From the NCBI GenBank assembly GCA_951230915.1, contig OX579638.1, positions 23,516,696 through 23,580,695 of the forward strand: a stretch of DNA of 64,000 bases. The letters are read 5' to 3'. The DNA comes from Antitrichia curtipendula (lineage: Eukaryota; Streptophyta; Bryopsida; Hypnales; Leucodontaceae). Shown piece by piece: positions 1 to 64,000 of this stretch. Made by a program: the position numbers and the translations under genes. Numbering within the stretch: the first letter of the stretch is position 1; each line of letters starts with the position of its first letter. The notes below the pieces were generated by a model that searched no databases, had not been told where the DNA came from, and was given only the letters and a program-made list of their open reading frames with translations.

Positions 1-110
1 CTTGTTTCAAAAATAAAAATAAAAATCCCAATATAGAAACTTTTCATCTCAGACCTACAAAATTCAATACATAGCCATGGCCATCCATCCATTCATTCGT
101 CCATTGTAAT
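1..110 (+). repeat. Diverged copy of the T-protein gene leader
   Basis: The first ~110 bases match 2157-2285, just upstream of the T-protein gene: both begin CTTGTTTC, run through an A-rich stretch, share ATAGAAACTTTTC and end in a CATTCATCC-type tetranucleotide run. The order of matching blocks is the same, with point changes and small indels. The window starts inside this copy, so its full extent is unknown. It is either a local tandem duplication of the promoter/leader or the tail of a longer duplicated segment lying to the left. Confidence 0.7.
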
Positions 111-2156
111 TGTATCACCTCAATTATTCTCCTACCAATTTTTTAATTTTGAATAACATTATATATATGAAGTTGAAGAGAGTGGATGTTCCCTATGGGA
201 TACTATAGCCATAGGACAAGGGCAAGAAAAAACTATTCTAAGAATAGATTCTATAATTTGTTGGCATGTCATTTCTTCATGAAAATTATTGTATAGAAAA
301 AGAGAATCTCACAAAGTATCCTTGATTTTAGAGCCTTTCAAATTTCTTTTTCTTTTTGAAAACAAATATCTCAAAGGAATGTATCAACCTTGCACTACAA
401 GCCTACACTTACAATACATCTTTAACAAGTGTTTCAAACAGGTTTGATACCCTTCTGTTCCAAATTAATTAATTGCAATAAAATAAAATAAAAATAAAAA
501 TAAAAATGGAGTGGGTAGAAGATTAGTTTTTTGGAGGTCAATTTCTCTCTCAAAAGCAATCCAAAAAAACTTCAATGGAACATTTGATAATATAATCCCC
601 GTTTAAATTGCTTCAAAATCTTGGAACAATCGTACTCCTTTCTGAAAGAATGTATACACTTCAAATTAATAAAGGATTTTTCATCCACATTTACATGTTT
701 CATCCATGTTTGTACATTTAATTAAGCTGAGCACTCCCAAATGCATTCTTAATCCAAAACCACCTTCATCACTTTGTGTACATTTCCAAAATCAATACAT
801 ACCTATGGAAGAAACGATTTTAAAACCTCTACCAAACAATACTCCGTGTAAGTTACATCTCCAAAAATCAATATATACTTCCTGGAAGACATGATTTTGA
901 AACCTCTTCTGAATAAAAACTTTGACTGATCATAACTTTTGCATGTTGCATCCAAATGCCTCATTCTTTGGTGCATTGAAATCTCCAACAAGAGAATCAA
1001 TTAAAAATTTGACCAATCTTTCAATAGTAACTATAGTAACTAGGCACAATAGCGAAAAAAAGTGGCGGTGTCGAGGGTGCTCTTGATCACTTTCTGCACC
1101 CCCACACACACCAAAAAAAAAAAAAAAAAAAAAAATCAATTCAAAAAAACAAAACTGTAAGAGATGCTGCTTGTGGGTTCATCAACAGTAAAGTAGGAAT
1201 GCACACTCAGCCAGGCACTGCAAATTCGGATGACCAAATACTGTGCATCCCATCCAAAACCACTTCTGGTCAGGAATGGAGCAGAAAAATTCAATGTGAC
1301 TGTCTGACTGAATGGATAGTTCCCCGATGGCCAGTAGATAGATACATGGTTGGGGATGATGGACACATGGACCGAAAAATGGAAGGATTTAAAAAACAAT
1401 TTTTTTTATAAAAATGCCATGTTAGAGGTCCACCACTTTTTGGCCCGGGAGATAAGGCTCCCCCTTGCTTGGATGTCCATGAGACAGTCCTTCATTCTAT
1501 GCCACTAGCTACCCATCCTCAGCCTTACCAATGGAGTCCTCACTTTTCTTTTCGTTGTACCCTTTTGGATTATCCTGCAGCAGAGGAGATAGAGGGTCTA
1601 AAGTTGGAGGAAGTGGGAAGCAAGCAGGACTTCTTTTTCTTCTTCTTTTTTCATTTTTTAAGAAGTGCCAAAGTGACGATACGAAATAATGGTTATAATG
1701 GTGCTCCAAATTTCAACATTCATTCACATATTGGATTGGAAATATCACATTGGCAGTAGTAGGCATTAGAATTGATTATTAGAAAACCTAATTTTTTTCC
1801 TAAGGAAACAAGTAGATTGCCACTAAGTAGGATCTCCTGCTTCTAGGTTTTTTCAAAATCATACTGTAGGGTAAGAGATTGAGAATACTTGAAAGTTGGA
1901 GGTTCTACTTGGCGACTCTTTTTGCACCACAAAAAAAAGTAGATTTTGTAATCAATCAACTTCAATGTCCCTTGAAAACCACTAAAAATCCAAAACCTTC
2001 GCAACAATTCAATAATGGACATTATTGTAGTGTCTAATTGTACTTTCTTTTTACACAAGACATACAAAAATAGATTCAACTTAGGCTTTAGATTTAGTCT
2101 CCCCCCCTGTGGATTGTGTTTTTTTCTCCATGATTTTTGATAGGGTAGGTCTCCCT
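111..2156. other. AT-rich intergenic DNA, no gene seen
   Basis: No convincing coding region. It contains a two-copy diverged tandem repeat (about 781-832 and 855-908, both reading roughly CCAAAATCAATAYATACYT followed by GGAAGA and GATTTTRAAACCTCT), a 23-base poly(A) tract at 1113-1135, and a TTC/T-rich run near 1629-1660. The short open frames here lack codon bias and homology. Confidence 0.6.
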
Positions 2157-2245
2157 CTTGTTTCGAAAATAAATAAACAAATAAATAAATCCCAACATAG
2201 AAACTTTTCCATCCCTACGAAATTCGACACAAATAGAGTGATGGC

Positions 2246-2281
2246 CATTCACCCATTCATCCATTCATCCATTCATCCATC
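2246..2281 (+). repeat. CATTCATC microsatellite in T-protein leader
   Basis: Imperfect run of (CATTCATC) units immediately upstream of the GC-rich leader of the T-protein gene. The same type of run is found in the duplicate at the window start. Confidence 0.75.
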
Positions 2282-2782
2282 GCCGTGGCCCCATGGCGTG
2301 CCATGCCCTATCCGTTCCTCCTCATTCAAAGCGTCGGGGACGCAAGAACCAGAATCCTTCGCCTCCGCCGGAGGAATCCCTCCGTCACGCTCTCCCCCAC
2401 ACCCACCCCTCGCGAATCCATCCTCTTTCCTCTCAATACAATATTGCCGCTCTCCTTTGCTTGGTCGTCCAAACCCAACACCGCATCTTCCGCACTCACA
2501 TTGCCAAAATTTCCATCTCCCCTACCCACATTGCCAAATCCCCATCTCCCTCTTCTCGGGGTTCACAGATTCACACATTCCAATCGCTCTCCCAAGTGTC
2601 CCGTCGCCCGATTCAAGCTTCGCAGCTCAGATCAGATTCGACGCAGATCCACTGAAACAGGGCTCTGAATTCGGCGCGGATTTTGCCTTCGGGGTTCCGA
2701 TTTGGGCTTTGGGCTTCGGATTTGGGGGTTCGGATTTTGTTGGGTTTGTGAGGACGGCATTGTGTGAGTTGGGTTGCCAGCC

Positions 2783-5721
2783 ATGAGGAGGGCGGTGTCG
2801 CAGCAGCTCGGGGCGGCCATGCGCCGTTCGCTAGGGCAGCAGAGCAGCAATGCTGTGCTACAGACGTCGCGACGTTCCTACGCGGACGAGGCTGGGGGTG
2901 AGCTGAAGAAAACCATGCTGTACGACTACCACGTGGAGAATGGCGGAAAGATGGTGCCGTTCGCAGGGTGGTTGATGCCCATTCAGTACAAAGACTCTAT
3001 CATGGAGTCCACCACCAATTGCCGCTCGCAGGGGAGTTTGTTCGATGTCTCGCACATGTGTGGCTTGAGTCTGAAAGGACCGGATGCGATAGATTTCTTG
3101 GAGACGCTCGTGGTCGCGGATATTAAGGGGCTGGCGCCGGGGACGGGGACGCTCTCGGTGTTTACTAATGAGACGGGAGGGGTTATTGATGATACTGTCA
3201 TTACCAAGGTGTGACTTATGCTCAACCCTCTTTCGTTTGCCCTTCCTTCTTTGGTAGAATGTTTCCTGCGTAGTTGCTACACTGGTAGTGAATATAGCAC
3301 AGTTCTGTCACATTCAGTACGCCGTTGAAAAAAGGTAGGATGAGTGTATTTTGTGTTTGTTTATGTTCCCTAGAATTGTAGTTGTGGAATTGGTGGTGTT
3401 ATAGATGACATGTACTTTAAACCTCTGGATTTGCCCTTCTTTTGTAGAATATCCTGAATGCTTGCTACACTTCTCTTCAATGTAGCACACCTCTCTCCCA
3501 TACAGAACGTCATTGAAAAAAGTTGGGACAAGCTTGGTGAGGTTGGAGTGGATTACGTAGTGTCGGTGTTTCGTACAATTGTAACTGTGGAAGTGGTGGT
3601 GTTATTAACGACACTGTCGTTACCAAATTGACACGCTGTTGCACCTCTTTTTCGTATTGCCACACTGTCATTGAATGGAGCACAGTCCTCACACTGTCTT
3701 AGTGAAAAAGTGGGGACCCTAGGTGGTAAGGTTTGTGTGTGTCCCGAATTTTGCTGCCAACCTTTCATAGAATTTCATTTGTGACACTTTGCTTGTTTGT
3801 TATTGGTGTTTTAAGTAAAGATCCACTCAAACCTCTTCATAATGACCTACTGTAAAATGGAATTATTGAATATCCTCCACCTTTGCCACATTATGGGTGA
3901 CTGCCGCACTCTTGTTCCACTATTTTCTATTGAACAAGGTGATAAGATTTAAAGAGGTTTGAGCGTATCCCCAATTCTTGGTGCAGGGTTGGTGTATTTC
4001 AGGATTTGAATTGTGGAAGTTAACTTTGTTGTTGTTGATTTTTCAGGTTACGGATGATCATATCTACTTGGTGGTCAATGCGGGTTGCCGGGATAAGGAT
4101 TTGGCGCACTTGGGGAAGCATTTGAAGCCGTTCCAGGATGCAGGGAAAGCTGTGGGATGGCACATTCATGACGAGCGGTCTTTATTGGCGTTGCAGGGTC
4201 CTCTATCTGGCGAAGTGTTGCAAGCTCTTACCAAGGAAGATCTCAGCAAGATGTACTTCAGTGATTTTAAGATCATAGACATCAATGGGTCGGAGTGTTT
4301 CCTTACTCGTACAGGGTATGTGTTTCCGTTCTTCATGTAAAAAAACTGTCGTGTTCTTCCTGTTCTTCATGCGAATAGAGTTCTCTGAAGCTTGCTGCTA
4401 TCCATTAGCTACTGATGCGAAATGGACATTGAGAGCAATTAATGTGGCTTTGACATAACATCCTTGAGCTTCACACTAACCATCCCTACAGAGAATCTGC
4501 TTTTGCTTGTGCACAAATTTACCTCTCTAGGTCCTGCAAGTTCTCCTCCATTCTTTCCTAGCTATTCGATTGTTTCACCATCCTCTGCACTATCTTTCCT
4601 ATGTCTCTATTTGTGGTTTGCATCGACAAGAATTGTCCCCGATTTGTCCAAGAATGTAGCGGTATACTTCCCACAAGGATGGTCGTCCAATTAGCTCAAG
4701 AATGTTATGTATATACTTGCCACCAGGGATGGTGTTCCAATGGGGTCAAGAATTTTTTTGTATATTCTTCGCATAAGGGCGTTCTTCCAATCACCTGGGC
4801 CAAGAATGTTCTGGATAACTGAATTTTCGTGAGAGTTTCTAAAGCATGGAATTGATGGTTCTGAAGGTGTGATAATTGGAAATTTCGTTTTGTTCTTCCA
4901 ACCAGGTCGAGAATGTTATGGATAATTGAATCTATGTGAGAGAATTTTTGAAGCTTGAAACTGATTGTTTGAAGGTTTGATAACTGAAAATTTTCGTTTT
5001 TGTTTGTGGATGCAGTTACACTGGCGAAGATGGGTTTGAGATCTCAGTCCCGGACGAAGCCGCCCTGGACTTAGGCAAGGCCATCATCGAGAAAGGAAAA
5101 GGAGGTGTTCGGCTGACAGGTCTAGGAGCTCGCGACAGCCTGCGCCTAGAAGCCGGTCTGTGCTTATACGGCAACGACCTGGAGCAGCAAATTTCCCCCA
5201 TTGAGGCCGGCCTGGCCTGGACCGTCGGCAAGAGACGGCGTGCAGAGGCCAACTTCCTGGGAGCTGAAGCCATTTTAAAGCAAATCAAGGACGGCGTCAC
5301 CCGGCGCAGGTAGGTGCCCCAAATGTGCTTTTCATGATTAGCACAAGTTGCTAGAAAACACTACTGAATGTGCCGGCCAAAATTTCAAATTTAACACTGT
5401 TATTCCCATTTTTGTAGCAAGAGGAGAAAGTAGCTAAATTTTGCCACATTTTGTATCACTGGGCGCAGGGTGGGCTTCATCTCCACCGGTGCCCCTGCAC
5501 GGGCGCACAGTGAGATTCTTGACCTGGAAGGGAAGAAAATCGGTGAGATCACGAGTGGTGGCTTCAGCCCATGCTTGAAGAAGAACATCTCCATGGGCTA
5601 CATTGCTACTGGCCAGCACAAAAATAACAACAAAGTGAAGGTGACTGTTCGGTCCAAGGCGTATGATGCCACGGTGACGAAGATGCCGTTTGTGCCGGCC
5701 AAGTATTACAAGGGGCCCTAA
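2783..5721 (+). CDS. GLDT: Glycine cleavage system T-protein (aminomethyltransferase), mitochondrial
   Basis: The T-protein transfers the methylene group from the aminomethyl-lipoyl H-protein to tetrahydrofolate, releasing ammonia, in the mitochondrial matrix; in plants it supports photorespiration. Exons are 2783-3208, 4047-4315, 5016-5309 and 5469-5721, giving 413 aa, close to the plant family length. All introns are GT-AG and the phases agree. Residues 1-33 form an Arg/Ser-rich, acid-free mitochondrial presequence. The conserved DVSHM is at residues 88-92, and [41 protein letters not shown] and [17 protein letters not shown] follow in family order, ending in [14 protein letters not shown]. 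The ATG at 2783 is chosen because it opens the presequence; the only in-frame extension upstream uses TTG. Coding sequence is intact. Introns 1 and 2 are made of tandem duplications (see separate entries). Confidence 0.96.
3182..4046 (+). repeat. ~205-bp tandem units forming T-protein intron 1
   Basis: The 3' end of exon 1 (from 3182, GTTATTGATGATACTGTCAT) recurs in diverged form inside the intron at about 3398 (GTTATAGATGAC) and 3601 (GTTATTAACGACACTGTCGT), with weaker traces near 3801 and 4010. Each is followed by related blocks containing CCTCT, TGTAGAAT, GCTACACT, TAGCACA and CATTGAAAAAAG. Spacing is about 216, 203 and 200 bp. The intron therefore looks built from repeated copies of the exon-intron junction region. 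Later units are too diverged to align with certainty by eye. Confidence 0.75.
4649..5010 (+). repeat. 50-bp and 107-bp tandem repeats in T-protein intron 2
   Basis: Four units starting CAAGAAT at 4649, 4697, 4747 and 4801 share a TATAYTT...AAGGGATGGT/CGTTCTTCCAAT core (48-54 bp period). The last continues into a 107-bp unit (4801-4907) that is repeated at 4908-5010, sharing GAGAATGTTATGGATAA, TGTGAGAG and TTTGAAGG. The second copy runs almost to the exon 3 acceptor. Confidence 0.75.
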
Positions 5722-6364
5722 GCTCCTGTGGCCAGCTGATTTGCAGGGAAGTCGACCAAGGGAGACCTCGACTGAAGGCTTCAGTTCTTCTCATGCTTTG
5801 AGGTGAAGAGCGGTGTTGGCAAAAGTATATAGGCTTTGGAAATGCACATAATTGACAACCAATATGCACTGCTTTTGCAGCTGCATTATTCGGCTACCGG
5901 GAATAGGTTGACGAAAGAGAGGTCTTCGTGTGCTGTTCATGGACCCAGGTATTCATTCTGTTGTAGATGTTTGTAAGCAGTTGAGAAATTGAGGAATGTT
6001 TTATACTTATTCATTTCCACCACAGCTACGTCATCTGCACTCGCACCATGTGTTGGGTGATATCATTTCTTATCCGGTTTCATGGGAAGCTCCGTCTGTC
6101 TCACTGCTTGTTCCTTGTCCTTTCCACGTAGTGAAGAAGATTCGCCGGGTATTTAGGTAGTTGTGACACGTTACACCTGCTTCACATTGGTTTCTGCTTT
6201 TCACATCTGTTTGTCCTGAAGGCCATGTAGCCTAAGATAAATAATGAAATTAGGTGAGAGAATCTCTTTTTCACATTTGATGCAGTATGTGGTATTGAGG
6301 TATTGTTCATTTGACTGTAGAAGGTGGATGCGAATTCTTCAATGCATGTTGTAGAATCCTTCTA
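5722..6364 (+). other. 3' flank of the T-protein gene
   Basis: Moderate-GC sequence downstream of the stop codon, probably the 3' UTR and terminator. A poly(A)-signal-like AAATAATGAAAT lies at about 6239-6250. No further gene is visible. Confidence 0.45.
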
Positions 6365-8725
6365 TGTGAGATAAAAGTGTAGATGTTCATCTTTGGAATT
6401 TTGTGTGAAAAGGGGAGGTCTTGCACAATAGTTTGACCTCCAATGAGTGCTCTTGGTTTACAATCACAAAAGGATGGCATCCACAGTGACCAACTTGGTG
6501 GTTTAAGGTTAACCTTGAAAAGATGAGACCTGTCACTAAGATAATTTGTCAAAAACAATAATGAATGACTTCCATGGTGCTTTAGAAATGAATTATTGTG
6601 CCTTGTGTCAACCAAAACCAAAATAAAATTAATTTTCTAATTTTTTTACTCATAAAAACTTTGAAATTCAATACCTTTTTTGTCGTAGATCCCAACATCA
6701 CAAAACAAAACCTGTGCACCTCTCCTCGCCAAGGGCTTTCCATTGGTACCAAGCACGCAACTAGGGGGGTGCACGATCCAATAGATCTCGCCATATCAAT
6801 AAAACAAACCAAACAAACAACCTATCTTATAGAAATGAATGATACACATATTGATCCAAAAATTAAATCAATTTTGGCAAAGTACCTTGGTGATAGGTCT
6901 TGTCTTTTTAGGATTAAAATACTTGCACTTAAAAATATATAGCTTCTATTCATGGAAGCCTAAGGGTGATTTTGGATAAATTGATAGTGCTTTAATAGTA
7001 GACAATTTATTAACATAATGTTCTAAAATTGCATGCTAAGAGGCTCTAAGATTTCCATTTGACTTCTAATAAGATTCAAAAAAAGATTAAGCTTTCTGTG
7101 AATCCCTAAAGACAATTTAACTCCTAAAGGTTTTCAATGTTTTTAGGCCCAAAATTATTTTAAAGTACTCAAACCCAAAGCAAGGCTAAACTCTTCATCT
7201 TTATTTATTCATCAACAAATCCAATTGTAGAATCCTTTAGTTAACTTGTTAGAATACGCCCTCCTAAAATTTCAAAATAAAAAACCTTACCAATTGCAAG
7301 AGCAAGTACGTGAATTTGAAAAAGAAGCATTTTCAATTCTTCCCAAATGGTTTGATCTACACCAAAATGTGTAGATCCTACAACTTGTTATTCTTTTTAA
7401 TATATTGAAGGATAAGTTAGAAATATTTATGAAAAGTTTCAAACAAAAAAATTTCATATTCATGCTTGAAGAAAATAGTAAGTAGAAAAAATTAGAGTAG
7501 GATTTAAAATACTAAATTGTAATTGTTAACAATTTATTTATGGAACTGAAAAATGTCAATGCCAATGGTTGCAATGTTGTAATCTACACCCAATGCTCTT
7601 ATTTTTTTCAGAAATATTAAAAATTGAGTTAAATAAAGGATTTTGAAGTTTATTTTAGAGTAGAAATTCCATAACTATCCACAAACTAAAACTCTTCATA
7701 ACTTTCATCTCATTAAACAAAATGGAATGATTAAAAGCTTTTCATGTATATATAAATCTTGAAAAATAATTTCAACATTTTTTTTTCTTAAAAGTGTTTT
7801 TAAAAGAAGTTTTATGAGTTGTCCAAACTGCCCGCCAAACACTAAAAATTACATATCATACCATAACTTTTTAACCATGTAGTTAAGAGTTATGAAAACT
7901 ATTGCACCTTAAAAAAAATCCTTTTGCAAATGTTGTATGAAAATTTCAAAGAAAATAATTAAATTTTTTGTCTGTAGTGAGCTGCCTCAAACTGCTATAT
8001 TGCCCCCCAAGAAAACATCATTCGGTCCTTTAGAGGTTACTAATAATGGGATCCATGCTCAAGTTTCTTATTTGTTCACATTGTATATTGTTCACAAAAA
8101 ATAGATTAGTGTGCCATATGTCGTTGCCATAGTAGAATAAAATAAAAATAATTTTCTATTTTTATAATTCATAAAAACTTCAAAATTCAATAACTTTCAC
8201 ATTGTTGGTCCAAACGCCACACAACAAATCCAATGCACCCTTCCTTGAAGAGAGCTTTCTACCGGTACACAAAATATAACTAGGGGATGTACAGTTCCAG
8301 AGATCTCATTGTAATAAACAAAACAAAATTACTTCATTGAAGATTATATAGATTGTAGCAAACATGAAAACAAAACCAAAATCTTATTATACTTTACTAA
8401 GCTTACTTATTGACATCTTTGTAGTTGAGATTTAATCCTCTATGAAGGGATCCAAAAGTGATTGATGGTTGACTTTCTAGGCCACTATAGACATGAAGAA
8501 TGCACCTATTGGTCCAAAAAAATCAAATTATTTTTTGAGTGACTACGTTTGTCATAGGCCAAGCATCCTTCCAAGGTTAATCCTAGAACACTAGGCTAGG
8601 TACAATGGAAAACATCCTTTTTGATCCCATGTGAATCATTTGCTTAAAAAAACCCTGAAAGGTGAAACCACAATACACAATACACGACCTCCCCATTTCA
8701 CACAAAATTCCAGTGATGAACATCT
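6365..8725. repeat. AT-rich repeat block bounded by inverted copies of a dispersed repeat
   Basis: About 6365-6560 and 8560-8725 are inverted copies of one another (shared GGAATTTTGTGTGAAA, GGGGAGGTC, TGTAGATGTTCATC-like blocks). Between them, 6585-6840 recurs as a diverged direct repeat at about 8085-8345 (AATAAAATTAATTTTCTA.., TCATAAAAACTT, ..AACTAGGGG). The interior (about 6850-8080) is AT-rich and non-coding. This could be a decayed non-autonomous element; target-site duplications were not found. Related arms occur at 40430, 40660, 46845 and 50040. Confidence 0.6.
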
Positions 8726-9392
8726 GCACTTTGCATCGTTACATGGGTGAAGTACAATCCAACATGGAAGAGATACCTAATTTCACCACCAATAGGGATG
8801 CTTTTGGATATTGTAAACATACATAGTTCGAAGAAATCCGTCTGAGAGTACTGTGACTTGGCACATTTGAAGAAACAGTAGCAAAGGCAGATATCAAGCA
8901 TCTGTTGCATGAAATTCGACTCCAATTTCTTCGCTTTGTTGCAGAGGAAGTGGTCTTGTATTGCTCGGCCGATCAGATCTCATTTCTCAGCTGGCATGAA
9001 TTTGGCCGCAAAAGGGTGCGTGTTGTACCTCTTGGGGAAGGAGCATTGAAGAACTGAGTGTTGAGGAGCGAGCTAGCGGATTCTCGAAAACATTTGTAAG
9101 CAAAGGGATCATGGTGTTGTAGCAATGGGCGAGACACCATTTTCAGTGGGGAATTGAACAGGATTCCGCAGACTGGATTTCAGAATTTCCAATTCTGTTG
9201 TTACTCAAGAGATCCTTGGACTCTGAAAAATTGACTCATCAGCTTTCATCAACTACTGTATTGCTCGCAGACTCTGAATAAGATGATCAAGACCCTAAAA
9301 CACCAACGCCTCAAATTAGGTTAAGCACGGTGCCCCCCGCCCCGACGTTGCACGTTACAAAATCTCCGAACAGACCGAAACACTTGCGTCTC
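8726..9392. other. 3' flank of eIF1A
   Basis: Lies downstream of the eIF1A stop codon (minus strand). The right part (about 8930-9392) has higher GC than the repeat block and is probably its 3' UTR. No second gene is supported. Confidence 0.4.
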
Positions 9393-9830
9393 TCATATCC
9401 TATCGATATCCTCGTCCTCGAACTCGATGTAATCATCGCCGTCGCCCTCTTCCTCGTCGTCCATGCCGCCAGTAATACCCTCGTTGAGGCGCACATGTTC
9501 CGGCAACTCGCCGTACGCTTTCAACAGCCGGGCCTCGTCGGGGTGGTACTTAAAAATCACATCCGCCTTGTCGTCCTGGTAATCTCGAAGTCCAAGTAAG
9601 ATGATATCGCCTGAGGCGATCCACACCTTCTTGTGCATCTTCCCCCGGATGTGGCACAAGCGCTTGGTGCCGTCGATGCAGAGCGCCTCGCAACGGCCGT
9701 TCCCGAGCATCCGAAGCACCTGCGCGTACTCCTGGCCATCCTCCTTGAAGTGGAGCTCCCGCTTCTCGTCCTCCGCCTCGTTCTTGCCCCTCTTCCGGTT
9801 CTTGCCTCCCTTTCCTTTGTTCTTCGGCAT
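9393..9830 (-). CDS. EIF1A: Translation initiation factor eIF1A
   Basis: eIF1A binds the ribosomal A site of the 40S subunit in the cytosol, promotes scanning and start-codon choice, and contacts eIF5B through its C-terminal tail. The frame is a single uninterrupted exon of 145 aa, the usual plant length. It has a Lys/Arg/Gly-rich N-terminal tail ([20 protein letters not shown]), an OB fold ([20 protein letters not shown].., [32 protein letters not shown]) and an acidic tail ending in DEDIDRI, the eIF5B-binding type of terminus. The start ATG is the first in a GC-rich block and gives the canonical MPKNKGKGG start. It stands alone, convergent with the T-protein gene. Two long open frames on the opposite strand are shadows of this exon. 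Confidence 0.97.
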
Positions 9831-10214
9831 GCTGCCGAAATGCCTTCAACGATCGCTCCACGAAATGGGATTGGAAACGAGAGCTTCCTACGAACAGACA
9901 ACAATGGATACTCGGAGAGCCCAGTGCAAAAGACTAACAATTAACCAAATAATAATGATATATAAGGTTCACTTTCATTTAAACATGATTTTAAAAAAGC
10001 AAAAGAAAGAGAAAGAGAAAGTAAAATCTTTAAAAAAATCTTTTAAAATTCCTTTTTCTTTTGAAATATAAGAAACAGGAAGAAAAAAAGTTCAAATAAA
10101 TTTAAAAAAAAACTCCCTCTCTTGTTTCTGTAATAGAAAAAAGAGGAAGAAAAATAAAAAGGTTCAAAATGTGTAAAAAAATTCTCTCTTTTATTATTGA
10201 AATAGGAAAAATAG
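9831..10214. other. eIF1A upstream region with A-rich tandem units
   Basis: The eIF1A 5' flank passes into A/G-rich sequence. From about 10048 to 10215 there are about three diverged ~65-70-bp units, each with a CTCTCTTTT-like start, a GAAATA/GTAATAG block, GGAAGAAAAA and GTTCAAA. Confidence 0.5.
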
Positions 10215-10985
10215 GAAGAAAAAAGAAAAGACATGTGTTTTATATATTTTTTTAATTGAGCAATTAAAAAATTCAAGAACACATGAATAAAAAATTAGAC
10301 CCTACAATTAGGCCTCACCACTTTAGATGAATTGGGATTAGATTGAGGGCATGAGTTCATACAAATCAGCTGGCCTTCCATCCGGACTCAAGACTAGTAT
10401 AAACCGGGCTTTAGTTTGTTGGTTTGGGGTATACTTAACCTTCTTTCAAAACCACATTCATAAGGCCAAAATGTCACATTTAACTAGTTCTGGACTATTC
10501 AATGTATTCTGGACTAAACATCCAAAGATCATAGGATAATAACATTGTAAAATCTCCTAATGTTTGTATAGATCTCTCAATATTTCTACTAATATCTCAA
10601 TGTTTTATATTATCTCCTAATGACCATCATGAGATCTCCGAATGACCATCATGGGATCTTCCAATGACCATTATTAATTTTGAACTTTTGAAAGTTCAAA
10701 AGTAGTTAAACATGGCATCAAACCAATGACTTTGGTCAGTATGCCAACAATTGATGCGATCAATTTATACTAGCCTTGAGGCCGGATGGAAGGCTAGCCT
10801 AATTTGCATGAGTTCGGGCCCTCAATTTGGCCCTAATTCAACACTCCCGCTCTAATTAATGTAAAGTGTTGAGGCCCAATTCTAGGGCCTAATTTTCATA
10901 ATGCTCTTCATAATGGCTGGATTTTTTAGTACTCAATTAAAAAGAATATAAAACACTCATCTTTTCTACTCATTTTTTATTTTAT
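10215..10985. mobile_element. Long-TIR foldback element (non-autonomous)
   Basis: The two ends are inverted copies of each other over at least 200 bp. The left arm (from about 10215: AAAAGACATGTGTTTTATAT, then TTTTTAATTGAG, AAAATTAGACCCTA, GGCCTTCCATCCGG, CTAGTATAAA) matches the reverse complement of the right arm (about 10745-10985) in the same order. The arms may extend inwards to about 10490 and 10690. The middle has a short tandem repeat of GACCATCATG-type units (10620-10670) and a small GAACTTTTGAAAGTTC palindrome. There is no coding capacity. Superfamily is not assigned because target-site duplications could not be read; long arms are compatible with MULE-like or foldback elements. Confidence 0.7.
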
Positions 10986-11102
10986 GGGCCCGTCCAAAAA
11001 GGGTGATGCTCCCTGACGGGGGACTTTAGAAGTTTGCAGAACATTAATGTCGTGGGAACTTTGAGGTTCACAGTACATGTCATTAAGGAGAATGCCTTTT
11101 TC

Positions 11103-11445
11103 TTGTTTCTGATTTTGTCCTCTTGTCTTTGTAGGACGGATTGAACTTTGTGAAAATTTGGTTGAAATTGAAATCAAGGAAACCCAGACTAGGTGCTGTG
11201 AAGCTCGAACACAACTCTATGCCAATTTCTTGAGGTCTCTTGTAAATGAGATAATGACAATGCGATTGTGTGAATCATTGGCGTTGTACCAATGTGCACC
11301 TCACTCGATTGTAAGTCAAATTTTTGAGCTTGCAACATTTGGCTTTTTTGTTTCTGATTTCGTCTTCTTGTCTTTGCAAGATGGATTGAAGTTCGTGAAA
11401 ATTTGGTTGAAATTGAGATCAAGAAAACCCAGGCTCAGAAGGAAA
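11103..11445 (+). repeat. Two-copy direct repeat with exon-like sequence
   Basis: A ~95-bp block starting GTTTCTGATTTTGTC at about 11103 recurs at about 11347, 245 bp later. Both contain TCTTGTCTTTGYARGAYGG followed by ATTGAA and GTGAAAATTTGGTTGAAATT. The pyrimidine-rich run ending in CTTTGTAG/CTTTGCAAG resembles a splice acceptor, and the following sequence can be read as a Glu-rich open frame (ENLVEIEIK). The protein is not recognised. The second copy is interrupted downstream by the Copia element. Confidence 0.55.
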
Positions 11446-11520
11446 GTTTCTTCGGTGCACAAACGCATATCATGAAGGAGAAGGCTTATTCTATGTGCAT
11501 AGAAAATTGTGTGAGGTCGC

Positions 11521-11694
11521 TGTTGGATACATATAGTATTAATATAGTACATTGTCCATATGATACAATATAATACAGATATACAGTACCTTTTAGTAAG
11601 AGGTGTGCCTGATCGTGAGAGTCACCTCTGCGATTTAAATAGTGTAATCTGTACACACTTTAATATAATGTAATAATATATTAAAATCTCAACA
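11521..11694 (+). repeat. 5' LTR of the Copia element
   Basis: Begins TGTTGGATAC and ends CTCAACA, directly followed by the primer-binding site; 174 bp, matching the 3' LTR at 166 of 174 positions. Confidence 0.95.
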
Positions 11695-11706
11695 TGGTAT
11701 TAGAGC
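11695..11706 (+). other. Primer-binding site, initiator tRNA-Met type
   Basis: TGGTATTAGAGC immediately follows the 5' LTR. It differs by one base from TGGTATCAGAGC, the usual plant Copia site complementary to the 3' end of initiator tRNA-Met. Confidence 0.9.
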
Positions 11707-11997
11707 TAAGTTCAAGATCCTTATAAAATCTTTATTCCTAATGAAATCTTCATGACATTTGTAGTCTCCATTGAACCTGAAAATGGAGAATAAAAACATC
11801 AATAAATTTCTTTTGCAACTATCTATAAAATCTCCAAAGATATCAATGGTTTTCTTTCAAATATCAATGAAAGAACTATCTCCTATAATAATTTTTCAAA
11901 TTTGTGGAGTTACAATTGCAAATGAAACTTTCAAATTTCAAATTGAAGTATTCTTCTATGAAATTGATAATCATTTTGTAATATAATAACATTCAAA

Positions 11998-14222
11998 ATG
12001 ACTCACAAAATAGACTTAAGTCATATAAGCAAATTTGATGGATCATATTTCAATATATGAAAACATAAAATGACGTTAACCTTTAGGGTAGAAAAATTAT
12101 GGTTAATAGTAAATGGTAAAGAACCTTCACCAGTGGAGCCAACTACAGCTCAGATAGCTGATAGAATCCACCAAGCTTTACCGGCCGAAGGAGTAGGAAG
12201 TGTAAGCAATTGGGTGGCCATAGAAATACCACTGCATTAACATAGTTCTACATGTGCAATCATGTTCCACTGCACACCAAGCATGGACAACCTTGACAAG
12301 TATATTTGAATCACAGGACGTGATTACAAAAATGCATCTTAAAGAAATGTTACACACTCTCAAGATGAAAGAAAATGAGAGTATTATAAAAACATGTTCA
12401 TAAATTTAAATTGTGTCTCCAACAACTACTAGCAGCAGGATTAATTGTCCAAGACGAAGAGGCAATTCTTACCTTAATGAGAAGCTTGCCTCCAAGTTAC
12501 AACACATTCATTTGTTCCTACAGAAGACAACCAGGAATTACTCATCAAACACTAATCAGTGATTTGATACTAGAAGAAACTTTGATGAAAGACATAGGTT
12601 CTACATCAGAAAGTTCATCAGCTCTTTATGTAGGTAAGAAATCTTTTAAGAAAGGCAAGAAGCCTTATTATAATAAAAACTTTAACAAGTTTTCAAATCC
12701 AAAAGGTGAAAGTAGTTATAAACCTTTTGAGAAAAATGATTCAAACACTATCAAAAAGTGTTTTTATTGCAAAAAATTGGGACATGTAATCAAAGATTGT
12801 AGAATCAGAATAGTTGCTGAAAGAAGAACAAAACAAACTAATATTGTTACAACACCACATAAATTATATGTGGTGGCTTTCACAATAAAGGAAGAATCTA
12901 TATCTACATGGTATGTAGATTCTGGAGCTACACAACACATGTGTCATGAAAGAGACGCATTCACTAATTATGAACAATATAAAAATCAACAAGTTGTTTA
13001 CCTAGGAGATGACACGACATCTTATCAAATTCAAAGACTAGGCAATGTCACAATAAAACTTTTAAATGATATGGAGCGAATCATACCTGATGTACTTTAC
13101 ATCCGAGGACTTGCTAAGAATTTATTTTCAGCTAAACAATTAGATACAGCTGGGGGAGAAATTCAAATAAAGTAGGGGACTTCAATATTGTTCAATAAAC
13201 TAGGACATGTAATTGCCAAATGCAAATTACATAATTACTTGTATAAATTAGGTGACACAGTCATTCCTAATCAGCAAATAGTTGCTCTACCAACAACTAC
13301 AAAGTTGAACAAATTTGAATTATGGCATCTTAGACTAGGTCATATCAATCAACAAAGGTTAAAACAATTTCAATTAATATCAAAAGGAATGGACAAATTT
13401 CCAATATAAGAATCATTTTTCTGTAAACCTTGCCTTGAAGGCAAACAACACAAAGAAAAGTTTCCTAGGATGGGATCACAAAGATCCACAGAGATATCAG
13501 GACTTGTGCACTCAGATATTTATGGTCCAATGCAAATAAGGACACAATTAGGATTCAGATATTTCATTACATTTATAGATGACTTATCTAGATATTGCTA
13601 TATTTACCTAATGCAACAAAAATCTGAAGCCCTTGACAAATTTATCCATTATAAAATTTTTGTAGAAAAACAAACAAACCATAAAATCAAAATATTAAGG
13701 TCTAATCGTAGAGGGGAATATACTTCTAAGAACTTTGATACATTTTGTTCCCAAAAAGGGATTAAAAAGGAATTTATAGCAGCCTATACGCTACAACAAA
13801 ATGGTGTATTTGAAAGGAAAAACAGAACTTTAATAGGGGCAGTTTTAGCAATGTTATCACATGCTAAACTACCTAAAGCATTTTGGGGTGAAGCACTTAT
13901 AACTGCAAATTACCTTCAAAATAGAAGTCCTACAAAAGCTATTTTAGATCATAAGACACCTTTTGAATTATGGTTTGGACGACAACCAAAATTATATTAT
14001 CTAAAAATTTTTGGAAGTCAGGCACAAGTTTTAATTCCAAAAGAGATGAGACAAAAGTTGGATCCACATTCAATTGAAGCAATATTTCTTGGCTATAGTG
14101 AAGAATCCAAAGCCTATCGCCTAATGAATACTTCTAATCAAAAGATTTTGATATCTAGAGATGTTTTGTTTAATGAAAATATTCATATTGACCAAAATAC
14201 TGCTATACAAGAAGACAAATAA
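11998..14222 (+). pseudogene. Copia gag-protease-integrase region, broken
   Basis: Gag begins at ATG 11998 (MTHKIDLSHISKFDGSYF). An in-frame TGA replaces the usual Trp of the FDG..Y..W motif, and frameshifts occur near 12240 and 12395. From 12411 the frame has the gag segment (LAAGLIVQDEEAILTLMRSL), a CCHC knuckle (CFYCKKLGHVIKDC) and the protease motif (WYVDSGATQHMC). It stops at TAG 13173-13175, resumes in the same frame through the pre-integrase motif (LWHLRLGHINQ), stops at TAA 13407-13409, and resumes in the integrase core (LVHSDIYGPM, FITFIDDLSRY, QQNGVFERKNRT). The second catalytic Asp of the integrase is replaced: the usual RSDRGGEY reads RSNRRGEY. The frame ends at 14222, followed by a ~24-bp tandem repeat (about 14276-14345) encoding QP-rich units. 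Confidence 0.93.
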
Positions 14223-14494
14223 GACTTGATAGATTTAAACTATTCCAACTTCCTACTATTCCCCATAATCTATCAAATCAGCCCGTTGTACAACCAAATC
14301 AACCAGCTGTACAACCACATCAACTAGATGTACAACCAACTCAAAACGATCTACCAAACCAAAACGATCTATAAAAGTAGTATAATAAATACTCAAGGTC
14401 CATATCATTCACCTTCTCATAATGATTTACATGAAGTATTTCACAACTTTCATTAGAAAGTTCAGAACAAGATTTACCTCATGAAGAGCCAGAA

Positions 14495-16190
14495 GTGACC
14501 TCCACTATTAATAATCAAAGTCCTCCTCCAAGCTCTTCTCGACCTTCAAGGAAAATTCAGCCACCAAAACACATAATTGAGTCAATTCAAGATAGGCCTC
14601 CACCTAAAAGGCCTTGTCCTTATCATCAAAGAAAATATCAAGCTAATATAGCATTTATTTCATTACAAGCTCCTAATACATTACAAGAAGCTTTGGAAAT
14701 AAAAGATGCTAGAGAGTGGCAAGCTGCAGTTCATGCAGAATTTAATTCATTATTAAAGAGCAAAACTTGGAAATTAATCCCACTTCCTCCAAAACGCATA
14801 CCAATAAGTTGTAAATGGGTTTTCAAAATCAAAACCCATTTTGATGGTAGTATAGATAAATACAAGGCCAGATTAATGGCTAGAGGTTTCACTCAAATAA
14901 AAGGGGTAGACTATACAGAAACTTTTTCTCCAGTTGTTAAACTTAATTCTATCAAATTATTAGCATTAGCTACCCAATATAATTTAGAAATTCATCAGTT
15001 AGATGTGAAAACAGCCTTTCTTTATGGCAATCTACAAGAAGAAATTTATATGACTATACCTGAAGGACTGGAAGCTTATTTAAAATTCTTTACATCAGAA
15101 TTTCAATTGGACCCTAATTTAGTTTGCTTACTTCTAAAATCTTTGTATGGGCTTAAACAGTCATCCCGACAGTGGTACCAACGCATTGATCAGTTTTTAC
15201 TTCTACATGGATTTCTTAGATTAACTTCAGATGCAAACATCTATATCCAAAAGGATACCACTTATGGTTTCTTAATCTTAACCATTTATGTTGATGACTG
15301 CATTTTAGTAAGCAACAAAATTTCTCTTATTGACCACCTTAAAAATACTCTTCAAAAAGAATTTGATATGTCGGATGATGGTGAACTCCATTATATATTG
15401 GGAAATACAATTTTACAAAACCGGCAAGAAGGGTGGTTGCTAATACATCAACAAAACTACTCAATTTTTAAACTTCAAGAATATAATATGTTAAATTATA
15501 ATCCACTAAGTACTCCTATATCATCTGGTGTACGACTCAGCAAAGATGATTGTCCTATAACTCCAGAAGAACAAAATCAAACCCAAGCATTTCCTTATTC
15601 TAATATTGTTGGTAGTTTAATGTATGCTATTATCAATTCAAGACCAGATTGTGCTTATGCAATATCTAGCTTAGCACAATATCTTTCTAACCCTGGTAAT
15701 AGTCATATTCAAACTTTAAAATGCACTTTGAGATATATTAAAGGAACACTTTCCTATGGCATTAAATATCAAAAACAAGAGAATGGAGAGATCTTACATG
15801 TTTTTTCCGATGCGGATTGGACTGGAGATAAAGACACTTGTCATTCGACCTCTGGATACTGCTTTCTTCTCGCTGGTGGTGTAATTTCGTGGGGCAGTAA
15901 AAAACAACAATCAATTGCTTTATCTTCCACGGAATTAGAATATATGGCATTATCGAAAGCAACTGCTGAAGCTGTGTGGTTAAGGCACTAGTTACGTGAG
16001 TTAGGTTTTCCGCAATTAAATCCTACCATAATTTATTCTGACAGTCAAAGTGCTATTGTTCTAAGCAACAATCCTAAATATCATTCCTGCAGCAAACACG
16101 TGGATACTCAATATCATTTCACAAGGAAAAAAATTCTTGCCAATGAATTAAGCTGTGTTATATTCCAACATCTGATATTTTAACTAAATC
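14495..16190 (+). pseudogene. Copia reverse transcriptase-RNase H region, broken
   Basis: The frame 14495-15991 carries the Copia reverse transcriptase: FSPVVKLNSIKLLALATQ, LDVKTAFLYGNLQEEIYM, SLYGLKQSSRQWYQ and the catalytic YVDD (as YVDDCIL). RNase H follows (FSDADWTGDKDTCHSTSGY, ALSSTELEYMALSKATAEAV). A TAG at 15989-15991 interrupts RNase H. The same frame then continues with LRELGFPQLNPTIIYSDSQS and KYHSCSKHVDTQYHFTRKK, decaying by about 16180. The upstream pol frame is offset, so a frameshift lies between 14222 and 14495. Confidence 0.93.
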
Positions 16191-16681
16191 TTTACCCCAA
16201 GAAATACACAATCACTGCATGCTCAAGATGGGTATGTGTTTAATACCCCAACCACATGACCAAAACAACCCTAAAATTCAAGCTTTAGTGACTTGTATAT
16301 CATTTCCAAAATTTTAAACACACCAGTCTGATATATGTAGGAGCCAACCTAGCTTATGTGGGAGCAAATCTTCCAAGTGTATTTATTGTTGTTCTCCGTC
16401 CTTTGATTCGTTTTTTTATACCATTTTAAAATAACTTTGCCACAACCATTCAAAATTCTCCTCACCTTGATTCCTCTTGGAGTGGGAGAAATCTTAGACA
16501 ACCAATGTGTCAATTATCCAAGACTCATCAATGTGATACTTTTTCAAAGAATAAACCTCAAATCATAAGAAATAATCGACTTTATAATGGACAGATTCAA
16601 TACCAAGCAAATAGAAGACCATTGAAAATGAAAAATAGGGCTTTACTTTGAAAAACAGAGTATCAACATAGAGGAGGGACA

Positions 16682-17374
16682 ATGTTGATCCAACCTGATT
16701 CTATTTGTTCTCAGCAATGTGGACAACATCAAACTCCAAGATACTCCAAGTTGAAGCCGTCATCTTCAAAAAACGATCACTGCAGTAAACCATTTGTATA
16801 TCACCCTAAGCCAAATACTTCAACAGAATCAAAAGTAATTCAACTTATTTATAGTATTAAAGAAGAACTTGAGCAAGCTACTTACAAGCTACGAGTTCTC
16901 ACAACATACCTAAACCTCAAAGCGCAGTATGATGGAGAGCTGAAGAGTACATCAACTCAAACCAATGGTCCATCACCTCCAAGAAGAAAAGCACGTCAAA
17001 GCCATCAAAGTCAAAAGCTTATTTGCACACAAGAGCTATCCAATGTCAACATCAATGCTCACCAGACCGTCAACAAACCATCGTTATCCAAAGATCAATT
17101 TATTGTGGACACTCACCAGCTCCGCACAGCAAGTGACCAGCTCTACGCAGCATGTCACAAGAACTGCTCATCAAGGAACCAATGTTGCTCATCAAGCTAC
17201 AAGCGCCACACACAAGGGCCGCACATCAACATTCAAGTGCTGCACACAAACATACAAGTGACGAACATTAGCGCCGTGCTCCGACGCCACATTGTAGCTC
17301 CGCACACTGCAAACAACGACACACAACTTCAAAACCTAAGACTCTATGAAAACCTAAAGCGGTTGAATGGATAG
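16682..17374 (+). CDS. Extra 230-aa open frame between pol and 3' LTR of the Copia element
   Basis: An uninterrupted frame of 230 codons lies downstream of pol on the same strand, where most Copia elements have only a short untranslated stretch. The product is rich in Ser, Thr, His, Gln and Asn. Its second half contains repeated His/Thr/Ala units (AHQTVN, TASDQLYA, PHINIQVLHTNIQVTN), reflecting ~30-bp degenerate repeats in the DNA. No known domain, signal peptide or membrane segment is visible. It may be a non-coding repeat-rich 3' region that happens to be open, or an additional element-encoded protein. That it stays open while gag and pol are broken proves little at this length because of its repetitive, stop-poor composition. 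Confidence 0.35.
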   Translation: MLIQPDSICSQQCGQHQTPRYSKLKPSSSKNDHCSKPFVYHPKPNTSTESKVIQLIYSIKEELEQATYKLRVLTTYLNLKAQYDGELKSTSTQTNGPSPPRRKARQSHQSQKLICTQELSNVNINAHQTVNKPSLSKDQFIVDTHQLRTASDQLYAACHKNCSSRNQCCSSSYKRHTQGPHINIQVLHTNIQVTNISAVLRRHIVAPHTANNDTQLQNLRLYENLKRLNG

Positions 17375-17432
17375 AATACTGAAATGGATGGATGAAGCAA
17401 ATGTGAACAACTAGTTGACTGGACTAGTGTAC

Positions 17433-17441
17433 TAGTGGGAG
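17433..17441 (+). other. Polypurine-type tract
   Basis: TAGTGGGAG directly precedes the TGTTGG of the 3' LTR, as expected for the plus-strand primer of a Copia element; it is short and not a pure purine run. Confidence 0.6.
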
Positions 17442-17615
17442 TGTTGGATACATACAGTATTAATATAGTACACTGTCCATATGATACAATATAATACAGA
17501 TATACAGCACCTTTTAGTAAGAAGTGTGTCTGATCGTGAGAGTCACCTCTGCGATTTAAATAGTGTAATCTATACACACTTTAATATAATGTAATAATAT
17601 ATTACAATCTCAATA
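17442..17615 (+). repeat. 3' LTR of the Copia element
   Basis: Begins TGTTGGATAC and ends CTCAATA (a mutated CA terminus); 174 bp, followed by the GCCGC target duplication. Confidence 0.95.
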
Positions 17616-17620
17616 GCCGC

Positions 17621-17966
17621 ACAGGCGGGGATATGGATGAAGATCCCGAATAGAAACCCTCTCCAACTGATCGACTCCTCTAAACTGGCACTTAAAAGGA
17701 GAATGGAGTCTCTGGGCCTCACCAACAAAAAAATCTGACAACTGAGATTTTTCCGTCATCTTTTCTGAAGACTGAGGATGACAGAGCTCGATCGCCATAT
17801 CGTCTGCACTGGTATACAATTATGCCAATTGAATTTTCTTTGTTGAGTCATTAATTGTCCCTCAATTCTATGGAACTGCATCCAACGATGAATGTATAAA
17901 TATGTAATCGGAGGAAATTAGAATCGACAGAAACGAGTGAGTGATGGGCTGAGGTAGAAGGCGATT
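17621..17966. other. Right flank of the Copia insertion
   Basis: Moderate-GC sequence with one open frame on the minus strand (17610-17819) crossing the LTR border; it has no recognisable domain. This is probably the continuation of the DNA that was interrupted at 11520. Confidence 0.35.
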
Positions 17967-18569
17967 GTGAATTGTAGAGTGGAAGTTTTCATGAGCAAGA
18001 GTACAGAAAATATACTCTTGCTTACCCTGCCAAACTCAAGTGTTCATTTGTATAGTTGTTTGCTTGGATTCTGGATACTTGAACTCATTCTCATGTTTCT
18101 GACTTCCACTACTTTGATATCAGCAAATGCCAACTTCGTTTGTGAAGACTTCTATCGCAAATTAACATTGGTCCAACCGACAGTCACTTTGGAGGGACTT
18201 GATGAAGGGAAGTGGAGAGTTGAGATTGAACCTGGCAAAGAAAATCATAGCCTGGGGATTTTGAGATGGTTGGCAAAAGTTTTTGGCGGATCACATCTTG
18301 CAAATTGGAAACCAGTTATCTTTTTTAAGGTATGTTTGCACTTTACAGGTGTTGTTTGTGAGGGTTTTAGGAATGAATTTATACCTACTTCCGGACAAGA
18401 TTCACATTCCAAACAACAACTCTGGCTCCAAGTGGGAACGTACCTTTACTCTAGCAGCCGGATCTTATTTCTAAGTGTTGGTACGAACAAGTTACAGAAG
18501 AACAAGTTTGCATTATTGTTTTCTATTATAATTGTGGTCTCTGATGAATTATTAAGATTTTGTGGATGA
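17967..18569 (+). CDS. Hypothetical 200-codon open frame, possible gene fragment
   Basis: The frame starts MNCRVEVFMSKSTENILL, has a hydrophobic stretch (about residues 32-53, CLLGFWILELILMFL) and a Trp-containing part (GKWRVEIEPGKENHS, WLAKVFGGSHLANWKP). A GT at the end of VIFFK and a following pyrimidine-AG allow an alternative spliced reading into a second frame, so exon structure is uncertain. No homologous family is recognised. It could be a relic of the locus disrupted by the Copia element. Confidence 0.25.
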   Translation: MNCRVEVFMSKSTENILLLTLPNSSVHLYSCLLGFWILELILMFLTSTTLISANANFVCEDFYRKLTLVQPTVTLEGLDEGKWRVEIEPGKENHSLGILRWLAKVFGGSHLANWKPVIFFKVCLHFTGVVCEGFRNEFIPTSGQDSHSKQQLWLQVGTYLYSSSRILFLSVGTNKLQKNKFALLFSIIIVVSDELLRFCG

Positions 18570-20651
18570 ACTACACCCTAATTAAGTCAAGACATGTGTT
18601 CGATTGCAGTCAGAATATTTTAGGGTATGAGCTATCTGTAAAATGCTAGTGTACAAATCTTGTTGTTTTGTTTTGCACTTTCTTGTTGTCTTCCCTTAGG
18701 CAGATTGTGAAACAGTTGTGTTTGTCACTTCTGTTGATTTCAAGTGAAAGTATTGGACTTGTGAATGATTGCTGGGGACCTCCCATTTTTTGAACGAGTT
18801 TGCGTCATATTTGTTTAGGGTTTAGGCGGTGTGATTTGCAACTTTATTGGGATCATTATGCGAGCGGCATTCACTTGATGTCCTCCCTTAAGTTGATAGT
18901 GAAATGTTCTTGTTTGGCACTAATGTTGATCTATAATGAAGTATTGGAATTCAAATAACTGTTCAATTAGGCACTGTGGTTTGCAACTTTGTTGGGATTA
19001 TTATGCGAGCGGTTTAAACACAAATTTAACTCAGATGAAGTAAGGTAAACTACCCCATTACGGATAGAATGGGGAGATAGAATTATGATAGCGGTGTACA
19101 TTTCAGAACTTGTAAGAGTTTTGAATCACTGTGAAGTGCCTCCCCATGGCTAATTTGAACGAATTTTTATTATATTTGTTTTACAGTTTAGGTCTTAGGT
19201 CAAACCACTTCTTACGGACCTGCTCAACATAATGTTGGTTCAGTGTTTTGTTTTTTAGACCATTTGTTACTCGTTAACAGTAGCAGGCAGGTGCAAAGTG
19301 CCTCTTCGAGTTTTGAATGACCTCAGTGCCTAATAAGAAGGCCTCTTTGAGTTTTGTGAAGAAGGCAGTTACTACCTCTTTTGAGTGTATAGCATAGTGA
19401 CACAGATGTCACTATGCACTCAAAAAAAAATTTAAATTTAAATTTATTTATTTTTTCAATTACCCACCTTGGTGAGCTCAAAAAAAATTTAAAATTAAAT
19501 TAATTAAAATTTATTTTTCACCCCCCCCTTCCCACCCTTTTGTAATTTTGAGGTAGGGTGGGGTTGACAATCGATATGGGATAGATCCCATATTTGTATA
19601 TGTATCCGTAGTTGTATATATACACGTAGCTATACATGTATCTATATCCATATCTATATATGTATCGTATCCCAAATTATTTTTTTGAATTGGCAGCGTT
19701 CCAAGGGGGGCTGATTTTTTTTAACACAATCCACGGCCTTCATTGACTGGAATACCTAAACAACCTCTTTCCAGTGCATAGTGGCTACTGTAATAGATAT
19801 TTTACAACATTTGCATTATATTTGTCTAGAATTTTGGTCAAAACACTTTTCAAATGATAAAAGTACAAGACGTAACAATTGCCGGGAATCCTTTCGTTCA
19901 TTCTGCGAAAGCATTTTGATCTGCAATTATGGTTTCCACACCTGTAATGCACGGTTACGCAATTTTGCCCACGTAATCTAGCATTACATATTTTTCATCC
20001 AAAATATTCTATTACTCAACAGTGGTTTACGTTGGGCAATGCCTCTTGTCGTCAAACCTCACGTCAAACATTTCAGGGAAAAAAGAGCTTCCTTGTTGGG
20101 CTCCGTCCTCCTCGCCGGACCTTTTTTCCCTAAATGCCCTCCTCCTCAAGCATTGCCGTATACGTAATCTACTTGAGATCTTCTATTTCTTGAAAATGGA
20201 TAATCTAGTTTTGAAGCCAGGAAGCGTTGAAAAACATAAACTTGAACAAAATGCATCAAGACGCTTACATACATGTTGTAGGATTGATCAACACAAGTGA
20301 GGCCAGAAAACTTGGCACTAGGCCCGCGCACATAAGGCAAACGGGGTGTGTGGGACGTCGGATATGAGGGCGCGCAAACACTAGTTTGCTTAAACCAGCC
20401 TTCACGGTGTAGCCCTTAGATTTTGTGCGACTTGCGCCCTCACAGATTGTTTACTGCATAGGAAGGGCCCGCAGGTGAATCGAGGTGGCCAAAAATAGAC
20501 ATGTCAGACCAGGAAAACACAAGGCAACTTCAGTTGTCTCTCTCCTTTGAAGGCCCTCTAGCAACAGAGCGTTTGCGCCACAGAGCGTGAAGAAACTTTG
20601 TTTTATGAACTTCCTTAAGTGAGTTAGGGTTTTGATTTTTGGGGTGACATT
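18570..20651. other. Gene-free region with tandem and hexamer-like repeats
   Basis: GTGRTTTGCAACTTTRTTGG followed by GATYATTATGCGAGCGG occurs at 18831 and 18976 (145-bp spacing), with related blocks near 19120-19200. At 19425-19510 are two A/T runs of AAATTTAAATT type. At about 19580-19675 is an imperfect run of GTATCCATATC-like hexamers, similar to one at 54340-54475. No coding region is supported. Confidence 0.55.
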
Positions 20652-21474
20652 ATGGAGGTTCCAAGGGGGAGTTTATTATCTTTAATGTTTCACGATGAGG
20701 GAGGTGATAGTTCTCAAGGGGCTCGTGGTGCTTCAAATTTGAAGAGGGAGTGGACGGAGGCGACTTTGAGGTTTCTTGTAGACTTGTGTGAGGAGAAATA
20801 TTGGGAGTACAACCGCAAGGCCTTCAAAAAAGCAAATTGGGAGTCATTTGCGAGCCAACTCAACACACAGTTTCCAGAGGAGCCTCAACGAACTTGGCAA
20901 CAAACGCGTGAAAAGTGGAACAAGATGAGGTCCACGTACATGGAGGAGAAAGTGAAGCAAGATGAGATTGGAGTGCTACCTTCTACATGGAAACCATGGT
21001 ATGAAATCTTCGATAATATTTTTGGTGGTACTACAAAGATCAACGATGTGCCTCATGGTGTAGATCAAGGAGTTTGTTTGCAACATTCGGAGTCATTGGT
21101 TTTGAGTGATGATGATGATGTTCAGGGCACTTTGCCCACCACTCCTCCTCCTCCTCCTCCCTCCACTGCAAATATTGCTTCTTCACACTCCCCACGCACC
21201 CAGGCGGTTAACCAACCGGATGTGAAGGACAAGTGAATCAGAGTGCTGGAAAAAGGAAGAGGAAGTTGACTATGGGAGAAGAATCCATTGTTTTCGCCAT
21301 CAACAATTTTCTAAGGAAATTCTAGAGGTGGAAAAGATGAAGTTGCAAATTACGGAGAAGTTGATTGATAGTGAAAGGGAGGGTAGGCAAGATGTATTGA
21401 AAGGCCAACTACAGATGGCGGCCATTTTTGTTGAAGTACTGAAGGCCAACAACGCTTCTGGGACTTCTAAGTAG
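20652..21474 (+). pseudogene. PIF/Harbinger ORF1: Myb/SANT-like (trihelix) DNA-binding protein
   Basis: In PIF/Harbinger elements this accessory protein binds the element ends and brings the transposase to the nucleus. The frame 20652-21236 (194 codons) has a Myb/SANT-like domain at residues ~30-125: REWTEATLRFLVDLCEEKYW, ANWESFASQLNTQF, TWQQTREKWNKMRSTY, TWKPWYEIFDNIFGG. Asp- and Pro-rich linkers follow (DDDD and a PPPPPP run). The C-terminal part continues out of frame to 21474 (GEESIVFAINNF.., then EVEKMKLQITEKLIDSEREG and ANNASGTSK), so at least two frameshifts separate it from the N-terminus. It faces the transposase fragment to the right. Confidence 0.8.
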
Positions 21475-21684
21475 ATGTTTCTTCTCCTTAGCCGTTTACT
21501 TTTATTGATTTGATTTGTTGAAATCTTTATTCTAATTTTGTATGAAATTTAGTTGAATTTGATTTGGATTTGTTACAAATTCTACTACATTCAATAAAAG
21601 ACTTTTTTTCCAACATGATTCTATGTACATGTGTACAAGCACTTACATTCAAAGATTTGAGAAATTGCATATGCAATATATTAA

Positions 21685-23027
21685 CATTCATTCATCATTA
21701 GGGTTTTCCAAGACCCATTGTGCAAACAATTTTTTCTTCAATCTCTCTCCTTCACGTTTTGATGCTTCTCCATCCCTAGTCACGGATAACCTTATATTCC
21801 CGAATCCAACTAGTGGATCTCTTCTCAAATGTGCATTAGCCACGTGAGGCTCATGTTCGTTCAGCAACTCACAAGAATTGTGAAGCATGCCACAGTGACT
21901 CTAGCAGCCCTATCCACTCCTGAATTGAAATGCTTCAATATCCTCCATCTATTCTTCAAACTCCCAAATGCTTGTTCAATGACCACTCACTAGAGTTCAT
22001 TGAATTGTCAAATCGCTTCTTCTCCAAATCGTTTGGAGCCTTCCAATTCTTCATCAAGTACGTTCACATGGGATAAGCAGCATCTCCAATCAAGTAAGGA
22101 GTACAACGGACATCTTCCACCAAAACAACCGAATCTTGAAGAATCTCCCGTTTCTTCAAGTTTTTGTACAAACTTGAGACTTTGAATTGACCACCATCAT
22201 GTACTCCTCCAGGTTGGCCGGCGCAAACATTCCAAAAAATCTTCTTTGAATCACATACCGCTTGTAGAACAATAGAATGAAATTTTTCCTATTGAAGAAG
22301 TCACTAGCAGCTAATGTCACTCTTCTATTAGGATTCTCTGCTAACAGTATGTGAGGCCTATCAATAGCTCCAGAAATGTTTGGCAATCTTGTTATATCTT
22401 GAAAGTCGAATATGATGGTGTAAAGGCGGTCTCTACTCGGAATACTAATGTAATAACTAGACAATTTGTCTTTGTCCATAAGTATGTCACAAACTATGTC
22501 TACATACTTCCTAATAGTTGAAGCCCCAATCTTAAAATGATTCGCCATATGCTCTGGACTATGGCCATGTGCAAATCTATAAATCACGAATGCCACAATT
22601 TTTCTAATTTCCATTTGTAGCCTCACTTGATTCACACACCTACTTCTCAAGAATGGTGCCAACATGGTCAACAAGTTTTCAAATGCACCAAAACTCATTC
22701 TATAGAACTTTTTGAATTTGTTGTGGTGCATTTCATTGCTTGATATCTACACTATTGTCTCTACAAAATTCCAATGTGTCGCTTGTCGAGGCTCTACCCA
22801 AAAGAGACGGGGAACATTTGGTTTCTTCCTCTTGCAAGCAACAACAACAAGGAAAGAAAATGAAACCCCATTGAAGTCCCTCCACTAGAATTAAAAATCT
22901 CCCAAGCTTGAGATTTGTACCTCAAGGAATTGCTCATTGTCATAGACAACATCATCCATATGAGCACCACTTGAGCACAAAAAGTGGGCTCCATATGCAC
23001 TTCGAACCTCTTCCAAATTGTTTGCAT
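21685..23027 (-). pseudogene. PIF/Harbinger transposase (HARBI1-like nuclease), broken
   Basis: The best frame is 22156-22731 (minus): KKFYRMSFGAFENLLTMLAP, QVRLQMEIRKIVAFVIYRFA, FKIGASTIRKYVDIVCDIL, then the catalytic region ISGAIDRPHILL (normally GxIDGTHI), LAASDFFNRKNF and FGMFAPANLEEY. Out-of-frame pieces continue down to 21685: VVLVEDVRCTPYLIGDAAYP followed by a stop, SLKNRWRILKHFNSGVDRAA, and HEPHVANAHLRRDPLVGFGN. A possible N-terminal piece lies at 22794-23027. The element is clearly dead. Convergent ORF1 and transposase fit this superfamily. TIRs and the expected 3-bp TWA duplications were not identified. Confidence 0.85.
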
Positions 23028-24910
23028 ACAAGAATTTGATACTCAAAACCTAAGAAGAAAAAAACTTTGAAAAAACCTAAACCTAAACCTAAACACAAAA
23101 TGTATCTCTAATACAACAAAAAACAACCTCCTCACCACATGCACTACCATTTGCAAAAAGAATAACCAAAAAAACAAATTTACATACCAAAAAATTTAGA
23201 GACAAAGTTCAAGCTCTCCAAGGTCTCCCAAGCTCTTCTAAATTCCAACAAAAAAACACCTCACAGTGATTAAGTCCGCTCAGTAGAGAGAGAATTTTTT
23301 TCTCTCTCCTCCAGCGCCAACAAATGCACTAACATCCCGCTGTAGGGTGGACTAGAGGAGTTTTCTGCAGTAGGGAGTTTACCCCACCGAACCACCCCAG
23401 CCGGGCGAGCTATTGCATGCCTGGGTGGGGCCCGCTTGTGCAACTAGGGCAAACCTCCCTACATGTGCACAAGCCTACTTACGCAGAACAATGAAGAATG
23501 CCCTCGATTTGAGTTTTGATAGAATGCTAAGGTTGATTGCTTTGAGACTTAACCCTTTTACGATAATACCAATGTTTTTGAGGAAAGAAGAAATTGAGTT
23601 TTAGTATGAGAGAGAAGGTATTTTGATCCTAGATAGTACTTATTTAACCTCTAAATGCCCAAGGCCTTTTTTGAGCTTTTAAGAATTTGCTCTAAAGTGA
23701 ACAAAAAGCCAACATTTTGATGAGTTGTATTAACTTTTTTTGAATTGTAACCATACAACTTCAAACTAGACATGTTAGAGATCACATTGTAAAAGAAAAC
23801 ACAATAATATCACTTCATCATTCACATCATTAATACTTCGTCGTCAATAAGTAAGCATTAGAACTTTGTTCTTTTGTAAGCTTAGAAATGGTCATAGTTT
23901 GTTGCTTACACTCAAATCACTAAATGATCTTAAGTTTTGGGATGTGTTAATTTACATTGACACGATGTCCATTCAATCCTTTAAATCCCATGGAACCACT
24001 AATAGGTTTCCGAAGCGAAAAAACCATAAATAACTCATAATCTTAGAGGAATATTTAGATAGCATTCTTCAATATATGTTTTTGTAGGTGATTCTCTAGG
24101 GCCCACATGCCATAATCATGTGGATGAAGTACTAGTAGTTCTATGTTGGCTTAACAATCTCTTGGAATGGTGACAATTGCTTAGTTCGACTAATACATAA
24201 CTTATGAAGGTCTTGTGCAACATGGAAATTGTTTGCGCTTATTTTTTATTATTCTTAGAATAGCATTTTTGGTTATTGTACACCCATTGCTTGCATGGGT
24301 GGTAGTGGTGAAAATTTATCGTAGAGGACAAATTAGAGATTTTCATTCACTCAATCAGGAATGAAAAAGCTTACAAGTTTCTTATCTATGACGTTCTAAA
24401 TGTGGATACATTACTTTCATTAGAATGGGACATTTTCTAAAGTAAGCAGTACTTGAATTTCCATGAAATATTAGTACACATCAAAGCTATGTGGCACAAA
24501 CATTAAGAGCAAGCAATCTGTATTGCTAGTGAATAAATTCCTATAGTAGAGTCCACAAATAGATTATCCTTCAGACTTTAGCTTCAATATATTTCATCTG
24601 GTACTTCAAGTGACTTCCATTACCATGACACTCTAAATTGAAAAAGCAAAATCCATCTATGAAGAAAAGACATGATGCCTGCAATATCATAATTTGCAAA
24701 CTCAATCAATTCATGATAGATTGCTAGATCATATTAGCCATTTCTAAGTGACAAACTCTTCACATGTCACTTCAAGTTAGTGCTCATATAGTGGACACTT
24801 TTTTGAAAGCCTTTCTTTTGGTAACTTATGTGCAATCTATATAGTCCAAATCCTAAGATGTATCATTACAAGAAGACATATAATATTGTTTTGAAGGAGA
24901 TTCTTTAGGG
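23028..24910. other. Gene-free AT-rich DNA
   Basis: The part to about 23440 is GC-richer and may be the flank of the Harbinger element. From 23450 on it is AT-rich, with no recognisable gene, RNA or clear repeat structure. Confidence 0.5.
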
Positions 24911-24930
24911 GGGTGAATGCAAGAAAGACC
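24911..24930 (+). repeat. Left terminal inverted repeat of the 12.9-kb element
   Basis: GGGTGAATGCAAGAAAGACC, identical to the reverse complement of 37770-37789. Confidence 0.85.
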
Positions 24931-25641
24931 GGCCAAAAAGTAGCGTTTTCCATAGTACTCATAATTTTTTGGGAGTACTATATAATTAGAAAAACAATTT
25001 TAAGAAAATCTGAAAAATATGTTCAATGTATACACCTTTAAGAAGAATTTATCCTAGGAAGGAAAAGCATAGAAAAATTATCTAAGTAGGAGAACTGGAA
25101 AAGTGCAAAATCTCATGAAAATAAGTACTTTCACATTTTAATTTGTAAAAAATAGGAAAAACAATTTTTAAGGAAACTAAAAATTGTCCATTTGGGAGGA
25201 CTTTATAGGAAAGACATTTCAGCAAAATAATGATCTTGAAACAATTTTGAATGTTTAGAACTGCGAGCGCAAGGGAGCCCTGTTCGCACGTTCGCACGTA
25301 TGGAGGGCATAAAATAAAATATTTTAAAATTTCCTTTGGTAGAAATATGACTTCCTACTATGGGAATAGACTATAGAAATTTTAGATCTAGATCATTAAG
25401 TTTGGATACTCCCAAGTACTAAAAAATCCTAAACTGCAAAGTGTGACAAATTAGCTAAATTGAAATTTACATATAAAATGATTTTTAAATTTTTTTGAAA
25501 AATAAGGGATCTAAAAAAAATTAGGTTATCCATCTCTAAGAAAAATTTCAAGTTAATTGGATTCATTCTTCAAAAGTTATAGCCGATAACAAGTCCGACA
25601 CGTCAAGTGTGACAAAAAATAGTACTAGTCTTTCTTGCGGG
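24931..25641. repeat. 711-bp insertion in the left arm, dispersed-repeat related
   Basis: Separates the 20-bp TIR from the GATGCTAGT/GTGAGC block that follows it immediately in the right arm. From about 25170 to 25620 it is a diverged copy of 49290-49735 (shared CTAAAAATTG, CAAAGTGTGACAAATT, CTTCAAAAGTTATAG). Its right edge carries GTCTTTCTTGC, an inverted 11-base core of the TIR. Confidence 0.65.
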
Positions 25642-25690
25642 GATGCTAGTTTGTGAGCTTGTGAGCGTGAGCCTGTGAGCCTCCATTTTT
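25642..25690 (+). repeat. GTGAGC array, left arm
   Basis: GATGCTAGT followed by GTGAGC units (TTGTGAGC, GTGAGC, CTGTGAGC). It matches the inverted array at 37678-37765. Confidence 0.75.
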
Positions 25691-26311
25691 TTATCCATTT
25701 AGTATTCCTAAATTTGTTCAAGTCCTATGACCGTGGAAATAAATGTAAGGATCTATAGTCCAAATGAATAACAAATGAATATATTCCTATGAGATTTTGC
25801 CCTCCAGAATTGAACCATTCTATTTTTTTAAAATGAAATATTATAAAATAGGAGGTTTTTGAATGTAACACATAATGAAAATAGGTGTATATAGTGGTTT
25901 AGAATATCTCAGTACAAGATATATATTAAAATAATACAATGCAACATAATACCAAAATTTTAAGGGAACATTTATCAATTTAAAAATAGAAGGGACAATA
26001 AATATGGGTTGTAGAGATTGAATATAAATTGAATGATAGGCAAAATTTTACAAGCATTAGAGCATGAACAATGGTCTTGAGCTTATAACTAAGTGATAAA
26101 TGTAGTCTTAATTGTTGACCTTCATGTAAATTTAATGAATGAATCATAAGCTCAAGACAATTTGGGCATAGACAAGCTCAAAGGCAATGTGGACATGAAG
26201 TGAAGTTGAAGGCCATCAAATGGAATTGTTGCCATTTGCCACATCATGCATAGTTAGATTTAGTTAAACAAAAAGTAAATAGAAATCAAATATAAAAGCA
26301 TGAAATTGAAC

Positions 26312-26543
26312 TCAAATATCGTCTGACTCAGATGCACTGAGTTCGAAATAAGAACATACTCTGGGATCATAAGATCTATGAGGTGATAAAGAGATTGAAG
26401 ATGAATCAGATGAAGCATCAACATAAGCTAATGCTAAATGTTCGGCATAAATAGGTAGGCCACAAGGACTCAAAGAAAGACTTCTAAGAAATCCAGGATG
26501 TCGATAAAAAGGCAAAGTGCGTCTTGGTGATGGACTCATCCAA
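26312..26543 (-). other. Possible alternative last exon of the ParB-methyltransferase gene
   Basis: A GTGAGT donor at 26648-26643 and a TTTGCAG acceptor before 26543 would add this stretch, but that junction reads two codons and then a stop. In another frame it is open (MSPSPRRTLPFYRHPGFLRS.. to SASESDDI), with Ser/Asp-rich composition like the preceding exon. It may be 3' UTR or a differently phased exon. Confidence 0.3.
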
Positions 26544-26640
26544 CTGCAAACAACAAATCATATGTTTGAGTATATATTAACAAATTAAAATTCAAAATAC
26601 AAAACTTTGAATCGAAATTATTGAAAAATAAAAATAAAAC

Positions 26641-29600
26641 TTACTCACATAAGTCAAGTAGTTCGACATCTTCAATTGGAGAGTCATCATCAATCTCCAT
26701 AGCATCATCCGAGGTAGTAGAATCAAGAGCCTTGGAGATGATTGTAGGTGTTTGTAATGGCTTCAGTACCTCATCAAAGAGCTTGGCATCACTTTCTAAT
26801 GCTAAAATATGACGATTAGATGAATGAGCTGCTTTGATGGAAGAACCTGTATAAGACAATAAATTGACATTACAAATACATTAGAATTTAAGGGTAGATA
26901 GAAAAATCAAATTAGAAAATACAAAAAATAATGATTCAATGATATAGATTACAATACCTGTAGAGGCAGTCATGTCTGCCACAATACCACTTGTAGGGGT
27001 CAAGCCATGAACAAAAAGCTTCATGAGAACCTTTGACTTCTCCTTAGCACCCCTCCATGGCTTGCCATCTTCCTTTCTACGTGATTGAGTTGTCGTCGTA
27101 ATAGTGTTGAAGAGGACGTCATCTGTAGTTAAATCAACCTCAGGAATTGAGGGATCAATAGAAATCTGAAGCTCTTGAGGTTGCCTAGCAATGGGAGAGG
27201 CAAATGATCGAACCAACAACAAAGCCTTGAACTTCAAAGTCTGCAAATCAAAATTAAAACCAAGTTAGATTGTACATTTAAACGCAAAATTCATTATAAT
27301 AAAAGACTTCAGTGAATTTGAGAAAATACTGTTCAAGTCCAGTCCACCTGATCTGCACCAGAGATTGGAAAACTGGAATGTTGAAGTGACGATAACTTAC
27401 TCAGATTTTGTCCAAACTGGGCATATGAGGTGTTTTTTGACATCTACAGAATCACTTCAACATTCCAGTTTTCCAATCTCTGGTGCAAATCAGGTGGACT
27501 GGACCTGAACAGTATTTGAAATCAGAGATTGGAAATAACGAATATGGTGTTACTTGAAATCAAAATAAATGACATCTACAAGTGAATCAAAGCTAAAAAC
27601 AAAAGATTGAAAGTAGTACTTACAAATTTGGATGGATTCATAGGATTGGCCAAATGTAAGCAATTTATGATAGTCCACTCATCCTTGATCTTCAACTTGT
27701 AGTTCTTGAAGAATCCAGCCACTTCTCTCTTCACTGTGGAACTGTCAGGATAAAATAGAAGAAATGCTCCATCATCATGAAGATAGGTAAGAGAGAATGC
27801 CATCATTACTTGGAGGAAACTTGGAATGCTAGCATTCCAATGAGGAATTTCAGATGATGGATTTGAAACCCCTGGAATTGGAAGACCATCTGGATATTCT
27901 GCAATGATGAGGTCTACAGCTGGTCTCTTTTGGATTTTGCCATCAAAAAAGAACTCTCTACCTTCACCAACCTGTAAAGATAAATTTCAAAAATGTTAAT
28001 TCATAATAGAAGATGTCAATGTCAAAGAAGAACAAAAATGAGAAGATGTAAATGATGTAGAATATGTAAGATTACATAACAATCAAAATGAGATGGAAAT
28101 AAAACAAATAAACTAACCTTTGAGAGAAAAGCCACAATGTTCTCATATGGTACTCCAAATGTACCATTCTTCTTTTTTTCTTCAATGATTCTAACAAAAG
28201 AATCGTTCAAGATTAGATCAGAAGATGTATGATTGGTAGACAAAGGAGCCAATGTACTCCTCATACCTTTAAGCTTGGGAGGTAGCTCAAAAATAGGAGA
28301 GGAGGTTGGTACTAAAACCACGGGAGTAGAAGACGTCTTCTGGCGCTTTAAAGCAGGGAGTGTAGCTTCAACATTCGAAGATGAAGGTCCAGTAACCACA
28401 AGGCTCTTGATAGTGTCTTGAACTAGTACATCTTCACTGGAATCATCAAGTTCAACCACCAACTTCTTTAACCTGGTCTTCCTGGTCTTCTTGGTTGCCT
28501 CCTTATCTGCTTTCTTAGGAACATCTATAGCTGTACCTTTGAAGGCGGGCTCAATAGAATCTCGAAGGACAATATCAAAAGTTGGTGGTCTTTTGAGGGG
28601 ACAATCCAAATACCACCCACATTTTTCCCAATGTATGGGATCCCAAGATGCCATGATCCCCTCTGTGAACATACACTCTTCACTTTCTTTGTCCAAATAA
28701 TTGGCAAAGAAAGTGGGAGTCTTGGAAATGGCTTTGGCAGGGAAGAGGACATACTTGAAGTATCTATAAAGCACCCTTTGCATGGCTGACTTGAAGTTGA
28801 GTTGCTTCTCTATCTTATTATTCTTGTGAACCCCCTTATCCACAGCAAACTCACGGAAAAATGCAGTATCCCATAACAATATGCGCATAGTCTCCACATA
28901 ATCAAAAATGGTAGGCAAAGGATCCATACCATCAGGAAGATAGTTAATAGATACGTCCAAATCAGCCACTGTAGCATTGAAGAGTTTTTCGGTCTCAATA
29001 GCCAACTGCCATGCACATAAATTGTAAATTAGAAGAATGTTTTGATTGATCCACAAGGTTCAAAGAATACACCATATTCATTGTAATGAAAGACTTTAGT
29101 GAATTTGAGAAAATACTGTTCAGGTCCAGTCCACCTGATCTGCACCAGAGTTTGAGAAACTGGAATGTTGAAGTGATGATAACTTACTCAGATTTTGTCC
29201 AAACTGGGCATATAAGGTGTTTTTTGACATCTACAGATTCGGTAGATGTCAAAAAACACCTTATATGCCCAGTTTGGACAAAATCTGAGTAAGTTATCAT
29301 CACTTCAACATTCCAGTTTCTCAAACTCTGGTGCAGATCAGGTGGACTGGACCTGAACAGTATTTGAAATCAGAGATTGGAAATAACAAATATGTAATGA
29401 ATATAATGTTAGAATTAATACTAAAACTATAGGAAAGAAAGATAAGTACTTACTTGAGCCCACCATGTAGCTTTATGAAGCCACTCTGGAAATTCAAGGT
29501 CACTGAATTTTGGTTTAGGGAACTTGAGAGCCTCACGAAGAGAAGGAGACTTGTTCCATCTCTCAAGCCACTTGATCTTCATGGAAGTATCCATTGCTGA

Positions 29601-32600
29601 AGTTGCCAACATCCAAAGTTTCTCTTGGGTCATTTCCGGATTGTCGTCATGAGTTTCATAGTGAAGCTTGACTTGCTCCAAAAATGCAATCGTATGTTTT
29701 GGATCTGCAATGGGAAGCTGCTTCTTCAATTCGGAATGAAAAGCCACCTTGACCTTATCAATAGCTTTGGAGACCCACTCAGAAACTGCAGTTGAAGTCC
29801 AATCCGCGGAATCGGGATACTTTTCATAGAATTTTCTTTGAGCAGCAGCAGCAGCATCCCCCAACTCTTGCTGCACAACGTAAAGAAAATTTAAAAATAA
29901 ACATAAATGTTCATGAGAACAAATGTTTTGCATAGGAGAACAAGGGATATGAAATCAAATCAAAAAGAAGAACTAACGTCAAGAAGCCTAAACATTCAAG
30001 AAAATATGAAAAGTAGAAAAGGAAATAAAGAAGTAAACCTGGTACAAGACTCCATTTAGAGCCTCAATAGTTAGAGTGAACCAAGTCCTGTGTTTTGATT
30101 TTTGTTTGGCTTCAGCTGCAGCAAGATCCTCCTTAGAAACAAGTTTCTCAAAATACGACAGTGGCTGCCCGGCAATATTATGAATGCGATAGAGCTTGTG
30201 AACAAGATTTATGGAAACATGGGACTTCTGGTTTCGCCTGCCAAAACAAAATTTACTATATTAAATCATATAAATTAAACATTCAATTAAAAGAAGGTAG
30301 GACATAATGATTCAAAGTGAACAAACATTAGAAACAGAAGACTTGAATAAAATGGAAATTCATCAAGGATGATAAGGAAATACCAATTGACTTCATGTAA
30401 TGCTGTCAATGTAGTTGCAACATCCCCTTTGACTTCCAAAATGATACTTTCAACCGCATAATGCCATTGAAAGTCGTCCGTATGATCTCGGTTGATAAGA
30501 AGTAACCATGCTTGCAAACGATGGTTTCCATCCCATACCATGAACATCTTGCCAGAGAAAACTTTGAGATCTTCATCGTTTTGCAATTCTCTCTCAAATG
30601 CAGCATTTGCTCTCAGCCAATTTGGACTCCAGGTTTTGATAATGTCATCCGTGACATCCACTGTTTTCCCTTCATTGTTCTCCAAGGCAACATAGAAAAC
30701 GCCATTTCCTTCCATATAACCACAAGTAACAAAGTGTGCAGCTAAATTCATGACATCATTCTTCAAGAAAGGCCTCACCACCGGTAGAGATATCATACGG
30801 CATAAAGGAATGTTGATCTTTGATTTAGCTCGTGGTTGATACCTCAAGCGCTCAAGACGAGAAGAAGTATTCACAGTCTCCTTCTTCAAAAATCCATGCA
30901 ACTCTAACTCAAGTTGATTTTGAGAAAGAGGCTCAAGTATAGCATTGACTCTTGGTGCTTGTGGATCTCCTTCTGCCGGCATCCCCAAAACAATGTATAC
31001 ATAAAGATTAGAAGAAGTTTTGGTGGAGGCCCAAGAATTTTCAGCATAAAATGACATAGATAACATACATTCATAAGCAAATGTGTGTCTCAAAAAGTGT
31101 GGCCGTCAACAGCTGGGGTCTAAGGTTTCCTAGAAAATTTCAGATTTTGGTAAGCATTGAGGAACATAGCATACATTCATAAGCAAATGTGTGTCTCAAA
31201 AAGTGTAGCCGTCAACGGCTGGGGTCTAAGGTTTCCTAGAAAATTTCAGATTTTGATAAGCATTGAGGAACATAGCATACATTCATAAAAGAATATATGT
31301 CTCAAAAAGTGTGGCCGTCAACGGCTGGGGTCTAAGAAGTGTCTAAAAAATTTAGCTTTAGACAAATATAGCAATGTAGTATATTTTGACAAGCAATTTA
31401 TGTCTCTAGAAGCATGGCCATTAACGGCTACGGCCCAAGGTCACAAAGATTTCAGCATTTGATCAAATCCCTAATGTTGTATAGAGCCAAAAGAATTCAG
31501 CATTAGCCTAAATCCCTAATGTTTCGTAGAAGGAAATGTATGTCTCAAAAGTGTAGCCGTCAACGGCTGGGGTCTAGGAAGGCTCACGAAATTGTAGCAC
31601 CTTGATTCTGAAATTAGAATTCCGAAAATTGTGTCCGTTCAAGGCTGTTCATTAGAGAGGAAGAAAAGAGCCGAAAAAAACGCAGCCGTTAACGGCTGGG
31701 GTCTAGGAAGGCTCACAAAGTTCTAAACTGGAATGCAGAAAAGCGTGGCCGTCAACGGCTGTCCATTAGAGAGGCGATATTGAACGCAAAATAGGATCTG
31801 AAAAAGTGCAGCCGTCAACGGCTGGGGTTTAGAGAGGGCAAAAAAATTAGCCACGCACCTGGATTGGCTTCATTCGGCGTACTTGCTGTCCTCTTCTCTT
31901 CCTGGATCGTCATTTCTCCATGCTCATCTCCACGCTCCAAAACCGCCGCATCTCCCGCAGCAGCCTCTCCTGCAGCCTCCCCTTCCTCCATCGTGAAAGT
32001 TTCTTCCTCCGGTACCTTCAAAGTTCAAAGACAATGTGCGAAGAAACCACAAGGTTTAGGTGAAAGCAAGTGTCCAAAAAAAACAAAAAAAAAAACAAGT
32101 ATAAAATTGGTAGATGTATCTCAAAGGAATCATGCAAAGAATTTTTTCAATTTTCAAAATTTTAAGCCAAATTTTTTTGTACTTGTAGATTCTTCAGGTC
32201 AGAATTACTCTGATTTTTTTCAAATTTCTTGGACACTCGAGCGATTTTACAAAATTCGCCAATAACTGCTGAAAATCAAAAGGCTAGATTTGGCCTCAAA
32301 ATCAGCGGATTTTGAAGATTTCAAGCCAGATTCCAAGATGCCGTTTTAGTTTTTAGGCCGTAAAATACTCAATATGCATCCGTTTTTTCCGTGCTATACA
32401 CCGTTGGAATTGGGATTCCGACGCGTACAAAATCATGTCAAGTTCCTAGAAATCTGGCTCGCTAAAATTTTCACATACTTTCTCATTTAGCATTGCTTGG
32501 AAAAATTATTTACGTACCATTCTGTTTGTAACTTCAAGCTCCATCTCCAACTCTAGCGTTGGAAGTAAAAAGTGCTCATGCTGTTGTTGTTGATGTCCTT

Positions 32601-32928
32601 CTCCCCTGTCTTCATTTTCTTCTTCTTCATCAATGTGTTCATCACAATCACTATAGCTACACACAATCTCTGGTTGAGCTTCACAAGATGTATACCCAAC
32701 TTCTACAATATCCTCTCCTATTGCTTCACATGGACTTATATCTCCGTAAGTCAAATTCCTCGTTGAGCTTGACAAATCAGCTGTACTAATTCGGGACAAT
32801 CGTCTAATCATTCTAGCCCTTAACAATTGCTTCTTACTCGAATAACGAAAGCTACTTCTCCTCTTCTTCTTCCTCTGTGGAACTTCACTGTCCAACACTA
32901 ACAATGGAGGAAGCAATTCCTCTTGCAT
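26641..32928 (-). CDS. ParB/sulfiredoxin-like domain fused to a beta-class DNA methyltransferase-like domain
   Basis: Exons (minus strand): 32928-32518, 32015-31859, 30972-30384, 30237-30039, 29870-29454, 29005-28118, 27971-27624, 27240-26958, 26846-26641; phases agree and the product is about 1,165 aa. Residues ~1-189 are charged and low-complexity. A ParB-like domain spans ~233-345 (RYQPR, INIPLCRMISLPVVRPF, FMVWDGNHRLQAW, the DGxHR motif). A long helical, Lys-rich middle follows. A permuted methylase domain spans ~900-1130, in beta-class order: catalytic motif first (VDLIIAEYPDG, where DPPY is expected), LHDDGAFLLFY, then the SAM-binding motif (GIVADMTASTG, where VLDPFAGSG is expected), IKAAHSSNRHILALESDA. 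The tail is acidic. Fold matches are by eye. The altered DPPY and FxGxG motifs suggest lost or changed catalysis. Uncertain points: exon 2 uses a weak AAG acceptor (translation could start at 31991 instead), and the 3' end may splice to 26543. Confidence 0.75.
27325..27517. repeat. Intronic foldback element, copy 1 (shortened right arm)
   Basis: Starts AATACTGTTCAAGTCCAGTC and ends with the inverted copy (..GGACTGGACCTGAACAGTATT). The right arm lacks about 60 bp of the sequence present in the left arm. It lies in the intron between the exons ending at 27624 and starting at 27240. Confidence 0.85.
29112..29364. repeat. Intronic foldback element, copy 2 (near-perfect 253-bp palindrome)
   Basis: The arms are inverted copies over about 120 bp each, with a short centre near 29230-29245. 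It is closely related to copy 1, including flanking bases (AGTGAATTTGAGAAAATACTG on the left, ATCAGAGATTGGAAATAAC on the right). TGTAATGA occurs at 29082-29089 and 29393-29400, a candidate 8-bp target duplication of the whole unit. Confidence 0.85.
31063..31830 (-). repeat. Array of nine palindromic 14-bp motifs in an intron of the ParB-methyltransferase gene
   Basis: Motif consensus AGCCGTYAACGGCT, usually followed by GGGGTCTA. Positions: 31101, 31207, 31313, 31416, 31555, 31633, 31684, 31747, 31810. The 31684 copy is a perfect 14-bp palindrome (AGCCGTTAACGGCT); four others (31207, 31555, 31810 and, with G for A first, 31313) have only the central T/C change. The first three units are part of ~106-bp direct repeats (CATTCATAAGCAAATGTGTG.., GTTTCCTAGAAAATTTCAGA); later units are spaced 51-139 bp. 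The array fills most of the intron 31858-30973. Confidence 0.9.
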
Positions 32929-33579
32929 CTGAAATAATCAACTATCAAGGCATTACAATATCAACATCTACCATACTACATCACACCCTCTTCTGAACTT
33001 ACATTTCTATCTACTACTTCCTCATGTCCTGCAACCTTTTATATTCGATGAGACTTCAACAACTTCTTCCTACAAGGATATAAGTTCATTTCATGACTAC
33101 ATAATGGCTACTTCTATTTGCTACTCATCATCATCGATTACAATATTCTCGACCGGCCACTAAATATATTATTATAATTGTAAACGTGTCCTACATCGCC
33201 ATCAACTCTACTGCTTGACGTCTTGACGTCTATTGTCAGTGACAGTTTTAACATTGCCAACTTGATTTAATTCATATTGATATCTTTCATATTGTAATCC
33301 ATTTATTACTGGTGATGTGCTAATTGATACCATACAATACGCCATCTTACCCAACTCCATTTCACCTACCTCTTCTATATCAAATCTTGATACGGTATTT
33401 ATTCATGACCATTCAAATTATCAATCCAATTTCAAATTTAGTACATCCATGAAAAAAATTTCATTCAGTTTGAACAACTCTATTATTGTTCCTTTTAAAT
33501 TCACGCCCTTTACACTCGTAAACATCATTGCTTACTTCTTCATTCTTCGTCTCTCTTCCCATTTTTTTAATGCTTCGCT
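32929..33579. promoter_or_regulatory. Divergent promoter region of the 12.9-kb element
   Basis: This 651-bp stretch separates the two start codons. It holds a direct pair TGACGTCTTGACGTC (33216-33230), bZIP/CRE-type half sites. A likely 5'-leader intron for the minus-strand gene is seen: GTAAGT donor near 33002-32997 and TTATTTCAG acceptor directly before the ATG at 32928. No clear TATA box was singled out. Confidence 0.5.
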
Positions 33580-36500
33580 ATGGCTAGTATTGTTGCTAAA
33601 GGTCATGATGTCCCATTTCTTCTACCACTGGACAGTCAAGGTATTGTTCGTGTGCTTACCCATCTTCTTCATGTCCGGTTTGGATTCACCCCTTCTTCTA
33701 TTATTGTGGAGGAAGAACTCCAAGGAGATGACGGTGTTGTTACGGGGTCTATCTTACAATCAAGGTGTACTGATCATGAAGGATTCTACTGGCTTCTTCC
33801 TGCTGGACGCTATAGAGTTTATGGTCTCCTGTCGGGGCTCTTACCACCTTCAACTGAAGGATTGACACTTACTTCTGATAAGTCAAAGGGACAACACCCA
33901 TTACCACGTCTTGTAAAAGTGGAGTCCCTAGGCAGTGGATGCTCCGAGAACACAATTGCGTTCAATATCAAGCGTGAGTCTATAGAATCTGTCATTGAGT
34001 TGTCTAGCGATTCTGAAGGTCAAATGCCGATTAAAGTTTGTCAACCTTCTTCTTCGAATGTTCATTTCCCACGTATGGTAGATTCATCCATTCCTACTAT
34101 CTTCCATAGTACACTTAGTAGTCCAGCATCGTCTGGATTTTCTCGTCCTCCTCTCCCCCCCAATCATCGCGATTCTTTAACCGTATTAGAATGCCTTCGC
34201 AAATTATCTTCAGTGCCTGGTTCACGAAACGAACTTGCCCAAATTGATTTTGATGCCATGGACTACCACAAGGTTCAGTTTCTCCCGACTAGATTTGATG
34301 GTAATGTTCTTTTTGAGCTACCACCTTCTCGTGGTTCCACATGTGGGGCTAGAGGCATGGAAGGTATGGACAAGCGATATGATGGTCATACATGGTGTCG
34401 CACCATGACATCAAACATCCATAATGACTTAGGTTTGAAGTTTAGAAAATCGCATTGTGTTGGGCACTTGATCTGTGAAAATACAAACTGTGACTACCGC
34501 ACACGAGCTCTGAAAAGCAATGAATCTCAGTGGATTGGGACCACCAAACATCCTTTTAGCGTAGGTCAGATTCCTCCTCCTGACTCTACCGTGCTCTGTA
34601 AAGTTTGTAAACAACCTTCTGTTTGTCTCAATCTATGTAACTCGAGAATTTATTATGTACTTAGAACTGGAGAATTGTCACGTGCATGCATCCATTTGGG
34701 TGTTCATTCACATCCTGTTTCTGATGGTCAATGTAGAGAGTCTCTTGAAGCAATAACTAGTCTAATTGCTAACGAGGTAGCTAAGACTCCAACAGCCAAA
34801 ACTTCTGCCATTACCTTGGCAGCAAGCAAGGAATTCCTTGACACGTTTCTTATTCACGATGGGCCTGGACCAAAAGAGATGCTTCATGGTGATGCGTTAG
34901 AGAATGTCATGGATAAGTTCAAGCTCCTTAGCTCACCCAATGTGCGCAACATTGTTTCCTCCTTTCGGAACAACAATAAAGGTGTAGGCGAGATTGATCG
35001 AATTCTTGACATGAAGGGACGTGCCAAAATGGAGTACATCCACGATAGTGTATTTCCAGGACAAGGACAAGATAAGGTCTATTTATTCAAGATGCTTGTG
35101 AATGGACCTGGAAGTGGAGTGGATCTTGTGCAACGGATGCAACCAGGCGGCAACCTTGAAAACTGTTTTATCATGTTCGATCATGTCAAGAGAGTGAAAT
35201 TATGGACGACTATTGCTTGTCACGTCTATGATGCCACTTATTGTAAAGTCATGACCATAGCTGTATGTGATATGCAGACTGAAGGCACCGAAGGCCAGAT
35301 CATTTTTAGGCATTGTTTGAATAGGGTCATGGTCAAAAATGGAGTGTCAAATCCTAACTTCAAGGGATTTATGTGTGATAGCGCTCAAGCCAACTTCAAT
35401 GCTATTCGCATTGTGTATGGGTCAGGGGATCCATCTGTTCCAATGGTGGATCGTGAAAGGACTTGTTTGTTCCATTGGGCGACAAGCATGCACAAGCACA
35501 CAGAGAAACTAATCTCCAAAGAGTTCCAAAAACAGCATATCCGACTCTGCAGGCAGTATAAGGATGCAACGTCAATGGCTGAGGCAGAGAAGATGTATTT
35601 AGAAATTAAAGCTTGGTGGTATTCTTCTGGAGCTGCATTAGAACCGGCTATCCGTGAACTTGAGGACTGGCTAGCATTTTGGCACTTTCGATATCGTCAA
35701 TGGGGCGCATTCATGGATACGGTATGATCTCTACTTTCATAATTTGGTTTTCTAGTTTTTATTCTACATCTTCAATGTTTTAAATAATGACTTCATTCAA
35801 TATATTTGCAGAAATTGACAACAGAAGAATTAGCAGATATTCCAACATGCAATCTTGCAGAAACTATGCACAACAAATGGATGCAAGCTTCAGGAAAGCG
35901 TGGATCTGATTTGTTCATTGCCACATGTGATGACTGGGTTCAAGCCTTCATGCAAATGACCAACTACAGAGCTTATCTTTGTGGGGGCCCTTCCGGAAAA
36001 GGCCCCTCTAAAGAAGATTTGAAATTGAAGAGGGCTATGGCATCTGGAGATGGGAAAAAAATCGCAGACGCACTTAGTGAGATGCCTGGAGCTGAAGACG
36101 TTTGCACTCGAATTCCGCATTTGGAGGGTGAAGAAGTATTTGGGTCTAGCAAAAGGAAATTAGATCTTCCAATTGGTTCTCATCGCCCTGACAAAGTAAA
36201 CTTCTCTCATCTTCAGGTTCAAATTAGATCAGCTACTGGTAGAGTGCAACTTGGGTCTGCAGTTGTAGAAACTAATACGGTTTTATCCCATATCCAATCT
36301 GTCATGGAAACTGATTGCGATACATCAGAATGGCATATAGCGAGACTTTCTCACAAGTCAAGGAAACAGTGTCATGCCATTCAAAAGTATACACAAGCCA
36401 AATGCAAGCTATTGATTGTTAGGCATGGAATATCCACTGCTGCCCCTACTTATAGAGGACAAAAGCGTGAGTATAAGGGCACAGCAGTTCAAACTGAGGA

Positions 36501-37182
36501 TTTCTGGTTTTGTGCAGACCAAATTGCACGATGCGTCATGGGACCTAAGCGTTCCCATGTTCTTACTCGACCTGAGATCCCTGAGATTTGGCCTGTTCTT
36601 ATTGGTACAAATCTTAGTCGTACCGAAATTATAGAGTTTGAAGAAGCTGGGTTTCGCTTGCAATCTAGCATTCCGATGTCACCTCGACGGCTATTTACCT
36701 CATCTAGAATATTTGAGCCCATGTTGTGGACTCATCCTCGACCAGCACATGCTGAAAGAATTCCTTCTATTCGGAATGGCAAGCAAGTTCGTCGGAGCAG
36801 TAAGGCCCCCACCGAAAATCACCGCAATCAGTGGGAGAGTGCAAGGAATGTTACAGCAAGTATCACTGGAGTGAACTTCCTTCCTTACCCTGGACTTGGT
36901 GCCATTATTACACTTCTGTCTGGTACTGAACCTAATCAAAAGGTTTATAATATCACGCTTTCAAATTTTCCATCTTGTACATGTCCTCATTATGGAGGTA
37001 TGAATGGAACTTCCATTGGAAAGCGTGGTATGTACATAAACTGCAAGCATCTTTATTACATCTTTCGTTACTTTTGCAAATTGAATTACAAGACAGACAC
37101 ATTCATCCACGCTCCTACCTTGAGTTCGGATGAAGTTAAGCAAGTGCTCGTTGCTGCCGGAATCATCAAGACATGCGAGTGA
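33580..37182 (+). CDS. Transposase-like protein: GCM/WRKY-type zinc finger, RNase H-like core, SWIM finger
   Basis: Two exons, 33580-35721 and 35812-37182, joined in phase 0 across a 90-bp GT-AG intron, give 1,170 aa with no stop. Residues ~1-240 are Ser/Pro-rich. A Cys/His cluster at ~270-380 (HCVGHLICENTNCDYRTRA, CKVCKQ, RIYYVLRTGELSRACIHLG, HSHPV) resembles the GCM/WRKY zinc fingers found in MULE-type transposases. Residues ~530-640 look like the RNase H-like core (MFDHVKRVKLWTTIACHVYD, FKGFMCDSAQANFNAIRIVY, CLFHWATSMHKH). A SWIM finger lies at ~1100-1130 (FPSCTCPHYGG .. NCKHLYYIF). The catalytic Glu was not assigned. It is probably the element's transposase, moving DNA between its TIRs in the nucleus; an exapted host protein cannot be excluded. 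Start ATG 33580 is the first in frame after the divergent promoter. Confidence 0.8.
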
Positions 37183-37677
37183 AGTTAGTGAACAAGTTAG
37201 TTGACTAGTATTAGCATGATATGAAGTACATCTATAGTACCAATATTTTATCTTCAAAATTTTCATATATGCAGATTATTATACTCATATTTCAATATCT
37301 ATTCTTTTTTGCAATGACAAAATATTTTATTATCTGTAGGATGTTGAATTCTTTTTGATATTTTCATTGTATTTGTCTTTTTGTCAATTTTAGAATTCCT
37401 TTTGGATTAACTATTTGTACTTTCACTTTATAAGCCTATTCTAAGACAGACTCTGAAGATGTGATTTAAACCATTAAACTTGGATATAAAATTTGAGTCT
37501 ACAATAGCACCAACTTTTTAGGCTTTTAAATCCACGGTCATGGGTCCCATGGCAATAGGACATATTTTCAAAAAAAAACTTTGCTAACAAAACCTCAAAT
37601 TTTTTTCCTTTTTAATTACAAAAAATTAGAAATTTCTCCAAAATTCAAATTTGTAGACTTCAGGCTCACGCAATTCT
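37183..37677. other. 3' flank and sub-terminal region inside the 12.9-kb element
   Basis: AT-rich, non-coding. It contains TCCACGGTCAT (inverted match to the left arm ATGACCGTGGA at about 25727) between the transposase stop and the right GTGAGC array. Confidence 0.55.
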
Positions 37678-37765
37678 TGCTCACCGCTCATAGGCTCACG
37701 CTCACCGCTCATAGGCTCACGCTCACCGCTCATAGGCTCATGCTCACATGCTCACATACTAGCGT
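37678..37765 (-). repeat. GTGAGC array, right arm
   Basis: On the plus strand, three units of GCTCACCGCTCATAG, then GCTCATGCTCACATGCTCAC. In reverse complement this is the GACGCTAGT plus GTGAGC series seen in the left arm. Confidence 0.85.
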
Positions 37766-37769
37766 CGTT

Positions 37770-37789
37770 GGTCTTTCTTGCATTCACCC
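37770..37789 (-). repeat. Right terminal inverted repeat of the 12.9-kb element
   Basis: Reverse complement is GGGTGAATGCAAGAAAGACC, identical to 24911-24930; followed by AGGG. Confidence 0.85.
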
Positions 37790-40429
37790 AGGGCTGACAA
37801 GTCTTGTTTCTCTTTCAAAAAGAAAAAGGACCGAGCTTAAACTATTTTTTCTTCTAAAAAAAATGGAGTTTTTTAATTATATTTGAACCTTTTTGTTTTT
37901 CTTCCTATTTATTGTCAAGATTTAGATTAATTGTTAGTGAATTATTTGGGGTGACCTATTGAAATTTTATGAGGGTCTTGTTAAAGGAAAATAATGACCT
38001 AATCGGAAATTATATTTTTAGTATAATAAGTTTGTTTCAAGGGAGACGGGCAAGTAGATAATCTATGCTAATAAGTTTTATATCTAAAATCAAAATATTT
38101 CAACTTAAATTCAATAATCCAATTTGAAATTCCATAGCCAAAATCATTACTACAACGACACTACAAACCCAAGTTGGACTTGGCCTGGAAAAAAATTGTT
38201 CAACTTGAACATCCAAATTGGTGACACATTTGCACTTAATGACACTCCACTCTTACACGCATCTCAAATCAACATAAACACATACACAATCAACTTCTCT
38301 TGAAATAAAATTATATTAATTGAATTGGTGAACATATCACCGTTACAAGTTTTTCAATTAAAATTTCCATTGACTCATCAACTTCCAACTTCTTCCCCAC
38401 CTTGGACACTTAATTAGTTCTTCATCCAACTAGCTTTCTACTCCATAATGAATTGGTTATGAGTGCTAATTGGTTATGAGTGCTAATTAGTTCTTCTAAA
38501 ACCAATTAGCACTCATAACCAATTAGCACTCAGAAAGTTCTTTGTCACACACCATAGCATTCAAATTTCCTTTGATTTTTCATCACAAACTCCAAAACTC
38601 CATAACACTCATTCACTCTTCACACAAACAAAAGAAATACACAATCAACTTAAGGCTGGGACACACATTGGCACTCTCAACAATGGGTGATTTCCAAATC
38701 GGGAAGACAAACCTAATAGGAAGCAAGCCGGCAGTTATCAGAAGGAAAGGAGACAACCCAACTACCATCCAACTACCAAATTGAAATTATTAGCAAACTG
38801 CCAACTCAAATTGCCACTAAAGCCTAATTCAAATCCAAATTAGAAAATTTAAACTACTGAGCTAGCAAGCTCACCACTTGCATACTTACCAACTTGATTA
38901 TCATCCTATAAATTTGAACCAAAAAAAATCCCCATTTGGGTTAATTAAAAGTTCATTCTCAAAACCACTAAATTGGATACAAAACTACAAAGAAAACTAC
39001 TAAAATGATGTAAAAACACACTCCATATCACACAAAAATTTCAAAAATTCATTCCAAATAGGTTTTCTACAGGTCTACTAATGCTCAATTTCCAAAAAAT
39101 ACAAAATATGGACAAAAATATTTAAATTTTGCTAAAAGAAATAATATTTATTGTTAATTATTTTTTTTAAAAGTCACCTAATTCATCTTTTTAACAGCAA
39201 TAGATTTTATTGGACAAAACAAACACCTTTAATATATTATTTAGTATTGCAATATATTCATATGCTAATACTAATCACCATCAAACTAATGTAGAACCAA
39301 TTGAAATTTGTGTTTGCCAAAACCTTAAGGAGTACAAGTTAGAGCCAAAAGTGAGGCTTTGTGGCATGAGGCCAGAGTATGAACTCAACTAACTAAACAA
39401 AGTTAATTCCAATTTTTTTTTAATTTCATCTTAAATTTTTGAAGAAGTTAAATTGAAGGTAAGTAGGCAACACCTTGAGAGCCTAATGTCAAGTACATTT
39501 GCACTTTAATTTAATAATAATTTTTTATTATGAGCTTAAAAAATATATTAATTAGACCACAATGTTAACTTACCACTATTAACACCATTTTTTGCTAATT
39601 GTTTTTTGTAAATTATGATAAGGATTTTAAAAAATATTTTGATTTTTGCAAATAATTTATTTAGGAAAAATATAAATTTTACTTACATTCTTTTAATTAT
39701 GAAAAATAGAGGTTCATCTAAGAATCTAAGTACATAATGGAAAAATATCAAAAAAATTATTTAATCAATATACCAAACTAATGACGCATGACTAGGTGAT
39801 AATATGATTTGTTTGTTAAACCAAGTTTCATCTTTGCAGTTTCTTATAAATAGTGGTACTAGTTGAAACTTCTAAAAGCATGAGAAGCCAAAGTTTGTAT
39901 TGTACAATTTGTTCTTTATACAAAGTAGCTACTAAGCCTAATTTTTATTATTATTATCAAACTAGTCAAATTTTCAAATTTTTTGGTTGGCAAGTGGAAG
40001 AAGGTTCCAATGTGACGTCATTGATTGCAAGATAATAGGACTTGAAGTTAGAAGGAAATATTTTTTCTTGAAACTACCGCAACATAGTTAACAAAGTTTG
40101 ACTCCTTTTAGGATGTGATTTGAGGACTATAATTTATTTATTTTTGGACAATTGTATGCCATATTTTATTAGTTACATACATGCCAAATTTCAAAAGTTG
40201 ATGATCTTTTATGCAAAAGATTCTCCAAAGATATTCCAATTGCCTAAGTTGCTCTAAAAGTTCAGGGCAACATAACTTTTGATTCGGGCATCCGATAAAA
40301 AAAAAAAAAATTCACGAAAGAGGTAGATGTTTATACATCGTGTCCAAATTTCATGAACATCCAACCAAAATTGACTTTTTAGGAGCCTACTTGAGATTTA
40401 TTACATAAGTCAAACAAACAATCGGTCCT
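37790..40429. other. Gene-free AT-rich DNA
   Basis: No coding region, RNA gene or recognisable element apart from the hairpin at 38451-38532. A perfect TGACGTCA palindrome at 40013-40020 has no gene nearby. Confidence 0.5.
38451..38532. repeat. Compact inverted repeat made of 23-bp units
   Basis: AATTGGTTATGAGTGCTAATT occurs twice in tandem, then twice inverted (AATTAGCACTCATAACCAATT) after a ~14-base spacer, so the whole can form a long hairpin. Confidence 0.85.
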
Positions 40430-40800
40430 TTGGGGGTTAAAAAATGCAAAAGAACTCAATGGCAACCAAATGATTGTAGAAAACCTTCCCTTTTCACACA
40501 AAATTTGGAGGATGAATAGTTGCACTTTTGTCCTACAAGGAGAGATTCTTTGTCATTCATCAGCCGGAAAACATCCTCATCGTCGTCTATGAATTAATCC
40601 TTAAACGACGGGTTCATAACTATAGAAATCATCTTTTTTGTCACCGTGTGAATTGTTGGATTAAAACAATGCAAAAGCACTCATTGGAAGATAAACTATT
40701 ATAAATGATTTTCCCTTTTCACACAAAATTGGGAGGATGAATAGTTGCACTTCTATCCTACAAAGAGAGATTCTTTTGTCATTCATTGGCCAGATAATTG
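40430..40800 (-). repeat. Two tandem copies of dispersed repeat family 1
   Basis: Two ~225-bp units (starting near 40441 and 40663) share TGCAAAAGMACTCAWTGG, CCCTTTTCACACAAAATT, GGAGGATGAATAGTTGCACTT and GAGAGATTCTTT. In inverse orientation the same sequence occurs at 46845-47060 and 50040-50260, and in weaker form at 6365-6560 and 8560-8725. Confidence 0.8.
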
Positions 40801-42059
40801 GAATCTTACTTGAGGAATCTTACTTTAGGATTGATAATTGGAATCTTACTTTTCGATTGCTTCACGTCAGCAGTCCTGAATGAGGTCACAGTAGTATCAT
40901 TGAGTTATTGGCTATTTCCACGACATTTTCCAATCTCCCACAACCAATACCAAATCCTTTTGTTTAAAAAAAAAAAAATTAATTTAAAAAAATACCAAAC
41001 ACACAGCTCATGACTGGATTTGCACCAATCACATTTGATGACCATGGGCGGCGGCACCCTCGAAGCCAAATGGATAAAACTTTTGCAGCCAGAAAAAGGT
41101 AACTTGAAATATAACTTGGATTTCCATGTACTAAAATTGGCAAAACTTTGAAAAAAAGACGATGGAAGTTTTGGAACTCTTTATGGAAGTGTGTAATATT
41201 TGCGATTTGCAAGGAAAAAAAAATCAGAATTGCTAGCTAGTAAAATTTTAGAGAGGGGCTCATGAGAACAAAGGAGGCAACTTTATGATTTCAATGAAAA
41301 AACAAACTATTTTAAACATTAGACTTGACGTTTTTGGTTGCATTTAGTTTGACATAAAGGCGAAGCTACTCTGTAAATGTAGTTTCCTCCCTACTTGCAT
41401 GGAAGTAAAAACATCATGACACTCTAAGAAAGCAATTCCATCTTTGAAAACTTGAAAATTCTTTTCTTGATTACAACACATGAAAGTTTGATCTAATTGT
41501 GAACTATTTGTATAACTGTCTAGATGGTGCCTAAAATGAAGGTCCTATGACTATAAGAACATAGGTTGATTTGGGGGATATCTATTTAGTACTTTAAAAA
41601 TTATTAATATATTCATATGTTATCCACAAAATGCATATGAAGAGAATTTGGAATATTCTTTTGATTTCCTATAAGATCCAACAAAAACTTCATGGGATAC
41701 TGAGAATAAAGGAAATAATGGGAACCATGCTCAAATGCTTATTTGGATTATCTTAAGCATAGTTACTTTATAGCCATGGCATCCTTACCAAAGCAGTTGA
41801 TATTGAATCCATTCTATCCACATGCTCTTCCCACATAAGATTTGGTGTGAAAGGCCATGAAGGTCTAGCCACACGGGGCTAGAAAAGTGAATGGCACCTC
41901 AAATTATTGTAACATGCAAATTAAAATGGATAAATGGATTTCATATTGTTGAACAAGCTCAAAGTATATCAAGTATTTAATAAAAATCATAATTTTCCAA
42001 ATTGGCAACCCTGTCCCAAAATTTCAATTAGCCAATCTTTCCCATCACTAGCTAGAGCA
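40801..42059. other. Gene-free AT-rich DNA
   Basis: Contains short repeated GGAATCTTACTT units (40799-40850) and a poly(A) tract near 40967. Around 41700 it shares GGGAACCATGCTCAA with about 8047, part of the dispersed repeat background. No gene is supported. Confidence 0.45.
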
Positions 42060-42370
42060 TCAAACTGGATCATCAAACCAAGACATTAGATGTTTTTCAG
42101 TTCCTATGGAGGGTTGTTTTAGGCCTGTCCCCAATGCTAGGAACCAACTATTGTTGTCCAAAATTAAGAAATAATAAAAATAATATTTAAAAAATTAAAA
42201 AATTAATTTAATTAATTTATTTATTTATTGGTATGGTAGTAGTTCTGCCGCATCAGATTATTGAGTTTGGGTTGATTATTGAATTTGGGTTGATTTAGCA
42301 TAGTTTCCACAATCCAAGCGGTCCAAGAACTCACAGCCCTTCAAGACCCCCAAATCTCATTTAATAACAA
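42060..42370 (-). pseudogene. Fragment of a Tc1/mariner-like element
   Basis: A diverged copy of 52535-52815 (shared TGTTTTTCAGYTC, GGAGGGYTGTTT, TTGTCCCCA, AAATCTCATYTAAT), which belongs to the dead Tc1/mariner transposase described there. No readable frame remains here. Confidence 0.55.
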
Positions 42371-42779
42371 ACTAAAATCTTGCAAACAGAAAGGACCACC
42401 ACTGTCTATTTTACTTCTATAAATAAAACTTATCCATGAGGCATAACATTGTTAACCCCATAAGGATTAGATGTTCAAATTTCAAACAACAAATGAATGC
42501 AAACACATCTCAAGCATACAAATTTTTACTTTTGTTTTTCATTCATCAATATTTTTAGATTCTTGTGTGTTGTTCTTTGACATGTATATAGTGTACATTC
42601 CAAAGACTTTGCTTATTCAAAGGGTACCAATAGGTTGAGACTCGAAAATTGGTTTTTCTTCAAAAAAACAAGTAGAATAAAAGAGTAATTTAATAATCTT
42701 CAAAAACCACTATGGTTTACAGCTAAATATTTTAAATCTCTAGAGGAGCTGAAAAACATGTAATGCTTTTCATGTGTAA

Positions 42780-43189
42780 GGTAGTATGCTCTCAAAGCGC
42801 CCATCATCTTGAAACCGCCCCTATTTTTAGGTGAAGAATGGAGATGGGGTGATCCTTAAATGGACCAGTTTAGCAAGTTGAATGTATTGAGGAAAAATTG
42901 TTTTTCTATTGCAAGAGCCAATCATTGTCTTTGATTTCTGCACATCTCTTTACAAGTTGCAAGTGGACAGATTTTGGAAGACCTATGATCACAAATAGGT
43001 GCCTATGTCCTGAATCTTTGAAAATTTGTAAGTAATTCAAAAATGCTTGGAAAAATACAAAAACACTTGTGTTAGGTACCACATCTATTTTTCTTTCTCT
43101 GAAAAATGATCTAAAAATATTTTCGTCCACGAAAGCCTGTGAAAAAGGCGGACCAGCCCTTAAATGGTCGCTTTAAGAGCATACTACCT
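42780..43189. mobile_element. MITE with TA target duplication (Stowaway/Tc1-mariner type)
   Basis: The ends are inverted: AGGTAGTATGCTCTCAAAGC on the left and, reverse-complemented, AGGTAGTATGCTCTTAAAGC on the right, flanked by TA on both sides (42778-42779, 43190-43191). About 410 bp, without a convincing gene. Confidence 0.8.
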
Positions 43190-43260
43190 TAGTGGGCCCA
43201 AAGACAAGTAAGAATGTACACACAAAACGGATATCCTCATCTCTGAGCACGTCGTCAGCT

Positions 43261-43268
43261 TGACGTCA
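43261..43268. promoter_or_regulatory. TGACGTCA bZIP-type palindrome
   Basis: A perfect CRE/TGA-type site 518 bp upstream of the gulonolactone oxidase-like start codon, preceded by GCACGTCGTCAG. Function is inferred only from the motif. Confidence 0.4.
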
Positions 43269-43641
43269 GTTCTTAATTTACGGTATCCATAAAGCAAATT
43301 CAACACGCAAAATATCAGCATTATTTTGTCGCACAATCCTCATCCGAAGAATAATCCCCAAAGAAAAAACACCACTCGTCCAAAAAAGATTCCTATCATA
43401 CCTAATCAAAACCAACTGGAAGATATCGCGTCTTCTCGGACAACAGTCCCAACTCTTCGGATGAAGTCAACCAGTACGGTATGCTTAAGCTTTACTAGAC
43501 TAACTTAAGCTTAATTCAATCCACACTAAACGAGCTGCCCTGGTTACTATGCCTCTGCCAGTTGATCACCGTCACCAGAGTGACATAAGTTTGCACTCCA
43601 GCGCGCAGTGAGGGAGCTTCTGCACAACTGAAGTGTAAGTT

Positions 43642-43748
43642 AGATTCAGAGCTGCGTAACCAGCGTGCAGATTCACAGCTGCATGCACAACGAGAGTAGT
43701 TAGATTCACAGCTACAGAACAAGACTGTATCTAGAGTCACAGCTGCCG
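43642..43748 (+). repeat. ~30-bp tandem units upstream of the gulonolactone oxidase-like gene
   Basis: AGATTCASAGCTRC recurs at 43642, 43669, 43702 and (as AGAGTCACAGCTGC) 43733, just upstream of the start codon at 43786, so the units lie in the leader or core promoter. Confidence 0.7.
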
Positions 43749-43785
43749 GAGTGTGTGTGTGATCACAGCCACAATTGGGAGCAAA

Positions 43786-46272
43786 ATGTCTCGAAAAGCT
43801 GCGTTGATGGGATTCGCAATCGCAGTGCTGCTACACCTCTTGTCAGTCTCGGTGGTAGCCCGAGACTTGGAGGACTCAATTGCGAGTGAGGGCTTGACGC
43901 ACCGCGACACCAGCACCACTCTCTACGCGACTTCCACCTTCTTCAAATGCACTTCAGATCTGCACATCACCGTAACAAGCACCGCCGAAATCAGCTCCGT
44001 CATCAAGGAGTACACAACCAAGGGCACCCCAGTGAAGATCCGCGCCACGCGTCCTGGGATGCACTCCGCGGCAGGGTTCATCTGCCCAGGAAAACGCGCC
44101 AGCACGAAGCTCGAATTCGGATTCAATGGGAAGAAGGAACCCACAGAGGATCATCATGGATCCGTTGCAGCAATCATCTTGCTCCTCCATAGAATGAACC
44201 GCCTGGTGGACGTCAACAAGGAAGCTCACCAGCTCACAGTCGAAGCCGGCATGACGCTGCTAAGTCTTTTAGAAGCGGCAGAAGCAAATAACATGTCGGC
44301 ACTAGTGGGCGCGCCCTCTATGTACGCGAATCTCACCGTTGGGGGAGTAATCTCCGCTTCCGCGCATGGCGCAGGCTCCTCTCTTGCTGAAATCGTGACG
44401 AAGCTCAAGTGGGTGAATGCCAAGGGGGAAGTGGTGGTGAGTGATGTGGGAACAGAGGAAGGAGATGGCTTACTTGGGGGACTGGGGCTGATGGGAGTGG
44501 TGACGGAGGTGACGTTGCAGTTGGAGCCGTGGTCCAGGACGGAAGTGGAAGTGAGAGACGATTTGGATGATGAGGGGATGGTGGCGGAGTTGGAGAGGGT
44601 TATGAGGGAGGAGACGAAGTTTGTGATGGCGTACTGGCGACCGGATCTTGGGATTTATAGAAGCATTTTGTATAAGACTGTGAGGGAGGGAGAGGGAGAC
44701 GAGGGGGTGCCGGCGCTTGAGGTGAATGGGACAAATGTGGTGATGTCGGGACTTGGAGGTGACGTTGCTGGGGCGATAAGTGAGTTGCATGCGGCTTGGG
44801 GGAATGATGTGGCGGATGACTCGGAGGCCGCGGATGGTTTGAATGCAGGTGAGTGCAAACCCTGTTGCTTGGGAATGCTTCTTCAATTCACTGTAAGGAG
44901 GTTGTTCAGAATCCCGCGCGGAACAACGACTCTGACGTGTGATTCACCGAGGGTCACAACTCCCCGCTGAGATTGTAATTACTCTTTAATCTTCTAGGGT
45001 TGATTTCGTCTTGTCAATCTCCAATTGTTGATAAGAAAATCCTTCAATCTTCGACGCTCAAATGTTGATTCAATCTTATTACAACAATTGAACACAACGT
45101 CCTTTCATTCTACCTCAAGATTAACAACATTTCAGAAACTTTGCAACCAATTTCCGTCCATTTCGTCTCTGGGGATTCACAAACCGCTTATCAACACGAT
45201 CTGTAGAAGGCGGGCAATTGGTCCGCAGAGCTCCAACAAGTCATGATGAGAACCCTTATTTCTCACCTTACCAAACTATTGCTTGAAACCAGTAGTAAAC
45301 CCCTAGAAAATCCCCTGTGAGACCAAGAGGCCTAAACTTTAACATACGAAAATTGCAACGAGGATCGTATATAACTCCTCGTGACAATCCTCATCGTCCT
45401 GTTTGAAATTTTCCGTTTCCTGTTTGAGGTTTCTGTTTGCTAACCCTGGCCCCCATGTCTCCCGTGCAGCGGCATGCAGCGTAGCACAATCGGGAATGCG
45501 CCTCCCCGTTTTCCACGACAACAACCACCACCCCACCACCCACGCCACTCTCCCCACCAACCGCGTCCCCCTCTCTCCCGAGTGCTCCCCCCACTGTTTC
45601 TGGGAATCTCAGCACACCGGCATCATGGTCCCCGCCGGTGAGTTTGCCATCAAACGCTCCCTCTTGTCTTCTTGGGTCCACGACGTTAAACGCATCATCC
45701 TCTCGGAGCTTTCCGAAGTTTCGTCCCGCATCCCTGGCCATGGAAAGTCCTGCTTACCTGGTCCCTTCATGCTCCGCTTCGACTCCGGAACCTCATCCCC
45801 TCTCTCCACCCGCACGGGTAGTGAAGACGTGGCTTTTGTGCAGTGGCTCCCCGTGGCGTCCGCATGGATTCCGAGGAAGCCAGTGAAACACGCCCCCGTG
45901 TGGGAGACGGTTGAGCAGTTGAGTCTGTGTAAGTATAAAGGACGGCCGTCGTATGGGCAGAACCATGAGAGGATTTTTAAGCATGCGAAGTGCCATGTGA
46001 GAGAGAATTTCCCGGAGGAGAGCTTTGAGAAGATGAGGGAGCTGCAGGAGAAGCATGACCCGGACAGGGTGTTTGAGCCGGAGCTTTATCAGATGATTTT
46101 GGAAAAGAGAGGACCGGAGTATGGGAAGTTGTGTACGTTGGAGCACTGGTGTTTCTGTGAAGAAGATGAGCATTGTGCGGAGAGGCATGCGTGTGTGTCG
46201 TCGCCTGTGTTTCCGGAGTATAAGATTTGTAAGGTGGTGGTTGGAGCGGGGGCGGGGCACGATGAACTCTGA
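43786..46272 (+). CDS. GULLO: L-gulonolactone oxidase-like FAD-linked oxidase
   Basis: Members of this family oxidise L-gulono-1,4-lactone or related aldonolactones at a flavin and are linked to ascorbate synthesis; plant members usually have a secretory signal. Exons 43786-44848 and 45470-46272 join in phase (621-bp GT-AG intron) to give 621 aa. Residues 1-~27 form a signal peptide (ALMGFAIAVLLHLLSVSVVA). The FAD-binding domain has IRATRPGMHSAAGFIC (where plants usually show a GSCHS-like stretch), LTVEAGMTLLSLLEAAEANN and GGVISASAHGAGSS (186-199). The C-terminal ALO part shows FVQWLPVASAW, GRPSYGQNHERIF (~512; the family usually reads HWGKN) and HDPDRVFEPELY, then a Cys-rich tail (CTLEHWCFCEEDEHCAERHAC). 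The ATG at 43786 is chosen because it opens the signal peptide; the open frame upstream starts with GTG. The changed HWGK motif leaves substrate open. Confidence 0.9.
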
Positions 46273-46844
46273 AGGTGGAAGAGACGATCGGGGAATAGAA
46301 GGCTTTGCATTCTAGGGTTTAAGAAAAGGATCCATCAATGCGCAACACTGACGATGAGCCCTATTTCACTGCACTTCACAATGGCCGTATCCTATCGACC
46401 GGAGCGGAAACTGAAGCAGCCTACGCTGCGAGAATGGGATGCTGGTTGGAAATGGGTGATCTCCTTCAAGCAATACAGACTGTCTGTGGCCTGGGGGAGG
46501 TTGAGGGAAAAAAATTCCCGCGTAGAGAAATAGATTTAAGAAGGATTTCATAGTTTTTGAAATTTTCTCCCTCAAAATCAAAATTATCATGAATTTTTTT
46601 TGTGAAGATTTCGTTTGTCCCATTGTCAATATGTATGCAAACTAATTTTCAACCATAGGCTGCTTACAAAACCAATGTAGGTGATCATTGTGGCTTCCAA
46701 TGTGCATGTTGTGATCATTTTATACTTTCAATGTATACCTCCTTGTTGCTTTTGTTGGCCATGTTGTACGTGAGCTAGCACCTACAATACGATTGATGGG
46801 AAATGGAGGAGCCTAAGGTATGGGTCAACTCCTTCAACCCTTAA
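46273..46844. other. 3' flank of the gulonolactone oxidase-like gene
   Basis: The first ~280 bp keep exon-like GC content (an open frame of 71 codons at 46338-46553 shows no known domain) and are most likely 3' UTR; the rest is AT-rich. Confidence 0.4.
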
Positions 46845-47060
46845 ATGTTGAGAAGGATGTTTGGCGTCTGATGGATGATAGAGAATCAACCTAGTAGGAT
46901 AGAAGTGCAACTATTCATCCTTGAAATTTTGTTGTGAAAAGGGGAGGTCTTCTATAGTTCTTTGATTTCCAATGAGTCCTTTTGCTATTTCTTAGGCCAA
47001 TGGTTCACATGGTAATAAAAAGGAATGATTTCCAAGATCACCCCTTCGTCCTTTAACTCC
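46845..47060 (+). repeat. Dispersed repeat family 1 copy
   Basis: Contains GGATAGAAGTGCAACTATTC, GTTGTGAAAAGGGGAGGTCT and CCAATGAGTCCTTTTGC. Same family as 50040-50260 (same strand) and 40430-40800 (opposite strand). Confidence 0.75.
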
Positions 47061-47479
47061 TCACCGCCGAAGCTCTAACCATGTCAAAAAACAACCTTGC
47101 TTTTCAAGTGTTATAAATCTAAATGTGAGTAAGGTATAAAAATCTCAACCGTACAATATTATAGTGTGCATGTTGTAGATGGTTTAAGTAAAATTTGGGG
47201 TCATTTGACCGTATAGATTGAAAGATTATAATGTTTTAGTGTTGAAAAAAGATGCTGAAATTTTCCTAAAAACACATTTCGAGGTGGAATTCGATTTCTA
47301 AACCTACTCAAATGAGAAAACTTTAAACTACAAGGTGATTCTAAACCAAAAGACAAACACTTTGGTGGAAAAAAAACACATTTAATTCACTCATTGCATA
47401 TGCAAAGTTGTTTTGAAATGTCAAAAAACAGTGAAAAAAGTAGCAAAAAAACACATCTACAGCTGAACCTACCTCTGCA

Positions 47480-47990
47480 AAAACGCTTCTCAGTCAATCA
47501 TATCTTCTTGGATTGATATGAAATTTTTACCACAAGAACTAGACTAGTATGTGAAACTTTTCCAACAAAATTTATTGAAAAAAACTCTTGTATGAAGAAG
47601 TTATAAGCCACCAAAGTTCACTGTAATGCAAAAATGTCTAGATTTTGAACTTCGAATTGCTCCCAAGCATTCAAAACAACTTGGGTTGACATGAAAATTT
47701 AACCACAATAACTAGACTTAAAGGGGAACATAACACAACAAATTTTATTGAAAACGAACATTGGATGAAGGAGATACAAGCCCCCGAAGTTGCAGCCTTC
47801 AAATGCAGTTTGGTGAATTCAAATTGAACCTATGAACTTCGATTGGCTTTCAAGAAATCAATAAAGCTCGCATTGATCTGAAAATTCTGCCACATAAATT
47901 AGAAGAGAGAGCGCAACTTTACCAACAAGTTTTATTGAGTTTGGACATCGGATGCAAAAGTTACAGTACTTTGAATTTTCTGTGAGGACA
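47480..47990 (+). repeat. Degenerate ~180-bp tandem repeat, three units
   Basis: Three units with the order GATATGAAAATT-like, CCACAA/ATAACTAGA, CAACAAATTTTATTGA, GGATGAAGRAGTTA, with the TTTATTGA anchor at about 47571, 47743 and 47931. Non-coding. Confidence 0.65.
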
Positions 47991-48130
47991 CTTTTCGTCC
48001 CCTCCGGCGATGAGGGGTTAAAGGTTAAGGGATAGAGAATAAACTGTAGAGAGAGATTATCCTTGTTTCCCTTGGAGATTATTTGAACATTAGGAAAATT
48101 TCAGCCTTCAAAGAGGTCACGAGTTTTGCA

Positions 48131-48328
48131 CCCCGCAGTGCAATTAAAGAAAATAAAAAATAAAAAATACTTTTATTTTTTATTTTTTTGAAAATTTAAA
48201 AATTAATGTGGCACTATTGGTGCCACGTCAGCACCACGTCAGATTGAAACTTTTTTAAATATTTTAAATTAAAAAATATATATAACTTTTTCTTTTTCTT
48301 TTTCTTTTCCTGTAATTGCACTGCGGGG
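48131..48328. mobile_element. Short TIR element (MITE-like)
   Basis: Bounded by CCCCGCAGTGCAATTA and its exact inverse TAATTGCACTGCGGGG; 198 bp, AT-rich inside, with two CACGTCAG repeats near the centre (48225-48242). No target duplication is readable because of the adjoining G run. Confidence 0.75.
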
Positions 48329-48664
48329 GGGCCAAAAATCAGAAACTTACGGCCCCTTTCAGGACTGAAATTTTTCCTAATGGTTTCCCAAATGATTTTG
48401 CACTAGGGACATGGGAATCAAGGGACCTCACCCAGGAGTGAATATCAGTGGCACAACTTTCTCCTGTTTTCAATTTGTAAACCAGGAATGCCAAATCTAG
48501 GGACCAGAGATACCATCTTGAATTAGAAGCTGATAGCTTTTTACACACCTCAAGAAACTATAGGAGGGTCGTTCCTAGAATTGGTGGTTGGTTTTGGCAA
48601 TGTTTTGACAAAATTTGGAGTTTTGCACTGATTTCTTTGAGGATTTTGTAGCAGAACAATCTTA

Positions 48665-49118
48665 GGGCCGCTTCACACTATGGCCGACCAAGTTGAGAGG
48701 CCGTGGGATTGAGTGGCCAAATTTTGTTGAGAGTTCAAAGAAATGAGCAATAAATAAGCAATAAAATATAGGAATTGGAGCCTTCGGCCGGCCATAGTGT
48801 GAAGTCTCCAAAGGCCAAGCCCAAAGTCCAAACTCTAACAATGAATTCCCACCTACCAATCTAATGGTTGAAATCTTGTCATAAGTTGATGGACTCTCGG
48901 CCATAGTTTGGGTCTCCATTTTTACTCGACCCAAACTTCTTTTGAGACTCCGTTGCCATGTAGGCAATTATATTGCCATATAGATAGTTGGAGGGTGATG
49001 GCCTTTGGACTCGTGCCTTCTAGTGTAAAGGATCGTGAGGCCAAATTTTTGGTATCTTGAAATTTGATTGGTGGAAACCCACGGCCTCTCAACTTTTTGC
49101 CATAGTGTGAAGTGGCCC
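48665..49118. mobile_element. Tourist-like MITE (PIF/Harbinger type)
   Basis: Inverted ends GGGCCGCTTCACACTATGGC (left) and GGGCCACTTCACACTATGGC (right, reverse complement), both followed by AGTTGAGAGGCCGTGGG. It is flanked by TTA at 48662-48664 and 49119-49121, the superfamily's 3-bp duplication. 454 bp, non-coding. A further inner copy of the end motif (GGCCATAGTGTGAAG) lies near 48790. Confidence 0.9.
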
Positions 49119-49139
49119 TTAGCCATTGACCAGAAAAAT

Positions 49140-49735
49140 CAGCAGCTAAAAGTCTTGTTGCAAGTACTATGGACTACTTGTAAGTACTGAAACAATATTG
49201 TTATATAAAAAAATGACATTTTTTCATAGAAAATAGACACAATGAGGTATAAATTGATAATAAACATGAGCACTAGAAAATCATGAAAAAAACACTAAAA
49301 ATTGGTCATTTGTGTTGACTTGATGGTGATGATTTTTCACCAAAAGAATGGTATAAAAACCATCTTCAATGTTCAGAAGTGCACTCGCAAGGGGCCCTCT
49401 TTGAACGAATGTGGAGGACATAATGTAATATATTTTTGAATGACCCTTTGTAAGACATGCCGGCCTAGTGTGGAAATAGACCACAAAAATTTCAGCTCTA
49501 CAATCATTAATTTTGGGTGGTCACCTAGTACGAAAAACTCTTGAACCTCAAAGTGTGACAAATTTGCAAAATTGACTTTTAAATATTAAATGACTCTCTT
49601 TGTTTCTAAAAAATAAGTAATTTGATTACAATCAATTGAAGTTAGACATCTTTAATAAAAATTTCAAATTCATGAGGTTCATCCTTCAAAAGTTATAGTA
49701 GAAAACAACTCCGTTACTTTCCTTGTGACGCCAAA
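49140..49735 (+). repeat. Dispersed repeat family 2 copy
   Basis: Diverged copy of the insertion at 24931-25641 (best over 49290-49735), non-coding. Confidence 0.7.
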
Positions 49736-50039
49736 ATCAATGACCAATTTTTGCAATCACCTAGGAACTAATTATTTATTGTGAGATGATCTATAAATAA
49801 AAAATGAATTCATATTTGGACTCAAGGACATCAAATTGGCTAGATGTGGTCTAAAATACAATATTGAACAATTACAAAAGGGGACAAAAATATTACATTT
49901 ACTCATCAAGAGTCTCCATTCCATTTTAGACAGCCATTGCATGCCTTGTGGCTCCTCTTTACAACCGACTAAAAATGTGCAGGCGGATTTTGAACATACT
50001 ACCATAAATCATGAAAACTAAATTAACCCATAAACGTTG

Positions 50040-50260
50040 CCGAGGACATTTTATGGTTGATGAATGACAAAGAATCTCTCCTTGTAGGACAAAAGTGCAA
50101 CTATTCATCCTCCCGATTTTGTGTAAAAAGGGAAGATCATCTACAATAGTTTGTCTTCCAATGAGTGCTTTTGCATTGTTTTAATCCAGCAATTCACACT
50201 ATGTCAAAATATATGATTTTCACGGTTATGACCCTGTCGTTTAAGGGTTAAATACTTTTG
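50040..50260 (+). repeat. Dispersed repeat family 1 copy
   Basis: GATGAATGACAAAGAATCTC, GACAAAAGTGCAACTATTCA, GTGTAAAAAGGGAAGATC and CCAATGAGTGCTTTTGCATT. Closest to the reverse complement of 40430-40655. Confidence 0.8.
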
Positions 50261-51112
50261 CACTTAAAAGTATGACACAATGTCAATGCACAATAAGCTT
50301 GTAGTTGAGATTTGCACCCACAGAAGGAATTCCAACTTTGATGAGAGGAGGGCCCGTTATCAACAATGTCATTGATGAGTTGGTGCGTACAGAAAATGTG
50401 CATTCAATGACTCATGACATAATTATAGAGTGTTTACGCTCTACATTTTATTACATATTGGATGATTTAATTGAAATTTGTACAATTACCTTCAATAAGT
50501 TTATGCACACTGTACTTCAAAGCTGAAAAGTTATGCAAATTAGAGATTTCAAATTGTTGGTACTCATTCAAAAATCGATCTGAGTAGAAGTTGTAAAGTA
50601 CATTGGAATGGTCAACTAGTCTATTTTCAAGATATGAAATATATATATGATAAAATGTTTGAAAAAATACAAGTATTTGTGTATTTATTGCTTCATGTCT
50701 AACATCTAGTACTTCTACTTTCAGCACTACATCACAAAGTTCTCCTGTCACGAATTGTCACTAGTAATCGTACGATTATCGTCGGGCATTGCTTTCATGT
50801 TATATTCATGAATTTGTAAGTATTGTTGTAATATGATATTGACATTCATTACCACCATGCAATTTAGGCATATCATTCATATTTGAGTTTCAAGTGCGAA
50901 AGTTGCACAATAACTATGCATGACGAAATATGTATGATTTCAGTATTTTAGTGATGGGCGACTAATTTCGTGTAGCATTAGTGCTCTTCTAAGACACATA
51001 AAGTTCGTGCAATAATCACACAACATCATGTCTGTGCATAGTTATTGTACTAACATTGCATATTTTTATTTCTCACAATTTCAATACTAAGTCAATTGAA
51101 AAGCAGGAATTG
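50261..51112. other. Gene-free AT-rich DNA
   Basis: Short open frames on both strands without recognisable domains. A loose inverted pair (GTTGCACAATAACTATGCAT near 50900 and GTGCATAGTTATTGTAC near 51037) may mark a small decayed element. Confidence 0.4.
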
Positions 51113-51471
51113 TTTCAAAGTAAAAATTCAGACCTCATTTAGGCATAGTAGAATAATTTTTTTCAAAAAATTTTGAACCTAGAAAAGTTGGTAAATGAAT
51201 CTAGCTTTCATGTCCAAAAATTCGTTTGAGATTTAGAATCTTCAATCAAAAGTTATGGACAAAGTTTGGAGACGGATTGGAAAGGACATTTTTTTGACAT
51301 TTTCAAACATTGCCTTTGAATTTTGTCCATAACTTTTGACTGGAGGCTCTAAATCTTAAACGGAAATTTGAAGATGAAATCTGGATTCATTTACCAACTT
51401 ATACTAGTTTAAAGTTTTTTGAAAAAATGTATTCTACTATGCCAAACTGAGGTCTGAATTTCTACTTTGAA
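51113..51471. repeat. Foldback with ~165-bp inverted arms
   Basis: The left arm from 51113 (TTCAAAGTAAAAATTCAGAC, GGCATAGTAGAATA, AGTTGGTAAATGAATC, TCAAAAGTTATGGACAAA) is matched in order by the reverse complement of the right arm ending at 51471, with scattered mismatches; centre near 51285. The transcript would fold into a long imperfect hairpin. Confidence 0.85.
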
Positions 51472-52199
51472 CACGATTTATACATTTTCAAAATAACTTG
51501 ACTATGAGAAGTGAAGCTCTCATCTTCACCATATCTTTTAAGTGTCCATAGATTATATTATATTATAAAGAGGACCTCTCCACCCTCAACTCTCACCAAC
51601 TGCTAGTGTAGAGATTCCATCAGTACGTTACCAAGTTTCTTGCTGACCTACTCATGTAATCAATTCAAGCTAAAATGAAGTAAATCTTTCATTACATTAT
51701 CAAGTTTCTTGGTAGCCTATTGATGGATTTAGTTGAAACTTAAATTTAATAGCCTACAATAACAATGGATTTAATTATGGAATTTCTTAAAATTAAAATG
51801 GTGATCAACAATTGAATATTGACAATACTTTTTGGAACAGTGATACCATTTAATAAGCATTATTCATGTAATGACTCTAATGACATTGTTGTCATGGATT
51901 TTCCGTGTCCTTCAATGCACAAAAAATGCACAATAAATGCACAATAAAGGATGTAAATTTCTGTGCATAATTTGTGTTTTTTGCGCACTTGTGATTAACG
52001 TATAAAAGCTACATAGTTAATATATATGACAAAATAGTGCCATTTCTATGCAGTAATCATGTGCATTGTAGCGATGCAATAACTTACAAATTAACGTACG
52101 TACCTATGAAACAATAGTAACTACATGATATTTGCTAATATTTCGTTGGTCCTGAACTTTGAGACATAATTACAACATGCATTCTTTGAAGCATGGTTG
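51472..52199. other. Gene-free AT-rich DNA
   Basis: No gene or clear element. TGCACAATAAATGCACAATAAA near 51925 is a short direct repeat. Confidence 0.4.
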
Positions 52200-53104
52200 A
52201 AATGAGAACTTCAAGCGTGTTCAAAAATATCCCTTCCGTTGTTCTTTAGATTGATTCAATAAGTCCTTCCCTATTCTTGGACATATTCATTATGAACATG
52301 GTCTTTCGGTACTTTCCAAACATTTTCTATGGGATTAAGATCTAGGAAATTTATTAGCCTTGTTAATTTCTTCTTACCATAAGCTAGTCTTCATTGATTT
52401 GGCAAAAGAGCATGGTGAGTCTAAGCACCATCTTTCATACAAAATAGGATCTTGAGCAATCATGGAGAAATTGAAAGTCACTTAATGCACCTTTATAAAC
52501 AATTTCAATACAATTATGTGCACTCATCATATGTTTTTCAGCTCTTCTGGAGGGCTGTTTCAGTATTGTCCCCACTATTGGGAACTTGCCATTGTTGTTT
52601 AGAATTATAAATAAATAATAAATGATTTAAAAACAAAACAAAATATTTAAAAATAAAAATAAAATATTAAATTTTTTTTCCAAAAATAATATTTAAAAAA
52701 AATTAAATATTAATTTATGATGCGACAATAATTTTGGCACAATTCCTACATTCCCAACAGTTCAGGAACTTGCAACCTTTTAGGATCCCAAAATCTCATC
52801 TAATATTCTTCTATTTTGAGCATAATAATCCAAGGGCACTTATTAAGTCCAATAACAAACCCCCACACCATCATAGAGGTGCATTAAAACTTGAAAGTAG
52901 GTGCCAAACAACATTTGTTGAACTTCTCCAAATTGCAATATAAAACTCAAATTTGATGTGAATTTTTGCCCATCTCAAAACATGATTCATCAATCCAAAT
53001 AACTTTCCCCCAATCAACCTCAATCCAATGTTGTGCTCTTCAACAAATTTCCACATTTGAACCTTGTATTCATCAGTGAAAAAAGTTTTCTGACTGCAAT
53101 ACAA
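52200..53104 (-). pseudogene. Tc1/mariner-like transposase, dead
   Basis: Reading the minus strand across several frames gives, in order: FFTDEYKVQMWKFVEEH, KVIWIDESCFEMGKNSH, KFNKCCLAPTFKF, TSMMVWGFVIGLNKC (the WG motif), ALSDFQFLHDCSR, DGA followed by THHALLPNQ, and DLNPIENVWKVPKDHV. This is the Tc1/mariner D-x-E order, including the DLNPIEN.W signature. Many stops and frameshifts; no terminal repeats found. A fragment of the same family is at 42060-42370. Confidence 0.75.
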
Positions 53105-54339
53105 TTAGACTAATAACATTTTTCAACATGTTTTTGCAAGCCTTCACAACCATTTGGTCTATAATTGGCATCAATCAAATCCAAGAAGTTGGCATGAATG
53201 CCTCTTGTTATGATTTGAAAAATTAAACCTTAAAGGATGGACCTATGACTATTGATTCCAAGCCTCTCTGTCCATGGCTCAATTTGCTGCCATTTTGCAA
53301 TTGGATATGTATGAAAAAATTTACATTTATTTTTCAGATATGGAATTACATTTCTTATTTATTTCACAAAAAATTTAGATATTTTTGTGGAAAACTGATT
53401 TTCTTGAGAATTTTAAAAGAAAAATTTAAGAAAAAACACATTAAATAGAAAATTATTTCAATAAATCTGAAAATTTCACCATGTGTTTATATTACAATGA
53501 AGGACATCATAGTATAAAATAGATTTCTATGTCATTCTATAATTATAATTCAATAGACATAAAAAATACAGGCAAAACTCAAATTGGTGTAGAAACTAGA
53601 ATAGATGACCTTCATTCTGGTAGTTGCTCTCAAACTCTAAAAATGTCATTTTTGTAGATAAATTTTAGATTTTGAATATGGAGCAACAACTTTCCAGAAT
53701 ACACTAACATAGCATATTTTGTGATCCGTTTTTTTTACTAACTTCTCATTTACATAAAGACAAACACTAGCAAAACTCAAAATTCAAATGGATACTTTTC
53801 ATAACTCAACATGAAAGGTCAGCAAAAAAAAATACGGATGAAAAGATGCTTCTAATAGCTTTGCAGCACATTGGATTGTCATCCAAACGCCATAGAATGA
53901 TGCTTGCAGTGTTTCACGATTAAGAGTCCTCTTTGCCGACTTTTGTGGGATTATAGTTCTTTGTAGCCTAAAACTTTGTAAGATACTAGTCACACTACAG
54001 ATTGTTGAGCTTGAAAAGCACATTTATTTAGTAATTTATGTCCTTTTCATTCCACCTTCATTCATTCCAATAATGAGAGCTTTTTCTCCTCATCAATAAG
54101 GCAACAAGTCTTCATTTTTGCAAACTTAACAAAATGTCAACATAACTTGGTGTCCATATTCCTCTCATTTCCAATTAGTTTGTCATATAGGTGCTTTGAC
54201 AGTACTCATGTTTTGAACAGATAGTGAGCAGAGTGCTCATTCTGAATTAATTTAGAATGTAATTAATTTTGATTTTAATAACCCCCTCCAACCATACTTA
54301 TATTTTCTAGACCAACCTGTTTGGACAAATAATATGGGT
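53105..54339. other. Gene-free AT-rich DNA
   Basis: May include the worn N-terminal part and end of the Tc1/mariner element; nothing readable. Confidence 0.4.
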
Positions 54340-54475
54340 TAATGACTTATGTATTTTGTATCCGTTTATTTTTGTATGTATTTGTATCCATATCCATATT
54401 GTATTGTATCCCATATCATACTTTAAAATATTCCCATATCCTGTATCCATATCTGTATTTGTATTTCTTATTTTT
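54340..54475 (+). repeat. Imperfect GTATCCATATC hexamer-like run
   Basis: Repeated GTATCC/ATATCC/GTATTT units. The same type of run followed by A/T- and G-rich sequence occurs at about 19580-19700, suggesting a dispersed element with a simple-repeat core. Confidence 0.6.
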
Positions 54476-56638
54476 TAAGATTAACTGTGTTAGCAGGAGG
54501 AGGGGAATTTTTTTTAATCAATGGCTCTCATTTATTTAAAGTGAGGGGGTGGGTAGATAATTGAAACTAAATGCGTCGCATCTTGTTATTTGTTGATTTG
54601 TTGTCTTTATGGAAAAATGTACTTCTCCCTATAAACATGTGTTTTTTAATGCACAATGTCATGGTTACATGGGTGTAACATTGTAACTAGTGCCAGAAAT
54701 GGTTCATTGTTTTGAGAACATGTAGTCCTTTCTTGAAATATCTATTTAATTCATTGATAATTGTAAGTTGCAAATCTAAGCATTGTACACTCTCTTGCCA
54801 AGATTAAAACCTTTTAACTGCAAGTAGTTCTAAAAAAAATGGTTTAGTATTTTAATAGATATCATTAATTAATCAAAGTTGGCAGCTTGCAAAATGCAAG
54901 AATGATGAACACTAAAAAGTGTATAAATTTATTAAAGGTGACTATACATAGACATTTACTCGGCATGCTTGGAGATGTTGTAAAAACAATTGCATCATGT
55001 GCAAACACATCACTTTCATTTAAAAACATTATGCCAATTTGAATTTTTTTATACACATCATTTGCAAGTGACAACATCTCAAAGTTCAACATACAATGGA
55101 TAAAAATGACCTACTCCATAGAGTTAATAACTTGGTCAAAGATATATAATAAAATTTCTCCAATACATAATACACACAAAATAATACTATAAAAAACCCC
55201 CAGGAAATAATCAACAATTCCTATGATAATTGTACCAAAGCAGTAAGGTAGTAGCACCTTAAATTGCCAATATAAGCATTTCAATGTTTTTTGTGTAGCT
55301 ACATTGTGAAAGTTTTGTTTAACTAACTTAACAAATTGTAGGAAAATATATTGCAAGTAGAATTTTTTGCTACTCAAAGAATGTGTTTATATATATTTCT
55401 TAAACATGTTGTAGATTCAATAGGAAGCAAGACATGTGGAACCTTGAAGCAATAGAGAGTGATATTTAAGTAGTGACACTCTTGAATAGCCACTTTGATA
55501 GTTTGCTCAATTTCTAAATTAGAGATTGACAATCTAACACATAGATTTGGTTTGCTATTAGGCAAAAAAGAGAGTTTGTTTTAGATGCTTGGCAACTTAA
55601 GGTGTGACTACCTTAATGTAAAAAAGTAAAAAAAATTTCAAGTATTAAAGTGTTAATTCCACTTATTGAAGGTAAGCTCAATTATTAAAGGAGCCTTCAC
55701 ACTTTGTTCCAAGTTCCAATTTTCTAAGTCTTTGTTGAAGGTCAAATCCCACCTTCCTTGGATTGTTGTAACTGTTTTTTGTGACATTAGACTAAAAACA
55801 TGGCATGTTTTTTTCGGACATAAAAACTTTTGATACTCTGAGGTAGTGGGTGGCACAATTCTGATGGACGTTGCAAAGAACACATGGATGTCAATGAGAG
55901 AACAATGTGATGTTGAAGAAATCAAGTATGTTGTCTGCAACATTTGATAAAACATAGTCACGTTTTCTGTGATGTCCAAAAGAATGTAATAGTGCCATGT
56001 TAGCAAAGTCTCACGTTTTCACTGCAGGTAAGTTTTCTAAAGTTACTAGGGACTAAAGTAAAACATTGAAATGCTCTGAAAATTAGAGGGGAAGGGCAAG
56101 TGCTTGCAATATTACAAATAATCCTTTCATTGATGGATGATAAAGCAAGTCTTCGCTACTTTTTAGTTATGATTTATAATGAAGCACAAAATTAGTTGAC
56201 ATGTCCTATATAAGTAGTAGTATGTGTTTACACACACATAATGACTATGAATAAGTCTCAGTGTTTTAAAATTTAATATGCAAATTACTCTGTAATGTAC
56301 TTTACTTCGAATCATGTGGTTTAGTTTTATATGTTGTATTGGAACCTCTTCAGTATATACATGCTTTAAAAATTATATTGACATAAAAAAATATTTAGAA
56401 AAAAATTGAACACTCATTTTTTTTGTATTCATATTGTGTACCGCAATTCTTCCATTGCTGCTTTAATGGTGGAATATGATTGCAGTACTATTTTGAACCT
56501 TGAAATCCAATGTATGAGCTTTTTTTTTATTGGAATTCACAGGCTTCTGCAAAATTTCAAGCAACGTATGAAGAAATTTTGTAGAAATGTGCACCAATCC
56601 ACCTTCAGCTTGTGCTGAAAATGCAAGTAAATCTCATC
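54476..56638. other. Gene-free AT-rich DNA with one unexplained open frame
   Basis: The minus-strand frame 55653-56006 (117 codons; SSTSHCSLIDIHVFFATSIR, VTTIQGRWDLTFNKDLENWN) has a reasonably balanced composition for such AT-rich DNA, but I recognise no family and see no promoter or splice context. The rest shows nothing. Confidence 0.35.
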
Positions 56639-56800
56639 CACTAGTAGAAAATCTGAAATTTCTGTTGTTTTGGTCGCGTTGATGATCAACAATTTTCTGC
56701 TGATTTTGACAAAAATCAACTGATTTTTGTCAAAATCAGCAGAAAATTGTTGATCATCAACGCGTCCAAAACAACAGAAATTTCAGATTTTCTACTAGTG
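56639..56800. mobile_element. CACTA-type MITE, near-perfect hairpin
   Basis: 162 bp, starting CACTAGTAGAAAATCTG and ending with its inverse CAGATTTTCTACTAGTG. The two arms (~80 bp each) match throughout except for one small difference (GGTCGCG against GACGCG-type at about 56680/56762). It is flanked by ATC at 56636-56638 and 56801-56803, the 3-bp duplication of CACTA elements. Near-identity of the arms indicates a young insertion. Confidence 0.92.
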
Positions 56801-58429
56801 ATCCAATATTATAAATGCTCATGAATGTGTAGGGAGTGTGATTCTACCTAAATGAACTTAGGAGTATATTATAGATTCCTTTTATGGTTATAGGTGTCTA
56901 TGATATAGGTACATTTGAGTTATAGATTCCTTCCATGTTATAGTGTACCTATGTTATAGATACATATATTATAAACACCTTTAAATGGTTTGGTAGGAAC
57001 ATATCTACAACTAGGTTTAAGGCTCGTAGGCTCACGTCTCTATACTCTAGTGCTAGCATCATTGTATAGTCATGAAGGGTGTCAATTTCTAAAGTCAATG
57101 CATGTTGAAATTTTGGATGAATGAAGTGTGTTGGATTTTTTTAAGGATCCTAAATTGTGAATTTAAATGCAATTTGGACATAAGAGATTAATTGCATGAA
57201 TGAATGGGAAGAATCAATTGTGCATGAGCCATAGACTTTTGGTGAGTGTGCTGTAATTTTCCTTTAGAATTCCATTTGGGCCCTTTTAGTGCCTTAATTG
57301 CCAATTTGGGGGAGATTTGGGCGAAGAGATTGTTTAACTTTTCAAAGCATGTGTTAGGATGATTTTTGGATGGTAGGATACATATTTGGGTGATATAAGT
57401 GTGTTGTCCCCTTTCACTTAAGGTCATTTAGGTAAAGATTGACCAAAACCTAGATAGAAATCTAATGCATGATTGCTACATTATGGTGTTTTTTTTGGCA
57501 AACCCTTCAAAAGAAATACAAAGCAAAAGCATTTTCATGATTGCAAATTGGCTCTCTTTTACTATAGAATTAATCTTCCTAGTTTTGTTTGTCTTCTTTT
57601 TGTGGAATACGGTATCATGACCATGAATTGCACAATAAAGATTTTCATGCGTGCTTCAAATATCAATTAGTTTGGAAGGCTAGTAAACATCTTATCAAGT
57701 GCCCCAAATGTAAAGGATTATGTTCCAACTTGTTTTTTTTGTATAGTATGACATGGCAATTAAGTGGCCAAAAAATGGGTCAAAAAGTCAAAATTCCGTT
57801 TAGCATCAAATCTATATTAGACAGATTTGGAGAAAATTCTAGTCTACTAGAATGCTTTGTATGAGATAAACTAACTTATGACAAACAAAATGACTAGTTT
57901 TCTTTGTTGACACTGTTGAGATTTTTTAATTTTTTTTCCACATAAAACAAATGTGAGAAATAGAGAGAGTAATAGAAATTTTACCTTTTTGACAAAGTAT
58001 CAATTTGTTATGAATTTTTGAAATGTGCTATACAATTGAACTGAAAGAGTTTTCTACACTATTCCAGAAGTATATCCATAGAGGTCATCTTACTCACCTA
58101 AAGTAGTGACAATATTTCCTAAAATAGCTACAACATGAAGGCTTAAAAAAATCACTTCATTTGATGAATTTACACTCAAAAGATGGAAGTTCCTATTGTA
58201 GTCACTAATCAATCGATTGCCATCATCCAAAACATTGATTGTAGCCAATAACTCAATCTCATTTATTGAAAAAAATTGTCATAGGTTAATGCAAGGTTTT
58301 AATGGGTCATTCCCTAGGTGTTTGTGATGGATCTTTTGTCTATCACAAACTAGTTTATCTCAATGATTTTCTCCACATTTTACATTCAAAAAGAATATTA
58401 GGATTTAGAGGCAAAGTTTGGTTTTCATT
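56801..58429. other. Gene-free AT-rich DNA
   Basis: Repeated TTATAGATTCCTTYYATG units (about 56868-56945). At 57020-57095 there is a worn sequence resembling the end of the 12.9-kb element (GGCTCGTAGGCTCACG, GTGCTAGCATCATTG, then GAAGGGTG). No gene is supported. Confidence 0.4.
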
Positions 58430-58630
58430 TTGGCTAAATCCAATCGGACCTCCTAGTCCCACTTTCTTGTTGCCAAAACTCCCCCAAACTACTGCCATAT
58501 AAATGTTTTGGAGTGATGTGGGACTTCCAAATTGAAAACTAGTGTAAATCCCCAAGTCCCAGTTTTTAGCTCTCCACAATGAAAGCTTTGTGAGACTTGG
58601 CACTTGGGGCGTAGTGTGAAAGGGCCTTAG
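58430..58630. repeat. Possible Tourist-like MITE remnant
   Basis: GTAGTGTGAAAGGGCC followed by TTA (58610-58628) closely resembles the right end of the Tourist-like MITE at 48665-49118; no intact left partner was found. Confidence 0.4.
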
Positions 58631-59037
58631 AGTTAAGCTCGACGACGGACTCTCGGAGAAGCAGACGACTACGGAGCTCTAAGGAGCTTCATCAAGTTTC
58701 ACGTGACTCGTTGTCCATTCCATACATCGCGCTGCTTGCACCTCCCTTTTTCGTACTGCCCATCATCACCACGACTTTCCCTTGCAACACAATCATCCAG
58801 TTTTTTATTATTATTATCAGTTTCAACAAAAATCTGTAAACCTACCGCACATGCGACTAAGTTATAGCGACGGGCTTCACTACAACCACGCTTTTCGCGA
58901 TTAGGGTTTGGTTCTGTGTGGGAAGAATCAAAATTTGCACCTGGTTGGCGCCGTTTCTCACTCTCCAGATCACCCTTCTTATTACGCAATTTCTGATTGC
59001 TTGATATTTTGGCCGGTTCCGAGGTTTTGGCGCGAGA

Positions 59038-59550
59038 GTGAGGAAGGTCCGGGAGTTGCAGATGGAGAGGGTTTGATTAGGCTTGTGATTTGGTGGAGCT
59101 TTTTCTGTTGATTGCAGGAATGGTTACGCGCTTGGAATTCTGTTTTAGAGAGTGTGTAAGTTTGCGAAATTGAGCTGTGAGGGGAATGGGTGTGGTGTAG
59201 TGAGAAAGCGCCAGGTTTGAGGTTTAGGTGAGTGATCGAGGAAGGTTTCGGGATTAGGATTAGATTTGCAGGAGCGCTATCTGTTGATTGCAGGGGTTTT
59301 ATAATGATGCTGATTTTCGGTTTTGGGGGAGTTTATTGGTGTTTGAGAAATTTGATGCTGAGTGAGCGGCTATTGGTGATGAGGCTTTGGGTTCGAGGTT
59401 TTGGGATGAGATTGAGGAAGGATTGGGATTAGACTTCTGATTTGCAGGAGCGCTATCTGTTGATTGCAGGAATTTCTAGGAGCCCTGAAATTTGTTTTTA
59501 TTGGAGAGGGGATTGGTGTTTGAGAAATTTGGCTGTGAAGTGAGCGGATT
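59038..59550 (+). repeat. Three-copy 176-bp tandem repeat in the p115/USO1 leader
   Basis: CTGTTGATTGCAGG occurs at 59105, 59281 and 59458 (176 and 177 bp apart). Around each lie related blocks: GAGGAAGG, GATTAGR, ATTTGCAGGAGC upstream; GGTGTTTGAGAAATTTG, AGTGAGCGG downstream (strongest in units 2 and 3). The third unit ends at the start codon at 59551. Each unit carries the same TTGATTGCAG, a plausible 3' splice site, so the leader may have alternative acceptors. Confidence 0.85.
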
Positions 59551-62500
59551 ATGGCGTTCAAGTTGGGGTCTTTGAACCTCAATGCAGTAGCGCAGGTACA
59601 GTGGTTTGGTTTTGGCAATAAGCTGACCTCAATTTTGGTCGAGCAGAGCTCATTGCAATCTCTGTTGTGGAGAATTCGCCCGATTTTCTTTACATATACG
59701 GAAGCAATCGCAGCGGAATTTAATGAAGCCAATCGAATCGAATGTGGTGAAGCTTTTTGTTTGTCTTGAAATTCGAAAGAGTTGTTATTGACCTCAATAG
59801 GTGGATTTTATGAATTTAGCCTCTGTACGTATCTGTTGCAATCGAGGTCTTCATCTGCGTGCTTTGGTGTAGGGCGTGGGTGGACTGGTGTTTGGAACCA
59901 GCAATTATGGTCGAGATGAAGACGATGGGTAAGGGCCGCTCATTTCTCTTATCAAATTCTGTCGGTTTGTTATTTGTTATTTGTTATTTATATGTTGTTC
60001 TTGGTATCATTGGAAGCTCTTGCGTACTTGTGGTTTCCCAACCTTAGAGGTATTGAAGCCTGAATAATTCTTGCATAGTGCACACTAGAAAGGCAGGCAG
60101 TATACTCTACAACTACGCATCCCCTCGGTTAGTCTAACGCAAGATTGATACTGAATTTTTGGATGCAAAACTGTTTTGACATTTTAGGGTAAGGATACTT
60201 GTAGAATGCTATGCAGTGCAATTTCAAAAATTTATAGTATATTCATTTAGACTCCCAAAACTATAATGTTAATTGCCGTCTTTGACATTTGAATTTGCCT
60301 TTATGCTTCATTTAATTTTGATTTTACCCCTTTATGACTGGAATGCTAAGAGGGAACCTCCTTCCTTAATTCTTGAAAGTAAGGTCCGGGTACTTGGCTT
60401 GAAGCAGAGTTATTGGTGTGATGACAAGAACTCTTTCGCATGTCTGCAGGGGAGTGGAGGAGCTTTTGGAGCGGATCAGCAACGGCAAGCTTGCGGACGA
60501 TCGACGTAGTGCCATGCAAGAGCTGGAGGCCGCCGTAGCAGAGAACCGAAATGCGAAGCTTGCATTTGGGGCTATGGGTAAATAAATAGAACTGCATGCA
60601 AATCTGTCGTGTGTAGGAAAAAATGTGGTTAGAAAATGCTCTCAGCAGTTTTTTCTTGGGATTTATTAGATGCATGGTATGGTTTCAGGTGAATGCTGCT
60701 TTGCTGAAGACCCTTTCTGTGTGAGCAGGATTTCCTATTCTTATGGCAGTTTTCAGAGAGGAGCGTGAAGATCTAGAAATGGTGAGCTGTAGTTTTTTTT
60801 TTCCATTGACTTTACGATTTTGTGTAGTGTAGCCGGCGTATGTGCTGTTCTGTAGCCTTGACACGATATTATGTACATTTCTGTCACGTGAATATTAACC
60901 CTGCAGTGCCTGAGCTGAAATGGATTTCTTCTTTGGAAGCTCATAGCCCATTATTATAATTCCCAAAATATATATGTTTTGGATTTCAAGCTGTAGGACA
61001 TGATTTCTTCTCTGTATTGGTATATTTCTTGCCTTCCTTAAAGCGACCTGAATGATTCATTTCAATTCCCAGAGATATGACAATTTTTGGCCATGTAGGG
61101 CTAACTTAGCAGGTTCTTGCAACACGGGAGAAGATCCTTTGCTTATGTTTGGAGTGAATGGTTTTAGGTGAGGGGATCTTTGGAGACGCTTCTTCATGCG
61201 CTAACAACAGAGGATCTAGGGCTCGAGGAACCCGGTCAAGTCCAAGCGGGCACCATTAATTCCGAGCTCCTGGCACGAGAACCTGCCAGTATTGCACTTC
61301 TGTTGAGCCTTTTGGTATGCCCCGAGTTACTTGAGATGGACCTCGTTTCGTGTTGCCGTCCTCTCTTTTAGAGAACATTGAAGTAGATTTGATATGACTA
61401 TTCTTATTGCAGGATGAACCAGACTTCTATGTGCGTTATCATACACTGCAAGTTTTGACCGCCCTGCTTACGAGTTGCCCCACAAGGTGTGGATAGACTC
61501 AAACATAACCCTACAATTGCTTTATAAGGAGCACTTACGACTGTATCACATAGGCGCAGTGCTTGGATTAAGTCTGTTCAGCAGTGAGTTTAATCAGGTG
61601 CATGGATTGTTGATAAGGTGGTATGTGGCAAAGGCTGCAGGATCTGGTGCTTTCTATCCCTCAAGGTATCACTCGGCTGATGGACATGCTTGCTGAGCGT
61701 GAGGTATGTCTTCCGGCCTAATTTGTATGGTTAGTAGTCTGGCATCAGTGCAGGTACCTGCAGTTGTTGACAATCTGACATGGACCATTTTCATGATGTG
61801 TCCTTTTTTTGTTTGGGTAATCGTTTCTTGGTGATCATGGGTCTGTTTTGAAACAGAGAACGTGATGTACTTTTAAGCTTTTGATTTACCTTCGTGTTTG
61901 CATTTTTATTCTGCTTTTGATTTAGGTTATACGCAATGAAGCATTGATCGTACTGGCGTACCTTACACGGTCTGCAGAGGTATGCCACCCTTTTGTGCAA
62001 TCATATGCATTGAGTTACACCCTGATGTTCTTACTTATGTTTCGACGTCTATCAAAATTTCAATCCAGATCTTCTTGTTTTATCCCTTATTAGGGCAACA
62101 TGACTTGAGAGAGCACCAAAATACCGAATCAATAAACGGTACCATGTTTAAGAGCATTATTTCGATTTTGGGGTTGTCCCTCACAGCGTGAATTTTTCTA
62201 AGATTCAATCAGCATCATCATTCCCTAATTAAATAATACAGAATTTTTCGTCTTAAGAATCAAGACGAAGATTTAAATTATGAGATCTATTTACTATTTT
62301 CCTCTTGGCATTGGAAGGTAAATCTATTCGTACTTGAGTCTAGCTTGAAGTTTTCAGTGTCGTTCAGTTGCATGGACCTAATCGTTTAGGGTTGAAGATG
62401 ATTCAGTTTGGGAGTGATGTGTATGTGCAGCAGGGTTCTTGTTGGAAAGTTATCTAATTCATTGTTACTGCATTCTCAGTAGTATTTAATATAAGGATCT

Positions 62501-63981
62501 CCTGAGTTTGCACAGGAAATACAAAAAATAGTGGTGTTTGAAGGTGCTTATGATCGCCTGTTCAATATAATCAAAGAGGAAGGAGGCTCTGAAGGAGGCA
62601 TCATCGTGCAAGTATACATCTCACTTTCTTTTTGAGATTTTTAATAGTTCTCCAGAATGGCAACTGTTTTGTCATTGGATTGTCGTTGAAGATTGCATTT
62701 GCTGTTCTTTTTGTTGTTTGATCGAAATATGCATGGTGATGATAGACCTTTAATTGCCGCCCACATTCCAGGATTGTTTGGAGCTTCTCAACAATCTCTT
62801 GCGCAGCAATCCCTCTAATCAGGTTAGCAGTTTCACTATGTTGCTTTGCTGTCTGGGTCTGCTGTCTACTGTCTTCTCCCAACGTCTGATGTATGATGCT
62901 TTGAGATGAATCTTTCATGGTAAATGACAGAAGGAACTATTGTAAGGACAGAAGGAAATATTGTAAATGAATCTTACGGTGAAGTGGTCTGCAGATATAC
63001 TTAAGGGAGACCTTAGGATTCCAACATGTTGCTCATCTCCTTAAGTTACGAAAAGGTAGTGCGGATAGCTTTACCCAGCAGAAGGTAAATTCTTCTATCT
63101 GTCTTGATCAGCTGCTTTGATAAATTGAATTCACGATGCTCGATTGGCACCGATATCAGATCTTTTATTCAGCAGCAATGAATGTGTGGAGATCGAGAAC
63201 GACTATAGCATGATGCTAACCTATTTTGGATTGGTTGAGGCGACAGTCTATTAATTTGCTATGTGCACTGGAGACTGTTGCGCTTTTGCTTGCCGGTGGT
63301 CACGATGCCAAGCCTGGGAAAGATGCAAACATTGTGGCCAATCAAACGCTATTTGCTCAGGTTCTTCTCACGCCTGTTGACAATGCTGTGTACCAAGTTC
63401 TGGGTCAGAAAGCACATTTTCTTTTGGATCGTGAGATATCTTGTGTAAGCAGCTCCCGGTTATTGTTATTGATTTTGAAACTTTGGATTTGGATTTACCC
63501 GACTTATCTGTGTACTTTCTGTAGAACAAACTTCTGGACATTCTGCTTGCACTCTCCGTGGAAGGTCGAGTGGGACCCGTGGCCATCCGTTGCGCGGTAT
63601 GCTTTATATAAAATCAGTTCGTATTGTCATGTCAAGTATATGTGAAAGTTTCTTTATTTGAAAATCGAGATATTTATTTTCGTAAAATGCGGGTTGTCAA
63701 GCTAAACATCACGAATCTGCGCACTATTTTGAATCTAGGCTTTTCTCTTTTCCGTCCTTGGCGCCTGAAAGTAATCTTGGTTGCTGTTGTTGCAGGCGCT
63801 GAGATGCATTGGTGATTTGGTGGTTGGGCATCCTGCCAATCGGGACCTCCTTGGCAGCGAAATCTTAGGAGAAGAGCCTGACACGGAACCAGCATTAAAC
63901 CGGGTTTTGAGAGCTTTATTGCAAGCCACAAATTTGAGCGAGTGTATTGCAGCTGAATATGTGGTCAAGTGCTTTTGTGAG
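59551..63981 (+). CDS. GC6: p115/USO1-type vesicle tethering factor (golgin candidate 6), N-terminal part
   Basis: p115/USO1 is a homodimeric golgin that tethers COPII vesicles at the cis-Golgi; its N-terminal half is an armadillo-repeat globular head and its C-terminal half a coiled coil. Thirteen exons are visible, all with agreeing phases: 59551-59595, 59873-59928, 60450-60577, 60729-60781, 61168-61314, 61413-61486, 61634-61703, 61926-61979, 62516-62611, 62772-62822, 62995-63084, 63247-63360, 63525-63596, plus a fourteenth at 63796-63981 ending in a GT donor. Together they encode about 412 residues of the head: GVGGLVFGTSNYGRDEDDG, ELLERISNGKLADDRRSAM, DFYVRYHTLQVLTALLTS, GITRLMDMLAEREVIRNEAL, DCLELLNNLLRSNPSNQ, ALRCIGDLVVGHPANRDLLG. 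The coiled-coil half lies beyond the window. The exon at 61634 uses an AAAG acceptor, chosen because it gives RLQDLVLSIPQGITRL in family register. The first exon (MAFKLGSLNLNAVAQ) is the least certain. Confidence 0.93.
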
Positions 63982-64000
63982 GTGATACTTCTGATTTCAA

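Follow-up and report, generated by a model that had tools for sequence, protein, structure and literature searches.

The window analyzed here, a 64,000-nucleotide stretch of the Antitrichia curtipendula contig OX579638.1, contains a two-gene DNA transposon that has inserted into an older non-autonomous element of ~736 bp, duplicating 10 bp of it (Table 1). One gene looks like a Mutator-type transposase. The other, its divergent partner, encodes a protein that combines a weakly ParB/DGQHR-like part with a part resembling beta-class methyltransferases, which has a SAM motif and, in every copy read, lacks DPPY. On balance we favor a reading in which the partner protein of this Mutator-like transposon recognizes a palindrome array in its own element and acts on the element's chromatin by holding or marking it. 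ParB-methyltransferase accessory genes of transposons have already been published from algae; the present variant is Mutator-like, lacks DPPY, and comes with candidate sites.

Table 1. Features of the two-gene element and its host element (positions within the window)
Feature	Position	Strand	Basis or location
AGGG, host element 4-bp target duplication, left	24907–24910		flank comparison
Host ~736-bp non-autonomous element, left part including left 20-mer	24911–25637		comparison with sister elements
10-bp target site duplication GTCTTTCTTG, left copy	25628–25637		end comparison
Two-gene Mutator-like element, 12,133 bp	25638–37770		borders common to other copies
Left imperfect terminal inverted repeat with GTGAGC repeats	25638–25680	+	comparison with reverse complement of right end
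Weakly ParB/DGQHR-like plus N6/N4-methyltransferase-like gene, 9 exons, 1,096 aa	26312–31991	-	splice model
Array of 8 palindromes, type GCCGTYAACGGC, within tandem repeats	31102–31822		intron 1 / 5′ region of the methylase-like gene
Transposase-like gene, 1,170 aa	exons 33580–35721, 35812–37182	+	splice model, 2 exons, GT-AG intron, no internal stop
Right terminal inverted repeat with GCTCAC array	37679–37770	-	repeat and end comparison
10-bp target site duplication GTCTTTCTTG, right copy	37771–37780		end comparison
Host element, last 9 bp	37781–37789		comparison with sister elements
AGGG, host element 4-bp target duplication, right	37790–37793		flank comparison

That this is a multicopy DNA transposon, as originally predicted, is evident from its ends. 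Borders reading CGGGGATGCTAG on the left and CTAGCGTCGTTG on the right are the same in copy C10:5.68M and in 10 of the 12 copies examined (the window included), the remaining 2 showing no left end in the fetched stretch, and all 10 copies with both ends found are flanked by duplications of 9–10 bp. Members of the Mutator superfamily make target duplications of 8–11 bp and have terminal inverted repeats; those of this element are imperfect (CGGGGATGCTAGTTTGTGAGC / CAACGACGCTAGTATGTGAGC), and the GCTCAC array at the right end forms a 21-bp tandem at 37679–37747. Cut-and-paste of the 12.1-kb element into the older ~736-bp element would account for the 10-bp duplication, and the transposase would most likely bind the GTGAGC-rich ends.

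Mutator transposases combine a DDE/RNase H-like core with a WRKY-GCM1-type finger and a SWIM finger, and the plus-strand gene has the look of such a protein. Its GCM-type finger lies at about residues 262–380, and a GCM domain is its top structural match (probability 1.00, E = 2.6e-3); the putative catalytic residues D534, D600, and the E in NLAETMHNKW (728–737), as well as a SWIM-like CxC..CxH at 1103–1132, were assigned by eye. The MULE-type transposase of the original prediction holds in this overall look and fails in profile searches, which are a customary check rather than a defining trait, as no Pfam MULE or SWIM model matched at E ≤ 1, either with the full protein or among the 20 members of the exon-1 alignment. 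We therefore call the element Mutator-like and do not assign it to the superfamily. Both large divergent genes are intact in their splice models, as described, with all modelled introns GT-AG and no internal stop, and the element may be autonomous. Stop codons occur in some of the 12 copies and in both copies read from a second lineage.

For the partner protein, of which exon 1 (31991–31859) is the least certain part of the model, the landmarks are DGNHR at residue 192, AEYPDG (the motif IV position) at 766, and DMTASTG (motif I) at 947. The lineage-2 protein matches CcrM (2.7e-6) and PF01555 (1.4e-4) and, more weakly, DndB (3.8e-4), DGQHR (2.7e-3), and a ParB phrog (0.11), and the window protein matches phrog_3008 (3.5e-5) and PF01555 (0.075; 0.0062 for a piece), all of them under curated cut-offs where a cut-off exists. 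For the ParB label this leaves a weak likeness: no profile of the ParB/Srx superfamily (DGQHR, DndB) exceeded its curated cut-off with the partner proteins, the window's DGNHR part had no match in Pfam or NCBIfam, and neither the C5 copy nor the Riccia protein gave a profile match. That Riccia sorocarpa protein, P0001, is the sole relative found (E = 1.7e-13). Of the 9 fetched copies that span this part, 6 keep DGNHR intact, and the predicted structure of its exon has a pLDDT of 35, too low for use.

The term methyltransferase was an overstatement. SAM motif I (D.TASTG.SI...RHILALE.D) is kept in both lineages, and the protein may bind SAM, but the catalytic motif IV, (D/N/S)PP(Y/F/W), is absent from every partner copy read, its position reading AEYPDG, AKYPDG, AKYLDG, DVPEG, DVPKG, NINDG, or DMPTG. 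Because DPPY is missing, enzymatic activity is in doubt, and at least this branch may act through binding rather than methylation. It is possible, if doubtful, that the partner nevertheless works as an N6-A or N4-C DNA methyltransferase, its motif IV being atypical, and marks the element. The SAM motif shared between lineages and the CcrM-type match of the lineage-2 protein are consistent with this, and a proposal of this kind has been published for Ectocarpus in the part of PMC12477816 consulted, but in no copy read does motif IV take the form DPPY, NPPY, or SPPY.

If the partner protein binds DNA, what might it recognize? All eight matches to the palindrome in the window fall inside the array, in the modelled intron 1 of the partner gene, and two further copies carry eight each. 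A related palindrome with the core CGYYRRCG occurs 13 and 14 times between the genes of two lineage-2 copies, and in both lineages the array lies on the 5′ side of the partner gene. The palindrome is nearly confined to these elements: among the matches listed, which run to C4:22.2 Mb, 71 of 76 genome places have a family gene no more than 8 kb away, and such zones make up at most 0.33% of the sequence concerned. It is absent from the 12.5 kb of copy c2, which lacks a transposase, and from the 5 kb read at C5. Since the palindromes sit in tandem repeats, their count is partly due to duplication, and the control used a plain shuffle of small size.

From its position and distribution, the array is a likely candidate for the binding site of the partner protein. 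The partner would most likely recognize the array adjoining its gene and then hold or mark the element's chromatin, giving protection from silencing or tuning transcription, as VANC does in VANDAL elements. If so, it should be found on AGCCGTYAACGGCT arrays, with the lineage-2 protein favoring TCTCGYYRRCGAGA. A less probable explanation is that the palindromes are bound by the transposase finger or by a host factor, for transcription or transposition, and that the partner gene is otherwise employed. The GCM-type finger of the transposase would suit this role, as would TTGAC, the W-box core, within GCCGTTGACGGC; however, the arrays keep to the 5′ side of the partner gene in both lineages, and the eight of the window lie in its modelled intron 1, which weakens this explanation without being decisive. 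Unlikely, in our estimate, is self-recognition of the ParB/parS kind, in which a ParB-type protein would load on element-specific palindromes, spread, and keep host silencing off, with a methyltransferase domain that is catalytically dead and senses SAM. The palindrome core CGYYRRCG would then be co-evolving between the lineages, and the methyltransferase fold would be a ligand-gated binder and no enzyme.

Whichever role it plays, the methylase-like gene belongs with the transposase, as its linkage, its presence in a second lineage, and selection on it all indicate. The divergent pair recurs at 24 of 40 grouped methylase-like loci among the matches listed, which confirms that other copies carry both genes in the same arrangement. 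At the other 16, again among the matches listed, there is no transposase within 20 kb; 14 of these belong to subfamily 2 or are more distant. Conversely, 16 of 40 transposase loci have no partner gene among the matches listed (5 close copies and 11 second-lineage loci with transposases of 61–63% identity), but both of the second-lineage loci that were read do have one. In these two copies the divergent arrangement is kept, both ends of the element are present, and the duplications are 9–10 bp, with 1 mismatch in one of them; the methylase-like protein is 32% identical to that of the window, and the exon pattern, modelled in one copy, resembles the window's, two of whose exons are each represented by a pair. 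Compared with 7 subfamily-2 copies, the partner gene has a dN/dS of 0.12–0.33 at a dS of 0.47–0.67. It is thus under purifying selection, which argues that it is a partner and not baggage. MULEs frequently pick up additional reading frames (PMC6446971, in the part consulted), but a captured host gene carried as Pack-MULE-like cargo without a role is very improbable given this selection and the presence of the gene in two lineages whose transposases differ by about 38%.

The original prediction that no plant transposon with this pair had been described was overstated, since the Ectocarpus element Sola1-1_Ec32 carries an accessory gene for a ParB-like plus N4C/N6A methyltransferase protein opposite its transposase, and green and red algal cases are cited in the same article; it remains that Ectocarpus is a brown alga and not a land plant (PMC12477816, in the part consulted). 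Both accessory proteins have about 1,100 amino acids and are encoded opposite a transposase of the same element; the ParB-like and methyltransferase domains of the Ectocarpus protein have as counterparts here domain matches that stay below threshold. The Ectocarpus element is a 21.5-kb Sola1, whereas ours is Mutator-like with 9–10-bp duplications, and a gene of this kind is thereby placed with a different transposase; the absence of DPPY and the element-confined palindrome arrays may further set ours apart from the algal case as described (PMC12477816, same part). It has been proposed that ParB-methyltransferase proteins carried by transposons bind the very element that encodes them and mark it, with the target left open in the sections consulted. 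With its many almost identical copies, its second lineage, the evidence for selection, and a specific palindrome nearly confined to the elements, the present family makes the self-binding proposal directly testable.

A parallel in organization is VANDAL/VANC of Arabidopsis, a Mutator-like element with an accessory gene and with short motifs repeated in tandem within introns and upstream sequence, although in the consulted part of that article VANC is described with neither a ParB nor a methyltransferase part and its motif is not said to be palindromic (PMC5735166). MuDR is, by description, likewise a two-gene MULE (mudrA and mudrB), the function of mudrB being given as unknown in the part consulted (PMC6446971). 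Retrotransposons of dinoflagellates and charophytes also carry their own DNA methyltransferase, but there the enzyme is a C5-cytosine one (PMC5890265, part consulted). Bacterial and phage ParB-methylases, such as B. cereus Bce_0392, fuse a ParB domain to an adenine methylase; these systems are prokaryotic, and the similarity here is only sub-threshold (PMC5512222, part consulted).

The element is 12,133 bp long and not 12,879 bp, the distance end to end of the perfect 20-bp inverted repeat from which it had been delimited. That repeat is real (24911–24930 / 37770–37789) and not due to chance, because the 400-Mb genome contains 633 forward matches to the 20-mer with ≤2 mismatches and 645 reverse ones, versus 1 and 0 for the reversed 20-mer. 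The genome search showed, however, that it bounds something else: 27 of 30 fetched exact loci hold a single element of 677–740 bp, with exact 4-bp duplications around 24 of the 27. When the window's flanks are joined without the insert and with one duplication, they match 25 of the 27 end to end (90.9–93.1%). The 20-mers are thus the ends of an older element whose target duplication is AGGG, which had been offered for the two-gene element, and whose family of ~732-bp elements numbers roughly 640, judged from its ends. The right 20-mer consists of the last base of the two-gene element (37770), the duplication 37771–37780, and the host's last 9 bp, and the GTGAGC repeats that were placed beside the left 20-mer lie ~740 bp inside, adjoining the true left end at 25638.

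A 12,879-bp element with the perfect 20-mers as its own terminal repeats and AGGG on either side as its duplication can hardly be maintained, and we rejected it by end comparison across the two-gene copies: the nine other both-ended copies begin at CGGGGATG and have no counterpart of the left 727 bp, joining those 727 bp to the last 9 bp restores a full sister of the ~732-bp family, and a 10-bp duplication falls exactly at 25638/37770. It is equally far-fetched that the ~732-bp elements arose from a 12.9-kb element by internal deletion across GTCTTTCTTG, which is present at both joints as direct-repeat deletion requires, since 9 of the 11 other two-gene copies (the remaining 2 showing no left end in the fetched stretch) lack the left part and have their own, different 9–10-bp duplications, whereas the short elements number roughly 640 and have duplications of 4 bp.

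The original prediction took a perfect 20-bp inverted repeat, spanning 12,879 bp, as the ends of a transposon with two large divergent genes. The repeat is indeed perfect and both genes are intact in splice models, but the 20-mers end a different element. They are multicopy rather than chance: allowing up to 2 mismatches, the 400-Mb genome, in which the window occupies C6:23516696-23580695, has 633 of them in forward and 645 in reverse orientation (reversed-20-mer control, 1 and 0). However, 30 loci with an exact 20-mer were fetched, and at 27 the 20-mers bound a single short element of 677–740 bp, not a two-gene one; of the other three, L020 and L021 overlap as a single place carrying additional ends and were excluded, and L017 has no partner 20-mer within the stretch fetched. 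An exact 4-bp duplication, differing in sequence between loci, flanks 24 of the 27. This ~732-bp non-autonomous family, with GGG...CCC ends and 4-bp duplications (sampled at L002–L031), numbers roughly 640 copies (1,278 ends) genome-wide.

The true ends of the two-gene element are seen in other copies. The copy at C10:5.68M lacks the left part found in the window, starting with CGGGGATGCTAGTTTGTGAGC preceded by CTTTTTTGCA and ending with CTAGCGTCGTTG followed by CTTTTTTGCA again. Both ends were located in 10 of 12 two-gene copies, the window included (in the other two the left end lies outside the stretch fetched), and all 10 have a 9–10-bp duplication, a length that excludes element bases; counting these, the longest shared string reaches 14. 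The majority sequence of the short elements aligns along the whole left portion of the window's short element, into its own right end, and the remainder of that end lies beyond the two-gene element. When the two-gene element and one duplication are removed and the window flanks joined, the restored short element is 736 bp long and aligns end to end with 25 of the 27 sisters at 90.9–93.1%, and in part with the other 2. Thus, a two-gene Mutator-like element is nested inside a short element, to which the 20-mer ends belong. The right 20-mer begins with base 37770, which is also the final base of the two-gene element, and most sisters have A at the equivalent position, so the perfect 20 bp consist of a 19-bp repeat and one chance base.

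Features of the window and of one lineage-2 locus
Feature	Coordinates	Description
Inverted 20-mers	24911-24930 / 37770-37789	ends of short element plus one chance base
Short element, left portion	24911-25638	aligned with majority sequence
Short element, right remainder	37771-37789	
Two-gene element	25638-37770	12,133 bp; GTCTTTCTTG flanking both sides; ends common to other copies
Palindrome array	31102-31822	tandem repeats holding eight palindromes of the GCCGTYAACGGC type; intron 1 of partner-gene model
Intron foldback segments	27324-27517; 29111-29365	second: 127-bp arms, 99% complementary, 1 nt spacer
Palindromic short tandem repeat	38451-38535	AATTGGTTATGAGTGCT
Lineage-2 tandem repeat	L086:5542-7367	382 bp, 4.8 copies, between both genes

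The methylase-like partner gene travels with the transposase. The partner protein gave at least 121 exon matches (42 of 3,579 candidates scored), grouped by eye into at least 40 loci, and the transposase at least 80 (40 of 3,058 candidates scored), also at no fewer than 40 loci. Among the matches listed, a transposase lies within 20 kb of 24 of the 40 partner loci, always divergent; the matched parts are 4.3–4.8 kb apart in 22 pairs, and 2.6 and 3.6 kb apart in two for which a different exon served as anchor. No listed transposase match lies near the other 16 partner loci, 2 of them close copies and 14 (L064 and L065 among them) of subfamily 2 or more distant; these 14 are possibly partner-only or decayed elements. 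Conversely, a listed partner match is missing near 16 of the 40 transposase loci (5 close copies and 11 of the 61–63% identical lineage 2). Neighborhoods read at two of these 11 lineage-2 loci, C7 and C1, each contain a divergent partner gene related to that of the window, within element ends resembling those of the window family; the flanking duplication is 10 bp long with one mismatch at C7 and 9 bp long at C1. The C7 partner protein is 32% identical overall to the window's. Its gene, the sole lineage-2 partner gene with an exon model, contains two stops, and its exons are arranged much as in the window, except that two of the window's exons are each divided into a pair.

What might the partner protein be? 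The single relative that a database search turned up is Riccia sorocarpa P0001 (27% identity over a fifth of the query). The C-terminal part resembles methylases, matching in lineage 2 a CcrM-type model (2.7e-6) and the N6/N4 methylase model PF01555 (1.4e-4), and in the window protein phrog_3008 (3.5e-5) and PF01555 (0.075, or 0.0062 for the piece alone). In lineage 2 only, the N-terminal part matches DndB (3.8e-4) and DGQHR (2.7e-3). No Pfam or NCBIfam model reached its curated cut-off with any partner protein, and none of these models matched the window protein's own DGNHR part, nor the C5 copy or the Riccia protein. DGNHR is intact in 6 of 9 fetched stretches covering that position. The motif order, with the IV position ahead of I, is that of beta-class enzymes. 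Motif IV DPPY is absent from the 15 stretches scanned (14 copies, one twice) and from the Riccia protein; motif I is D.TAST in both lineages, altered in four subfamily-2 copies and unmatched in two of the 15 stretches. Compared pairwise with 7 subfamily-2 copies, the window gene has a dN/dS of 0.12–0.33 (dS 0.47–0.67); among 22 close loci, pairwise dN/dS is 0.20–0.74 (dS 0.010–0.023). All these values tend to understate constraint because they include the decay of dead copies. Selection and presence in two lineages support the view that the partner gene matters to the element. Two of its introns carry similar foldback segments with similar flanks, both aligning in the C10:5.68M copy; these may stem from duplication of a piece of intron or from a foldback element.

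The partner gene also houses a palindrome array. Its eight palindromes are every window match to GCCGTYAACGGC at up to 2 mismatches; when the region was plainly shuffled 20 times and up to 60 candidate words were counted per shuffle, the maximum was 3. Eight also occur in the C10:5.68M copy and eight in a subfamily-2 copy (L094), and none in copy c2, which is without transposase, or in the 5 kb read at C5. A different palindrome occurs 14 times in one lineage-2 copy and 15 in the other, with 13 and 14 of these occurrences falling between the genes; at L086 a 382-bp tandem repeat lies in that intergenic stretch, which holds most of the palindromes. Both palindromes share the core CGYYRRCG, whose matches fall within the arrays in 6 of 6 cases in the window, 9 of 9 at C7 and 12 of 14 at C1; 93.6 kb of other loci contain 2 matches to the core and neither full palindrome. 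Across the genome, exact matches to AGCCGTYAACGGCT number 95 forward and 78 reverse, perfect palindromes being counted on both strands (reversed control, 0). Among the matches listed, which run as far as C4:22.2 Mb, 71 of 76 distinct places are within 8 kb of one of 69 family gene loci and 5 are elsewhere.

Transposon-encoded ParB-methyltransferase accessory proteins are a known kind, since excerpts of one report describe a 1,104-aa ParB-like and DNA methyltransferase protein opposite the transposase in the 21.5-kb Sola1 element of Ectocarpus and cite green and red algal cases to Iyer et al. 2011 and Petroll et al. 2025 (PMC12477816). The same excerpts propose that such accessory proteins form a class, binding and modifying the transposon that carries them. 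The opposite-strand arrangement is that of the window, although the element here is Mutator-like rather than Sola1. We found no account in the open-licence literature of the Mutator-like context, nor, in searches not specifically targeted at them, of the lost DPPY or the palindrome arrays. From the position of the array, its confinement and the analogy with VANC, the partner protein may bind the palindromes; if so, it could further act on silencing. The likeness lies in the placement of VANC motifs, which excerpts of PMC5735166 describe as tandem repeats within introns and upstream regions. A separate palindromic short tandem repeat, AATTGGTTATGAGTGCT, lies in the window outside the two-gene element.
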